Below are positions 1-64,000 of a stretch of DNA of 64,000 nucleotides, piece by piece. The DNA is from Cordylochernes scorpioides (Eukaryota > Arthropoda > Arachnida > Pseudoscorpiones > Chernetidae). The notes under the pieces were generated by a model. It saw only the letters and a program-made list of their open reading frames with translations. It was not told where the DNA came from and searched no databases. Positions within the stretch are counted from its first letter, which is position 1; each line of letters starts with the position of its first letter. The translations under genes and the position numbers were made by a program. The stretch lies in assembly GCA_030710605.1 (NCBI GenBank), contig CP092868.1, positions 24,847,104 to 24,911,103 on the forward strand. Reading direction: 5' to 3'.

Positions 1-777
1 CTCTTGACGAAGAATTTCTCTCTCTTCTTCCATTGCCGTACAGTAGAACATGTAGTGTGGAAAATCGAGACTAAATTCACCGTTGCATAAGGTGCATTTT
101 ATGGTCTTAGTTTTCAAAAGTGAAACATGATTAATTCTCTGTACTGCAAAAAGGCTTCTTACTTGTGCAATGATTCTCTTTAAGGTTAGGGGGATATTGT
201 CATTAAGATAGCATTCCATTGTAGGTGATGAATGAAAGTATTTATAGTGAGAGTAGAGTACTGATTTTCTTATTCTTACATAATCCAGCTGCAAGGACTG
301 ATCGGTTGCCGTTCTAATAATTAGGGGAATGTATCTTTGTAGAATATTGAAGTCTGTACTTCCAACAAGCCATGAGAAGCCGGTGTTATTAAGTAGCTCT
401 GTTATACTTTTTACCAGTCCGATATTCTGTTTTGAAGAAATTGAAATGTCCCACAAATGTGCCAAACAAATTGAAGGTAGCCTGCTGCCGTCCATTTTCA
501 GAATTCTAGTCCAGAATTTTAAAGTTAGTTTTTTCACTGTGATATCAAGAGAGTTTCTTCCTGTTTCGGCCCTCAAAATATAGCCCGGAGTATATCTTGG
601 AAGGCACAGAAAACGTCTGAGAAAGGTATCCTGGATTCTATCTAAGATTAAGGCTTGATCATGTGCCCAGATTGGGGCCGCATAGAGTAGGACTGTCAAG
701 ATCATAGAATCCAACAATCTCATGCTTGCATGGAAGGATTTGAGCTTGGACTTCAGAATAATATCCCCCACTTGATG
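1..777 (-). mobile_element. Non-LTR retrotransposon (LINE) reverse transcriptase, C-terminal part, truncated by window edge
   Basis: The minus strand is open for about 259 codons from 777 down to base 1 and continues past the left edge. The translation contains LLYAAPIWA, a typical post-palm motif of non-LTR RTs, then LPRYTPGY, LKFWTRIL and, near base 1, a CCHC-like knuckle (CTLC...HYMFYC). It is clearly the same family as the copy at 30743-31942, which has LMYAAPLWA, LPRYTPGY and CTFC...HYIFDC. The N-terminal palm domain is missing: homology starts about 40 codons before YAAPIWA, at the border of the tandem repeat to the right. No stop lies inside this part. I infer a 5'-truncated or rearranged LINE; whether the rest of the ORF is intact outside the window is unknown. 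Confidence 0.85.
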
Positions 778-1400
778 TTAAATACAAGCGATGAGCTTGA
801 ATGTTGAATAAAAGCGATGGGCTTGATGTTGAATACAAGCGATGGACTTGATGTTGAATAGAAGCGATGAGCTTGAATGTTGAATACAAGCGATGGACTT
901 GATGTTAAATACAAGCGATGAGCTTGAATGTTGAATACAAGCGATGGGCTTGATGTTGAATACAAGCGATGGACTTGATGTTGAATACAAGCGATGAGCT
1001 TGAATGTTGAATACAAGCGATGGACTTGATGTGAATACAAGCGATGAGCTTGAATGTTAAATACAAGCGACGGACTTGATGTGAATACAAGCGATGAGCT
1101 TGAATGTTGAATAGAAGCGATGGACTTGAATGTTGAATACAAGCGATGGACTTGATGTTGTATACAATCGATGAGCTTGAATGTTGAATAGAAGCGATGG
1201 ACTTGAATGTTGAATACAAGCGATGGACTTGATGTGAATACAAGCGATGAGCTTGAATGTTGAATAGAAGCGATGGACTTGGATGTTGAATAGAAGCGAT
1301 GGACTTGAAAGTTAAATATAAGTGATAGACTTGAATGTTGAATACAAGCGATGGACTTGATGTTGAATACAAACGATGTATTTGAATGATAAAATAAAGT
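775..1400. repeat. Minisatellite, about 25-bp unit, roughly 24 copies
   Basis: Repeats of the core GAATACAAGCGATGGACTTG occur, preceded by ATGTT or TGATGTT. Units vary between about 22 and 27 bp, with T/C and GAGCTTG/GACTTG variants. Minus-strand reading frames through it (HRLYSTSSPSLVFNIQ-like repeats) are a by-product of the repetition. The array abuts the RT fragment on its left with no spacer. Confidence 0.9.
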
Positions 1401-1659
1401 GGTTGACGTGAATTTTGTTGAATCAAGTGATGGACTTGAACGTTGTAATCAAGAAATTGAGTTGGCTCTCTACACACAGCCCAAACAGAAAATAAAATAT
1501 TTGCTCTCTACAAATGTACATTTGACATTCAGGATTGGAAGAAAATTTGTTAAAATTTCAAGATATCGCTGCACCTCTCCAAATAAATCCTTAGCAACCA
1601 AAGAGTTATTTGTTACGAAATAGAAAGATTTGGCTGGAAGAAATTCTTAGACATTTCGA

Positions 1660-1860
1660 TATATTTATGAAATCCCTGGACACTTTATTTTTCCGTTTAT
1701 CATTACTCTTCACAATTCATCCTTTCATACTTCACCCCTAAGGAAAAAAAAATCGTTATATCTCCTTAAAATATATTTCGATTTTTCGTTTAAAAGAAAC
1801 ACATGCGGGATGATTTTCAAACGTCGTTCTACAATCATAGGCCGCATTATATTGTATTAT
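1660..1860. repeat. Foldback family F fragment
   Basis: Contains CCTGGACACTTTATTTTTCC, ATTACTCTTCACAATTCA, a run ending in GAAACACATGCGGGATGAT, and CAATCATAGGCCGCATTATA. The same blocks recur as an inverted pair at 2590-2975 and 26300-26560, so this looks like a single arm of that element. The flanks 1400-1660 and 1860-2230 hold nothing I recognise. Confidence 0.55.
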
Positions 1861-2286
1861 AATGATGCATTTGTTCACCAGTACATCTATTCCAAATACA
1901 GAAACCTGCTTCTATAGGAATATAGGTAACTAGCCTGATTTAAATATTCCAATTGGATCGACACAGCGAGTATTAGTACCATTAACACTGAGCAAATAGG
2001 ATATGAAAAACCGTTATCGTTCAAAAAGACAAATTTAGAAATTATATTCAGAACATAATTAAAACAAATAGATACAAGAATATCTTATTCAATATCTACA
2101 ATTTCAATCTTCAATGTTTTTTTTGATGATTATAAGATATTGAAACAGAACTAAAATTACAGAACAATTTGCTTCCATAGTTAATTTGTATAGTTATGTT
2201 GAATACCTTAATTTCATTTTCATTTTCCCTTCTCTCCTTTGTTTATGTTTTTTTTTTTTTCCTTTTCTCCATGAAAATGATGTATG

Positions 2287-2340
2287 GCGAGTCCTTACAG
2301 GACGGAAATGTCCTAATAAAGCTGCTGTTGTTGTTGATAT
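2287..2340 (+). mobile_element. 3' tail of a LINE/short retroelement (hairpin + AATAAA + TTG repeat)
   Basis: Reads AGGAC-ggaaat-GTCCT, then AATAAAGC and (TTG)n. This matches the 3'-end layout of the LINE at 30743-31942 and of many short copies in the window, but the stem sequence differs. The T-rich stretch upstream (2240-2270) has no coding signal. Confidence 0.5.
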
Positions 2341-2365
2341 TGAAACATCTAGAGTTCCTTAAGTA

Positions 2366-2543
2366 CAGTAAAACCTCCATGAGAGGACACTCGCGCTAGA
2401 GGACACCTATCTATAAAAGACAGTTTTCATTTGCATAATTACCATTTTTATTATTTAGCAACTCTCTGGTAAGAAGACACCTCTTCCTAAAGGACAGCTT
2501 GGCTATGTAATTAGGTGTTGTCCTTTACAGGGAGGTTCTACTG
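2366..2543. mobile_element. pogo/Tigger-type MITE
   Basis: Terminal inverted repeats are CAGTAAAACCTCCATGAGAG at the left and GGAGGTTCTACTG at the right, flanked on both sides by TA (target duplication). The subterminal GAGGACAC / GTCCTTTACAGGG blocks also pair. The 178-bp body has no ORF. The CAGTARAACCTC terminus is typical of Tc1/mariner-superfamily pogo/Tigger elements. A shorter relative is at 29600-29684. Confidence 0.8.
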
Positions 2544-2589
2544 TATATATAACAGGAACTCTACCAGTTCCTTACGTATTACAGAAGAG

Positions 2590-2975
2590 AGAATTGTACC
2601 TTGATATATCAAAAATATTACAATTCAAAACAACACTTGAAGTTACACCGAATGAGTTTCTTTTCAATGAAAAATCAAAATTTATTTCAAGGTGAAATAT
2701 TGACTATTTCTAACCTTTTTGGATGAGGTATGAAAGGGTGAATTGTGTAGAGTAATGATGGACGGAAAAATATTTTTTTTCCGTCCATCATTACCCTTCA
2801 CATTTTATTTTTCCGTTCATCATTACTCTTCATAATTCACCCTTTCATACCTCATCCAAAAAAGGTTAGAAATATTTCACCTTGAAATAAATTTTGATTT
2901 TTCATTGAAAAGAAACTCATGCGGTGTAACTTCAAGTGTTGTTTTACAATCACAAGCTGCAGTGTATTATATTAC
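2590..2975. repeat. Foldback family F, long inverted repeat
   Basis: Two arms of about 150-170 bp are near-perfect reverse complements. The left arm runs from GTGTTG/ACACTTGAAGTTACACC through CTAACCTTTTTGGATGAGG; the right arm mirrors it from CCTCATCCAAAAAAGG onward. The centre carries two copies of CCGTCCATCATTAC-like sequence. A second copy lies at 26300-26560. Confidence 0.8.
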
Positions 2976-3403
2976 AATTCAACTCAACAAATAAACAGAA
3001 AAAGAAAACTTTGTATAGTGAAACTGAAATGGTTGAGATGTGTCTTGATTATACAGAAATGTCTTAATATGCATAGTTTCGTTATATAGAGATCTTTTCC
3101 TCTCAGGAAATCATGACTAATTACATCTCTTTTCGTAATCCAAAAATGCCAAAAAAATACCTTTTTTTTTTTGCAATTCATTACTTTTTTTTTTTTAATT
3201 TGTAGAGTTTTCATCTAGTTTTGTTTGTATATTATTAACAACTTAAATACTTTTATTGACAGTGGTTAATATGTTTGATAGATATAAACAGATGATAAAT
3301 ACATATTTGCATATTCAGTATTGTAGGCTCCTCCGTCTATAGTCTTCCTTTAGATAGTGAGAGAATTTTCGCGAACTACGCTCACCTCTAGGATAAAGAA
3401 GTA

Positions 3404-3686
3404 CACCTATCCCCCGATTTAAACGGTAGATACGTTCCTGAGAAAAACGTGTAAATCGGGGGATGGGTGTACACAGAAATAAAAATAAAATGCATTGACA
3501 GGTTAAAATATGTAGTCAGCACATAAGCTCGGGATTCCTCGTGAGATGTGTACATAGCGCATGTGTTCAATCACAGTAGCATTTAGTAAAGTGCGATAAA
3601 AACAACAACAACAAAAAACTTATTTGGAAAACCGTGTAAAAGCGAAAACGTGTAAAACAAGTACCGTGTAAATCGGGGGATAGGTG
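3404..3686. mobile_element. TA-flanked MITE with CACCTATCCCCCG termini
   Basis: The left end CACCTATCCCCCGATTT and the right end AATCGGGGGATAGGTG are inverted repeats, each bordered by TA. A third, inverted copy of the terminus lies internally near 3448-3475, so the left part alone could form a tight hairpin. There is no ORF. TA target and short TIRs suggest a Tc1/mariner-type non-autonomous element; I do not recognise the family. Confidence 0.65.
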
Positions 3687-3714
3687 TATTTGAGAATGCT
3701 TGTCTTGGCAGAGT

Positions 3715-4000
3715 CAAGAATGGTTAAAAAATTGTCATCGAGTCTTTTTTTTTATCACCAATGGCCACCAGGTATTGTCAAAATCTCCACTAAAATCGAT
3801 TGTAATTATAGCTGTATACTCCTTGGTTTTGTTTTCTAAATCAGTATGGATTATTTCAGTTAATACAGTTATGGTTGATCGAGATTTTGTAAAACCATGT
3901 TGACGATTACTGAATAGTTTCATTCCCTTGTAGTATTTGATGATTTTGTTGTTTATTATTCTTTTAAAAATTTCCGAAAGATTTGAATTTAGACATAGAG
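3715..4000 (-). mobile_element. Non-LTR retrotransposon RT fragment (palm blocks 0-A)
   Basis: The minus-strand translation reads LSEIFKRIINNKI, then NRQHGFTKSRST, and about 30 residues later ITIDFSGDFDNTWWP. These are the conserved order and spacing of RT motifs before and at block A (the aspartate in IDFSGDFDN is the first catalytic position). Only about 85 residues survive. YADD and the rest of the palm are absent. The W-W-P after the aspartate is seen in Jockey/R1-like groups, but I do not assign a clade. Confidence 0.75.
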
Positions 4001-4370
4001 GTATTTAATGATATATTAAAGATACGAGTATATTTTGTAACTAAAATCTTCCCGTTAAACCTTCCTCATTGTATAAACGTCATTGTCTATAGCTAGTTGC
4101 GTCTATTTAATGGAACAATGTTACAAAATCAGCATTGCCTATACAAGTCACGTAGTTGGGCGTACCACTTGTCTAACCTATATACATATGGTAATACAAT
4201 ATGTAAATATCCTACCGAAATCTCGCCGTCAAATTAAATATTTTCAGTAATTACCATATCTATATTGAATATGTTTTTTTTTTTCAGTTCTAAAATTACT
4301 TCATAAACGATTTATAATAAATTAAATTTTAATTTCCAAATGACTTGAGTTTATGTATATTCTAAATATG
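4000..4370. other. AT-rich spacer, nothing recognised
   Basis: No ORF of interest, no repeat family and no RNA gene seen. Confidence 0.5.
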
Positions 4371-6170
4371 AGTTGAGGAAGACGCTGGGACCTACACGAC
4401 CCAGCAACATGGTACAGTGGGTCTACGTGGATGTCTAGAGGGGAGTTGAGGTAGACGCTGGGACCTACACGACCCAGCAACATGGTACAGTGGGTCTACG
4501 TGGATGTCTAGAGGGGAGTTGAGGTAGACGCTGGGACCCACGACCCAGCAACATGGTACAGTGGGTGTAGGTGGATGTCTATAGGGGAGTTGAGGGTAGA
4601 CGCTGGGACCTACACGACCCAGCAACATGGTACAGTGGGTGTACGTGGATGTCTAGAGGGGAGTTGAGGTAGACGCTGGGACCTACACGACCCAGCAACA
4701 TGGTACAGTGGGTGTAGGTGGATGTCTATAGGGGAGTTGAGGGTAGACGCTGAGACCTACACGACCCAGCAACATGGTACAGTGGGTGTAGGTGGATGTC
4801 TATAGGGGAGTTGAGGGTAGACGCTGAGACCTACACGACCCAGCAACATGGTACAGTGGGTCTACGTGGATGTCTAGAGGGGAGTTGAGGTAGACGCTGG
4901 GACCCACGACCCAGCAACATGGTACAGTGGGTGTAGGTGGATGTCTATAGGGGAGTTGAGGGTAGACGCTGAGACCTACACGACCCAGCAACATGGTACA
5001 GTGGGTCTACGTGGATGTCTAGAGGGGAGTTGAGGTAGACGCTGGGACCCACGACCCAGCAACATGGTACAGTGGGTGTAGGTGGATGTCTATAGGGGAG
5101 TTGAGGGTAGACGCTGGGACCTACACGACCCAGCAACATGGTACAGTGGGTGTACGTGGATGTCTAGAGGGGAGTTGAGGTAGACGCTGGGACCTACACG
5201 ACCCAGCAACATGGTACAGTGGGTGTAGGTGGATGTCTATAGGGGAGTTGAGGGTAGACGCTGAGACCTACACGACCCAGCAACATGGTACAGTGGGTGT
5301 AGGTGGATGTCTATAGGGGAGTTGAGGGTAGACGCTGGGACCTACACGACCCAGCAACATGGTACAGTGGGTCTACGTGGATGTCTAGAGGGGAGTTGAG
5401 GTAGACGCTGGGACCCACGACCCAGCAACATGGTACAGTGGGTGTAGGTGGATGTCTATAGGGGAGTTGAGGGTAGACGCTGAGACCTACACGACCCAGC
5501 AACATGGTACAGTGGGTGTAGGTGGATGTCTATAGGGGAGTTGAGGGTAGACGCTGAGACCTACACGACCCAGCAACATGGTACAGTGGGTGTAGGTGGA
5601 TGTCTATAGGGGAGTTGAGGGTAGACGCTGAGACCTACACGACCCAGCAACATGGTACAGTGGGTCTACGTGGATGTCTATAGGGGAGTTGAGGTAGACG
5701 CTGAGACCTACACGACCCAGCAACATGGTACAGTGGGTGTAGGTGGATGTCTATAGGGGAGTTGAGGGTAGACGCTGAGACCTACACGACCCAGCAACAT
5801 GGTACAGTGGGTGTAGGTGGATGTCTATAGGGGAGTTGAGGTAGACGCTGGGACCTACACGACCCAGCAACATGGTACAGTGGGTGTAGGTGGATGTCTA
5901 TAGGGGAGTTGAGGGTAGACGCTGAGACCTACACGACCCAGCAACATGGTACAGTGGGTGTAGGTGGATGTCTATAGGGGAGTTGAGGGTAGACGCTGAG
6001 ACCTACACGACCCAGCAACATGGTACAGTGGGTGTAGGTGGATGTCTATAGGGGAGTTGAGGTAGACGCTGGGACCTACACGACCCAGCAACATGGTACA
6101 GTGGGTGTACGTGGATGTCTAGAGGGGAGTTGAGGTAGACGCTGGGACCTACACGACCCAGCAACATGTC
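4371..6170. repeat. Satellite, 73-bp unit, about 24 copies
   Basis: Each unit carries GTAGACGCTGGGACCTACAC, GACCCAGCAACATGGTACAG and GTGGATGTCTATAGGGGAG. Unit starts (GAGTTGAGG) recur every 73 bp, with 70-74-bp variants. Two main variants alternate (TCTACGTGG...CTAGAGG versus TGTAGGTGG...CTATAGG), giving a loose higher-order pattern of about 145 bp. Minus-strand ORFs through it are artefacts. GC content is much higher than in the flanks. Confidence 0.95.
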
Positions 6171-6291
6171 CTCCACTATCTGAGTCCGTAGTCCAGGAGA
6201 TAGCTGTGGAGACAGATAGGCGAGGTTGTCATCAGGCCACTCTCAACATCTACTCTACGTAGATGTTGGTCCCTCTCATACTACACAAGCA

Positions 6292-6400
6292 TATACCAAT
6301 TTCCATTGCAGAAAGGACAGTAGAAATTGTTTAATTTTAAAAGAATCATACGCGTCTATAATAGTTTCGAATTTTCATAACAGATGCTAATGCATAATGC
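6292..6400 (+). mobile_element. SINE-H 3' fragment
   Basis: TTCCATTGCAGAAAGGACAG, TAGAAATTGTTTAATTTTAA and ACGCGTCTATAATAG match the part of SINE-H downstream of the ribozyme-like core (compare 9660-9750 and 11040-11130). The core itself is absent. Confidence 0.6.
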
Positions 6401-7330
6401 AACGCGAATGCATCATAATACACTAATTTATACAAAATAATTTACTACCTCGCTCTTACAAGAAACTCGTTCTCTACACTCAAAGTTTTATCATCCTTTT
6501 TTCAACAATACACATTCTATACGCTATATTGAGTTTTGGCTACACACATGAAATCACATCTTTTTTTTCTTTTCTATAAGATCAATAGTGTTTGATATCT
6601 ATAGGTTTACATTTGAAAACTACGATGATGGTTTCAGCATCATGTTGATTGTACTTCTTATGTATATATCTTATATAAAGAAAAAAAGATATGATTTTCT
6701 GCTTGTATTTATGATCATCTTGGGGATTATGCTATGGAGTTATTTGTTGGATCTTTTTAGTACTAAATGGTATTGGTGATGCAGTCGTGGCTAAAATCTT
6801 GAAAGTACAATAAAAAAAATAGTAAAGATTAGAAATTGCTTTAATTGAGCTAAGAAATATAAAAACATAATTGGATAAAAGTATTGCCTGGCTTAAGGCG
6901 TAAGAATAAAAAAAGAAAAGCTTATTTACATAATGTACAAAAGTTTTGGGTCGGCCAACGGGGAACAACAACAATGAGTATTTATAGAGAAAGCGTGACC
7001 TCTGGCGGTCGATTTATACAGAGTATTTATATCTATGAAATTATAACCTTAAATAAAATAGTTTAATATAACATTTTAAATAATATCTTAATATAACATA
7101 TATATATACTTATACTTTTGTATATAGGAGCGCTTCTCTCTCTCTCCTATTGATAAATCATCAGAAAATTTAAAAGAACAAAAGATTATCGATGAACAAA
7201 TTAATTCCAGACGACAATCAAAATTTTGACGACTTCAGTCAACAAGAAGATATAAAACCACAAATGAATAGTAAAAGCTGAGTACATATCGAAGTAGAAG
7301 AAATAAAGAATTTAATCTCCAATCTCTCTC
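6400..7330. other. AT-rich spacer, nothing recognised
   Basis: Short ORFs (for example 6588-6779) have AT-driven composition and no recognisable motif. A CT microsatellite lies near 7135-7150. Confidence 0.5.
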
Positions 7331-7334
7331 TATA

Positions 7335-7500
7335 ACAAGTGTAGCGAAGGCTACCATCTACAAGTACCATCTTGGTCTTGAGGTGGGTAACACCAGCCAA
7401 CACCTAGACCTGCCCACTCTGTGGGAAAGAATTCTCGCAGTCCACCGGTGGCGGAGTCTTTCCCGCGGTGGGCGCTCCCAATGAAGACCTTGTATATATT
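7335..7500. other. GC-richer fragment of unknown origin
   Basis: This block stands out from its flanks in GC content (CCCACTCTGTGGGAAAG, CCACCGGTGGCGGAG, CCGCGGTGGGCGC) and holds several short palindromes. It ends just before TTGTATATATT. It could be a remnant of a retroelement ORF1 or 5' region; no frame is convincing. Confidence 0.3.
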
Positions 7501-7504
7501 TATA

Positions 7505-7572
7505 TATATTATGAAAAAGGCATCTCCTTATCGTGCAACTGAAAGTTGCTGATGGCTTGCGCCATCTATATA
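7505..7572 (+). repeat. Hairpin repeat module (GCAACTGAAAGTTGC...GATGGCTTGCGCCATC)
   Basis: Two adjacent perfect hairpins, GCAACT-gaa-AGTTGC and GATGGC-ttgc-GCCATC, follow a pyrimidine stretch. The module recurs at 11760-11822 and, in both orientations, at 8470-8600. Confidence 0.6.
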
Positions 7573-8204
7573 TGTATTTTTATCAATTATTTTTTTTTAT
7601 CTATTTATATCTATTTATTAATATATTTATCATTATATAATCTTATTTATTCATATTTATTCTGTATTTAACCTTATATAATCTTATATGGACGTTGTAA
7701 TAAATCAGTTTCAATCTCAATCTCTCTCTCTTATAAAACTTGACGTAAGATCATTATATTCTCATCAACTAACGCCAGCTTTCTCTTAAATTTATAAGAA
7801 TTGTTCATGCTACTTATATCAGTTAGGCCCAATTGAAAGCATTCTTTTTACAGAATGACCGCAGCTTTGCTGCGTTGGCTATACATTTTACGCTGTATTT
7901 GATTTTTTTTATCGATTTCTAAATTCAATTTTCTATATTTAGACTAAACGTCTCTTGGTTAATATACCGTATGTATGATATATGCAACTTTATTACCTAC
8001 AATATTAAAGCAGTAACTAACCTCTTCCACGCAAAAAAATGTTTTTTTTTTCTTTATGATAATGTTAATAACTAACTTTCTTATATAGAGAGATGTCTTC
8101 CTAGATTTGAACTTGATACGTAAAAATTTGCATATCACTAGATACGTGTGATCGCATGGATGTATATATAAAGTCACTTTTATGATTCTTCAATATATAA
8201 AAAT

Positions 8205-8402
8205 ATATTTTTGAAAATAGAGCAATCCATAAATAAATCTTTAATTAAAAAGGTATATATTGGTTCAAAAAATCATTTATTTTACCAATATTTCACACAT
8301 TAAATATGTTTTAACACCTTGATAAAGGTTGGCGTTCAGCCAACTGAAATATTGGTAAAAATAAATGATTTTTAATCCAATATATGCCTTTTTAATTAAA
8401 TA
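8205..8402. repeat. Foldback family A (hairpin-GAAAT-AATAAA module), inverted pair
   Basis: Inverted arms end in AATTAAAAAGG...ATTGG and the mirrored CCAATATATGCC...TTTAATT. Between them sits a hairpin GTTGGC-gttca-GCCAAC followed by TGAAATATTGGTAAAA and AATAAATGA. The left flank AGAGCAATCCATAAATAAAT is shared with the other copies. Confidence 0.75.
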
Positions 8403-8439
8403 TATATATATATGTAAATATATGTAAAAAAAATAGTAC

Positions 8440-8605
8440 AAAAGTGAAATGGTACTGGGATCAGGTGGAAAAATTAAGAAAAAAATCATCTCCATATCGT
8501 ACATCTAAAAGTTTCTGATGGCTTACGCCATTTATTCCGAAAGATGGCGTAAGTCAACAGCAACTTTTAGTTGCACGATCAGGTGATGCTTTTTTCTTAT
8601 ATGTA
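8440..8605. repeat. Palindromic copy of the hairpin module
   Basis: Two reverse-oriented copies of the GATGGCTTACGCCATT / AAGATGGCGTAAG module face each other around 8525, flanked by TCATCTCCATATCGTACATC and its mirror GCACGATCAGGTGATGC. Confidence 0.6.
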
Positions 8606-8720
8606 TATATGGTAAATATCTTCTATATTGGATCAATATCGTAGCCATTTTAAAAATTCAATATTTCGACAGGGATACAAACGCGTATGTAATTGGTATT
8701 ACTTGCTCACCAAGAAGAAA

Positions 8721-9258
8721 TACACTCATGGCCACAAAACTTAAGGAGAAGTGGAAAGTCTCCGGTAGTCTTTTGTTTTTAAGGAGTCAGAGGCAATTTT
8801 GTTCACACTTTATTATCTTGTGTGTCTTCAATAAAGGTCACTATAATATCTTTCAGAGTTATTGTCTGAATTCCGATATATATGCTAAAAGGTACAACTT
8901 CCTTAAGTTTTGTTCACACTTTATTATCTTGTGTGATTTCAATAAAGGTCACTGTAATATCTTTCAGAGTTATTGTCTGAATCCAGCTATACATGCTAAA
9001 AGGTACAACTTCCTTAAGTTTTGTTCACACTTGGTTATCTCGTGTGTCTTCAATAAAAGTCACTGTCATATATTTTAGAGTTATTGTCTCAATCCCGATA
9101 TACATGCTAAAAGGTATAACTTCCTTAAGTTTTGTTCACACTTGGTTATCTCGTGTGTCTTCAATAAAGATCATTGTGTATCAAATATTGATTTATTGTC
9201 TGAATCCAGATATACATGCTAAAAGGTACAACTTCCTTAAGTTTTGTTCATGAGTGTG
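8721..9258. mobile_element. Tc1-like MITE with internal 118-bp tandem repeats
   Basis: Begins TA-CACTCATGG...CAAAACTTAAGG and ends CTTAAGTTTTGTTCATGAGTG, so the termini are inverted repeats. The interior is about four tandem units of roughly 118 bp containing GTTATTGTCTGAATCC, CTAAAAGGTACAACTTCC, TTCACAC and CTTCAATAAAGGTCACTG. Frames through it are artefacts of repetition. At least eight other loci in the window belong to this family. Confidence 0.75.
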
Positions 9259-9499
9259 TATTCTTTAGAATGACCATTACACAAGCTTCTGATCCCTGGA
9301 TTCTTTCCATGAGCCGAATAGCTCGTGTATATTATAAACATTGCAATCATTTTTGACGTGACATATCACAGACTTTCTATTTTTATTCTTTTTTTGTATC
9401 GTCTCTCTCTCTCGCAATCATTTAATGATATCGAACATATATGAATCTTTAACTTTGTGATTGATAGAAGTAATATGGCCTGTGCTATATTCGTTAATA

Positions 9500-9600
9500 C
9501 TGGAAACTCTCCTCAGTAGCAGGTCACAGACTTAGTTTCCCTATTGAATGCCTGCTTCTGTCGTGAAGAACATGGTCGAAATATAATAATCCTTTTCATC
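9500..9600 (+). mobile_element. Fragment shared with the 40.4-kb block (LINE 5' region?)
   Basis: CTCAGTAGCAGGTCACAGACTTAG and the following 50 bp resemble the CTCAGTGGCAGGCCGACTTAG stretch at 40400-40470. No coding frame. Confidence 0.35.
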
Positions 9601-9613
9601 TTATCAATTAATC

Positions 9614-9786
9614 TTAAACTGGCGAAACCGGTGGGAGTGTTCACCACTGATGAGCCAGGCCCTCCCTTTAATTTTTCCATTGCAGTAAGGACAGTAGAAA
9701 TTGTTTAATTTCAAAAAGAATCTTACGCGTCTAAAATAGTTTCTAATTTTCATAGTTTAAAATGCATGAATAATTTTTAATTTAGA
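9614..9786 (+). mobile_element. SINE-H copy a (5'-truncated)
   Basis: Starts inside the ribozyme-like core: CTGGC-GAA-ACCGG, then CACCA-CTGATGA-GCCAG. The first strand (GCGGTC-TGGTG) is missing, so no complete hammerhead core is possible here. The stem II pair CTGGC/GCCAG differs from the TTGGC/GCCAA of other copies in a compensatory way. The downstream body (ACGCGTCTAAAATAGTTTC) matches copy b. Confidence 0.7.
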
Positions 9787-9849
9787 TTTCGTGCTTCTGT
9801 AATAATAAAATTAAATAAAAAATAGTATCAATTTTGGAAAAAAAAATCT

Positions 9850-10012
9850 TCCTGGGATAAGTTTATTGTGTGAATATTTTATTAAATCAAACTTTTGGGT
9901 CTCGGAATCCTTATACAGGAATATTGCCGACTAGCTATATGCAACAGTAATACTCCTGTAGAAGGGGTCTAAGTCCCGAAAGTTTGAATTAATAAAAGAT
10001 TCACACAAGAAA
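9850..10012. repeat. Foldback family E (hairpin-GAAAG-AATAAA module)
   Basis: The right half reads CCTGTAGAAGGGGTCTAAGT, CCCGAAAGTTTGAA, AATAAAAGATTCACACAAG; the left half is its reverse complement (TTGTGTGAATATTTTATTAA, CTTTTGGGTCTCGG). The arms are separated by about 50 bp. Confidence 0.7.
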
Positions 10013-10019
10013 CACACAA

Positions 10020-10050
<31 letters not shown>

Positions 10051-10420
10051 CCTTTATTAAGACACACAGGTCTTACAGAGGATTCTCCTTGGGGTTACAA
10101 GACGGAGAAACCTATGAAAGTGGGAAATATACAAAGGGGTAAAAATGGGGAAAGATTATATACACATGATAAATATATACAGATTATTATTTGAATAATC
10201 CTATGGAAAATAAGAAAAAAAAAAAATTGGAAATATGGATGGGAGAAGTGGAGAGCGAAAAATGGAAAGAAAACAGGTATTTACATATGGAACATACATA
10301 TAATGGAACAAGTCAATTTAAGCTCTTCTGCTCACACAGCACAGGTGGACCATGGCTTTTTTTCAAGAAATCTTTAAGAGATTTTCCAGGAAAATCCGAG
10401 TGTTCAGAGTTGTAAGGTGA
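10012..10420 (-). mobile_element. Short retroelement, 3' half with (GT)n tail
   Basis: On the minus strand the end reads GAATCCTCTGTAAGACC-tgt-GTGTCTTAATAAAGG followed by (TG)n at 10018-10048. The stem AAGAC/GTCTT precedes AATAAA. Body sequence (ATGAAAGTGGGAAATATAC, GGGGTAAAAATGGGG) is shared with 28500-28698, where the element lies on the plus strand. Confidence 0.65.
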
Positions 10421-10439
10421 TTCACACAAGAAACATATC

Positions 10440-10680
10440 CCAGAATGATGTGTCCCCCCCCCCCCCCCCATGACAGATACCAGGTGCAGCCACTTCTAAA
10501 GTGGACTACAGACTCATCCTGTATCCTTAGATCAGGAGTCCTTACAGGGTACTATCAGCCGGGCCAGCTAAGCTCAGGTTTTTTAGTGAGCTTGTTACTG
10601 CTCCCTCTCCTTTTTTCATTCGGGCTTGGGCCCATTAATGGCACTTTCACCTTATTGTGCGTTAATAAATTTTTTAAATA
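10440..10680 (+). mobile_element. Retroelement fragment shared with 40500-40660
   Basis: After a C14 tract, the stretch CCTTACAGGGTACTATCAGC, CGGGCCAGCT, TTAGTGAGCTTGTTACTGCT and CGGGCTTGGG matches 40535-40635 closely. I suspect a LINE 5' or internal region. A (CA)n microsatellite follows at 10690-10705. Confidence 0.45.
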
Positions 10681-10967
10681 TATTTTTAACACACACACAC
10701 ACACTATCCTATAAACTGTCTTATAATTTCTTAAAAACATTTTAGTAAAAGTTAAATTCTCTCTGTTTTATTAATATTTTTTTTATCCTTGTATATTTCT
10801 TATTATATATAAAGAATTTAAAAAATATTTATAATATTAATTTATATATATAATATATTTACGTTCAAATATATTTTTATTAAGATTTATTTATTAGATT
10901 TTTATTCTAAAAAAAATTGCAACTATTATAGTTTAAAATTTTTATTATTAAAAGGAAGATCGAAAAA

Positions 10968-11165
10968 TTCAATATAACAGCGGTATGGTAGATTAAACTG
11001 GTGAAACCGCTGGGAGGGTTCACCACTGATGAGCCAGGCCCTCCCATTAATTTTCCCATTGCAGTAAGGGTAGTAGAAATTTTTTTAATTTTCAAAAGAA
11101 TCTTACGCGTCTAAAATAGTTTCTAATTTTCATAGTTTAAAATGCATGAATAATTTTTAATTTTA
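10968..11165 (+). mobile_element. SINE-H copy b with variant permuted hammerhead core
   Basis: Core at 10980-11037. Strand 1 is GCGGT-A-TGGTA, strand 2 CTGGT-GAA-ACCGC, strand 3 CACCA-CTGATGA-GCCAG. Stem III is intact (5 bp). The cleavage triplet is GUA, allowed by the NUH rule. Stem II keeps pairing through a T-A to C-G change plus one G-U. Stem I loses only its distal pair. GGGAGGG (11012-11018) can pair with CCCTCCC (11039-11045). Confidence 0.75.
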
Positions 11166-11740
11166 TAAAAAATTAGATTTTTCGAATTTTATATAAATTA
11201 TTTTTTCTTAATTAAAAATACCTATAAAAATATTCTGCATATAAAACCATTAGTTGAATTTATTTATTTTTTAAATATATTTTTATAAAGAAAATATATA
11301 TTTTAAGAAAGTTTCAAAGCTTTTTATAAAGCAAGTTAAATATTAATTCCAAAAATACTCAGTAGATGGCGCCACAAAGCTACCCTCGAATAATCCAGTG
11401 GTTTTCTTTTGCTTCAATTTCTCTCTCCTATAAAACATTTTAAAATATTTAATTTTTCCATTTTTTAAACCAAATGTTTGGTGTAATACATCTTCTTTGA
11501 TTTTAAACAAATTTATTCCCTCAACTTTATAAATGTGTAAAAAAAAAATCTTCATACCAATATGCAAATAATAACATGCTAATATGCAAATATAAATAAC
11601 AGTTCAGATTTTAGCTAAGACTCTATAATGCAATAGATGTGTACAGTCAAAACTATATAATGAAAAATTCTAAAGAAAAATAATATTTTGTTAACAAAAA
11701 GGTACAATGTGAAAAATAGTACAAATGTAATATTGTACTG
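11165..11740. other. AT-rich spacer, nothing recognised
   Basis: No repeat family or convincing ORF. The ORF at 11343-11567 (-) has no recognisable motif. Confidence 0.5.
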
Positions 11741-11759
11741 TGATAAGGTGCATAAATTA

Positions 11760-11822
11760 AGAAAAAGGCTTCTTCTTATCGAGCAACTGAAAGTTGCTGA
11801 TGGCTTGCGCCATCTATCGGAA
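11760..11822 (+). repeat. Hairpin repeat module, second copy
   Basis: GAGCAACTGAAAGTTGCTGA followed by TGGCTTGCGCCATCTATCGG, as at 7505-7572. Confidence 0.6.
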
Positions 11823-11897
11823 TAAATATCTACTATTCTCGTTGATTTTTAATTATTCCAGAATTGGCCAAATACCCATTCTTGATTAATCAAGAAA

Positions 11898-11952
11898 AGC
11901 TAACCACGGATGCGTTTCGGGCTGTTGGCCCTCATCAGCGTGGTGCAAGCTG
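11898..11952 (-). ncRNA. Hammerhead ribozyme, canonical core (type I, very short stem III)
   Basis: Read on the minus strand: distal stem AGCT, bulge, stem I strand ACCACG, then CTGATGA (11932-11938), stem II GGGC-caaca-GCCC, GAA, then ACGCAT, C (predicted cleavage after the base at 11909), stem I strand CGTGGT and distal TAGCT. All invariant core bases are present and the triplet is AUC. Stem I has 6 bp plus an outer AGCT/AGCT helix across an internal loop; stem II has 4 bp. Stem III is reduced to one A-U pair. Minimal-stem-III type I motifs are known from Penelope-like retroelements and act best as dimers, so this monomer may cleave poorly. No ORF of such an element is seen nearby. Confidence 0.8.
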
Positions 11953-12149
11953 TACCTCAACGACCAAAAAATTGGTCCTTAAGGCATCCTGAAAAATCAT
12001 GAAACGGGTAGTTAAGGCCAGAATTGCGTGAGAACGCTATACAATATCTCTTCATAAATAAATTTTGGATTGCTCTATTTTCAAAACGATATATCTTCAA
12101 TGTGTAAAAAAATAATAATAATAATTAAGTAGACATAAACGTAACTTTA

Positions 12150-12385
12150 TTACAACAACAAACAAACAACAACAAAGCCTTTATTTAGGGCCTCTCGCCC
12201 TATACAGGATTCGCCAGTTCACAAGGGATGGGGAGAACACTGTGTGATCCGGGATATAATCCTGTGGAATATCGCCACCGCTATATACCTATTCTTTGAT
12301 ATTTCATTAATTAGTGCCGGAAATGAAGGACAAAGTTGCCCATCATTTAGTTTTCGTCTTTCGTAACTTTCTAACAAAATAAATA
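12150..12385 (-). mobile_element. LINE 3' end: RT C-terminus, hairpin and TTG tail
   Basis: Minus-strand translation reads ERRKLNDGQLCPSFPALI, then NRYIAVAIF, matching the C-terminus of the 30743-31942 copy (EERRTLMLKTGQLCASLP...NKYIATAF). The 3' part has the hairpin AGGGCGAGAGGCCCT, AATAAAGGC and a (TTG)n-like tail at 12152-12175. It is 5'-truncated to about 235 bp. Confidence 0.75.
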
Positions 12386-12389
12386 TTTA

Positions 12390-12690
12390 ATATCCTTTAT
12401 AATAATACCATATATATATATATAATATAAAATTTGAAAATTTGTTTCTTAGTTTAAATATCATATTCTGATACTATATATTAGCGTTCACTTACCTAAT
12501 TACGTGATAAATATAACATGAATTTTCAAAAATATATCTTAGTTATACTGATAGATGGCATAAACCATCAATAACGTTTTAAGAATCATCTGAGCATAAA
12601 AATATCTTTAAAAAAGTAAAAATCTAAACAATTTTTATTATATTATTAACTTAAAATAAAGAGAAAAGAAAAGGAGCGAAATGAAGAGAG
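12390..12690. other. AT-rich spacer
   Basis: No feature recognised. Confidence 0.4.
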
Positions 12691-12707
12691 AAAGAGAATA
12701 TGTATAT

Positions 12708-12752
12708 GGAACGCTTCACGATTTTGCGTGTCATCCTTGCACAGGAGCCATT

Positions 12753-12789
<37 letters not shown>

Positions 12790-12809
12790 ACCGCCGAACA
12801 AGCGAGTAC
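12708..12809 (-). pseudogene. U6 snRNA retrocopy with 16-bp target-site duplication
   Basis: The minus strand reads nearly full U6: 5' stem-loop GTACTCGC...GCGGTAC, CATATACTAAAATTGGAACG, the ACAGAGA box with GATTAG, then TGCAAGGATGACACGC, AAAATCGTGAAGCGTTCC. Differences from standard animal U6 include GAATGG for GCATGG and a 3-nt expansion in the 5' loop (CTTGTTCGG). Direct repeats AAGAGAATATGTATAT flank it perfectly (12692-12707 and 12810-12825), the mark of LINE-mediated insertion. There is no oligo-A tail and no U6-type upstream promoter was seen. It is probably non-functional, but it shows which U6 variant fed the satellites elsewhere in the window. Confidence 0.9.
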
Positions 12810-13052
12810 AAGAGAATATGTATATAAGCGAACAAGAGAATAATTATTTAGATTTAAGATTTCAAAAAATTTATATATAAGCACAAAATAAAAGGCTATA
12901 TCAACGTTCGGGCAGAGGCTTCGTCAGTTATACGTCATAGATATGGAACATATAAAAAAAATGATTAGTAAGCTTAGAAAAAGAGGAAAAGACCGAACCA
13001 ATGATTTTTTTTTCTTTAAAATGTTAATTTATATTACAATTACTAGAGTTTT

Positions 13053-13256
13053 TAATTAAAAAAGGAATATATTGGATCAAAAAAACATTTATTTTACCTA
13101 TATTTCAGTTGGCTTAACGCCAACCTTTATCAAGGTATTATAACATATTTAATGTGTGTCAACAACGAAATATTGGTAAAATAAATGATTTTTTGATCCA
13201 ATTTATGCCTTTTTAATTAAAGATTTATTTATGGATTGCTCTATTTTCAAATTACT
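13053..13256. repeat. Foldback family A, inverted pair
   Basis: Left arm AATATATTGGATC...TATTTCAGTTGGC-ttaac-GCCAACC; right arm AACGAAATATTGGTAAAATA...GATCCAATTTATGCC. Right flank GGATTGCTCTATTTTCAAA is shared with other copies. A solo right-end fragment occurs at 12053-12095. Confidence 0.75.
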
Positions 13257-13259
13257 AGA

Positions 13260-13690
13260 ATAAAAATAGGAAATAATCTGTAATTATATTGTTTTATTAT
13301 GTGTTTAATATGTAAATGATAGAAACCCTAATGGATTTTTCAACTCTAGGGTGGAAAGAAATTGTCTCCAGGCCGGGTCTTTTCAAAAATGAACCTGGCA
13401 ATAGTTTTAACTCTTTCATTTGACTGTCATACAAATATCGAATACTATGGAAAAACAAACAAACACGAGAGAAAAATTGCTGCCATAATAAAAATGTTTA
13501 TAAGTTCTTTAAAAACCATTCCTTTATATATATCTCAAAATGAGTTTTTTTCAAAGAAAAAAAAAAAAGGCTGCATTTGACTAACCCCATAAAGAAAATG
13601 ATAATATAAGTAAAAATTTGACACAAATGAGCGTTCTAATAGATATATTTTTTTTATATGAGCTCTACAGTATCTATCTTCTTCAATTTT
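13260..13690. other. Spacer, nothing recognised
   Basis: An ORF at 13362-13580 shows no motif. Confidence 0.4.
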
Positions 13691-13694
13691 AAGA

Positions 13695-13829
13695 CAGGTA
13701 ATTTTGTTCACAAATGGTTATCTCGTGTGTCTTCAATAAAGGTCACTGTAATATCTTTCAGAGGTATTTTTTGAATCCCGATATACATGGTAAAAGGTAC
13801 AACTTTCTCTAGTTCTGTCCATGAGTGTA
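13695..13829 (+). mobile_element. Tc1-like MITE, right-end fragment
   Basis: TTCACAAATGGTTATCTCG, CTTCAATAAAGGTCACTG, and the terminus GTCCATGAGTG followed by TA. One internal unit only. Confidence 0.65.
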
Positions 13830-14765
13830 TATATAAGCTCTACAGTATTTATCGTCTTTAATTTTATTCTGTTCTTGAGTAGCTCATGTTTTCCAGTGGT
13901 ACCAAGCTCTTCCTTACACCTTTACATTGTTTCTCGTTCAGTTCAACAGTACAATTCTTCTCTTCCAACCGTTTTTATCCCTTTTACCTTTCATAACTTT
14001 CTTCGTCAATCCATTTTCTCCTAATATACACGTACCTTGTATATTCCATCCGGTTCTTCTTTCGTTTTTCTAATGATCATCAATGGGCCAGGCTTCATTC
14101 AATCTTCTCACAACTTCTTCATTCTTGCCAACCCATCTTTAACTATAAGTTTAAAATAAATAATATTTCAGGCATAATTTTTATGGGATACCTATTTTGT
14201 ATTTAACCATTTTGAGATTTTAATCATTTCTTTCTTCTTATCTTATTTTATCAACTTGTAAATGAAACAATATGGTCAGAACAAAATAAATGAGGAAAAC
14301 AGACCATTTCACAGAAGAATGAACATCTCAAATCCAAGATTCTGCACCACAAGCCTCTAACCATGTAAATATAAAATACAATATAAATGTGAGGAACCTT
14401 TACATACTCTCCCTTGTAGAAATCATAAGCTAGGTTGTTCTTTTTGGGAGCGGCGCCTAATAAAGTTATTTTTGAACTGAAATTTGCAAATTTACTTTTT
14501 AAAACTCAATCAATGGACAATATGTATAAAAACTGTATACAATCACACCATAACCAATTTATTAGATCTATATACTCCGTATTTTTCATACTTTACATCT
14601 AAAAAAAAAAAAACACTCTTGAACAATCACGTTGAGAAGTAAGCAAATGCTGAAATAGAAACGTCTATAATGGCCTCTGCAACAATTTTAGAATGTTCAA
14701 CTTCTAAAATAGCAAGGATACAGAGAATATTAGATGCAATCTATGAGAATAAATATTAACTAAAT
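13830..14765. other. Spacer, nothing recognised
   Basis: Moderately AT-rich and somewhat pyrimidine-rich at 13880-14080. No motif-bearing ORF. Confidence 0.4.
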
Positions 14766-14771
14766 GTTGAA

Positions 14772-15255
14772 TATTTCGATAGTGGACATTGCTGCTGCTG
14801 TGATAGAGATGCATGGAGACATCTGAGGCTCTTCAATGGACACGACAACAACAACAATACAGTATACACACCCAAGATAGTGGACATTGCTGCTGCTGTG
14901 ATAGAGATGCATGGAGACATCTGAGGCTTTTCATTGGACACGACAACAACAACAATACAGTATACACACCCAAGATAGTGGACATTGCTGCTGCTGTGAT
15001 AGAGATGCATGGAGACATCTGAGGCTCTTCATTGGACACGACAACAACAACAATACAGTATACACACCCAAGATAGTGAACATTGCTGCTGCTGTGATAG
15101 AGATGCATGGAGACATCTGAGGCTCTTCATTGGACACGACAACAACAACAATACAGTATACACACCCAAGATAGTGAACATTGCTGCTGCTGTGATAGAG
15201 ATGCATGGAGACATCTGAGGCTCTTCAATGGACACGACAACAACAACAACAACAT
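14772..15255. repeat. Satellite, 98-bp unit, five copies
   Basis: Units contain GGACATTGCTGCTGCTGTGA, GATGCATGGAGACATCTGAG and GGACACGACAACAACAACAA, repeating exactly every 98 bp. A solo diverged monomer lies at 51420-51510. ORFs on both strands here are repeat artefacts. Confidence 0.95.
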
Positions 15256-15259
15256 TAAA

Positions 15260-16320
15260 TATTTCTTTTTTAAATCCAGAACATTGACAAAAAACATTCA
15301 GTGAGAGAAATAATATTATCCTTAGAGATAAATCAACCATTAGTTTATATATATAACAATAAATAGCATCGACAGCTATCAAAAAGATGTATTTTCTTTA
15401 AATATTTGTGAATACTTTCACACATACAAAAAGGAATTTAAGGAAACAATTTTTCCTTTTCAATTGACCCGCGTTCCATTTCATGGGCGAAAGGAAAAGT
15501 CGTCTGAAACGTTTTTGACCTACTTTATACTTTGATTTCTTCCTTCTAAAAAAACAATTATATAACTTATATAAATCCCCCATTCCACCACGTATTTTTA
15601 AATAAATAGTCGTATATTCAACTAATATACCCTATTTACACAATATACTATTTTATACATTTTATATAGAATTTAAAAATATATATATCGATATTTAAAA
15701 TTGATCACTTTTTAAAAATTATAAATTTTAACAACTTATTTTAAAAAATATTACCTCTATGACTATAATTGGTTTTAAGTCAAAAATGATTATATTTTTA
15801 TTTATATACAATCTCGTATGCTCTTTCCAAACTTTCGGTAAATCTAAAAAAAAAAAATGAAAGATGAAAACAAAAATGTTTATTTTAAAAATATATATAA
15901 ATATTTTATTGAAAAATTGTTTAAAAACGAAAATATTTTTATCCACTTTAAAAACGTATATCAACCTATTTTCAAATGAAACTTTTTTTTTCCATCGTAA
16001 CGAGAAAAAAAAAACACACAAAATATAAACACACAATTAACTTTTTTTTAATAATTTAGATAATTTTTATACGCAGGTTTAAAATATACTTATAGAGGAC
16101 TTATTGTGATGTGGTTATTAAATATAAGAATAACGTTTTCATGTATTTCGATATAGGTGAATAATATAAATTGAAATGCAAAAGGTTTATGGGAAATCGC
16201 GGTGAATTTTGGGGCAAATTTTAATAATTAAGCAATGGGAGGGGTCTGTCTTGAGGCGTGGTTATGCCTTACTCCCCTCCCCCTTTGAACACCCCCTTTT
16301 TCCTTGTGCAGGATTAGTGG
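15260..16320. other. AT-rich spacer, nothing recognised
   Basis: Homopolymer-rich AT sequence; the ORF at 15728-16036 (-) is Phe/Lys/Ile-rich and compositional. Confidence 0.5.
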
Positions 16321-16325
16321 ATTTG

Positions 16326-17452
16326 GCATGTTAATATTATCTCTGTGTCCTTCCTATTGTGGTAGTTGTACCGCCGAACTGGTATCACAGGGGCCATGCT
16401 AATATTCTCTGTATCCTTCATATTGTAGTAGTTGTACCGCCGAACTGGTATCACAGGGGCCATGGTAATATTCTCTGTATCCTTCCTATTGTAGTAGTTG
16501 TACCGCCGAACTGGTATCACAGAGGCCATGCTAATATTCTCTGTATCCTTCATATTGTGGTAGTTGTACCGCCGAACTGGTATCACAGGGGCCATGCTAA
16601 TCTTTTCTGTATCCTTCATATTGTAGTAGTTGTACCGCCGAACTGGTATCACAGGGGCCATGCTAATCTTTTCTGTATCCTTCCTATTGTGGTAGTTGTA
16701 CCGCCGAACTGGTATCACAGGGGCCATGCTAATCTTTTCTGTATCCTTCATATTGTAGTAGTTGTACCGCCGAACTGGTATCACAGAGGCCATGCTAATC
16801 TTTTCTGTATCCTTCCTATTGTGGTAGTTGTACCGCCGAACTGGTATCACAGGGGCCATGCTAATCTTTTCTGTATCCTTCATATTGTAGTAGTTGTACC
16901 GCCGAACTGGTATCACAGGGGCCATGCTAATCTTTTCTGTATCCTTCCTATTGTGGTAGTTGTACCGCCGAACTGGTATCACAGGGGCCATGCTAATCTT
17001 TTCTGTATCCTTCATATTGTAGTAGTTGTACCGCCGAACTGGTATCACAGGGGCCATGCTAATCTTTTCTGTATCCTTTCTATTGTAGTAGTTGTACCGC
17101 CGAACTGGTATCACAGAGGCCATGCTAATCTTTTCTGTATCCTTCCTATTGTAGTAGTTGTACCGCCGAACTGGTATCACAGAGGCCATGCTAATCTTCT
17201 CTGTATCCTTCCTATTGTAGTAATTGTACCGCCCAACAAGTATCACAGGGGCCATGCTAATCTTCTCTGTATCCTTCATATTGTAGTAGTTGTACCGCCC
17301 AACAAGTATCACAGGGCCATGCTAATCTTCTCTGTATCCTTCCTATTGTAGTAGTTGTACCGCCGAACTGGTATCAGAGACCATGCTAATCTTCTCTGTA
17401 TCCTTCCTATTTTACAAGTTGCACATCCTAAAATTTTTGCAGAGGCCATGCT
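16326..17452 (-). repeat. U6 snRNA-derived satellite, 66-bp unit, about 16-17 copies
   Basis: On the minus strand each unit reads TTGTTCGGCGGTAC or GTTCGGCGGTAC, ACTACTACAATAGGAAGG, ATACAGAAAAGATTAGCATG, GCCCCTGTGATACC. This tracks U6 from its 5' stem-loop through the ACAGAGA region and AGC to GCATGGCCCCTG, where true U6 continues into its internal stem-loop. Most units here have ACAGAAA for ACAGAGA. Because 66 is divisible by 3 and stops are absent, both strands give long artefactual ORFs (332 and 330 codons). Confidence 0.9.
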
Positions 17453-17454
17453 AG

Positions 17455-18540
17455 ACGTTTTTGTTTCATCATTTTCTTACTTCTCAACGTGGTCGTCCAA
17501 GAGTGTTTTTTTTTTTCAGATGTAAAGTATTAAAAATACGGAGTATTGTATAAATATCTAATAAATTGAAAGAAAAACAAGTATTTATGAACTAAGGGGA
17601 ACTATCTTTCTCTCTCTTTCAGTAATAATCTCTATAAAAATTAACTGTGCCACTTTGTTTTTTATGTCACTGAAACAGGCATTGAAAAACGAAAGGAAAA
17701 AAAAAGGGGAATAAAACTACCATATGATTTTGTTTTTCACTTTTAAAAATATTTTTAATACCGATTATACGCACAGATACCAATTTAAAATATATATCTT
17801 TATATATATTTTTATAATAAATTAAAAATTATCTTTAAATATTTATTTATAAAAAAAAATTGCTTTTATTGGAGAAATTTTATTATATCTTAAAAAAAAA
17901 AAGATATGAATACATTTCAAATTATTTAATATGAAAGTAAGAAAAGAAAATGAGAAAGAAATATAAAAATTCTATCCATTTTATCCATATCGAACTTATA
18001 AATTATTTAAAAGAAATTTTAAAAATTTAACATTATGCTTAATTTCTTTTTTTATATATTTATACTTACATAGAAATCCTTAAAGTATTTTAAATTTATT
18101 TTCCTTAAAAATTTGGTATTAAAGGGAGGCGAATATATATAAAAATATATAATAAGTATAAAGATATATTCTATGATTAAAAAATATATATTTGCAATGT
18201 AGCGGGTTGTTACAAATATACATAGATGAGATGTAAGATACGTTTATATATTGTTATTTTAAAAGAAAAACTATGCAAATATTCTATATTAACGAATAAA
18301 TATAGTATGATGCAATATTTCAATTTCATATAATACGTTACATTTTTATTGTTTTATGTGAATTTATGTGGAGAGAAATAAATAACTGCAACTTCTTCTT
18401 AGAGAAAAAAAAAAGATCATATTATTTATAAAACGAAAAAAAAAAAGTTTTAATCACTTTAAAAAACTTATTATTCTTCTTAATTTTGTCTCGAGTTGTT
18501 TTTATTTGATTAAAAATATATAGAAGTGTAAAAAAAAGTG
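17455..18540. other. AT-rich spacer upstream of the C/EBP region
   Basis: Very AT-rich with T and A runs; no repeat family or gene recognised. Confidence 0.5.
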
Positions 18541-18579
18541 CTGTAACTTTGTTGGGTAGGTATTACAAGAGATGCGGTA

Positions 18580-18860
18580 GTAATACTGCACGCAATGTAC
18601 TCTTACTGCAAAGAAAAGAAGCGCTGGAGAAGTTTTCCAAAACCAAAATATTACCGCGCCTTGGTTATCATTACCGCAAAGGCAACACCCCCAAACAGGT
18701 GCAGTAAGATAAGAGACCTGACTGTCCATTCAACGTCACACTGTAATCTTGCAGTAACGTACACATGGTGATAAGAGCAGTAAGGGCGCGACATCGTGCA
18801 GTAGAGTCTGGAAACACCGGAGATCACTTGTTGACGTTACGTCGGATTTCAACCAATCAG
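18580..18860 (+). promoter_or_regulatory. Putative proximal promoter of the C/EBP gene
   Basis: GC content rises sharply from about 18540. The block holds repeated TTACTGCA/TGCAGTAA-type motifs in both orientations (18584, 18603, 18671, 18700, 18749, 18778), CRE-like half sites (ACGTCA at 18733, TGACG at 18832 with TTACGTCG overlapping) and a CCAAT box at 18853-18857. C/EBP genes in other animals are often regulated by CREB and by their own product, so these fit, but no transcription start is visible and binding is inferred only. Confidence 0.45.
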
Positions 18861-19302
18861 TGTCAGGCATGCTGCTTGGCCCCATTTCGATCTCGCCGTC
18901 CAACTTTCACCAGTAAAATAGTTCCTTCGTTTTCTGCCCGTAACTTCTTTATTATTCGATTTTGTTATAAAATATGTAGATACTTTGTTATAAGGGTGGT
19001 AGGTGATTGTTAATTTGTACTGAGAGTATGCTAAGAAGCGGGAAAGTAGGTCGGCGAAAGTGCGCAGAAGGATGTGCGGAAGGATACAGTGTTGTCGTAA
19101 CAGCGAGCCGGTTGCCGGAGTCGGGGTTTTAGCCTAGTTCCCATTTGGCGTTCGTCGCGTGCGGTCGTGTGACCTTGTTCCGGAGAGAAAATACGGCGGT
19201 GGCTTAGCGCCTCCAGGGAATCAACAGGGGCCGTTATTCGGCCCTTCCCTTCGCAACGGCGACTTCAAGGCTCTGGCAGGAGTTGGACCGCGGGACTTCG
19301 CC

Positions 19303-19344
19303 ATGTTATTACGCTGCAGGCATGGACTCTCCCCCGCTCTATGA
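19303..19344 (+). other. Short upstream ORF overlapping the C/EBP start
   Basis: ATG at 19303 (context GCCATGT, purine at -3) opens a 13-codon frame that ends at TGA 19342-19344. It is in another frame and overlaps the first codons of C/EBP (ATG 19322). Vertebrate C/EBP alpha and beta carry a short uORF that tunes start-site choice; here the position differs because it overlaps rather than precedes the start. Other ATGs exist further up if the leader is long. Confidence 0.5.
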
Positions 19345-20128
19345 CTCCATCCTGCCGCAGCCCTACCACGATAAGCTGAAGCTTAGTGCAGGTGAGCTTG
19401 GGGACGGCTCTGTGCCGGACCTTGCCGACCTTAACTCCCCCGAGGTGTCTTTGGACCTTCACAACTTTATTCAGCATCACCATCAACAGCAGCAGGATTC
19501 GCCTATCTTCCAGGACATTCTAAGTGCCGAGGATAAGCAACAGAGATTCCTTTCTCCTTCCAATTTTTTCATGCCCCAGCAGCAAAATTCTTCACTCGGT
19601 CCACCTGGTGACCGATACGGAGCAGAAGCATCAGTGCACGTCAAGCAAGAACATAACGGCCGGCCGTGCGCTCATAATGCAACAGCATTTGCACCTCCAC
19701 CTCAAGCATTTGCATCTTTATTGGATCCACGAGCAGCAGCTGCTGGTCTAAGCATCACAGGATCCGCTGGATTTCTTCCCTCTGGAGCCGATTTTGTAAG
19801 CCGTGGTGGCCCCGGACTTCCACACGGGACTGCAACTTCTCTTAAATCAGTTCCAAACCATTCGAAGCTCAAGTCGAAGAAAAGCGTCGACAAATCTACA
19901 GATGAATATCGACGACGACGTGAACGCAACAACATCGCAGTACGTAAGTCAAGAGAGAAAGCTAAACAACGTTCGAAAGAGACTGAGAAAAAAGTCTCCG
20001 AGCTCCATCGCGAAAATGATATGCTTCGTAAAAGGATTGAACATCTTTCAAAAGAACTCACTGTACTTAAAAGTTTGCTGACCACTTACGGCATTAGCAA
20101 TGAAGCCATGGAGTATGTATCAACATGA
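19322..20128 (+). CDS. C/EBP-family bZIP transcription factor, single exon, 268 aa
   Basis: CCAAT/enhancer-binding protein: a nuclear, dimeric, sequence-specific DNA-binding regulator of differentiation and stress/immune genes in animals. The C-terminal bZIP spans about residues 192-254: basic region with [19 protein letters not shown] (the C/EBP signature), then a zipper with leucines in [18 protein letters not shown] and [13 protein letters not shown]-terminally, [23 protein letters not shown] and [19 protein letters not shown] look like conserved activation blocks. VKQE (107-110) fits a sumoylation site as in the regulatory domain of vertebrate family members. HHHQQQQ (52-58) is low-complexity. 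I chose ATG 19322 (GGCATGG, strong context); the in-frame codon at 19283 is TTG, not ATG. No intron is needed, as is usual for C/EBP genes. Codon use and GC differ from the AT-rich surroundings, as expected of a live gene. The exact paralogue is not assigned. Confidence 0.95.
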
Positions 20129-21960
20129 GCTATTACGGTAAGGTAAAAAAAAGCATTAACATCTTATTCCCCACCCCTTTCCTTAAAAAAATCGTTAACC
20201 TAACTTTTCTTTTTTACCTTCCCACCATCTTAATCTCTAAAAACTTTGGTGCAACTTTGCCCGAAATGGCATTTTTTAATGTGTGGAAAGAAATATTTGT
20301 TTAAAATTTGTTTTCATCTTTTTTTTTTTTTAAGGAATAAAGGTATTTCTCAATGCTTTACTTTTTTTTCACAATGTTTTACTGTATTTTTTACTGTCTA
20401 GGATTATATCTATAGAGAAAAATGTGTTTGTAGTTTTATTAAAAAAAAAAGTTATTAAAAATATATATATTCCCCAGAAAAGTATAAATTTTAACGAGTT
20501 TGTAATATATAGATTTTTTTTAAATAAAAATTTACAAATTGTTGACCCTCATTCATATTTTATCGCAGTGTTTTTTTTTTTTAACTTCCTATTATTTTTT
20601 CATTGAGGTTTTAAAGAGTTTAACATTTTCATTGAAAAAGTGTGGTTTTAAATATTTTTAAAAATTAATTAGTTATTTCCATCACGTAACGTTTTTTTTT
20701 AAAGCTATTTTTAAAAAAGCGCTTTTTTTTTAGTTTGAAGTTCAAAGTCAAGAGTTATTTGTGTACAAACTTTTTTTTTTCAAAACGGGTTATCCTTTAT
20801 ATATCTTATAAAATATAATATTTACACTTATTTTACTTTTGGGTGCAGGGATAAAAATAATCATATTTTAAAAAAGCGAACAAACTATTGTGCACAATTT
20901 TAATACCAATTTACTTTTATATTTTGATACTTTATAATTCTTAAAATAATTCTATTTGTAAACCTCCAAAATTTTAAAAATACTAATCTTTTGATAAAAT
21001 ATATCTCAAAAAAGCCAATTTTTTAAAAGAGATTTTCGCATTCATTTTTTTTTTACACGCAATAAGTATGCCTTTTTTCCCTCCAAAAAAAAAAAAGTTC
21101 CAAATTAAAATTATATAATCGATTTTTTTTAACTAACAAAATGTGATCCCAACAAAGTAATATGTGATATAAATGTATCCTGTTTCCTTTTGTATAAATT
21201 AGTTCGACTGTACTAAAAAGCATGAATATTTTAAAAAATATATAAATTGTATATTTTTCTATATCATCTGTATAAAAAAATAAAAAAGAGAGAAAAGTCT
21301 AGTGATTATATTACCTTTTAAACATCACTAAAATATATGTATATGCCATCTTCGTAATTCTAAAAGATGAGATTAAAAAAATGTTATATTTGTATTATAT
21401 TTGTGTATAGTTTTGAGAAATTTTCTCTAACAGAAATCTTTTGTTATACTACTTTTATTTTTGGTCAAAACAATTAAAAGTTTTTTTTTTCATTGCTTTT
21501 TTAATATTATTTCACAACTCATTATCATTTTTAAAAATCGATTATCCTTTCCATTACATTTTACCATTGTTACCATAGATGTGAGACTTAAGTTATTTTT
21601 CCCACTTTTGATTTTTATATATGCATATATATATAAACGTCAAAATGAGGAGCTTTTTTGCTCATCATAAAAAGAAACGTTTATTTAGTATCATTGAATC
21701 CCTGACACTTTATTTTATGTACAATAACAGGGTTTAAGTTAGAAGCTTATGAGTAAACATTTTATTATATATATATTTGTAAACTTTTATATAAAATTTC
21801 ACACACACGAGATCATTAATTTTTTTTTTCAAAGAAAATTTAAACTATTGTTTTATCATTACAATATTGTAATTTTATTACAAACCTATTAAGTTTATTT
21901 TTTAAAATAAAGTTGTACATTTTATTCTGGATGTTTTCCTTGATTCTCTTTTGTAAAACA
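20129..21960 (+). other. Probable C/EBP 3' UTR and AT-rich downstream DNA
   Basis: Homopolymeric A/T tracts with several AATAAA hexamers, the first at 20336-20341, and others near 20523 and 21906. The polyadenylation site cannot be chosen by eye. ORFs here are compositional. Confidence 0.4.
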
Positions 21961-22305
21961 CGCAATTTGTTGACATAATTTCAATATTTAACCATATTTT
22001 TAACGCAAAAAAAATTAACATTTAAAAATAATAATATAATTTGAGAGATAAGAAATAAGATACAAAATATATTTTTATAGAAGCAAAAGAAATATGGGTC
22101 ACATACAAAAAAAAAATATTTAAACACTTGTTTAAATTTCTTTTGAAATTCCCATAATTTATTATTGTTACAAATAAAGGTTACACGTGTGTAGGAATAA
22201 AGTATACATTTATTTAAAAATAAATATATTACACAAAAGTTTTTTTTATAGAAAAAAAAGTATTTTTAACCGTAACCTATATATTTTTTTAAATATAAAA
22301 TTTTC

Positions 22306-22386
22306 GTCTGGGGGGGGGATTGAGGGTAGGTGGGTGGGGGAAGTGAAAGGGAGGGATTCTTTCAAAAGGGGGTCACTGGGGGGGAA
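22306..22386 (+). other. G-rich tract, possible G-quadruplex
   Basis: Runs GGGGGGGG, GGG, GGG, GGGGG, GGG, GGG, GGGGG and GGGGGGG lie within 80 bp, separated by short loops. Strong strand asymmetry in an AT-rich region. Confidence 0.5.
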
Positions 22387-22389
22387 TGG

Positions 22390-24330
22390 AAATTGTTCTA
22401 GTTTTACCTGATCACACACCTATCGGCTGCTCTTGTGAGTTATTTATACACCATCCCCTCTGCCCCATTGTACAGCTACGGGAACTGCTATCATCTTCAC
22501 ATTTCGTTTTCAGGAAAATTACCTGTAAATTTTTTTTTTAAAGAAAAATCTTAAAATAAAAAAATCTTCGTAGTGTATCATTTTGCGTGTCACATTATTT
22601 CTATCATTTTTTTTTAACTTTATAAAATCCCAATAATGAACCAATATGTGAATCTTTGAAATTCGTCTGATTTTTAATAAATGTCATTTTAATATTTTGG
22701 AAATAAATTATTCATTTAAAAATATATATATTTAAAAATAAGTAAAATATAAGCTTCTAAGAAAATTATACTTTACAAAGACGTTTTTAAATTTATGAAA
22801 CTTACATGAACAATATATTTCTCTTTGAGAAGATATATTTATAATTATATTTTGAAGCTCTTCCATTATATACAAATTATTATTGCATTATATACTTGCA
22901 ATATATACTTGTATATATAATTTTGATCGTTTTAAAAATGTATTTTTGTGAATGCTTAGATTAAATGTTACATTAAAAAGAAATAAAATAGTAATTTTAA
23001 CATTTAAATGGAAATGTAATTTTAAAAGGTATAAACCCCCTGTTTATCATTATAAAATTTCGTTATACAAAAGAATAAATATAGTTTTATTATACCTAAA
23101 TAGATAAAAATCTTATAATTATCATAGAGTTTTGTGTGCACAGTTAATTAGTCATTTCTGTAACTTGAATTTTAGCAATTATTTGGCCAATAATTATTTC
23201 AAATGATATTAATTTGCTATCCAAACTTATATAACAGCAGCAATAAAAAAAAAACTAGTTGATTTCCAACTAATATAAATTGATTGTTTAGATTAATAAT
23301 TGCGTCATGACACCATTTTATATTTTAGTCACGCATCTTGTAAAATCGAAAACATCTGTGCTGCGTAGTACAATAAAAACACATACCAATTTAAAATACA
23401 ATCGATTCTTTTAAAATATACGACTATACACATTTAAAATTATTTATATAGTAAGATAAGAATGTTTTACAAGTATTACGCTTTTGATATTTAGTTGTAT
23501 ATTGGAAATATAAACTTAATTGAGTCGCGGTATATTAAAAAATACGAACTAATCAAAAGTTCTATTATGTGCGCTTTAAAATCTTTAAATAAAAAGACAT
23601 ATATTGGATCAAAATATCATTTATTTTACCAATATTTCAGTTGGCCTTTTTATTTAAAGATTTATTTATGGATTTCTATATTTGCAGCGGGCTGTTTGCA
23701 TGTGTCGTCCTGATGTTTTCTCCGAAAAAGCTTGCAGTAAAGCTTACAGCGGAGGGGGATAATTTCAGTCAGTATGGATTTCTATATTTTCAAAACGCTT
23801 TAAAATTAATTATTAAAATAAATAACACTCTTTTTATGTATACTAATTCTTATTATTGATCAATCGCCATTTTTGTTCTATTTTTTATGGAGATATTATT
23901 TATAGGCGAGAAGAAAATGTTCCAGAAGTAATACAACTTAATTAGGTTTTTTAAATACGATATATTTAGTGATTACAATCAAATTATGATTGTTACAAAA
24001 TATTTATTATATAAACGTTTAAGAAATATTAATAATATATTTACTATTTTATATTGTGAGAGAGAGACCAAAGTATATAGTTAGTTTTAAAGATTATATA
24101 ATTATTTGTCTATCACACACACACACACAAAAATAAAATTCTGCGACGAAAGTAATTGACTAGTTTCACATATCAAAGCAAATAAAAATAACTTGATTTT
24201 TTCTATAATGCTGGTGATTATTTTCGTGTTAATTAAGTTATAATTAGGCTGTTTCTATGCTTTAAGCATTAGATAGTTAACCTATATATTAGATGTATAT
24301 TTTTTGCTAAATATTTTGAAGATATTATAA
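22390..24330. other. AT-rich spacer with a foldback A fragment
   Basis: Mostly featureless. At 23598-23645 a single arm of foldback A (CATATATTGGATCAAAATAT...TTTCAGTTGG) joins directly to the TTTATTTAAAGATTTATTTATGG flank, so the centre is deleted. A short (AC)n lies at 24115-24128. Confidence 0.5.
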
Positions 24331-24333
24331 AAT

Positions 24334-25930
24334 TTCCCCGTGATACTTGTTCGGCGATACAACAACTACAATAGGAAGGATACAGAGAAGATTAGCATGG
24401 CCCCTGTGATACTTGTTGGGCGGTACAACTTCTACAATAGGAAGGATACAGAGAAGATTAGCATGGCCCCTGTGATACTTGTTGGGCGGTACAACTTCTA
24501 CAATAGGAAGGATACAGAGAAGATTAGCATGGCTCCTGTGATACTTGTTGGACGGTACAACTACTACAATAGGAAGGATACAGAGAAGATTAGCATGACC
24601 CCTGTGATACTTGTTGGGCGGTACAACTACTACAATAGGAAGGATACAGAGAAGATTAGCATGCCCCCTGTGATACTTGTTAGGCGGTACAACTACTACA
24701 ATAGGAAGGATACAGAGAAGATTAGCATGGCCCCTGTGATACTTGTTAGGCGGTACAACTACTACAATAGGAAGGATACAGAGAAGATTAGCATGCCCCC
24801 TGTGATACTTGTTAGGCGGTACAACTACTACAATAGGAAGGATACAGAGAAGATTAGCATGACCCCTGTGATACTTGTTGGGCGGTACAACTACTACAAT
24901 AGGAAGGATACAGAGAAGATTAGCATGCCCCCTGTGATACTTGTTAGGCGGTACAACTACTACAATAGGAAGGATACAGAGAAGATTAGCATGGCCCCTG
25001 TGATACTTGTTAGGCGGTACAACTACTACAATAGGAAGGATACAGAGAAGATTAGCATGCCCCCTGTGATACTTGTTAGGCGGTACAACTACTACAATAG
25101 GAAGGATACAGAGAAGATTAGCATGGCCCCTGTGATACTTGTTAGGCGGTACAACTACTACAATAGGAAGGATACAGAGAAGATTAGCATGGCCCCTGTG
25201 ATACTTGTTAGGCGGTACAACTACTACAATAGGAAGGATACAGAGAAGATTAGCATGGCCCCTGTGATACTTGTTGGGCGGTACAACTACTATAATAGGA
25301 AGGATACAGAGAAGATTAGCATGGCCCCTGTGATACTTGTTGGGCGGTACAACTACTACAATAGGAAGGATACAGAGAAGATTAGCATGGCCCCTGTGAT
25401 ACTTGTTGGGCGGTACAACTACTACAATAGGAAGTATACAGGTAAGATTAGCATGGCTCCTGTGATACTTGTTGGGCGGTACAACTACTATAATAGGAAG
25501 GATACAGAGAAGATTAGCATGGCTCCTGTGATACTTGTTGGGCGGTACAACTACTATAATAGGAAGGATACAGAGAAGATTAGCATGGACCCTGTGATAC
25601 TTGTTGGGTGGTACAACTACTACAATAGGAAGGATACAGAGAAGATTAGCATGGCCCCTGTGATACTTGTTGGGTGGTACAACTACTACAATAGGAAGGA
25701 TACAGAGAAGATAAGCATGGTCCCTGTGATACTTGTTGGGTGGTACAACTACTACAATAGGAAGGATACAGGTAAGATTAGCATGGCCTCTGTGATACCA
25801 GTTCAGCGGTACAACTACTACAATAGGAAGGATACAGAGAAGATAAGCATGGTCCCTGTGATACTTGTTGGGTGGTACAACTACTACAATAGGAAGGATA
25901 CAGGTAAGATTAGCATGGACCCTGTACGTC
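24334..25930 (+). repeat. U6 snRNA-derived satellite, 66-bp unit, about 24 copies
   Basis: Units read ACTTGTTGGGCGGTACAAC, TACTACAATAGGAAGG, ATACAGAGAAGATTAGCATG, GCCCCTGTGAT. The ACAGAGA box and downstream AGC are kept in nearly all units; GGTAAG replaces GAGAAG in a few. Neighbouring variant units recur in blocks (for example GCCCCCTGTG alternating with GGCCCCTGTG at 24660-25110), showing recent multi-unit duplication. The right edge (25920) ends abruptly in CCTGTACGTCAG. Long ORFs on both strands are artefacts. Confidence 0.9.
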
Positions 25931-26299
25931 AGTATAATCAAACTATAAAGGAAATCCTTTAACTTTTCCCATTCGAACACTATGACTTCCAGGGGTATCT
26001 GATGGTTCATAGTGGAAGAAAACGGAATGGGTGGACTAAGGGATCATGATTAGGACAAACAGAAGGACAATACTGCATTGTTTCTTCGATCATTGTTGAG
26101 GAGTTTTAATTGTCTGGGAATGTATATACAACTTGTGTTCATTTGACTCAATGAATACCTTGAAGATATTGAAAATGGCAAAGCGATATAGCTAGGTTGG
26201 TAATTAGTATTTTTGGCAAAATAAATCTTATGATATCAAATACTATCCATACAGATCTTACTACAATGATTAAAACATTTGTAAAACGACATTTGAAAT

Positions 26300-26560
26300 A
26301 CTATCCCGCATGTGTTTCTTTTCAACGAAAATTCAAAATTTATTTCAAGGAGAAATAACGATTATTTCTAACCTTTCTCATCCCTGGACACTTTTATTTT
26401 ACCCTTTATTATTACTCTTCACAATTCACCCTTTCATACCTCATCCAAAAGGTTAGAAATAATCGTTATTTCTCCTTGAAATAAATTTTGAATTTTCGTT
26501 GAAAAGAAACACATGCGGGATAGTATTTCAAATGTTGTTTTACAATCACAAGCCACATTA
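26300..26560. repeat. Foldback family F, inverted repeat
   Basis: Left arm GTGTTTCTTTTCAACGAAAA...TTATTTCTAACCTTT; right arm AAGGTTAGAAATAATCG...GTTGAAAAGAAACACATG. The centre carries CCCTGGACACTTTTATTTTA and CATTCACCC-type blocks. A relative of 2590-2975. The interval 25930-26300 has nothing recognised. Confidence 0.75.
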
Positions 26561-26726
26561 TATTATATTGTATTAAAAGGTTTATTAGATGAGTCACAAG
26601 CTCTCTTATCTAATTTTGATTAATCATTGGAGTAAGGTCTGTAGAGATAATATTTGATATCATAAGAAACACATTGCCAAAAATAATACATATTTTATCG
26701 ATAAATGGCAATTGAATTTATAAATT

Positions 26727-26990
26727 TTAATTAGCTAAGTTTGTCGTTTGGTTTATATAATGAAAAAACCTCTGATAAGCGGCTACTCTGTGGATGTTTA
26801 AGGGAGGTTGAATGCTTAAGATAGGCTTTATCTTGCTATGAAGGTTCTGTTGTCTAGGACGACAAAGAATAAATCCAATACATTGGTCCTGTATAAGTTT
26901 TACAGAGCTGCGCAAGAGAAGAAACATTGAGAGAAGAGAGCCGTATGCAAATGGATATGTAAATGAATGATCATATGTAAATAACTAACT
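26727..26990 (-). mobile_element. Possible RT C-terminal fragment of a CR1/L2-like LINE
   Basis: Minus-strand frame gives YPFAYGSLLSMF, SVKLIQDQCIGFI, then PLNIHRVAAYQRFFHYIN. The order resembles the LEYGS...LQKRAIRLI...LxHRRxVASLxLFYRY region of LINE RTs, but similarity is weak. It could be chance. Confidence 0.3.
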
Positions 26991-27084
26991 CATCAAAGCT
27001 ATTATACACCTGGGTGAATCCATAAAAGGCTTGGTGTTGTAGTTGCTTAAGAAAAGCTGTAATATGTTAACAAAAAATACATAT

Positions 27085-27252
27085 TATAAAATAAATAAAG
27101 CTTCCAGGGTTAAGTTTCTTGTGCAACTTTTTATTTTCAAGATTTCGGACTTGTCAGTCCTTCAACAGGATTATCAACAAAACTGACAAGTCCGAAAGCT
27201 TGAAAATAAAAGGTTGTACAATAAACTTAACCCTGGAAGCTTTATTTATTTT
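27085..27252. repeat. Foldback family B, inverted pair
   Basis: Arms AAATAAAGCTTCCAGGGTTA...GACTTGTCAGTCC and the mirrored GACAAGTCCGAAAGCTTG...TTAACCCTGGAAGCTTTATT. In the forward arm a GAAAGCTTG follows a GACT/AGTCC-type stem, then AATAAAAGG. Confidence 0.8.
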
Positions 27253-27711
27253 ATAATATTATAAATCAGAGAAGAGAGAACACACACGTGTATATACAAT
27301 TAAGAGTTAAATGATGAATATCACGCCTGAAATAACACATAGTAGAAAATAAAGCAGTAAACCAGCTCCATGGGTTGCAAGGAGTAGTATCAATAGAAAG
27401 GATCTTTTAATATAGCAAAAATAAAACAATTTCATAAAAAGACAATCATACAACTTGTACGAAAAGCTAGAAAAGCACAACCTTCCAAGAAGCTTTCAGC
27501 TACAAACAAGAAACGAAGGAACCCTAAACCGGAACAACTACACTATCAAATGAAAAAAATATAGATATATGGCAAAAACGAATGAAAATCATGTGTTATC
27601 AATACAAATTAAATAAGGAAAACAATCCATTTGGAAGAAAGAACATCTAGAATCTAAGGTTTCGAACCACAAGGCAATAATGTGACACATATGTAAATGA
27701 GATGAAGCTGT

Positions 27712-28180
27712 ATATACTCATGGACAAAACTTAAGGAAGTTGTACCTTTCAGCATGTATATCGGGATTCATACAATAACTCTGAAAGATATTACAGTGAC
27801 CTTTATTGAAGACACACGAAATAACTAAGTGTGAACAAAACTTAAGGAAGTTGTACCTTTCAGCATGTATATCGGGATTCATACAATAACTCTGAAAGTT
27901 ATTACAGTGACCTTTATTGAAGACACACGAGATAACCAAGTGTGAACAAAACTTAAGGAAGTTGTACCTTTTACCATATATATCGGGATTCAGACAATAA
28001 CTCTGAAAGATATTACAGTGACCTTTATTGAAGACACACGAGATAACCAAGTGTGAACAAAACTTAAGGAAGTTGTACCTTTTACCATATATATCTGGAT
28101 TCAGACAATAACTCTGAAAGTTATTACAGTTACCTTTATTGAAGATACACGAGATAACCAAGTATGAAGAACCTTTGTAT
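27712..28180. mobile_element. Tc1-like MITE with about four internal units
   Basis: Left terminus CTCATGGACAAAACTTAAGG, then tandem units of about 118 bp with GTTGTACCTTT, CGGGATTCA, GACAATAACTCTGAAAG and GACACACGAGATAACC. The right terminus is lost after GATAACCAAGTATGAAG. Confidence 0.75.
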
Positions 28181-28254
28181 ACTTCAAAGACTTACACTTC
28201 CTCTTTTTTTGTCTATAAGTTTATATTATTCATTGTAAATACCACGGCCTAGCT

Positions 28255-28461
28255 CAGGGGTCGGTAACCTGCGGCTCACGAGCAACATGAGGCTCTTTGG
28301 ACGTGAAGCTTCGGCTCTTTATATAGTTCCATACGTAAATATTATTTATGCGAGTACTATTTATTGTTGGAAAGAAAAAAAAATCTTGGCTCTTTAAATA
28401 CTTTGAAATTTTGTAAATTGTAATTTTTAACTCTTCCGTCTCAAAAGTTTGCCGGTCTTTG
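28255..28461. mobile_element. hAT-type MITE
   Basis: Begins CAGGGGTCGGTAACCTGCGG and ends AAAAGTTTGCCGGTCTTTG, the imperfect inverted termini of hAT elements. Flanking 8-mers GCCTAGCT and GACTAGAT match at 6 of 8 positions, fitting an old 8-bp duplication. A better-preserved copy is at 59177-59435. Confidence 0.8.
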
Positions 28462-28499
28462 GACTAGATTGTTCTTTTTGAATGGTACCTTATAAAATT

Positions 28500-28698
28500 A
28501 GCTTGAACTTAGTTTGAACTGAATACTGGCTATAAATAAACTACCAAACATATATTTACCATGTGTATATAATCTTTCTCCATTTTTACCCCTTCGTATA
28601 TTTCCCACTTTCATAGGTTTCTCCGTCTTGTAACCCCAAGGAGAATCCTCTGTAAGACCTGTGTGTCTTAATAAAGGTTTTTGTGTGTGTGTGTGTGA
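28500..28698 (+). mobile_element. Short retroelement with (GT)n tail
   Basis: Contains CCTCTGTAAGACC-tgtgt-GTCTTAATAAAGG then (TG)n. Same family as 10012-10420 (minus). The hairpin AAGAC/GTCTT precedes AATAAA. Confidence 0.7.
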
Positions 28699-29069
28699 AC
28701 AAACTACCAAACGTATCTTATTTTTGAGTTTGTTTTGTTGAGAAATACAGTATGATGTAAGAAAGACATACGGTTCGGCCTCAAAGATAACAGAATTGAT
28801 ATCTGTAGGTAGAAGTGTTTGCCTTTTTTTTTTTACAAAATCTTGTATTACACAACAAAATACAACGAAAATAACATTTTCAGTTTGTTTTAACTTGACT
28901 TTCTATTATTAAATAAGATATAAGATTTTTATGATTATATAAAAAATGACGAAATTTTAACGCTTTTTATTTATAATTAAGAACTTTCGAATATTCTTCT
29001 TTATCTGATTTAAGGTTCAATGTTTCGGAATAAAATTTTGACAAGTTAAAATACTTTTAGAGATTTTAA

Positions 29070-29436
29070 ATATACTCATGAACAAAACTTAAGAAAGTGG
29101 AAAGTCTTCATTATCACGGGTCGTGCTTTTTTTTTTTTTTTTAAGGAGATAGAGGTAATTTTGTTCACACTTGGTTATCTCGAATGTCTTCAATAAAGGT
29201 CACTGTAATATCTTTCAGAGTTATTGTCTGAATCCCGATATACATGGTAAAAGATACAACTTCCTTAAGTTTTGTCCATGAGTGTATCTTTCAGAGTTAT
29301 TGCCTGAATCCCGATATACATGGTAAAAGGTACAACTTCCTTAAGTTTTGTCCATGAGTGTATCTTTCAGAGTTATTGTCTGAATCCCGATATACATGGT
29401 AAAAAGTACGACTTCCTTAAGTTTTGTCCATGAGTA
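29070..29436 (+). mobile_element. Tc1-like MITE with tandemly repeated right terminus
   Basis: After CTCATGAACAAAACTTAAG and one internal unit, the segment ATCTTTCAGAGTTATTG...CTTAAGTTTTGTCCATGAGTG is present three times in tandem, so the terminal repeat itself was amplified. 28700-29070 holds nothing else recognised. Confidence 0.75.
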
Positions 29437-29599
29437 TAGTCCAATTAATATTTAGACAAAGTTTATTGATACGATTTTCTTATTTCTGAAATTTACATAT
29501 ATATATGCATATTAGATTATTCTTGATGATTATGTATATATTAAACGCGTAAATATATTTGCATATATAATAAAGAATAAAATCCAATATGTAGATATA

Positions 29600-29684
29600 C
29601 AGTAGAACCTCCATGAGAGGACACCTCTCCCTAAAGGACACTTTGGCTTTGCAATTAGGTGTCCTTTACAGGGAGGTTCTACTG
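29600..29684. mobile_element. pogo/Tigger-type MITE, 85 bp
   Basis: CAGTAGAACCTCCATGAGAG at the left, CAGGGAGGTTCTACTG at the right, TA on both sides. A shortened relative of 2366-2543. Confidence 0.85.
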
Positions 29685-29994
29685 TATATGCAAGTATCAA
29701 AAATTTTAGAAATGCATATCAATGGACTTATGTAAAAATATCAATTGAACAAAATATCTAAAGGCATTAACTAAAATCTATAGCTTTTATTCTGAAACAT
29801 TTTACCTTTGACCAGAAAAAGGGAATTTTTCCGAAAGTTCCTCATCCCATGGTTGCGGTTTGGCAGACTCTTCAGCCTTGATTCTCACCTCAGACATGTC
29901 AGAGTGTGTTTTAAAGAGTTGTGAAGTCACAGTGTTTCAAAATACAAATTTTTATTATTTTTTAGTATATAGAGTCTGTTTATAGTATATAATC

Positions 29995-30228
29995 TTTTTG
30001 AAAATAGAGCAATCCATAAATAAATCTTTAATTAAAAAGGCAAATATTGGATCAAAATATCATTTATTTTACCAATATTTCAGTTGGCTGAATGCCAACC
30101 TTTATCAAGGTATTATAACACATAATGAATAATGTTATAATACCTTGATAAAGGTTGGCGTTCAGCCAACTGAAATATTGGTAAAATAAATGATACTTTG
30201 ATCCAATATATGCCTTTTTAATTAAAGT
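29995..30228. repeat. Foldback family A, inverted pair
   Basis: Left arm with AATATTTCAGTTGGCTGAATG...TTATCAAGG; right arm CCTTGATAAAGGTTGGC-gttca-GCCAACTGAAATATTGG. The best-preserved copy: both hairpins intact. Left flank AGAGCAATCCATAAATAAAT. Confidence 0.8.
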
Positions 30229-30589
30229 ATATAATCTGTTTATTAAAATAAATAAATTCAGTCAAAATTTAATAATTCGAAGCCTAAGGGACCAAAAAAA
30301 AAAAATAGAATTATCCAAAAAATCGGGACCAAGATAAATATTCAAATTAAAGATGTTTTCGAATTATCCACAAGTTCTACTGGATAAACTTTCAATTCAA
30401 AATATATACGAAATATAATATTATAAATTATTAATATAAAATAGGTGCATTAACCCTGATGCAATAATATAAATACAAAATTTAAAAATTACCGGCGTTG
30501 AATATTTTTCTTCATCTTTAATACATTCCAGGCATATCTGGATGATTAAAGACAGAATTTTATATTATTTAAATATATTAATATTATTA

Positions 30590-30742
30590 TTATAAACAGT
30601 TGTTTGCGGAAGAGCAATGCTCGATGCAAATATGTAAATGTAATTCTACTGTCCTAAAAGATTATGTCCATAGTTTGCTTAAATACCATTTCTAAGATTC
30701 CAATCTTCAGTGTAGCATATAAAAGCAGAATGATCCAATACA
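30590..30742 (+). mobile_element. SINE-H copy c, 5' part
   Basis: Shares GAAGAGCAATGCTCGATGCA, TAATTCTACTGTCCTA, ATGTCCATAGTTTGCTTAAA and GTAGCATATAAAAGCAGAAT with 53958-54100. It is interrupted at ATGATCCAATACA by the LINE at 30743-31942 and resumes at 31956. Confidence 0.75.
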
Positions 30743-31942
30743 ACAACAACAACAAAAAAGCCTTTATTTAGGGTCACTGACCCTATACAGGATTCACCAG
30801 AGGTATGCATAAGAACAAAGCAGTGAGACAACGGAAATAGCGATATATACAGAGTAAAAAGAGAAAGAAAAAAAAAAAAAACAAGAAAAGGAAAAAAAAA
30901 AAAAATAATAAGAAAGAGGGAAGCAAGAAATCAACACAAAAAGAGTAGCAGTAAGAAAGTGAGGAGTGAGTATCACTTGGCCTTCTTCTGAGATATGGAC
31001 TTGTGGAAACCATAAAACGCCGTAGCAATATACTTATTCTGGGTCATATTGTCAATTATTGATGGAAGTGAAGCACAGAGTTGCCCAGTTTTGAGCATAA
31101 GGGTTCTTCTTTCTTCTTTCAGAGCAGAGCAATCAAAAATATAGTGAGTGATTTCCTTTTGTAGTTTTGAATTACAGAAGGTACAAGTCGGGTCCTCACC
31201 GCAGAGCATCTTGGTGTGGTTTTCTCTAAAAAAACTTGAAAGTATTCTAACTTGTGCGAGTAGTCTTACAACCGGGAAAGGAAAATCCCCTAAAAGGTAT
31301 CCCTCCGTCATGAAAGATATGTGAATGTCTTTGTAGTGAGAGTATAGCTTAGATTTATCCATTCTTGTAAGGTCGTTTTGTATAGATTGGTCTGCCGCTG
31401 TTTTTAAGAGCCCTGTAATCGCGCTCCTCAGCGTTTCAGGGTCATCACAGGAAACAAGTGCAGGGGATCCATTATCGTTAAGCAGATTAGTGAGCTTTTT
31501 AATGAAACCGATGGGTGTGCCCGAAGCATTAGAGAGTTCCCGTGTTCTATTAAAACATATACGTGGCAATCTGTCACTGCTCATATTCAACACCCGCAGC
31601 CAATACTTCAGGGTTAATTTTAAGGCTGTTACACTCAATGAGATACGACCGGTTTCTAATCTGATTAGGTAACCTGGAGTGTATCTGGGCAGATTCAGGA
31701 ACCTACGGATAAATATGTCTTGTATATTGTCCAGTAAGTCTTTATGCTCTGTTGCCCATAATGGAGCGGCATACATCAGGACAGCTCTCACTATTGTATC
31801 AAAGAGTTTGATTGATAAATTTATTGACTTTGCTTTTGATTTTATTAATATTGGGTGTGTGGCGTTAATTGCTGTAAGTGCTTTTCCTTTAAAGTAATTT
31901 GCCGGGTGAGTAGTTGTTATTGTTGGTGTCAGAGGGAATCCC
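30743..31942 (-). mobile_element. 5'-truncated LINE inserted into SINE-H copy c
   Basis: A minus-strand frame of about 323 codons encodes the C-terminal part of a non-LTR RT polyprotein: LMYAAPLWA, LPRYTPGYLIRLETGR, KLYSHYKDIHISFMTEGYL, LLAQVRILSSFFRENH and a terminal CTFCNS...THYIFDC knuckle. The palm with YxDD is missing, so it could not be autonomous. The frame's first ATG is made by the target site and is not a natural start. The 3' UTR carries the hairpin AGGGTC-agt-GACCCT, AATAAAGGC and (TTG)n. Direct repeats ATGATCCAATACA flank it perfectly (30730-30742 and 31943-31955). The open frame suggests a fairly recent insertion. Confidence 0.93.
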
Positions 31943-31955
31943 ATGATCCAATACA

Positions 31956-32080
31956 GTATTAGATCTCTAAAGAAACGGTCTGGTGGATTAAATTGGTGAA
32001 ACTGCTGGGAGGGTTCACCACTGATAAGCCAAGCCCTTCCAATATTTTTTCATCGCAGTGAGGACAGTAGAAGTTTGATT
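31956..32080 (+). mobile_element. SINE-H copy c, 3' part with broken permuted hammerhead
   Basis: Core at 31975-32032: ACGGTC-TGGTG, TTGGT-GAA-ACTGC, CACCA-CTGATAA-GCCAA. The invariant G of CTGATGA is A and stem III has a wobble and a mismatch, so activity is not expected. The outer helix partners are GGGAGGG and CCCTTCC. Confidence 0.75.
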
Positions 32081-32500
32081 TATTTGTGAAGAGATAAAGA
32101 GACAACAGTTCACCTTGCAGTGTGTGTAATGTCTCAATGAATATTAGAATATTACAAATTTAATTTTGACCAATTCTGAGAATCACCTACCTATGGTAAT
32201 ATGACCATAATTTTATTCAGGTGACACATCATCTGAATATGACACATGGTTCCAATATGGCATGTGTGGCCACGCCTGTTGTTTAACTGCATTATCATCA
32301 TCATCATAATTCCCCCCCCCCCCCCCTTTTTCCAATCAGAATACAACAAAACATAAATAACGGCGCTTTATGTGTATGCAAATTATATTTTTTTGTAAAA
32401 TTTAAAAAAAATGACTAGTTGACCTAATTTACAATAGATGACCACTAATTTAAACAACTCGATAGCGTTTTAATAACAACAATAGTAATTGAATAGGTAA
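32080..32500. other. Spacer with a poly-C tract
   Basis: C15 at about 32312-32327 inside a spacer with no recognised gene. Confidence 0.4.
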
Positions 32501-32509
32501 AAATAAGAA

Positions 32510-33320
32510 TTTGGGCCTCGAGTTCCGACGCATGTCCAATGCCTATTATTGTTACTATTACTGTTATTCCCCTGTATATATCCTCTCTTCTACTTAATAA
32601 GACCGACATGTCTTAATAAAGCTTTTTGTTGTTGTTGTGTGTAAGTTTATACCAAGCCCTTTCTTTCTTCTTTCTCCTTATTTGATACATTGTAAAAAAA
32701 TTGTTGATTATTGTTACTATTACTGTTATTCCTGTATATACCCTCTTCTACTTGGAGAATCAGTATAAGACTAAAAGGGATCTTAATAAAGCTTTTTGTT
32801 GTTGTTGTGTGTAAGTTTATACTAAGCCCTTTCTTTCTTATTGCCCCTGATTTAATACATTGTAAATAACATTGCTGATTATTGTTACTATTACTGTTAT
32901 TCCTGTATATACCTTCTTCTACTTGGAGAATCTGTATAAGACCAAAATGTTTTAATAAATATTTTTGTTGTTGTTGTGTATAAGTTTATACCAAGCCCTT
33001 TCTTTCTTATTGCCCCTTATTTGATACATTGTAAATAACATTGTTGATTATTGTTACTATTACTGATATTCCTGTATATACCTTCTACTTGGAGAATCTG
33101 TATAAAACTAAAAGGTCTTAATAAAGCTTTTTGTTGTTGTTGTGTATAAGTTTATACCAAGCCCTTTCTTTCTTATTGCCCCTTATTTAATACATTGTAA
33201 ATAACATTGTTGATTATTGTTACTATTACTGTTATTCCTGTATATACCCTCTTCTACTTGGATAATATTTATAAGACTAAAAGGCGTCTTAATAAAGTTT
33301 TTTTGTTGTTGATGATTAAT
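32510..33320 (+). repeat. Tandem array of short-retroelement 3' ends, about 170-185-bp unit, 4-5 copies
   Basis: Each unit has ATTGTTACTATTACTGTTAT, CTTCTACTTGGAGAATCTG, a hairpin AAGAC/GTCTT variant, AATAAAGCTTTTTGTTGTTG and CAAGCCCTTTCTTTCTTATT. Unit 1 begins differently: GAGTTCCGACGCATGTCCAA, the reverse complement of the head of the SINE at 46849. Solo relatives are at 47790-47970 and 59695-59815 (minus) and 55735-55858 (plus). Confidence 0.8.
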
Positions 33321-33919
33321 CAAAGAATGAGTAATTTTGGTCAATAGTCAAAATTATTGAAAAATCGTAGAATAATCAATATTTATTCCTAGAGATGGCG
33401 CAAGTTATTATAAACTTTTAGTTGTACAATCAAAGGATGTCTTAATATTTATTTGATTTACTTTCTATATTCATGAGCTGGCCACTCTGTATTTTCAGAA
33501 AACGATAACAATCTAAATTTGATTAATATATCTTTTGGTTTATTTTGATGAGTTTTTGGCGACACAGGAAACTTGTGGAGAGATCAAATGTCATCCGTTT
33601 CTTGTCGTCTCCCATTTCTATAAATAGTCGTCTGGTTAAAAATGTTTTATTCGATTGTGTTCTTTTGTGATGAAACAATAATCAAAATAATTTTTTTATA
33701 ATATTTTTAATATAATTTTTTAATATAAAATTTGAAGTCTCGAGATATCATTCAACCAGCACGTATCATCTATCCACCACGCACGTATATTTTCAAAAAT
33801 ATTTTGATTTTCAAACAAAATAATGTAGTATATTTTTCTCTCAGTATATGGTAGGTATTTAAACTATGTATATAATAACGTGTATATAAAAATGTATTTA
33901 TTATTTAATTGTTAAAATG

Positions 33920-34012
33920 ATAATCCTGTTGAAGGACTGACAAGTCCGAAAGCTTGAAAATAAAAAGTTGTACAAGAAACTTAACCCTGGAAGCTTCATT
34001 TATTTTATAATT
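33920..34012 (+). repeat. Foldback family B, single arm
   Basis: CCTGTTGAAGGACTGACAAG, TCCGAAAGCTTGAAAATAAA, CTTAACCCTGGAAGCTTCAT. Hairpin GGACT-gaca-AGTCC, then GAAAGC. 33320-33920 and 34012-34930 are AT-rich with nothing recognised. Confidence 0.7.
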
Positions 34013-34933
34013 TTTATAATAACTCAAATAAATTAAAATTATAATTATAAACTTAAACTAATATTTTTTTCTTTTCTATCATTGACTTGTATGGTTAATA
34101 AAATGTTTAAAAAAAGCTATCTCAATCCCTTCAACTCTACAACAAAAACTGACAAAAACGACATTTTTTTCTTATTTTTTATTTTTTAAATTGAGCCATA
34201 ATATACTAATTATATCAATTTAGAAGTAATTTTTCCGAAATTTCCTGTTAAAAAAACATATATTTCAATTTAGGTATATTTAATTCTTTTTCTTATCTCT
34301 ATATAATCATCTTTTAAAAAATTATATTCATTTTCAATATAATTATTTATATAAGCAATGGTTATTTAAAAAAAAAGGAGAAAAATCTCAGAAGTATTTT
34401 TATATAACACCATAAGATTAATTATCTTTTGAAGTTTTCTTTTGATTAAACTTTTCCTCTCTCTGGGGAAAAAAAATCATTGGTAATTTTAGAAATTTAT
34501 TGATTGGTAAAATATTTGAAATACATTTAAACGTCAATGTTTAAAATTTTATCCTTAAATTATATATTGGAATTAAAATTGAAGTCAAAAATACTTTTTC
34601 TGCTTTTTTAAATAATAAAAATACATATATTTAAAATAAATTTAAGAAAATCACACAGCTTCTGTGAAAATTTAGTGGATCAGTGGTGCCGAGCGCGCTC
34701 TCTCTCTCATAGAAAATACATTTAAATATATTTATATCTGATTAAGATTTTTTTTATCGGAGACACATAAATTTTCTTAATATATTTAAAGAAAAAATTG
34801 TATATTATATTTTTAAAAATATTTTTATACAGATAAATTATAAAATAAAAACAATCTATTTGAGTTACATTTGAAAATAAAAACGTACACACCTATAATG
34901 TGTTGGATTAAAAATATATTTAAATTTATATAT

Positions 34934-36170
34934 CACCTTTATTGTGGAATATACTGCTGAATGATTTGTTGATCAACTTCGTATCCCCAAATTCTGAAGT
35001 AATCTGTTATGCGGATGATGTTTCAATTGTTTGCTGGCACAAGACCATAGAAGGGTTAAAAAATTAAACAGAAAATACTTTAAATTATGTAATACAATGG
35101 TGTACAAGAACTAAGCTAAAGCTAAGCCCGGAGAAAACCGGCTTAATACATATGCACGGCAAACAAAAGATTCCAATGGGAACTCCAAACTTCATAATAA
35201 AACCGGTGGAAGAAGTAAATATTTTAGGTATAAAATTTCTAATCACAGAATTAAGTCAAAATTTAACTTCACACCCTACATTAATGATATTCTTTATAAA
35301 ACCAACCGTATGAAAAATCTGTTATTTTCACTCTGTGGGAAAATGTGGGGATTGGATGCTAAAAAAAGATTAATTTTATATAAAACTCTTTTCAGGCCAA
35401 TACTAACCTATGGATCTGAAATATGGTATAAATTTATTAATAAAAGAAGTAAGCAAAGATTAAACTCTCAGCAATATCAGGTTCTTCTTTGGATAGTGAG
35501 AGCCTATAAAACGACCTCATCAAATTGTATTCATAGTTTGGCAAAAATACCTATTCTCACAGATCACATAGAATCGTTGATAATAAAATACAAATTGGCC
35601 AATTTATCAAAAGAAGAAATTAATTTATTTAGACCGCATGTCCCAACTATAATTCATAACTTCATAGAATCAAGAATGGCTGAAACAATAGTGAAACATT
35701 CCGAAAATTTTTCCCATTTGGAATTCCTTTTTATTTTCGTCCGAATTTTAATAACTCACAGTTCATCACAAATCATGGTAATTTTGGAGAATTTCTGTCG
35801 AAAATCGGGGCAACGGATGATCCTAGCTGTTTCTGTGGAAAAGAGAAAACCAAGACTCAATACATTTATTATTAGAATGTCCGATATTTCACAGCCACAG
35901 AAGTAATCATTTTTATCCCATCGAAGAAATTTGCGAATTTGTATATAAAAAAGACACTTATGTAAAATTCAATAATTTTTGTAAATTCATTTTAGATTTT
36001 CTCTTCTGTTTGAGAAAACCATCGTTTAAGTTTTAATTATGTTTTTAGTCCGGTTATTAAATTGTATAAAATGAATTGTATATAATCTGCTAAAATGTAT
36101 TTAGGCGCAAGTATCCCGAGCAGGGATATCGCGTCCGATATGTCATATATAAAAATAAAAATTAAAAATC
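34934..36170 (+). mobile_element. Decayed LINE: RT palm to C-terminus and 3' UTR
   Basis: Translation gives LLWNILLNDLL, then CYADDVSIV (catalytic YADD at 35008-35019), then TKLKLSPEKTG and VNILGIKF. There is a TAA at 35065-35067 and a one-base frameshift after the AATTT near 35240; the next frame holds RMKNLLFSLCGKMWGLD, RPILTYGSEIW and onward to about 35720. A second shift near 35740 leads into NHGNFGEFLSKIG and a CFCG knuckle start. It is a dead 5'-truncated copy. The 3' UTR at 36095-36130 has GCGCAAGTATCCC-gagca-GGGATATCGCG, a hairpin shared with 43145-43175 and 47232-47265. It is a different family from the LINE at 30743. Confidence 0.88.
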
Positions 36171-36389
36171 TATTCTTTAAATTCCCTTTTTTTAATAGGT
36201 TCTACGAATAATTTTTTAAAGTCTCGAAATTCGTAAAAAATATCTTTTAGGTGTTTCTCTAAATAGAAAATAGTAAATTTAGAGCGTGAAGTTCACACAT
36301 CTTAATAAAAAACATCAAATATGAGACGTGTAAGATTCCAATAATAAAATCAACATCACAAGACTCTGATATCTCAATACGGGACTTTA

Positions 36390-39300
36390 AGAATCCAACA
36401 AGCAGCAGCCACAGTTACTGTGTGATCCCAACAACATCCCAACAAGCAGCAGGAGCCACAGTTACTGTGTGATCCCAACAACATCCCAACAAGCAGCAGG
36501 AGCCACAGTTACTGTGTGATCCCAACAACATCCCAACAAGCAGCAGCAGCCACAGTTACTGTGTGATCCCAACAACATCCCAACAAGCAGCAGGAGCCAC
36601 AGTTACTGTGTGATCCCAATAACATCCCAACAAGCAGCAGCCACAGTTACTGTATGATCCCAATAACATCCCAACAAGCAGCAGCCACAGTTACTGTATG
36701 ATCCCAACAACATCCCAACAAGCAGCAGCCACAGTTACTGTGTGATCCCAACAAGCAGCAGCAGCCACAGTTACTGTGTGATCCCAACAACATTCCAACA
36801 AGCAGCAGCCACAGTTACTGTATGATCCCAACAACATCCCAACAAGCAGCAGCCACAGTTACTGTGTGATCCCAACAACATCCCAACAAGCAGCAGCCAC
36901 AGTTACTGTGTGATCCCAACAACATCCCAACAAGCAGCAGCCACAGTTACTGTGTGATCCCAACAACATCCCAACAAGCAGCAGCAGCCACAGTTACTGT
37001 GTGATCCCAACAACATCCCAACAAGCAGCAGCCACAGTTACTGTATGATCCCAACAAGCAGCAGCCACAGTTACTGTGTGATCCCAACAACATCCCAACA
37101 AGCAGCAGCCACAGTTACTGTGTGATCCCAACAACATCCCAACAAGCAGCAGCCACAGTTACTGTGTGATCCCAACAACATCCCAACAAGCAGCAGCAGC
37201 CACAGTTACTGTGTGATCCCAACAACATCCCAACAAGCAGCAGCCACAGTTACTGTATGATCCCAACAACATCCCAACAAGCAGCAGGAGCCACAGTTAC
37301 TGTGTGATCCCAACAACATCCCAACAAGCAGCAGGAGCCACAGTTACTGTGTGATCCCAACAACATCCCAACAAGCAGCAGCCACAGTTACTGTGTGATC
37401 CCAACAACATCCCAACAAGCAGCAGCCACAGTTACTGTGTGATCCCAACAACATCCCAACAAGCAGCAGCCACAGTTACTGTGTGATCCCAACAACATCC
37501 CAACAAGCAGCAGCCACAGTTACTGTATGATCCCAACAACATGCCAACAAGCTGCCACAGTTACTGTGTGATCCCAACAACATCCCAACAAGCAGCAGCA
37601 GCCACAGTTACTGTGTGATCCCAACAACATCCCAACAAGCAGCAGCCACAGTTACTGTATGATCCCAACAAGCAGCAGCCACAGTTACTGTGTGATCCCA
37701 ACAACATCCCAACAAGCAGCAGCCACAGTTACTGTATGATCCCAACAAGCAGCAGCCACAGTTACTGTGTGATCCCAACAACATCCCAACAAGCAGCAGC
37801 CACAGTTACTGTGTGATCCCAACAACATCCCAACAAGCAGCAGCCACAGTTACTGTGTGATCCCAACAACATCCCAACAAGCAGCAGCAGCCACAGTTAC
37901 TGTGTGATCCCAACAACATCCCAACAAGCAGCAGCCACAGTTACTGTATGATCCCAACAAGCAGCAGCCACAGTTACTGTGTGATCCCAACAACATCCCA
38001 ACAAGCAGCAGCCACAGTTACTGTGTGATCCCAACAACATCCCAACAAGCAGCAGCCACAGTTACTGTGTGATCCCAACAACATCCCAACAAGCAGCAGC
38101 AGCCACAGTTACTGTGTGATCCCAACAACATCCCAACAAGCAGCAGCAGCCACAGTTACTGTGTGATCCCAACAACATCCCAACAAGCAGCAGCCACAGT
38201 TACTGTATGATCCCAACAACATCCCAACAAGCAGCAGGAGCCACAGTTACTGTGTGATCCCAACAACATCCCAACAAGCAGCAGGAGCCACAGTTACTGT
38301 GTGATCCCAACAACATCCCAACAAGCAGCAGCCACAGTTACTGTGTGATCCCAACAACATCCCAACAAGCAGCAGCCACAGTTACTGTGTGATCCCAACA
38401 ACATCCCAACAAGCAGCAGCAGCCACAGTTACTGTGTGATCCCAACAACATCCCAACAAGCAGCAGGAGCCACAGTTACTGTGTGATCCCAATAACATCC
38501 CAACAAGCAGCCACAGTTACTGTATGATCCCAACAAGCAGCAGCCACAGTTACTGTGTGATCCCAACAACATCCCAACAAGCAGCAGCCACAGTTACTGT
38601 GTGATCCCAACAACATCCCAACAAGCAGCAGCCACAGTTACTGTGTGATCCCAACAACATCCCAACAAGCAGCAGCAGCCACAGTTACTGTGTGATCCCA
38701 ACAACATCCCAACAAGCAGCAGCAGCCACAGTTACTGTGTGATCCCAACAACATCCCAACAAGCAGCAGCCACAGTTACTGTGTGATCCCAACAACATCC
38801 CAACAAGCAGCAGCCACAGTTACTGTATGATCCCAATAACATCCCAACAAGCAGCAGCCACAGTTACTGTATGATCCCAACAAGCAGCAGCCACAGTTAC
38901 TGTATGATCCCAATAACATCCCAACAAGCAGCAGCCACAGTTACTGTATGATCCCAACAAGCAGCAGCCACAGTTACTGTGTGATCCCAACAACATCCCA
39001 ACAAGCAGCAGCCACAGTTACTGTGTGATCCCAACAACATCCCAACAAGCAGCAGCCACAGTTACTGTGTGATCCCAACAACATCCCAACAAGCAGCAGC
39101 AGCCACAGTTACTGTGTGATCCCAACAACATCCCAACAAGCAGCAGCAGCCACAGTTACTGTGTGATCCCAACAACATCCCAACAAGCAGCAGCCACAGT
39201 TACTGTGTGATCCCAACAACATCCCAACAAGCAGCAGCCACAGTTACTGTGTGATCCCAACAACATCCCAACAAGCAGCCACAGTTACTGTGTGATCCCA

Positions 39301-39830
39301 ACAACATCCCAACAAGCAGCAGCCACAGTTACTGTGTGATCCCAACAACATCCCAACAAGCAGCAGCCACAGTTACTGTGTGATCCCAACAACATCCCAA
39401 CAAGCAGCAGCCACAGTTACTGTGTGATCCCAACAACATCCCAACAAGCAGCAGCAGCCACAGTTACTGTGTGATCCCAACAACATCCCAACAAGCAGCA
39501 GCCACAGTTACTGTGTGATCCCAACAACATCCCAACAAGCAGCAGCCACAGTTACTGTTTGATCCCAACAACATCCCAACAAGCAGCAGCAGCCACAGTT
39601 ACTGTGTGATCCCAACAACATCCCAACAAGCAGCTGCCACAGTTACTGTGCGATCCCAACAACATCCCAACAAGCAGCAGCCACAGTTACTCTGCGATCC
39701 CAACAAGCAGCCACAGTTACTGTGTGATCCCAACAAGCAGCCACAGTTACTGTGTGATCCCAACAAGCAGCCACAGTTACAGTGTGATCCCAACAACATC
39801 CCAACAAGCAGCAGCAGCCACAGTTGGCAG
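36390..39830. repeat. Satellite, about 44-bp unit, about 75 copies
   Basis: Unit: CAGCAGCCACAGTTACTGTG, TGATCCCAACAACATCCCAA, CAAG. Length varies by CAG triplet number (one to three) and by loss of the 15-bp AACATCCCAACAAGC-like segment. Strongly strand-biased (A/C-rich on plus). The right edge passes through units with GCGATCC variants into the GC-rich block at 39830. Frames across it are artefacts. Confidence 0.95.
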
Positions 39831-40680
39831 AGCAGTCAGCCCTTGGCAAGGTTCCCGAGAGAGGGCATTCCCGCCCGGCTCGTGACGTCAGGAACCACGT
39901 GCGGTGTGTTCGCAGAAGACACCACTACCTGCTCACGTGACCAGCCTGTAAACAATCCGCTGCCGAGCGGATTCCTCACTGCCAGGATCTATCAACGTGT
40001 ATCTACAATCCCATCTCTGCCAGAGTTCAGCGTGCATCTACAGACCCTCTTTGCCATCTCACTTCAAGGAACGACTCTGCGTAGCTACTACCATCTTGTT
40101 ATCAGCATCTACACTGAACATCTACCATTTTAACTACTCTAGTATCGGTCGTAACTACATTTTACAGTTCTAACATAAGTTCTCCTTTTTAATCTCTTTG
40201 TCAGGTTCAAGTGTGCAACAACAGTCATCCTTTTTCTGCCGAGATCTACCATTTCCGATCCTATAAGACTTTCCATGTTTATAATATCGTCTCACACTGC
40301 CAGGATAGACTCTCTCCTTCTTCTTTCTTATCTCCACACAATCATATTAGGGTAATGACTGGGTGAAGTAGAATGCGTCTGCCTTTGTCATTAAGACTGG
40401 GAGCACTACTCAGTGGCAGGCCGACTTAGCTCCAATATGAAATGGTCGCCTCTTACATGAGAAACAGACACTATGTACAGCCGCTCCTAACATGGAGTAC
40501 AAACGCTGCTCATCCTGTTTCTCTGGATTAGGAACCCTTACAGGGTACTCTATCAGCCGGGCCAGCTGAATCCAGGTTTGTTAGTGAGCTTGTTACTGCT
40601 CCCCCTCCTCCTTTTTCATCCGGGCTTGGGACCGGCAAAGGCGGAGTTAGGATAGTCTGTTTATCTACAGTCATCTACTA
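39830..40680 (+). mobile_element. GC-richer block, probable LINE 5' region or promoter
   Basis: Has CGTGACGTCAGGAACCACGT, CTCACGTGACC and other CpG-bearing motifs (a full CRE TGACGTCA at about 39883, two E-boxes CACGTG), then 40400-40640 shared with 9500-9600 and 10490-10650. LINE promoters often sit in such 5' regions. No protein is recognised; the ORF at 39606-40133 starts inside the satellite and shows no motif. Confidence 0.4.
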
Positions 40681-40984
40681 ATAGGAAAACTACCGTAGAT
40701 CTAACTACACTATCCTATTGATAGCACATCTCTACCTCCTTACCTATCTTGGAAATTAAACTCTCCTCATTGCCGCCATTATAGCTTCTTTACTGACAAG
40801 GGATTTATGCCATTCTCTGCAGTCATACCAGAACCTATTGTAGCATATTGACGTTTCACTTTACGCTAAGGCAATATATACAAATTCTGATAGCAGGTAT
40901 GAGTTGTAAGCCTGTTGAGAAACGCATTTTAATCTACATTCGCCAATTATTAAGGAATAGAAAAAATCTGATAAATAAAACTAC

Positions 40985-41192
40985 AATAAAAATCAGGCTC
41001 CGAGGATGTGTTTCTTATTTTTAAATTTAATATTCTCTCAAGCTTTCGAGTAGAGTGTGGACCTTTCTACCAGAGTATATATAATATTTGCATATTTACT
41101 ACTGTAGAAGGGTTCACACTACCCGAAAGCTTTTGAGAGAATATTAAATAAAGTAAGAAAATCATCCTCGGAGACTGATTTTTGTTGTAATT
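40985..41192. repeat. Foldback family C, inverted pair
   Basis: Right arm ACTGTAGAAGGGTTCACACT, ACCCGAAAGCTTTTGAGAG, AATATTAAATAAAG...CATCCTCGGAG; left arm is its mirror (CTCCGAGGATGTG...CTCTCAAGCTTTCGAG). Stem GGGT/ACCC then GAAAGC. Confidence 0.75.
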
Positions 41193-41285
41193 TAAATTTC
41201 AGAGGATTCTATCGATATTATATAAATAAATATGCAAAAATTATTTTGTATAAAAATAGTATATATACCATCAATTTGTTATCGT

Positions 41286-41378
41286 GATACTCCTATTGAA
41301 GGATTGACAAGTCCGAAAGCTAGAGAATAAAAATTTGAACAAGAAACTTGGCCCTGGAGACTTTATTTACTTTATAAT
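41286..41378 (+). repeat. Foldback family B, single arm
   Basis: CCTATTGAAGGATTGACAAG, TCCGAAAGCTAGAGAATAAA, GGCCCTGGAGACTTTATTTA. Confidence 0.7.
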
Positions 41379-41486
41379 AAATAAAAGCTAAACGTATTGG
41401 TAGATATTATCTTAGGAGACTCTTCTATCGACACAGTTTTCTTCCAGATGGTGAGGGGGTCATATTGAGAAGTCCCTCTACCATCA

Positions 41487-41880
41487 ACGCTTGTTCGTCG
41501 GTACATAACCTAAAATTGGAACGATACAGCGAAGATTAGCATGGCCCCTGTGATACTTGTTGGGCGGTACAACTACTACAATAGGAAGGATACAGCGAAG
41601 ATTAGCATGGCCCCTGTGATACTTGTTGGGCGGTACAACTACTACAATAGGAAGGATACAGCGAAGATTAGCATGGCCCCTGTGATACTTGTTGGGCGGT
41701 ACAACTACTACAATAGGAAGGATACAGCGAATATTAGCATGGCCCCTGTGATACTTGTTGGGCGGTACAACTACTACAATAGGAAGAATACAGAGAAGAT
41801 TAGCATGGCCCCAGTGATACCAGTTCGGCGGCACAACTACTACAATAGGAAGGACACAGAGAATCTTATGTCCATAGAGT
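41487..41880 (+). repeat. U6-derived satellite with intact U6-like first unit, about 6 copies
   Basis: The first unit still reads as U6: ACGCTTGTTCGTCGGTACAT, AACCTAAAATTGGAACGATA, CAGCGAAGATTAGCATGG. It passes into 66-bp satellite units (ACTACTACAATAGGAAGG, GATACAGCGAAG). This is the clearest link between genuine U6 and the satellite. The array runs straight into SINE-H sequence at about 41868-41876. Confidence 0.9.
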
Positions 41881-41951
41881 TTGCTCAAAACCCATTTCTA
41901 AGATTCAACCCTTCAATGCAGCATATATAAGCAGAATCGTGAAGCGTTTCT
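41868..41951 (+). mobile_element. SINE-H 5' fragment ending in a U6 3' end
   Basis: ATGTCCATAGAGTTTGCTCA, ATTTCTAAGATTCAACCCTT and GCATATATAAGCAG are SINE-H. At 41935-41950 the sequence switches to AATCGTGAAGCGTTTC, which is the 3' end of U6 (one mismatch). So U6 5' end, array, SINE-H piece and U6 3' end are collinear. Confidence 0.75.
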
Positions 41952-42305
41952 CTACCATCTAGGCTTAAAAAAAGTTTTTATAGATACAGGCGTTGGTTGA
42001 CGTGAGGATGGCTATAGCATCATTATCCTGGTCTTTTTCAGTAGGTTAGAAGGCGGCTAGTGAGGTTGGAATTTGGAATCACTCTTATCCACAACAATGT
42101 AGACACGATTGAAGTTCGAAATTTTACTATAAATGAAATAGAAGACGATATCAAATACTGTAAATCAAGATTGAAATATTTTCTAATTATTTTCTTTATT
42201 TGAAATTCACTGAAATCTCAGGTGGAATTCCTATCTTCGGCTCAAAAATAGTAATAAGGTAAATCGAAATTAAAAAAAGAGTAAAATCAGGATTCAAACG
42301 AAAAA

Positions 42306-42450
42306 TAAGTATAATTCACTTATAGACAAAACTTAAGGAAGTTGTACCTTTTAGCATGTATATCGGTATTCAGACAATAACTCTGAAAGATATTACAGTG
42401 ACCTTTATTGAAGACACACGAGATAAGCAAGTGTGAACAAAACTTAATTT
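42306..42450. mobile_element. Tc1-like MITE fragment
   Basis: CACTTATAGACAAAACTTAA, GTTGTACCTTTTAGCATG, one internal unit, GTGAACAAAACTTAA. The interval 42450-43125 is AT-rich with no recognised feature. Confidence 0.65.
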
Positions 42451-43124
42451 TTCTCTTTTGATAATGTTTTGTAAACTCTCAGTTTTTTTAGCATGTTTTT
42501 AATTTTTTTTTTATTACATCATAGAATATATTTTTTTTAAATTTACGATTTTTTTTTTCATTGAAAAATTTTCATTTTCATCGAAATAAGTCTAATAATA
42601 CCAAACGATATTTTTTAAAATTTAGATTAGTAGTTTTATGTTGGAAAAAAATATTTGTAAAGTTTTTTTATTGGTTTATTTTTCAGAGATTAACAATTTA
42701 AGATTATATTTTTGGGTAGTGTTTCTGATACTATTCTTTTTTCGAAACTATCTAAAGAGTTCATAGAAAATATATTTTACCTATCTTGGCAGTAGTGCCA
42801 GTCAATCCCATAGATTTAACTGTCAAATTTAACAGGTTATTTCTGATAACGATCTCTCATAAACAATCGCCAAAAGATTTTTCCTTCTTTTTTTTTTTAT
42901 TACTTCCAAACGATAATTATCTATGGTTTCATTGTTTACCCCACCCCAATCTCTTCTATTCTAAAATTATTTTTAGAACTTTATATTTCCTCCTGATGTG
43001 TATTAATAGAGTTAAAATTTTTTAACTTGACACCTCGTAAGATATATAATAGTAAATGGGGTAAAAATTTCGTGGTTATATATATATTTTATTATTATTA
43101 CAATTACAATTATTACAATTATTT

Positions 43125-43415
43125 TATTTCTAAAGCGCTATATCCCGCAAGGGATACCTGCGCCAAACAAGGAGAAAAGTTTATTTACATAAGTTATTTA
43201 CATTATTCAACGCATGAAAACATTAGAGATCCAGATTTTGTAGAAAGTTTAGAATGTATTTACAAAATGAATTGTACTTTAAATATGATTGTTTTATCGG
43301 AAATCAAATCGTTAAGTTCACAAACAACTAGTTCATTCTTCATTCTATAATCTTGAAATGCTGGGCAATCGATCAGTAGATGTCTTGAGGTTTGATATAT
43401 ATATTATAGTGTAGA
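43125..43415 (-). mobile_element. LINE 3' end: RT C-terminus and conserved 3' hairpin
   Basis: Minus-strand translation: RHLLIDCPAFQDYRMKNEL then ELNDLISDKTIIFKVQFIL, the post-knuckle tail of a non-LTR RT (HLLxxCPxF). Downstream, GGCGCAGGTATCCC-ttgc-GGGATATAGCGC forms a hairpin, followed by an ATAATTGTAATT-type tail. Same hairpin as in the 34934 copy. Confidence 0.75.
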
Positions 43416-43582
43416 AATCAAGTCTTTGTATATCTGGAGATGTGAAAGTATTTATTGATGACGTCACCACGACCAGTTGACAATTATTAACAAATTAACC
43501 CCCACTATCTACCGCTAAGGAATATCGAGTAAGCAAGCAAAGAAATATTTTTTAAAATGATTTTACAAATACAGAGTAATAT

Positions 43583-43772
43583 ATTTAATTAAAAAGGCAT
43601 ATATTGGATCAAAAATCATTTATTTTACCAATATTTCAGTTGGCTGAACGCCAACCTTTATCAAGGTGTTATAACATTTTAAAGTGTGTCAACAACAAAC
43701 TTGATTTTTTGATCCAATATATGCCTTTTTAATTAAAGATTTATCTATGGATTGCTCTATTATCAAAAAGAG
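43583..43772. repeat. Foldback family A, inverted pair (right hairpin lost)
   Basis: AATATTTCAGTTGGCTGAAC...CTTTATCAAGG at left; right arm TTTTTTGATCCAATATATGCC and flank GGATTGCTCTATTATCAAA. Confidence 0.7.
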
Positions 43773-43866
43773 TATTATATATTTTTATAACCAGTTGAAT
43801 ATTTTCATTGAATAATATTAAATTAAATAATAAATTATTTCTTCGCCACAATATCTTATAAAAATA

Positions 43867-44221
43867 CTAGACGGGTGACCCGGGCTTCGCCCCGGGATTG
43901 ACCCGTGTGCATATCTACCCGAATGATATATATTTAGATAAGATTTTTTTATAATTGTTTGTTATTAGCATTATCTATTTGTTTGCATCAGCATAATTTA
44001 ATCGTTGATAGAGGGCGCTGTTCGTGAGCTAAGTAGAATAATTTGAATATATAGTTTTAATAATTGATTTATATATTTTTTAAAATAGCCTATCGTCTTC
44101 CCCGTATTTTTTTACCTATGTATGGAAATTTTGGTTTGAATTAGTGAACTACTGCGAATTTGTATACCGGACATACAGACAAACAAACATACAAACATCG
44201 ATTTTTATATATATAGATATA
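43867..44221 (+). mobile_element. RTE-like non-autonomous retroelement
   Basis: Starts CTAGACGGGTGACCCGGGCT, TCGCCCCGGGATTGACCCG and ends CAAACATACAAACATCG, TTTTTATATATATAGAT. The same element lies on the minus strand at 54304-54662. The CCCGGGCTTCGCCC head and the ATATATAG tail are widespread in invertebrate RTE-dependent elements. No ORF. Confidence 0.55.
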
Positions 44222-44319
44222 TCGAAAATGTTTGAAATTTTGCAACAGATTATATACTTAATGTTTGATTGTAAAGCAATAACATCTCTACATAGAATAT
44301 GGAATCATTAGAGCACGAA

Positions 44320-44535
44320 TGTCTTTTTTATACATAAAACAAACTTCTACTGTCCTTACTGTGATGAAAATATATTGGGAGGGCTTGGCTCATCAGTGGT
44401 GAATCCTCCCAGCGATTTCGCCAATTTAATCTACCAGACCGCTTCTTTAGAGCTCTAATACTGTATTGGAAGATTCTGTTTATATATGCTACACTGAAGG
44501 GTGGAATCTTAGAAATGGTTTTTAAGCAAAGTCTA
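44320..44535 (-). mobile_element. SINE-H copy d with permuted hammerhead core
   Basis: Core on minus at 44385-44442: GCGGT-C-TGGTA, TTGGC-GAA-ATCGC, CACCA-CTGATGA-GCCAA. Core bases and GUC are intact. Stem III has one U-G wobble, stem I loses the distal pair, stem II is perfect. Upstream (higher coordinates) the element joins the U6 array at about 44536: CTTATGTCCATAG follows ATACAGAGAAG. Confidence 0.8.
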
Positions 44536-45526
44536 TGGACATAAGCTTCTCTGTATCCTTCCTATTATAGTATTTGTACTGTCGAACTGATATCACAGGG
44601 ACCATGTTAATCTTCTCTGTATCCTTCCTATTGTAGTAGTTGTACCGCCCAACAAGTATCACAGGGGCCATGCTAATCTTCTCTGTATCCTTCATATTGT
44701 AGTAGTTGTACCGCCGAACTGGTATTACAGGGGCCATGCTAATCTTCTCTGTATCCTTCCTATTGTAGTAGTTGTACCGCCGAACTGGTATTACAGGGGC
44801 CATGCTAATCTTCTCTGTATCCTTCCTATTGTAGTAGTTGTACCGCCGAACTGGTATTACAGGGGCCATGCTAATCTTCTCTGTATCCTTCCTATTGTAG
44901 TAGTTGTACCGCCCAACAAGTATCACAGGGGCCATGCTAATCTTCTCTGTATCCTTCATATTGTAGTAGTTGTACCGCCGAACTGGTATTACAGGGGCCA
45001 TGCTAATCTTCTCTGTATCCTTCCTATTGTAGTAGTTGTACCGCCCAACAAGTATCACAGGGACCATGATAATATTCTCTGTATCCTTCCTATTGTAGTA
45101 GTTGTACCGCCCAACAAGTATCACAGGGACCATGCTGATCTTCTCTATATCCTTCCTATTGTAGTAGTTGTACCACCGAACTGGTATCACTGGGGCCATG
45201 CTAATCTTCTCTGTATCCTTCCTATTGTAGTAGTTGTACTGCCCAACAATTATCACAGGGGCCATGCTAATCTTCTCTGTATCCTTCCTATTGTAGTAGT
45301 TGTACCGCCGAACTGGTATTACAGGGACCGTGCTAATCTTCTCTGTATCCTTCCTATTGTAGTAGTTGTACCGCCGAACTGGTATTACAGGGACCATGCT
45401 AATCTTCTCTGTATCCTTCCTATTGTAGTAGTTGTACCGTCGAACTGGTATTACAGGGACCATGCTAATCTTCTTGGTATACTTCATATTGTAGTAGTTG
45501 TACCGCCCAACAAGCGTGTAGCGTGA
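44536..45526 (-). repeat. U6-derived satellite with U6 5' end, about 15 copies, fused to SINE-H
   Basis: On minus, the array opens at about 45526 with CTACACGCTTGTTGGGCGGT, matching the U6 5' end beyond the repeat unit, then 66-bp units (GTTCGGCGGTACAACTAC, AATAGGAAGGATACAGAG, AAGATTAGCATGGTCCC), and ends in SINE-H. Both GTTCGGCGG and GTTGGGCGG unit types alternate. Orientation U6 5' to SINE-H 3' is the same as at 41487-41951. Confidence 0.9.
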
Positions 45527-46063
45527 TGGTTTGTTTATATCATAAAAAAAAAAACAAGTTATCTTTATTATTGCAGAAGTGGTCGTTCAGGGAGAGGAGG
45601 TCACTAATGGGAGGTTATTACTGTAACAGACTCCCACAAAACGAAGATTCCAAATCCGGGAATAGGTTACAGAACAAACGGTCCAATGACAATCATTTTG
45701 AGATCAGGAAGACATCTGGTTCTACAGGATGGGACTATTCTCGAGCTGTTATTGGACATCCGTTCCCTTGGCCTCTATCTCCTATTGGTTCTCTCTATCA
45801 ACCAATCATTCTCAACCACGTCTAGATAACACAACAAAGAAATAATATACACGATACACGGAAAGTGACAAGAATATTGCCACGTGGAAAATTAGGGAAG
45901 ACAAAAACTTCAGGATGAGACAACAATTTATTTCAGGCAAGAACAAACTATGAATGGTAAACAAAAGATAAGCCACGAGGGAAATTTACAGAGTAGCAAA
46001 ATATAGACATAAAAATGACCACTCTGTTAATAAAAATAATAAAATTAATAAATACTTTGTTAC
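45527..46063. other. Unassigned block with CCAAT motifs
   Basis: 45580-45830 is GC-richer, with CTATTGGTTCTCTC and CAACCAATCATT near 45783-45812 and an unsupported 100-codon frame (45523-45825). 45882-45955 has GCCACGTGGAAAATTAGGGA, shared with 52685 and 58892, a piece of the 49-50-kb retroelement. Confidence 0.3.
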
Positions 46064-46164
46064 AATATTATAAAATAAATAAAGCTTCCAGGGCTAAGTT
46101 TCTTGTTCAATCTTTTATTTTCAAGATTTCGGACTTGTCAGTCCTTTAACAGGAGTATCACGTT
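46064..46164 (-). repeat. Foldback family B, single arm
   Basis: AAATAAAGCTTCCAGGGCTA, TTTTATTTTCAAGATTTCGG, ACTTGTCAGTCCTTTAACAG. Confidence 0.7.
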
Positions 46165-46299
46165 AATAAATTAATAATAAATACAATTTTTATATACACA
46201 TTATTATTTACATATTTTAAATACTTATTATATATTGAGAGAAGAATATATTACATTATTTCTGTTTGAAAAACAAATATTTGAAAATTTACGTGCATG

Positions 46300-46775
46300 G
46301 TGGATGATAAGTGCTGGTTGAACTATATCTCGAGACTTCAAAGAAAATTACCAAAGAACCACGTCAACATTATTCACTGAACATCAAGCATGGATCTACC
46401 TCCACAACAATCCTGACCGGCCATGGTTACATTCAGGCACACCTTGCAACGGTATCGAAAGAAGACCCAACTTGCCCCCACTGCCAAGATGAAGACCAAA
46501 CCGTAGACCACCTCCTCTTCACTTGCCCAACCTTCCAATACCAAAGATTCCAGTCAGCCACTCTCCTAGGTATCACCAACATATGTCCAGCATCCCTAGA
46601 AAATCTCCCAAGAAAGAAATCTGCCTGGCGACACCTCATTAATTGGACTTCCACTGGCATTGTATATAAATCCAAGAAGACTTAGGTCAGAAGGACATCC
46701 CGGGTAGTTGGCGACTTCTGTACGCTCCAGGAACCTGGGTTACTTAAATAAATAATTATTATTATTCACTGTATA
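46300..46775 (+). mobile_element. LINE C-terminal RT fragment with 3' UTR
   Basis: A 124-codon frame ends a non-LTR RT: TTILTGHGYIQAHLATVSKE, then CPHCQDEDQTVDHLLFTCP, the standard C-terminal CCHC knuckle (C-x2-C-x8-H-x4-C). The ATG at 46311 is just an internal methionine. The 3' UTR (GGTAGTTGGCGACTTCTGTA, CGCTCCAGGAACCTGGG) leads to AAATAAATAATTATT. A solo 3' UTR piece is at 58075-58140. Confidence 0.88.
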
Positions 46776-46848
46776 TTCAATGCTAATATATTTTGAATAT
46801 AAGAAAGAGCATTTATATATATTATTTTTATTGATATCGTCTCAGTTT

Positions 46849-46992
46849 GCCATTGGACATGCGTCGGACCAGGAGGCTGTTGTTGGGTGCTGCGCTGCCT
46901 GGAGTATAGGAGCTCTATCTATGATTCCTTTCTTCCTGTGGTGAATCTGTATAAGACCGCTGGTCTTATTAAAGCTTTGTGTGTGTGTGATG
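46849..46992 (+). mobile_element. SINE with 12-bp target-site duplication and (GT)n tail
   Basis: Flanked by TCGTCTCAGTTT at 46837-46848 and 46993-47004. Head GCCATTGGACATGCGTCGGA; 3' end AATCTGTATAAGACC-gct-GGTCTTATTAAAGC then (GT)n. The hairpin stem again precedes the ATTAAA/AATAAA signal. No tRNA-type A or B box is convincing. Confidence 0.8.
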
Positions 46993-47207
46993 TCGTCTCA
47001 GTTTACAAGTGTTACATTCGAGTCAACATGTCCTGGTTATTTATATATGGTGAGTTGGTGGAGTAGAAATCCCAGATATTGCAGCTGTTGGGTAATGAGC
47101 TCCTAACTAAGCGTCAGGTCATCGAAATCTATATACATATTAGCTAATATGTGTGTCTAAATATTCATATTTAACCAAAATAACTTTTACCATTTTTGAC
47201 TATATTT

Positions 47208-47380
47208 ATTTATTTATTTCAACACACAAAATGCGATATCCCGGCTAGGGATAATTGCGTCGATTTACATTTTTTTTAAAAACAGAAACAGTTATAAACA
47301 TATTATACAAGAAAAAGTAATTGAAATAAAAAGAGAAACAATAATATATATTAGGAACCTGAACCTTTCAGGTTAGAAAG
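47208..47380 (-). mobile_element. LINE 3' UTR with conserved hairpin
   Basis: Minus: GACGCAATTATCCC-tagcc-GGGATATCGCATTTTG then an AAATAAATAAATA tail. Third instance of the TATCCC/GGGATA hairpin. The rest to 47790 is unassigned. Confidence 0.6.
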
Positions 47381-47789
47381 ATAATCATAAATATATCTAC
47401 AAAAATAGTTTTTTTAGCCTGGAGATACGGGGCGTCCAAGAAGACCCTCTCATCGTCTGGAGGAGGACTCTGGCAAGATGGTGGAGCCTTCCTCAATCAT
47501 AATTTCACTGTATTATTCCCATTATTTTTCATCCATAATTGACTAGTAGTCATTAAAGTATGTTTAACCGTCTACAAAAATAGTTAAATCTATGATAATT
47601 CTTTTTTTTTTTTTTTTCATTTTTGACTATATGGTAACTTGTTTGTTAGTAGAATTACTCCAAACCAATGTGAATTTTAAATTACTCTGATAGATTTTTT
47701 TGTATTAAAAATATATAGCTGAAAATATATAAAAACCTCGATAGAAAGAGAAAAAAGTTTTCGTTTTTTTTTAAATAGAGAAAGTATTA

Positions 47790-47970
47790 AAAAACAACAA
47801 CAAAAAACTTTATTAAGACTTTTTGTATTTTATACAGATTCTCCAAGTAGAAGAGGGTATATACAGAAATAACAGTAATAGTAACAATAATCAACAATGT
47901 TATTTACAATGTATCAAATAAGGGGAAAGAAGAAAGAAAGGACTTGGTATAAACTTATATACAAGCAATT
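47790..47970 (-). mobile_element. Short retroelement 3' end, solo copy
   Basis: Reverse of the 32510-33320 unit: AACAACAACAAAAAACTTTA, TACAGATTCTCCAAGTAGAA, AACAGTAATAGTAACAATAA. 47970-48590 holds nothing recognised. Confidence 0.7.
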
Positions 47971-48595
47971 GAGAACAAGCAATTCCTTTTCTTAAAAAAA
48001 AAAAAACAATAATTAATAATATTCACAGAAATTTAGATTAGAATGAAAAACTAAAAAAGTATTTATAAATAGTAAATACATTTCGTAATAGGTTTTTTTT
48101 TTGTTATAAAGAATTTTGCTTTAGAAGAGTTTTCTAAATGTACATATATGCAAAAATGTATTTTGCATTATGCAAATTTAAAATTAAAGAATCTAGTTTT
48201 CTAGTTGCTCTAGATTTCTTATGCATGTCAATTTGTAAAATTATGTTTGACACAAAGCTATAAATGTCAACTTTGCGACAGTTCTGTTTACCGAAATGAA
48301 AAATAATCAGTGAAATAAATTTTAATTGATATTTGACCATGATATTTGAATTTAGTACCTAGAGAAAGAGAGTTGATATATATATATTTATTGACTTTAT
48401 TTTTGAAAAAGTCGGCGGGTATTTTTAGAATTTTTATGGATTCCTTTCCCAATCCGGTTTTTGTCATTTGATGGCCTTGGCGTGGTTTCTGGGTGACATC
48501 TAGTCACTCTGACTTTGACAGAATCTACTCGGGTCAAAATTGTCGATTTTTTGACAACAAAGACCCAGGATCAAGACCCACGTTGACCTTTTTTA

Positions 48596-48625
48596 AATAA
48601 TAATAATAATAATAATAATAACTTT
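48596..48625. repeat. (TAA)n microsatellite
   Basis: About nine TAA repeats followed by CTTTATTTTTC, possibly a LINE tail. Confidence 0.8.
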
Positions 48626-48732
48626 ATTTTTCAAAAAGGTTACAAGTTTTTCACTAAAAAGTGTAACGAATATTTACATCTTTTTATTTGAATAAGCGAT
48701 AGAACTCTTCCTCTTTAGATAATAAAATAAAA

Positions 48733-48957
48733 TAAAGCACGAAGGAAGATGAGTTTCTTTTTTAATAAATGCGAGCGAGCTTTCGGGCTACATGCCCTTC
48801 TACTGGCTAAAAGGTTAAGAGATTCCAAAAAGATACAAGCTTATTTAAGTATCTTTTTGGAATCTCTTAACCTTTTTGCCAGTAGAAGGGCGTGTGGCCT
48901 GAAAGCTCGCTCGCGTTTATTAAAAAGAAACTCATCTTCCTTCATGTTTTACTTTAT
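48733..48957. repeat. Foldback family D, near-perfect palindrome
   Basis: Arms of about 100 bp: GAAGATGAGTTTCTTTTTTA...GATTCCAAAAAGATAC and its mirror. Each arm, read outward, gives CCAGTAGAAGGGC...GCC(C/T)GAAAGCTCGCTCGC then TTTATTAAAAA. Stem GGGC/GCCC with GAAAGC, as in the other foldbacks. An ORF across it is an artefact. Confidence 0.85.
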
Positions 48958-48976
48958 TTGATATTTTTATTTACAA

Positions 48977-49680
48977 CTAGCGGACCCGCCCGGCTTCGCC
49001 CGGGTTTTACCCGAGTAAAGGTTTGTTTAACGAATCTCTCGATAAAGTGAACATTTTTTTCCCGGTCCCTTGAAAAATACTCGATAAGTTGAATAAAATC
49101 AATATTAATTGGTTCCCTCGGTAATTGGAAGTTAAAGGAATAGTATCTTGCCTTGGAATTGTATCATTATTCTTGTATGGATGTACCCGGCTTCGCCCGG
49201 GTTTTACCCGAGTAAAGGTTTGTTTAACGAATATCTCGATAAAGTGAACATTTTTTCCCGGTCCCTTGAAAAAATACTCGATAAGTAGAATAAAATCAAT
49301 ATTAATTGGTTCCCTCGGTAATTGGAAGTTAATGGAATAGTACTTGCCTTTGAATTGTATCATTATTCTTGTCTCAAATAAATTGCCGTGTCATCCTGAA
49401 TTTTGTCTTTCCTAATTTTCTACATTACAAAATCATCGTATCATCATGATACTATTTAGAGCAGATTGGTGAATTATAACAGATAAATTAGAATAATTAT
49501 CTTGATTATTTCTAGGCGAAAAGTTATTTAAAAAATTTTATTTGCTAGAAACCTTCCCAGTACTATACTAAATAACTTCCCAAAGTTTCATGGCGATCCA
49601 ATGAGTGGTTTGGTCAGGCATAAAGGACAAACAAACAGACATACATTCATTTTTATATATATAATAGATATTAACAGTAA
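48977..49680 (+). mobile_element. RTE-like non-autonomous retroelement with internal tandem duplication
   Basis: Head CTAGCGGACCCGCCCGGCTT, CGCCCGGGTTTTACCCG; the first 190 bp are repeated at 49187-49375. Ends TTTCATGGCGATCCAATGAG, TGGTTTGGTCAGGCATAAAG, CATTCATTTTTATATATATA. Confidence 0.6.
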
Positions 49681-49919
49681 TTAAACGTAACAGTAAGAAA
49701 ATGTTGATTTTAAAATATTTTAATTTTAAAATATTTTAATTTTTTCATATTTTAAATATGTAAATAGAGTCTCTTAAGAAAGACCACCTAAAAACATGAA
49801 TCAACTTGTTTCTCCTGTTGGTGGTCTCTCATTGAAGATTCTAATTGCTATTAAAGAATCTCTAATAGACCTTTAATAAGAGACTGCCTCTTGGAGAGAC
49901 GGTGTAGCTACGAAATGGA

Positions 49920-50390
49920 TATTCCCGGCTACCCGAGTAAAGGTTTGTCTAACGAATCTCTCGATAAAGTGAACATTTTTTCCCGGTCCCTTGAAAAATA
50001 CTCGATAAGTTGAATAAAATCATTATTAATTGGTTCCCTCCGTAATTGGAAGTTAAAGGAATAGTATCTTGCCTTGGAATTGTATCATTATTCTTGTCTC
50101 AAATAAATTGCCGTGTCATCCTGAATTTTGTCTTTCCTAATTTTCTACATTACAAAATCATCGTATCATCATGATAATATTTAGAGCAGATTGTTGAATT
50201 ATAACAGATAAATTAGAATATTTATCTTGATTATATCTAGGCGAAAAGTTATTTCAAAAATTTTATTTGCTAGAAACCTTCCCAGTACTATACTAAATAA
50301 CTTCCCAAAGTTTCATGGCGATCCAATGAGTGGTTTGGTCAGGCATAAAGGACAAACAGACATACATTCATTTTTATATATATAGACTAC
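49920..50390 (+). mobile_element. RTE-like non-autonomous retroelement, second copy
   Basis: Same as 48977-49680 but with a truncated head (CGGCTACCCGAGTAAAGG) and no internal duplication; ends TTTTTATATATATAGAC. Confidence 0.6.
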
Positions 50391-50433
50391 AATAAATAAT
50401 AACTGTAAAAGAAAACAAAGATATTTACATTTG

Positions 50434-50706
50434 CTATCTTGACTCCTGGTCAGTGCTGTGACCTTCGCAGATATGGTCCTCTGATGTCCTGCAGCTCTCC
50501 AGCAGTCTTTCTATGGCCTCTCCTGGTGGTTCCTCGATAAAATGGTCCCCTGGCCTTGATCCATTGTTGTCTGTCAGGTCTCCAGTCATCTGCTCTAGGT
50601 CATTATCCTGTATCTCTTCTATGGTCGTCGTATCCCTGTGGTCCGGTGTTCCACCTTCCTCGTCTTCACACGCCAGCTCCCTAAATCGTTCCAACAATCT
50701 ATCCAT
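50434..50706 (-). CDS. Hypothetical acidic 90-aa ORF, possibly a transposon ORF remnant
   Basis: ATG at 50706 to TAG at 50434. The product is acidic and hydrophilic (MDRLLERFRELACEDEEGG at the start, a DNDLEQMTGDLTDNNGS middle, repeated ERLLES-like segments), with no membrane segment and no motif I recognise. GC content is above its surroundings, which gives some support. It abuts an RTE-like fragment. It could be the 5' piece of a spliced gene, a transposon ORF, or chance. Confidence 0.3.
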   Translation of the reverse strand: MDRLLERFRELACEDEEGGTPDHRDTTTIEEIQDNDLEQMTGDLTDNNGSRPGDHFIEEPPGEAIERLLESCRTSEDHICEGHSTDQESR

Positions 50707-51268
50707 AGCTTCTATTTCTTTATTTCTCTGTAACTTATCGTGAGGTTAATAATAAAATATAGGAGGAAGACAAAAAATAGGATTCAATCAAAATTTACTC
50801 CATAAGTCTCCATGATAAAGAACTGCTGTCGTTGGTTGGTTATCCACCACATGATAGTCAGAATTTGCCCTCCAAAAATTAGGATTAACTGTTGGATCGT
50901 ATTTGAAGACAACTCTCAGATTTATAAAATTAATTTATTAAAAACTTTAAACATTTTTAGATAGAGAGAGAGAAACGAGTTAATTACCTCGTATTTAAGG
51001 CAACAAATTAATCATCTAATTTACATACATCGTTCTAACCAGATTCAACTTATGCAAAACAGACGACAATGAAAAAATAAACAAATTAATAATAGAGGGT
51101 AAGTTTCTATTTTTTACAAGCTTTCACACTCAAAGAATAATCATTTTCTAGCTTCATTAACATACGCCTTTCAATGTAAAAAGTCAAAAAGATTTATAAG
51201 TTTTTTTTTTTTTAATTCATTGACTGAAATAAGAGCTTTGTCTATATACTTGTAATACTTGTTCTACA

Positions 51269-51300
<32 letters not shown>

Positions 51301-51310
51301 GGGGGGGAGA
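51269..51310 (+). repeat. Poly-G tract, about 38 nt
   Basis: Nearly uninterrupted G run with one A, then GGGGGGG. Length is unreliable in assemblies. 50706-51265 holds nothing recognised. Confidence 0.7.
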
Positions 51311-51419
51311 AGTCCGACCACACCTCCCTGCGGTCCTCCCTGGACCCTTGGAATATTTGACCAAATTCTGGTTCGTTTCCAAGGTGACTAACGTGGCAAC
51401 GGCACCCGTTTTCCAATGA

Positions 51420-51510
51420 AGAGCAAGATAGTGGATATTGCTGCTGCTGTGATGGAGATGTATGGAGACATCTAAGACTCTTCTTTGGACACGACAACAA
51501 CAACCTGTTC
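51420..51510 (+). repeat. Solo monomer of the 98-bp satellite
   Basis: ATAGTGGATATTGCTGCTGC, GATGTATGGAGACATCTAAG, GGACACGACAACAACAACC; about 36 kb from the array at 14772-15255 and diverged at several positions. Confidence 0.8.
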
Positions 51511-51601
51511 TACAATTCAGGAGAAAAGATGAAAATATCGTTGAAAATGAAAAATAAAATACTAGATATATAGTTAGCATTCACATTATGAATTCTTCAT
51601 A

Positions 51602-52035
51602 TACACTGATGGACAAAACTTAAGGAAATTGCAAAGTCTTTAATGTCGGGATTGTCTTTTTTTCTTTTTTGAAGGAGACAGAGGCAATTTTTTTCATACT
51701 TGGTTATCTCGTATGTCTTCAATAAAGGTCACTGTAATATCTTTCAGAGTTATTGTCTGAATCTCGATATACATGCTGAAAGGTACAACTCCTTAAGTTT
51801 GTTCACATCTGGTTATCTCGTGTGTCTTAATAAAGGTCACTGTAATATCTTTCAGAGTTATTGTCTGAATCCCGATATACATGCTAAAAGGTACAACTTC
51901 TTTAAGTTTTGTTCACACTTGGTTATCTCTTGTGTCTTCAATAAAGATCACTGTAATATCTTTCAGAGGTATTGGCTTAATCCGTACATGCTAAAATTTT
52001 CAACTTCTTTAAATTTTGTCCATGAATGTATATAT
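51602..52035. mobile_element. Tc1-like MITE, complete, about three internal units
   Basis: TA-CACTGATGGACAAAACTTAAGG at left, AAATTTTGTCCATGAATGTA at right. Internal 110-118-bp units with TTCAATAAAGGTCACTG and GTTATTGTCTGAATC. Confidence 0.8.
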
Positions 52036-53027
52036 ACCTCAATTTGTAATGTATTTTGATTTTCTCTTTTATCAAAAGATTGGTTATAAATTTTCCAATC
52101 AAAAGACTTTGAATGGATAACTCTTTACTTTTAATATTCATATTTTTGCTTCGTTTTTATAAGGGTTAACAGGATAACTTCATTTGAACTTTTTTTCAAG
52201 AAAATGCAGGCTTGATTTGACAAATAGAAGATCAAATATAGACTCTTTAAAAAGTCTCTTTTTTATTAATTCCATAAAAATCCCTGAAAGCAAGCGATAA
52301 AATATAAAAATAATTTATCAAAAGACTCATTTTCTATAAAAGGGCATGAAAAATGGCGTGTTGAAAGAGAACTTTAAATGCGGAAGTATTTTTTTTTTTT
52401 ATCCAATTAGATTTGTTTGGGGCAATGCGCATGCGGCCTTGGCTTGAATGACGTCAGCACATTTTTGTTCCATCGTCTGTCCATATTTATTTAACACAGA
52501 GTCATTCATAGAGAAGATTTCATCATTGATTTTTAAAAATATATTTTCATATTTTTCTGATTTTAAGTAAAAATATATCAGACCTCCAGATAAAAGTATA
52601 TTTTAAAAAATATATTTATTTTCTAGCTTTTGTTTATATCTACAGCATTTTTATGAAATTATGTAAAATAGTATCCGATTATATTGCCACGTGGAAAATT
52701 AGGGAAGACAAACTTCAGGATGACACAGAAATTTATTTAAGACAAGAACAAACTGATGTATATAGTTGTTTATTTGTTTTGCATATTTTTCATTTATAAA
52801 TTAATCTCATAATTTAGTCTGTGAAAATAAAAATATTGGACCGGTGACAAAAACAAAACTGAAAAAAGATGGCTTAATGTTATATAGTTATGATATATAA
52901 TTAATTGTGATGTTTATGTAATTTTGATCTTCATTGAATAAAATATATAAAGTTTAAATGTTTTAAACTTTAATAACAAATACAAAACAACTAGTTGTGA
53001 GATTGTGTTAGGAGATTAATTTCATAA
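52035..53027. other. AT-rich spacer with a retroelement scrap
   Basis: 52685-52750 repeats GCCACGTGGAAAATTAGGGA and GACAAACTTCAGGATGACAC, shared with 45885. Nothing else recognised. Confidence 0.4.
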
Positions 53028-53118
53028 GGAAATATAAAGCTTCCAGGGCTAAGTTTCTTGTTCAAAATTTTATTCTCTAGCTTTCGGACCTGTCAGTCCT
53101 TCCACAGGAGTATCACGA
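53028..53118 (-). repeat. Foldback family B, single arm
   Basis: AAGCTTCCAGGGCTAAGTTT, TTTATTCTCTAGCTTTCGG, ACCTGTCAGTCCTTCCACAG. Read on minus, hairpin GGACT-gaca-GGTCC keeps pairing through a wobble. Confidence 0.7.
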
Positions 53119-53484
53119 TAACAGATTTATAAATGAAAAATATGCAAAACAACTACAAACAAATAAAAAACAAATAACTAAAAACAAATAAACAATTATA
53201 TACATCACAAACTATGAACGATAAACAAAAGATAAGCAAAGAGGGGAAATGTACAGGGTATAGCAAAATATAAACATTTAAAAAAAAGATACTCTGCTAA
53301 TAAAATAATAAAAACTTTGTTACAATATTTTAACTCGTGTTCTATTGGCGAATTATTATACCATGTTTTTCTCCTGTAAACAATTAGACAATTAAAATAA
53401 TTTTATTGACATCTTGTCAATACATGCAAAGTGCACAGTCTGCACTATTTAAAAATATATATATATATATATATATAAAACAAA

Positions 53485-53697
53485 AGGATTTAAAAGCGCG
53501 AATGTTTCTTTTATACATAAAACGAACTTCTACTGTCCTTACTGCGATGAAAAATATATTGGGAGGGCTTGGCTCATCAGTGGTGAACCCTCCCAGCGGT
53601 TTCGCCAATTTAATCCACCAGACCGCTTCTCAGAGCTCTTATACTGTATTGGATCATTCTGCTTTTATATGCTACACTGAAGGATGGAATCTTATGG
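53485..53697 (-). mobile_element. SINE-H copy e, perfect permuted hammerhead core
   Basis: Core on minus at 53569-53626, identical to copies f and g: three perfect 5-bp stems, GUC, CTGATGA, GAA. Copies e and f form a head-to-head inverted pair meeting at about 53697, so the transcript could fold on itself instead. An (AT)n run lies at 53457-53480. Confidence 0.85.
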
Positions 53698-53905
53698 ATG
53701 TAGCATATAAAAGCAGAATGATCCAATACAGTATTAGAGCTCTGAGAAGCGGTCTGGTGGATTAAATTGGCGAAACCGCTGGGAGGGTTCACCACTGATG
53801 AGCCAAGCCCTCCCAATATATTTTTCATCGCAGTAAGGACAGTAGAAGTTCGTTTTATGTATAAAAGAAACATTCGCGCTTTTAAATCCTTTTGTTTTAT
53901 ATGTA
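53698..53905 (+). mobile_element. SINE-H copy f, perfect permuted hammerhead core
   Basis: Core at 53749-53806; predicted cleavage after C53754. It starts inside the element at GTAGCATATAAAAGCAGAAT and continues through TTCATCGCAGTAAGGACAG to ATTCGCGCTTTTAAATCC. Confidence 0.85.
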
Positions 53906-53957
53906 TAGATGGCGCGTTATTGCTTTGTGTTAATTTATTCCTAATGGCCTTGTCTTT

Positions 53958-54300
53958 ATAGTTTGCTGAAGAGCATTGCTCGAAGCAAATATTTAAATGT
54001 AATTCTACTGTCCTATAAGCATATGTCCATAGTTTACTTGAAAACCATTTCTAAGATTCCATCCTTCAGTGTAGCATATAAAAGCAGAATGATCCAATAC
54101 AGTATTAGAGCTCTGAGAAGCGGTCTGGTGGATTAAATTGGCGAAACCGCTGGGAGGGTTCACCACTGATGAGCCAAGCCCTCCCAATATATTTTTCATC
54201 GCAGTAAGGACAGTAGAAGTTCGTTTTATGTATAAAAGAAACATTCGCGCTTTTAAATCCTTTTGTTTTATATGTATAGATGGCGCGTTATTGCTTTGTG
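53958..54300 (+). mobile_element. SINE-H copy g, longest copy, perfect permuted hammerhead core
   Basis: About 343 bp: GTTTGCTGAAGAGCATTGC, TAATTCTACTGTCC, ATGTCCATAGTTTACTTG, TAGCATATAAAAGCAGAAT, core at 54120-54177, TTCATCGCAGTAAGGACAG, then TATAGATGGCGCGTTATTGC. Core: GCGGT-C-TGGTG (54120-54130), TTGGC-GAA-ACCGC (54138-54150), CACCA-CTGATGA-GCCAA (54161-54177). Copies f and g are in direct tandem 371 bp apart. No tRNA A/B boxes, no ORF. Confidence 0.88.
54120..54177 (+). ncRNA. Hammerhead-like ribozyme, strand-permuted (S1-S2-S3), candidate
   Basis: S1 is GCGGU, C17 (54125), UGGUG. S2 is UUGGC, GAA, ACCGC. S3 is CACCA, CUGAUGA, GCCAA. Stem I pairs UGGUG with CACCA, stem II GCCAA with UUGGC, stem III ACCGC with GCGGU; all are 5 of 5 Watson-Crick and sit exactly where the hammerhead core requires (A15.1-U16.1, G10.1-C11.1). 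Linkers are 7 nt (GATTAAA) and 10 nt (TGGGAGGGTT). In the canonical ribozyme the cyclic order is S1-S3-S2, so this is not a circular permutation; folding needs a pseudoknot or a dimer. GGGAGGG in the linker can also pair with CCCTCCC at 54179-54185. Cleavage activity is inferred, not shown. Confidence 0.6.
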
Positions 54301-54303
54301 TTA

Positions 54304-54662
54304 ATATATATATTTATATATATATAAATCAATGTTTGTTTGTTTGTTTGTATGTCCGGTATACAAATTCGCAGTAGTTCACTAATTCAAACCAAAATTT
54401 CCATACATAGGTACAAAAAATACGGGGAAGATGATAGGCTATTTTAAAAAATATATAAATCAATTATTAAAACTATATATTCAAATTATTCTACTTAGCT
54501 CACGAACAGCGCCCTCTATCAACGATTAAATTATGCTGATGCAAACAAATAGATAATGTTAATAACAAACAATTATAAAAAAAAAATCTTATCTAAATAT
54601 ATATCACTCGGGTAGATATGTACACGGGTCAATCCCGGGGCGAAGCCCGGGTCACCCGTCTA
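54304..54662 (-). mobile_element. RTE-like non-autonomous retroelement
   Basis: Reverse of 43867-44221: ATATATATAAATCAATG at the tail, GACCCGTGTAC / CCGGGGCGAAGCCCGGGTCA at the head, CTAG at the end. Confidence 0.6.
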
Positions 54663-54824
54663 GTGGATTATATACACTATGTACAATGAATATAGCGCCT
54701 CTGCCACCGCTGCAGAGTTTGGTGGAGAATCGCCAGTGGGTCTCCAGTGACACCACGTATTTGGTGATCTACGAAGAATACATTATTTAATATTTTCTAT
54801 ATAACAATAATATTTTATCCTGTA

Positions 54825-54885
54825 AAAGGGTGCTCGTTTCCGAAAGCTAGAGATTAAATATGTTTTTGATATTTTCCCCTAGAGA
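54825..54885 (+). repeat. Diverged single arm of a foldback B-like module
   Basis: CCTGTAAAAGGGTGCTCG, TTTCCGAAAGCTAGAGATTA; the stem is degraded. 54885-55385 holds nothing else recognised. Confidence 0.45.
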
Positions 54886-55384
54886 CCTGATATATTTGTA
54901 CTCAGTATTGAAACATGCGATTATTTTACTGATTTTTTTCTGATGACTTTTATAAATATCGTTTCAATTACGATCGCTACTGAAATCAAAATAAAGATAT
55001 AGCGGTATTTAATGACGTATTAATTTATTGACGTAATTATATCATCATATTTCACAATATTAATATTTCTAACCATTAAAAAAAAAAATGAAACAAGGTG
55101 TTTCTATTTTAATAATTAACTAGTGATATAAAGTTTCCTTACTATAGGGAAAATACCTAATTTGGTAGTCTCCATCACGTTTGAGAAATTACAGAAAATG
55201 TTTTAAATACTTAATCAAATATTCCACAAGAAGTTTCTTTTCTAATTTATTATCATTGGCATACTTATTTACATTATATTTATAAATATCTATTTTGAAA
55301 TATATATATACTTGGAAGAAAGGGCTGTGGAAGAGCTCTTTAAATCGAAAACTTTCCAATGCTAATAATTGATGCATCAGTCAT

Positions 55385-55552
55385 CTGCTTTTTTTTTTTT
55401 TGAAGGAGACAAGGCAATTTTTTGTTTACCCTTGGTTATCTCGTGTGTCTTCAATAATGATCACAGTGTATCAGATATCTTTCAGAGTTATTGTCTGAAT
55501 TCCGATATATATGCTAAAATATACAACTTCCTTAAGTTTTGTACATGAGTGT
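55385..55552 (+). mobile_element. Tc1-like MITE fragment
   Basis: GGTTATCTCGTGTGTCTTCA, GTTATTGTCTGAATTCCG, CTTCCTTAAGTTTTGTACAT, GAGTGTA. Confidence 0.7.
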
Positions 55553-55734
55553 AATTCTTTTAAGATGTTTAGTTTTCTTTTAAAAGGAAATTGTATCATT
55601 GAAGATTGATTTTAATGGTTATTGTTTAGATTTAAAGTTAGGCCGCGATTTAGTACATTATTAAACTGTTAAAATTACTTCGCATATCCCAGAACTGTTT
55701 ATCCAATTTTAATTTAAAATTGCATATGGTAAAA

Positions 55735-55858
55735 GTGCCTCAAGATAAGCAATTAGATAGTATTTTCAGTGATAGTATTATTCCTGCATGTACCCTACAT
55801 TTCTGAGCTTTGGAAAATAAGACTAAAAGGTCTTAATAAAGTTTTTTTGTTGTAGATA
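55735..55858 (+). mobile_element. Short retroelement 3' end, solo copy
   Basis: GTATTATTCCTGCATGTACC, hairpin AAGAC-taaaag-GTCTT, AATAAAG then T-rich TTGTTG. Confidence 0.65.
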
Positions 55859-55859
55859 A

Positions 55860-58070
55860 AGGCTGAAGGCATCTACAAGTTCTGACAGCTATCTACGCTT
55901 CTGCCACAATCCTTCAAACGATGTAGAATGGAGTGGGACGTTGCCAAGGAAACATTACGTTTTTGTTTGGTTTCAAGGTCAGCCGAGCATCCTCTAGCCT
56001 CATATTTTCTAAGCGTCTGTACCTCTTCTTTTTTAAAATTTTCTCTCGTCAGAAAATTTAATATGTTCATTTAATGATTATTTATTTTAATAAAAGATAA
56101 AATAAATTAAATGCTATTTTAAAATAATATTCAAAGTTTCATAAAACTTATATTAGTTTTTTTTTTTAACAAGGAAAATATTCATGAAGAGTAATCTAAG
56201 AAAAGCAGGTTGCATTCTAAACATCCCTTTTATAATATATTAAATGAAATAATAAATTTTTCATGTTATTTAATATATTTTGACAAAATCAATAAGAATT
56301 ATAAATAAAAAGAAACCTGGCCCTAGATTCCTTATTTATTTTTTCAAAGTGTAAAAGCATGGAAGAATCTTTATTTAATATATGTTGCACGAATAGTATA
56401 GAAAAGAGAATAATAATTTTAAAATATTTGGAAATTGATATGCTACAGAATATTATACATAATAGGATTCGTCTGAAATGCTATGATGTTCTAAGAAAAA
56501 AAAAACTAATATTTCTCACTTTTTTTTTGGTATTTTTAAAATTCAAGTATAATCAATTATAAATACAGTTATTAAAATAACATTTATTTTGTTGAATATT
56601 AAAGAAAAATATTTATATTTGTATAGTTGTATGTTATTATATTTAATTTTTTTAACGACATTTTAAATTTTATTAGTCACTTTTTAATCTTATAACAAAG
56701 AATTGTTTAGTTTAAAAACGATTTTAAAAAATATTTGGTAAATAATTATAAAAATTTGCTTAATATTATATAATAATAATAGTTCTAATTTTAATATTCT
56801 TCAGCAGCGAAATTTCTAAAAGTAGTTACACAATTATCAGCAAGGGCCATCTTTTGCGTCACTAGTTCGTCTGCGATATATATTTTTTGCCACTTCCTTT
56901 CTACTTCCTTTCGAATAATCTCTTACCTATTGACGAACTTCCTTACCAAACATCTCTTCATGCAAATTAATTTTTAGAAATTTTGTGAGATCACATATCC
57001 TTATGGAAAATTACATTCAAAGAAATGATTCATTCTTAAAATAATATTTGATGTCTTAACTTTTAATGCGATTTTTTAAAGATAAAATTTTGATGTCTAA
57101 TAACGATATTTTATGGAGGGTATAATATAATCATTATAAAGTTTATTATCAAATATTAAATTATTTAATTACAAAAATTTTGAATTTTAAAAACAGCTTT
57201 TCAAACTTTAATATCAACGTTTTAAAGCCACGTTCAATTTGAAATAACATTTTATAATTTATTATTAAAAATAACATTGTAAAATTAAATAAATTTTGAA
57301 GTTTATTAAAGACAATTTTTTACTTAAATTGAGATTTTATTTTATTGAAACCTTCCTAATTAGAATAACTTTTATCTATATTTCCCTAAAATGTTTATAC
57401 TTAACATAGGTTGATTTTGATTCGATATTTTATATAATGAAATAAACATTGTATGTTGTTCAAACGAGTTTTCTAAAAATAAATTAGACAGAAAAAAATA
57501 CTAAATATGAATGTATTGCAAAAAGAATTTTAATTTAAATCGAAAATATAATTACTCAAAATTAAAAATTATTGTTATATTTATTTTTATATGTATATTG
57601 TAATTTTTAAACTAGAAAATGTTATTTCATTTTAAATGTGGATTTTTAACTTTAAACCCTCAATATTAAACTTTGAAATTTTTGTTTACTTTGATATTAA
57701 ATCATATAAAATATTGGCTACTAAAATGTTTTAAAAATTTGATATATATATTATGCCATAAGATGTCATTAAGCGCCTAGAATATTGTTTTAAAAATGTA
57801 AAAACCTTTATATATATATAGAAAATTTTAAAATTTCCTTATTTTGAAATTAAAAATGCCTTCTTAATAAAATCAAAAGTTATATTTCAAAACTTGAGCA
57901 CATTTTTACACAAGCGTGCAAATGTTAACAAACAATGAAATGACTTTTTGAAAATTAGAGAAGGTTAATAAAGGAAATTTTCATATAGTATAAATAAAAT
58001 AAAGTGACAATTTTTTTACACAATTTAAATTGCTAAATTAAGTTTATCACGGATTATTTGAATATTTTCT
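55860..58070. other. Long AT-rich spacer, nothing recognised
   Basis: A GC-richer island at 55870-56040 carries a 65-codon minus frame (55873-56070) with no motif. The rest is AT-rich with homopolymers; the frame at 56359-56562 is compositional. Confidence 0.5.
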
Positions 58071-58074
58071 TCAG

Positions 58075-58140
58075 GGTAGTTGGCATTCTAAGCTCCAGAA
58101 ACCTGGGAGAGTTATCTATATATTTCTTTTTTATTAAATT
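58075..58140 (+). mobile_element. LINE 3' UTR fragment
   Basis: GGTAGTTGGCATTCTAAGCT, CCAGAAACCTGGGAGAG, matching the 3' UTR at 46705-46745. Confidence 0.55.
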
Positions 58141-58245
58141 CTAATAATATTCGCAAATTTCAATTTATTTCAAAAGAAAAAAACACTATAAAGTGATAGA
58201 AAAAATTCTAATCAGAAGATTGTTATATTATTTTAATAACAACTT

Positions 58246-58452
58246 TCAAAATATTTGACCTTGATCAGCACTACAAGGTACATCAATATAGTAATACAAT
58301 TGAAGGTAAAAAGACAAAAAAAGCTTGGCAAGAAGCACTTTCGCTTGTGTGAAGTTTTGAACTTGACCCCAGTTATAGCCTTGAGCTAATGCCAAGAAAG
58401 TACCGGTTGATAGAGCCACACTGTTGATGAAAGGACGTTTTATTGTGCTCAT
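58246..58452 (-). CDS. Unrecognised 68-aa ORF, doubtful
   Basis: ATG at 58452 to a stop at 58246. The region is slightly GC-richer than its flanks. Product has a VALSTGTFLALAQGYNW stretch and an LLAKLFLSFYLQLYYY hydrophobic segment that might be membrane-spanning. No family recognised; it may be a remnant or chance. Confidence 0.15.
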   Translation of the reverse strand: MSTIKRPFINSVALSTGTFLALAQGYNWGQVQNFTQAKVLLAKLFLSFYLQLYYYIDVPCSADQGQIF

Positions 58453-58589
58453 AGAACGGTTGAAGGGACATTTTGTAACATTTTTCTTTAAAGTTTGTAT
58501 AAATGTATAATTTCAAAAAAACACTTTATATATATGAATTCCTATAAATAAATAAATTTATTAAATGAATATTTATCAAATATAATTAT

Positions 58590-58660
58590 TATATAACAAC
58601 AACAAAAAGCTTTATTAAAAAACTTTTAGTTTTATTCTCCAAGCACAAAAATGTATGATA
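58590..58660 (-). mobile_element. Short retroelement 3' end fragment
   Basis: AACAACAACAAAAAGCTTTA, then a weak stem and TTCTCCAAGCACA. Confidence 0.5.
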
Positions 58661-58734
58661 CAGGAATGAAATGATTATTATTTGGATATTACAATAAAAT
58701 GGATCATTAGTATAAGTGGCTCGTTATTGCTTTA

Positions 58735-58850
58735 TATTAAAAGGTCACTATGTATCAAATAACTTCCAGAGTTATTGTCTGAATCCTGATATACAGGATA
58801 TACTAAATCCTGTACATGCTAAAAGGTATAATTTCCTTAAGTTTTGTATT
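58735..58850 (+). mobile_element. Tc1-like MITE fragment
   Basis: TAAAAGGTCACTATGTATCA, GTTATTGTCTGAATCCTG, TAATTTCCTTAAGTTTTG. 58892-58960 repeats the AGAAAGTTAGGAAAGGC scrap. Confidence 0.6.
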
Positions 58851-59108
58851 TTATTGAGATATAAATATTTAAAAAAAATAATTGATACTAGTGCTACGTA
58901 GAAAGTTAGGAAAGGCAAATTTCAGAATGACACGGCAATTTATTTAATGCAAAAAAATAATAATAATAATAAATTTGTTTAAATACCAGAGAGGCAATAA
59001 GTGAAGTTTTCTGTGTGAAGTAAACATATACATATCTTGATTAACAATCTGTTTATAAGATAATAAATAACATGTTATAAATAGCTCATTTCCTATGGAA
59101 TTTGTGAC

Positions 59109-59680
59109 CTACAGCTTGGAAATTTTATTTCTAATGACATAGATCGGACTTGTTTCTGCAAAGGATTGCCCTAGAGCAAGGGTCGGTAACCTGCGGTTCG
59201 CGAGCCACATGCGGCTCTTTTTTTTTTTTTGCTTATCCCTAGTACACGTGGTACATGCCATGATATTCATGGTGGGTAGAAGTAGACGACTGCTTATGCG
59301 GCTCTTTGTATAGTTCCATACGTAAATATTATTTATGCGAGTACTATTTATTGTTGGCAAGGAAAAAAATCGTGGCTCCTTAAAAACTTTGAAATTTTTT
59401 CCGCCTCTTCCGACTCAAAAGTTTGCAGACCCCTGCCCTAGAGTCTTGAAAGTTTGTCCCTAGTAGATTTTTCTTGCGGCCGTAAAGAGTGGCTTTGTCG
59501 TGGTATCTTCTATAGGGACATCATCATCTTGGAAGACGTCTTTAAAACGGCGGTGGAATCCTGGAGTCAGCCGCAGAAAATGTTTTTCACAGCACCCCCA
59601 TGACCTCAAAGTCTGCTCGGCGATTTTGAGTTTTTATTTCCTGATTTCCCCAGCATTTCCTTCAAATTTTCACATAGAAA
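59109..59680 (-). pseudogene. Decayed coding stretch split by a hAT MITE
   Basis: On minus, 59680 to 59460 gives EGNAGEIRK, stop, KLKIAEQTLRSWGCC, EKHFLRLTPGFHRRF, DDDVPIEDTTTKPLF, TAARKIY, stop. If the MITE at 59177-59435 and one duplicated 8-mer are left out, the same frame goes on as GQTFKTLGQSFAETSP, IYVIRNKISKL, stop. The mixed residue make-up is far more protein-like than nearby frames. I do not recognise the family; it may be an old transposase or processed pseudogene. Confidence 0.4.
59177..59435. mobile_element. hAT-type MITE with perfect 8-bp TSD
   Basis: Begins CAAGGGTCGGTAACCTGCGG, ends AAAAGTTTGCAGACCCCTG, flanked by CCCTAGAG at 59169-59176 and 59436-59443. Same family as 28255-28461, with a T-run and about 60 bp extra in the middle. 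Confidence 0.92.
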
Positions 59681-59694
59681 ATAAGGAGAGAAAA

Positions 59695-59815
59695 ATTACA
59701 ACAACAAAAACCTTTATTAAGACCTTTCAGTCTTATACAGATTCTCCGAGCAGAAATATAGGGTACATGCAGGAATAACAGTAATAGTATCAGTCATAAA
59801 CAATGTTATTATTAT
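59695..59815 (-). mobile_element. Short retroelement 3' end, solo copy
   Basis: ACAACAACAAAAACCTTTAT, stem AAGAC-ctttca-GTCTT, TACAGATTCTCCGAGCAGAA, GGAATAACAGTAATAGTATC. Confidence 0.7.
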
Positions 59816-59819
59816 TATT

Positions 59820-60375
59820 AAAAATAGAGCTAATCGCATTTAATGGTAACATGAAATTTACATACAGAAAAAAATAATTAAAACAATCAAGCTATTAAAT
59901 ATAAATTAGTCTGGGTAAATCCAAGGGGAAAAGAATAAGTTAAGAAAAACATAAGAAAGCAATATTAATTTAAGTAAAAAAAGATTTTTTTTCAGTAAAA
60001 TTAAATTTGTATAAATTTTTAAAAAGATGTGTTTTCCAAAGAAAACATTATATTTTCATCTCAGCTCTAGGTTGCTAGATGGAAGTAGGGAAAACTATCG
60101 TCTGCACTCAACTCCAGATTGTGTATCAGACGACAGATAGTCCTGGATCGCACCATCATCTGCTGCTGATATCGTCTACGACAGGGGATGACTGACGCCT
60201 TCAAAGAAGCCTAACTAGACACAAATATGCAAATAAGATAAGAATATCACAATAGTGATAAAGTCGTTTTCTCCTCATATAGTTTTACGTTGTAGAGAGA
60301 GTCTGAAATTTATAGAAATAAATATCAACCTGACACACTTTCCATAGCTTTACATAAACATTATATCTGTCTCAG
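59820..60375. other. Spacer, unassigned GC-richer part at 60060-60235
   Basis: 60060-60235 has mixed sequence (GTAGGGAAAACTATCGTCTG, GATGACTGACGCC) with no repeat partner in the window and no motif-bearing frame. Confidence 0.35.
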
Positions 60376-60379
60376 ATAT

Positions 60380-60815
60380 ATACACTCATGGACAACAATT
60401 AAGGAAGTTGTACCTTTTAGCATGTATATTGGGATTCAGACAATAACTCTGAAAGATATTACAGTGACTTTTATTGAAGACTTACGAGATAACCAAGTGT
60501 GAACAAAACTTAAGGAAGTTGTACCTTTTACCATGTATATCGGGATTCAGACAATAACTCTGAAATACATTACAGTGACCTTTATTGAAGACACACGAGA
60601 TAACCAAGTGTGAACAAAACTTAAAGAAGTTGTACCTTTTATCATGTATATCAGTATTCAGACAATAACTCTGAAAGATATTACAGTGGCCTATATTGAA
60701 GACACACGAAATAATAAAGTGTGATCAAAATTGCCTCTGTTGACTTTAAAAAACAGACTACCGGCGACTAAAAGACTAAGGCTAAGTTTTGTCTATGTTT
60801 GTATTTCTTCTTAGT
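60380..60815. mobile_element. Tc1-like MITE, complete, three to four internal units
   Basis: TA-CACTCATGGACAACAATTAAGG at left; right end CTAAGTTTTGTCTATGTTTGTA. Internal units with GACAATAACTCTGAAAG and CGAGATAACCAAGTGTGAAC. Confidence 0.8.
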
Positions 60816-60889
60816 AATCAAGAAATGTGTGCTAAATACTTTCGCGTTTGGACTTGTTGGTTCTTATCGTTGTTGCACATTGTGGGTAG

Positions 60890-62490
60890 AGGGTTGTGAC
60901 TACTTGTAATGTAAGTTGACCCACATGTGTAGACATGTCTACACCATGTCTAGTACCAGACCCTGATATTCATGGTGGGTAGAGGGTCGTGACTGCTTGT
61001 AATGTAAAGTATTCCACATGTCTACACATGCAGTACTAGGCACGAATGTTGAGTAGAGGGCTGTGACTGCTTGTAATGTAAGTTGACCACAAGTGTAGAC
61101 ATGTCTACACATGTAGTATCTGGCTCTGATATTCATGGTGGGTAGAGGGTTGAGACTGCTTGTAATGTAAAGGACTCTACATGTCTACACATGTAGTACC
61201 AGACCCTGATATTCATGCTGGGTAGAGGGTTGAGACTGCTTGTAATGTAAAGTATTCCACATGTCTACACATGTAGTACCAAACCCTGATAACCATGGTG
61301 GGTAGAGGGTTGTGGCTGCTTGTAATGTAAAGTATTCCACATGTCTACACATGTAGTACCAGACCCTGATATACATGCTGGGTAGAGGGTTGTGGCTGCT
61401 TGTAATGTAAAGTATTCCACATGTCTACACATGTAGTACCAAACCCTGATAACCATGGTGGGTAGAGGGTTGAGACTGCTTGTAATGTAAAGTATTCCAC
61501 ATGTCTACACATGTAGTACCAAACCCTGATAACCATGGTGGGTAGAGGGTTGAGACTGCTTGTAATGTAAAGTATTCCACATGTCTACACATGTAGTACC
61601 AGACCCTGATAACCATGGTGGGTAGAGGGTTGTGGCTGCTTGTAATGTAAAGGACTCTACATGTCTACACATGTAGTACCAGACCTGATATTCATGGTGG
61701 GTAGAGGGTTGTGGCTGCTTGTAATGTAAAGGACTCTACATGTCTACACATGTAGTACCAGACCCTGATATTCATGGTGGGTAGAGGGTTGAGACTGCTT
61801 GTAATGTAAAGGACTCTACATGTCTACACATGTAGTACCAGACCCTGATATACATGCTGGGTAGAGGGTTGTGGCTGCTTGTAATGTAAAGTATTCCACA
61901 TGTCTACACATGTAGTACCAAACCCTGATAACCATGGTGGGTAGAGGGTTGAGACTGCTTGTAATGTAAAGTATTCCACATGTCTACACATGTAGTACCA
62001 GACCCTGATAACCATGGTGGGTAGAGGGTTGTGGCTGCTTGTAATGTAAAGGACTCTACATGTCTACACATGTAGTACCAGACCCTGATATTCATGGTGG
62101 GTAGAGGGTTGTGGCTGCTTGTAATGTAAAGGACTCTACATGTCTACACATGTAGTACCAAACCCTGATAACCATGGTGGGTAGAGGGTTGAGACTGCTT
62201 GTAATGTAAAGTATTCCACATGTCTACACATGTAGTACCAAACCCTGATAACCATGGTGGGTAGAGGGTTGAGACTGCTTGTAATGTAAAGTATTCCACA
62301 TGTCTACACATGTAGTACCAGACCCTGATATTCATGGTGGGTAGAGGGTTGTGGCTGCTTGTAATGTAAAGGACTCTACATGTCTACACATGTAGTACCA
62401 GACCCTGATATTCATGTTGAGTAAAGGGCTGTGACTGCTTGTACTGTAAGCACACCACATGTCTACACATGTAGTACCAGGCCATGGAAT
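60890..62490. repeat. Satellite, 80-bp unit, about 20 copies
   Basis: Unit: ACATGTCTACACATGTAGTA, CCAGACCCTGATATTCATGG, TGGGTAGAGGGTTGTGGCTG, CTTGTAATGTAAAGTATTCC. Variants AAAGGACTCT/AAAGTATTCC and ATATTCATGG/ATAACCATGG/ATACATGCTG recur in blocks. The edge units are most diverged. The ACATGT-n4-ACATGT dyad is kept throughout. The minus-strand 63-codon frames are artefacts. Confidence 0.95.
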
Positions 62491-63180
62491 ATTGCGACAT
62501 CTTGTAGTGCAAGAATGCTACTTGATTACACACTGACTGTAGCACCAGGAAATAATAAGTAGCAACCATAATGTTATAATTACGGCATTTACCTTCATCT
62601 AAAAATACGAACTATAACTATTTTACCTTCTTCTACCCAATCATCTACGAATAGTTAGTCTAGGGTTGTTACATTGGTTGACTATTTCTGCTGAGTTTGA
62701 ATTCCTATAAGAACTAGTCTAAAGAGAGGAAAAATTCTCCCGAAAGTCAATAATGGAATATTTGATTTTCAAAATGAAATCCTCTCTTACCATAGAGTAA
62801 TTCTCAACCAATATATCACATTCTGAATATTAAGAAGAGGTATGGTTATCGGATTTTTCTATGATCTAGAATTTATTTTTGACCAAGATGCTTCTTTCTA
62901 TCATGATCCTCGAGTCTTCTAGGATGATTAGAGCTTGTTCGTTGTTTGGTTGATTTGTTCTTCAATTATCTTCAATAATATCTTCAGTTGAAAGCTGCAA
63001 TTGATAGCATTCTGCGGCCATTTGTGATTTTTTCAAAAGGTCATGTTAGTTAACTGAGGTTTGGTGAATATCTCTTTGGTTAAGTCTATGCATCTGACAT
63101 TTGTTCAGTTAGCATAGGTCTCCTGTTCTTATTTCTTCAGCGTCTTTTCATCTGAGAACTTTATCATTTATAAAACTATC
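62490..63180. other. Unique sequence, nothing recognised
   Basis: AGAGGAAAAATTCTCCCGAAAG near 62715-62745 resembles the foldback hairpin-GAAAG module but has no partner. No ORF. Confidence 0.4.
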
Positions 63181-63184
63181 GATG

Positions 63185-63640
63185 TGTAGACCCTCTATAA
63201 GTGTGTCGGTGTAAACCCACTATAAGCTTATCGGTAAAGATGTGTAGAGGTGTAGACACTCTATAAGATGTGTAGACCCTCTATAAGATGTGTGTACCCT
63301 TTATAAGCTTGTCGGTGTAGAACCTCTATAAATGTGTCGGTGTAGACCCTCTATAAGCCTATCGGTGAAGATGTGTAGAGGTGTAGACACTCTATAAGAT
63401 GTGTAGACCCTCTATAAGATATGTGTACCCTCTATAAGCTTGTCGGTGTAGAACCTCTATAAATGTGTCGGTGTAGACCCTCTATAAGTGTGTTGGTGTA
63501 GACTCACTATAAGCTTATCGGTGAATATGTGTAGAGGTGTAGACCCTCTATAAGATGTGTAGACCCTCTATAAGCTTGTCGGTGTAGAACCTCTATAAAT
63601 GTGTCGGTGTAGACCCTCTATAAGTGTGTCGGTTCTTTAC
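63185..63640. repeat. Tandem repeat, about 22-24-bp unit with higher-order repeat of about 130 bp
   Basis: Core GTGTAGACCCTCTATAAG, with tails ATGT, TGTGTCGGT or CTTGTCGGT. A block starting CTTATCGGTGAAGATGTGTA recurs about every 140-150 bp. Confidence 0.9.
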
Positions 63641-64000
63641 AGGGCGAAGTTTGAAAGACTACGCTAACATTTATGTAGTTAACATATCGTTCAATATCTG
63701 ATCATTTAATGGATCTTTTGATATCATAAGGTTTGCTGGTATATCTTCAGTATCTTGACATCTCTATCTTTCTCAATGATCAATTTGAGGTAAACTTGGA
63801 TGGATAATTTGAATATCATCTCTCTAGTGCCGACATCGTTCTTTTATGACTACTTGGAAGATCTTGAGATCTTCTATATGGATGATCCGTTGTCTGAAGA
63901 GAAGATTCTGGACTAGCATCCACGGGAGTCGTGCTGTTAAAGATGGGGCTAGGCAGACGCCATTCGGTTATCATGGCGCTGAGATAAGGTATCGTGTGAT
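63640..64000. other. Unique sequence at the right edge
   Basis: Less AT-rich; GCATCCACGGGAGTCGTGCT near 63920 could belong to a gene or element beyond the window. No convincing frame. Confidence 0.4.

What the first reader, a model, noticed from the sequence alone, without database searches (positions are those of the whole stretch)
54120..54177. Complete hammerhead ribozyme core with a non-circular strand order in a SINE-like element
Seen: three segments of SINE-H hold every hammerhead part. S1 = GCGGU-C-UGGUG (GUC cleavage triplet), S2 = UUGGC-GAA-ACCGC, S3 = CACCA-CUGAUGA-GCCAA. All three helices are 5/5 Watson-Crick and correctly placed against the invariant core bases. Known: in type I, II and III hammerheads the cyclic order is S1-S3-S2. 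Here it is S1-S2-S3, which no circular permutation yields. Inference: the RNA would fold as a pseudoknotted hammerhead, with a 7-nt linker joining the distal ends of stems I and II (which lie side by side in hammerheads) and a 10-nt linker joining stems III and I. A chance match of all these parts is very unlikely. I do not know of a described natural hammerhead with this order.
Basis: partly seen in the sequence, partly recalled or inferred. Interest (0 to 1): 0.96.

Follow-up and report, generated by a model that had tools for sequence, protein, structure and literature searches.

The report
Rearranged hammerhead ribozyme in retroelement repeats
An abundant repeat in an animal-type genome, and a gene-carrying mobile element in the same genome, both hold a self-cutting RNA (hammerhead) whose three parts come in a rearranged order that was so far described from environmental RNA samples, which gives this odd ribozyme a home in mobile DNA.

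Summary
54120-54177 (+) holds every hammerhead part in the order S1-S2-S3, with identical copies at 53749 (+) and 53569 (-). None of 100 window shuffles gives such a set. The "10-nt linker" is mostly one strand of a fourth helix, GGGAGGG/CCCUCCC. The order is not undescribed: it is the type-SGC hammerhead of Eckert et al. 2023 (PMC10085705), proven there in vitro, but reported there from environmental samples, not from any known organism's genome. New here: it is genomic. The 2.6-Gb assembly has 66,972 near copies. They form a 371-nt unit in tandem and head-to-head inverted insertions, with paired alternative 3' ends about 30 nt apart, as in Penelope-like elements (PLEs). A GIY-YIG retroelement in the same genome carries its own type-SGC hammerhead: 23 of 23 pairs form while 12 differ on both sides. 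Amplified repeat lineages show further compensatory changes. Best reading: a retrozyme-like, PLE-dependent satellite whose RNA self-cleaves with a type-SGC instead of the usual type I hammerhead. Cleavage, circles and the helper enzyme are inferred, not shown.

The parts
53465..54309 (.). whole composite insertion: inverted copy (-) 53465-53694 followed by a head-to-tail (+) stretch 53699-54309 (611 nt, about 1.6 units, two ribozymes); outer ends fall at unit positions m156 (left) and m184 (right)
53755..54125 (+). one 371-nt unit, counted from predicted cut to predicted cut (m1-m371)
54119..54124 (+). stem III 5' strand AGCGGU (block S)
54125..54125 (+). cleavage-site nucleotide C of GUC; cut predicted between 54125 and 54126
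   Evidence: inferred from the published type-SGC layout (PMC10085705)
54126..54130 (+). stem I 5' strand UGGUG
54131..54137 (+). 7-nt linker GAUUAAA joining stems I and II
54138..54142 (+). stem II 3' strand UUGGC (block G)
54143..54146 (+). conserved GAAA; its last A pairs with U54124
54146..54151 (+). stem III 3' strand ACCGCU
54152..54158 (+). fourth (interaction) stem, 5' strand GGGAGGG, directly after stem III
54161..54165 (+). stem I 3' strand CACCA (block C)
54166..54172 (+). catalytic core CUGAUGA
54173..54177 (+). stem II 5' strand GCCAA
54179..54185 (+). fourth (interaction) stem, 3' strand CCCUCCC
53748..53814 (+). identical ribozyme of the first tandem unit
53561..53627 (-). identical ribozyme of the inverted arm
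44377..44443 (-). diverged copy
31974..32040 (+). diverged copy, core damaged (CTGATAA)
10979..11045 (+). copy of lineage B (stem II CUGGU/GCCAG, cut site GUA)

Best explanation
It is a type-SGC hammerhead ribozyme (block order S-G-C; two neighbouring hairpins, stem III and the fourth stem, whose loops kiss through stems I and II) inside a 371-nt non-autonomous retroelement that behaves like an animal retrozyme and is mobilised by a Penelope-like element (PLE). Shown from sequence: the complete core, four helices, their compensatory changes between amplified lineages and against a GIY-YIG retroelement of the same genome, tandem 371-nt units, head-to-head inverted insertions with TSDs, and paired 3' ends about 30 nt apart. 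Inferred: multimeric or circular RNA is cut by the ribozyme between C54125 and U54126 (5'-OH and 2',3'-cyclic phosphate), monomers are closed into circles, and a PLE protein copies them from two internal start sites, one on each target strand. The same ribozyme in the coding element would cut its tandem transcripts.
For: Core and order. Published precedent with cleavage data and the same fourth stem: PMC10085705. Genome counts, each with zero in the reversed-pattern control: 66,972 places within 3 mismatches of the 48-nt G-C part, 9,841 for lineage C, 22,250 for lineage B; these sets overlap. Compensation: lineage B stem II U-A to C-G; lineage C stem I G-C to A-U and fourth stem G-C to A-U. 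Exact 40-mer counts for the stem II pair: C-G 13,344, single changes C.A 333 and U.G 356 (U-A not counted this way). Second case: L051, fetched only for its GIY-YIG pair, has on both arms a type-SGC set with other stems; registered by hand, 23 of 23 pairs form (3 of them G-U), 12 changed on both sides against lineage A; 0 of 200,000 letter shuffles reach 23; 524 near copies genome-wide. Between lineages A, B, C and L051 the core differs only at the cut-site base (C/A) and at N7 (U/A), both free in hammerheads (recalled rule). PLE-like traits: with PMC11167929.
Against: No RNA or cleavage data. Insertion 5' ends are not enriched at the predicted cut: 1 of 49 starts (>=85% identity) lies in m1-20. 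In PMC11167929 a PLE hammerhead was not needed for insertion in vitro, cut only with protein added, and no reads ended at its cut site. In the pair count, 2 of 5 measures do not beat shuffling (pairs with two-sided change 6 vs 4.4, 110/500; further pair types 17 vs 18.1, 443/500), and one slid control also reaches 6 such pairs, though only 7 cells against 18. Lineage B has an A.C at the end of stem I and lineage C an A.A inside it. Single copies with damaged cores are common. Stems I and II are not in the predicted nested fold, which cannot hold pseudoknots. The 371-nt unit has no sequence match to L051, so its own helper is not identified, and the RT of L051 is supported by motifs only.
Confidence: 0.86

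Rival explanations
1. A canonical hammerhead assembled across two neighbouring units of a tandem RNA: S1 and S3 of one unit with S2 of the next give the ordinary cyclic order, so no permuted fold is needed.
For: The units are tandem (371 bp apart in the window; an 826-nt continuous stretch at 97% identity in L030), and such an assembly is possible on paper. Axolotl hammerheads cut much better as dimers (PMC7229834).
Against: The fourth helix holds block C next to blocks S and G of the same unit and shows compensatory change. In the coding element the next tandem copy is about 5.2-5.3 kb away, yet the compact S-G-C set with a 3-nt S-G linker is kept. Published type-SGC RNAs cut as single short transcripts (PMC10085705).
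Confidence: 0.05
2. A conserved structured RNA that is not catalytic, for example the binding site of the PLE protein, which looks like a hammerhead by descent or chance.
For: A PLE protein needs RNA near the start of its ORF (PMC11167929), and the ribozyme region is the best conserved part of the unit (86-90% identity in diverged copies, m1-60).
Against: The catalytic core bases are kept in four lineages, and the two that differ are those that tolerate change. Chance is excluded. A protein site needs no hammerhead core. m241-280 is also well conserved (83-85%) and could be such a site.
Confidence: 0.07
3. A dead relic: the ribozyme worked in the ancestors of the repeats but the present copies only decay.
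For: Many copies have broken cores, and insertion ends show no mark of cutting.
Against: Three lineages have thousands of near-identical copies, with tandem arrays of exact core matches. 28 of 76 sampled core copies are identical over the ribozyme (the sample is biased, since 30 loci were chosen by an exact core match). Sources were probably active recently.
Confidence: 0.1

Closest known systems
Type-SGC hammerhead ribozyme (HRIMA-1 motif and variants; Eckert et al. 2023, PMC10085705)
   Same: Same block order, same core, same stems I-III, same fourth stem joining stems I and II, little or no linker between stem III and the fourth stem; the L051 form has the typical 3-nt S-G linker.
   Different: [quoted passage not shown] Here the ribozyme is genomic, in retroelements, with tens of thousands of copies; the S-G linker of the repeat is 7 nt (lineages A, B) or 6 nt (C).
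Animal non-LTR retrozymes (Cervera and de la Pena 2020, PMC7229834)
   Same: Short tandem units of a few hundred bp with a hammerhead, TSDs longer than 4 bp, very high copy number, coexistence with PLEs.
   Different: Those have type I hammerheads; this has type SGC. Circular RNA is shown there, not here.
Penelope-like elements with hammerheads (Poseidon of Anolis, PMC11167929)
   Same: GIY-YIG endonuclease, tandem and partial copies, two RT start sites leaving an optional 30-40-bp tail, cutting of both target strands, a hammerhead in the element.
   Different: [quoted passage not shown] The element found here has the GIY-YIG domain at the N-terminal side of the RT motifs (like elements I recall as 'Naiads'; label recalled, no call) and a type-SGC hammerhead about 0.85 kb before the open frame.

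Membership tests
type-SGC hammerhead ribozyme | blocks in the order S, G, C | tested here: met
type-SGC hammerhead ribozyme | all conserved hammerhead core bases (CUGANGA, GAAA, U-H cut site) and stems I-III | tested here: met
type-SGC hammerhead ribozyme | extra helix joining the other sides of stems I and II | tested here: met
   54152-54158 with 54179-54185; L051 CTCAGG/CCTGAG
type-SGC hammerhead ribozyme | covariation in the helices | tested here: met
   18 two-sided cells vs 6.5 shuffled, 0/500; covariation score 0.145 vs 0.108, 0/500; 2 of 5 measures not above shuffling; 12 two-sided pairs between lineage A and L051
type-SGC hammerhead ribozyme | S-G linker of typically three nucleotides | tested here: inconclusive
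   3 nt in L051, 7 nt in lineages A and B, 6 nt in C; the paper says 'typically'
type-SGC hammerhead ribozyme | self-cleavage at the predicted site, abolished by the core G mutation | not testable with these tools
   needs a bench assay
animal non-LTR retrozyme | tandem units of 150-450 bp with TSDs over 4 bp | tested here: met
   371 bp; 13 of 30 composites share 9 bp or more across their flanks against 5% of mismatched pairings; 3 of the 13 are one insertion in a repeated host stretch, and some shared words are simple AT repeats
animal non-LTR retrozyme | type I hammerhead | tested here: not met
   order is S-G-C; no Rfam Hammerhead_1 match in the genome (a weak test because no control genome rang either)
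animal non-LTR retrozyme | circular RNA in tissue | not testable with these tools
   no RNA data on hand
Penelope-like element (L051 element) | GIY-YIG endonuclease domain | tested here: met
   PF01541, 26.6-27.7 bits over a cut-off of 22.6
Penelope-like element (L051 element) | telomerase-like reverse transcriptase | tested here: inconclusive
   motifs QGVPMGTSSSPLLANL and YVDD in one frame with GIY-YIG (motif meaning recalled); no Pfam RT match for the incomplete domain; the 5 PDB hits are not significant: a maturase RT at E 0.43, an autophagy protein at 0.5, telomerase at 1.0-1.3
Penelope-like element (the 371-nt repeat) | optional 30-40-bp tail from two RT start sites | tested here: met
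   of 51 3' ends with >=85% identity, 22 lie in m141-160 and 23 in m171-190; 14 of 16 independent inverted composites have one end in each cluster

The most novel reading that the evidence does not exclude
A lineage of PLE-type retroelements with an N-terminal endonuclease uses the non-circularly permuted type-SGC hammerhead as its standard processing ribozyme, and its satellites, circular RNAs of about 370 nt cut by the same topology, make up a visible share of an animal genome. The orphan type-SGC RNAs of environmental samples could then belong to retroelement-derived or retrozyme-like circles as well as to viroid-like agents.
Probability: 0.5. Interest if true: 0.86.

Novelty: new variant of a known kind. 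Interest (0 to 1): 0.77.

Why it matters
Type-SGC hammerheads are the natural non-circular RNA permutation described in 2023 from metatranscriptomes with unknown carriers. A nuclear genome with tens of thousands of copies, and a coding element with the same topology, gives them a host, a genomic context and a likely role, and makes origin, expression and catalysis testable in one organism. It suggests that retrozyme-like elements and their helper elements can use a pseudoknotted ribozyme in place of the usual type I, and offers many natural variants for mapping which pairs the permuted fold needs. The paired 3' ends also bear on how PLE proteins start DNA synthesis on both target strands.

Tried and rejected
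Direct DNA search of the genome with the 131-bp core gave nothing; the tool says it skips very common words, and pattern search replaced it. Covariance-model searches were not run: stems I and II are pseudoknotted and the copy family would swamp the list. Rfam Hammerhead_1 search of the genome found nothing, but no control genome rang either, so absence of type I is not shown; other Rfam hammerhead families were not searched genome-wide. A generic 35-place G-C pattern has 927 matches in this genome, none in viral contigs and 36 in prokaryote genomes; none of those 36 stretches holds a full set (36 of 36 scanned), and they look like chance. A first idea that some copies begin exactly at the cut site (seen by eye) was dropped: 1 of 49 starts lies in m1-20. 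A tRNA-derived SINE origin was considered on first reading; ARAGORN found no tRNA in the window and it was not pursued. The 371-nt unit was compared with L051 for a shared region: no match.

Literature on type-SGC outside PMC10085705: searches. Only PMC10085705 holds both 'type-SGC' and 'hammerhead'; two other papers print its DOI, both on structure-comparison tools. One search listed 25 of 35 papers. Subscription journals and preprints are mostly not held, so an unheld report remains possible.

Papers: PMC10085705 outline, parts 1-6 of 8 and a term search; PMC11167929 parts 1-2 of 4; PMC7229834 parts 2-3 of 6; all others seen only in search listings.

Sampling limits: L001-L030 were chosen by an exact core match on the first 5 Mb of contig 1, and several overlap; L031-L050 are 20 arbitrary 10-kb stretches, of which 8 hold parts of the repeat. 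The 31 rows come from 45 distinct core sequences among 76 position-unique copies; 14 distinct sequences without a homologous block S or with large losses were left out before the pair count. MAFFT misplaces one linker base in lineage C rows there; the hand-registered table does not have that fault, but it was registered by me. The collapse of 19 composites (both arms >=85% identity, of 30) to 16 independent ones was done by eye from shared flanks.

Full report
1. The observation. One search shows the three segments at 54120-54177 (+) as described. Stem III GCGGU/ACCGC (one more pair, A54119-U54151, is possible), stem I UGGUG/CACCA and stem II UUGGC/GCCAA are fully paired around CUGAUGA, GAAA and a GUC cut site. 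Identical sets lie at 53749 (+) and 53569 (-); diverged copies lie at 31974 (+), 44377 (-) and 10979 (+), and a partial one near 9597-9671 (+). A scan for all six orders of the three blocks finds only the three identical sets in the window and none of any order in 100 dinucleotide shuffles, both strands. With looser limits the window and the own-genome loci then held (360,640 bases, L051 included; some loci overlap, so some sets count twice) contain 57 sets, all S-G-C, while 7.2 million shuffled bases contain none of that order and one of another.

2. A fourth helix. The nested part of the fold is therefore two adjacent hairpins: stem III, whose loop carries the stem I and stem II strands of blocks S and G, and the fourth stem, whose loop carries block C. 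RNAfold finds both hairpins (-28.9 kcal/mol, z -2.96, 0 of 200 shuffles as stable). In a 430-nt stretch the pair probabilities are 0.99-1.0 for the fourth stem and 0.37-0.73 for stem III. Stems I and II would be a double kissing contact between the two loops; nested folding cannot show it.

3. It is a known topology. Eckert et al. 2023 (PMC10085705) describe non-circular hammerhead permutations. Their type SGC has the blocks in this order, a short linker from stem I to stem II, a helix joining the other sides of stems I and II, and in a few cases no nucleotide between that helix and stem III. They report 583 predicted sequences, in vitro cleavage at the predicted place in five of them, loss with the core G mutation, and, for one of them, loss and rescue for each of the four stems. 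In the library searched, no other paper holds 'type-SGC' with 'hammerhead', and two further papers, both on structure tools, print its DOI.

4. The carrier. The assembly (2.62 Gb, 24 contigs) holds 33,628 + 33,344 places within 3 mismatches of the 48-nt G-to-C part, none in the reversed-pattern control. The repeat is a 371-nt unit (cut to cut) in head-to-tail arrays and in head-to-head inverted composites. Of 96 mapped 3' ends, the 51 with >=85% identity fall mainly in two clusters, m141-160 (22) and m171-190 (23). Of 30 composites, 19 have both arms at >=85% identity; these are 16 independent ones after collapsing shared flanks by eye, and 14 of the 16 have one outer end in each cluster. 13 of 30 composites share 9 bp or more between their outer flanks (5% in mismatched pairings); 3 of the 13 are one insertion in a repeated host stretch and some of the shared words are simple AT repeat, including that of the window (sequences). 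Frangieh et al. 2024 (PMC11167929) report for a Penelope-like element: cutting and extension of both target strands, two adjacent internal RT start sites, and hence an optional 30-40-bp tail. The insertions here have that shape.

5. The same ribozyme in a coding element. The genome has many GIY-YIG elements (17,015 first-look candidates; 146 matches among the 150 scored), several as head-to-head pairs. The one such stretch I fetched (L051, chosen only for its GIY-YIG pair) is an inverted pair (98% identity). Its open frame has GIY-YIG at the N-terminal side and RT-like motifs QGVPMGTSSSPLLANL and YVDD about 520 residues later; no library confirms the RT, whose domain is incomplete in what I hold. 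About 0.85 kb upstream of the open frame, on both arms, the scan finds a type-SGC set with other stems: GGCAGU-A-AUGGAG-UAA-GGGCC-GAAACUGCU-GCUCAGG-U-CUUCAU-CUGAAGA-GGCCC-A-CCUGAG. Registered by hand on the structure, 23 of 23 pairs form (3 of them G-U), 12 differ on both sides from lineage A, and 0 of 200,000 letter shuffles reach 23. There are 524 places within 3 mismatches, some 5.2-5.3 kb apart in tandem. Between this ribozyme and lineages A, B and C the core differs only at the cut-site base and at N7.

6. Lineages of the repeat. Lineage B (22,250 places) has stem II CUGGC/GCCAG; lineage C (9,841 places, tandem period mostly 367-368) has A-U in place of G-C in stem I and in the fourth stem. 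For the stem II pair exact 40-mers count 13,344 (C-G), 333 (C.A) and 356 (U.G); U-A was not counted this way. On 31 distinct sequences 91.8% of cells pair (shuffled 89.7%), two-sided cells are 18 against 6.5, and the covariation score is 0.145 against 0.108 (0 of 500 shuffles each). Two other measures do not exceed shuffling, and a control slid by 2 columns also has 6 pairs with a two-sided change, though with 7 cells against 18. Sequences share ancestry, so the number of independent events is small: three between repeat lineages plus the comparison with L051. In 55 diverged copies (<88% identity, of 101) m1-60 keeps 86-90% identity against 58-79% elsewhere, except m241-280 (83-85%); loci chosen by the core bias this upward.

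7. Mechanism. Most likely: multimeric transcripts are cut between C54125 and U54126 and at each equivalent place, monomers of 371 nt are closed into circles, and a PLE protein copies monomers, circles or multimers from the two internal starts, one on each target strand, giving inverted composites and tandem copies longer than a unit (9 of 95 stretches exceed 371 nt). The anatomy and the compensatory changes are shown; cutting, circles and the helper are inferred. Against a role of cutting in insertion: insertion starts are not enriched at the cut (1 of 49 in m1-20), and the Anolis PLE hammerhead was dispensable for insertion in vitro. A circular template would also give such ends.

8. Organism. 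Not named. TTAGG arrays (748 overlapping matches) and a C/EBP-like bZIP ORF fit an arthropod; this is inference.

9. Verdict. Real, not chance, and of a described ribozyme type, but in a place where I find no description of it: nuclear retroelements of an animal-type genome, both a gene-carrying element and its high-copy satellite-like partner.

Noticed in passing
window 16342-17411 (-), 24336-25925 (+), 41510-41863 (+), 44542-45511 (-): Four tandem arrays of a 66-bp unit made of the first about 65 nt of U6 snRNA (Rfam U6 matches), beside a full-length U6-like copy at 12700-12809 (-). A U6-derived satellite.
   Followed up: no
window 36395-39706: Array of about 76 copies of a 44-bp unit with strong GC and AT skew.
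   Followed up: no
window 8797-9250, 27724-28168, 51688-52019, 60392-60730: A related 108-111-bp unit in four short tandem arrays, in both orientations.
   Followed up: no
window 19208-20128 (+): 306-aa open frame ending in a bZIP domain (PF07716, E 3e-15), C/EBP-like by eye; the clearest host-type gene among the 10 of 24 long open frames scanned.
   Followed up: partly
L051 1-5200 and genome contig C1 about 8.983-8.995 Mb: Inverted pair of a GIY-YIG retroelement whose ribozyme recurs at about 5.26-5.29 kb, so tandem and inverted copies occur together.
   Followed up: partly
L009, L014, L016, L019, L024, L028, L049: In inverted composites one outer end sits in the first 3' cluster and the other in the second in 14 of 16 independent cases, as if two enzyme molecules took different start sites.
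   Followed up: partly
genome contig C1 about 4.117 Mb: Interstitial TTAGG arrays over about 600 bp; the listing is capped, so other places were not seen.
   Followed up: no
L048 4417-4502: A copy of the ribozyme with a run of A in the S-G linker that still passes the scan for stems I-III.
   Followed up: no
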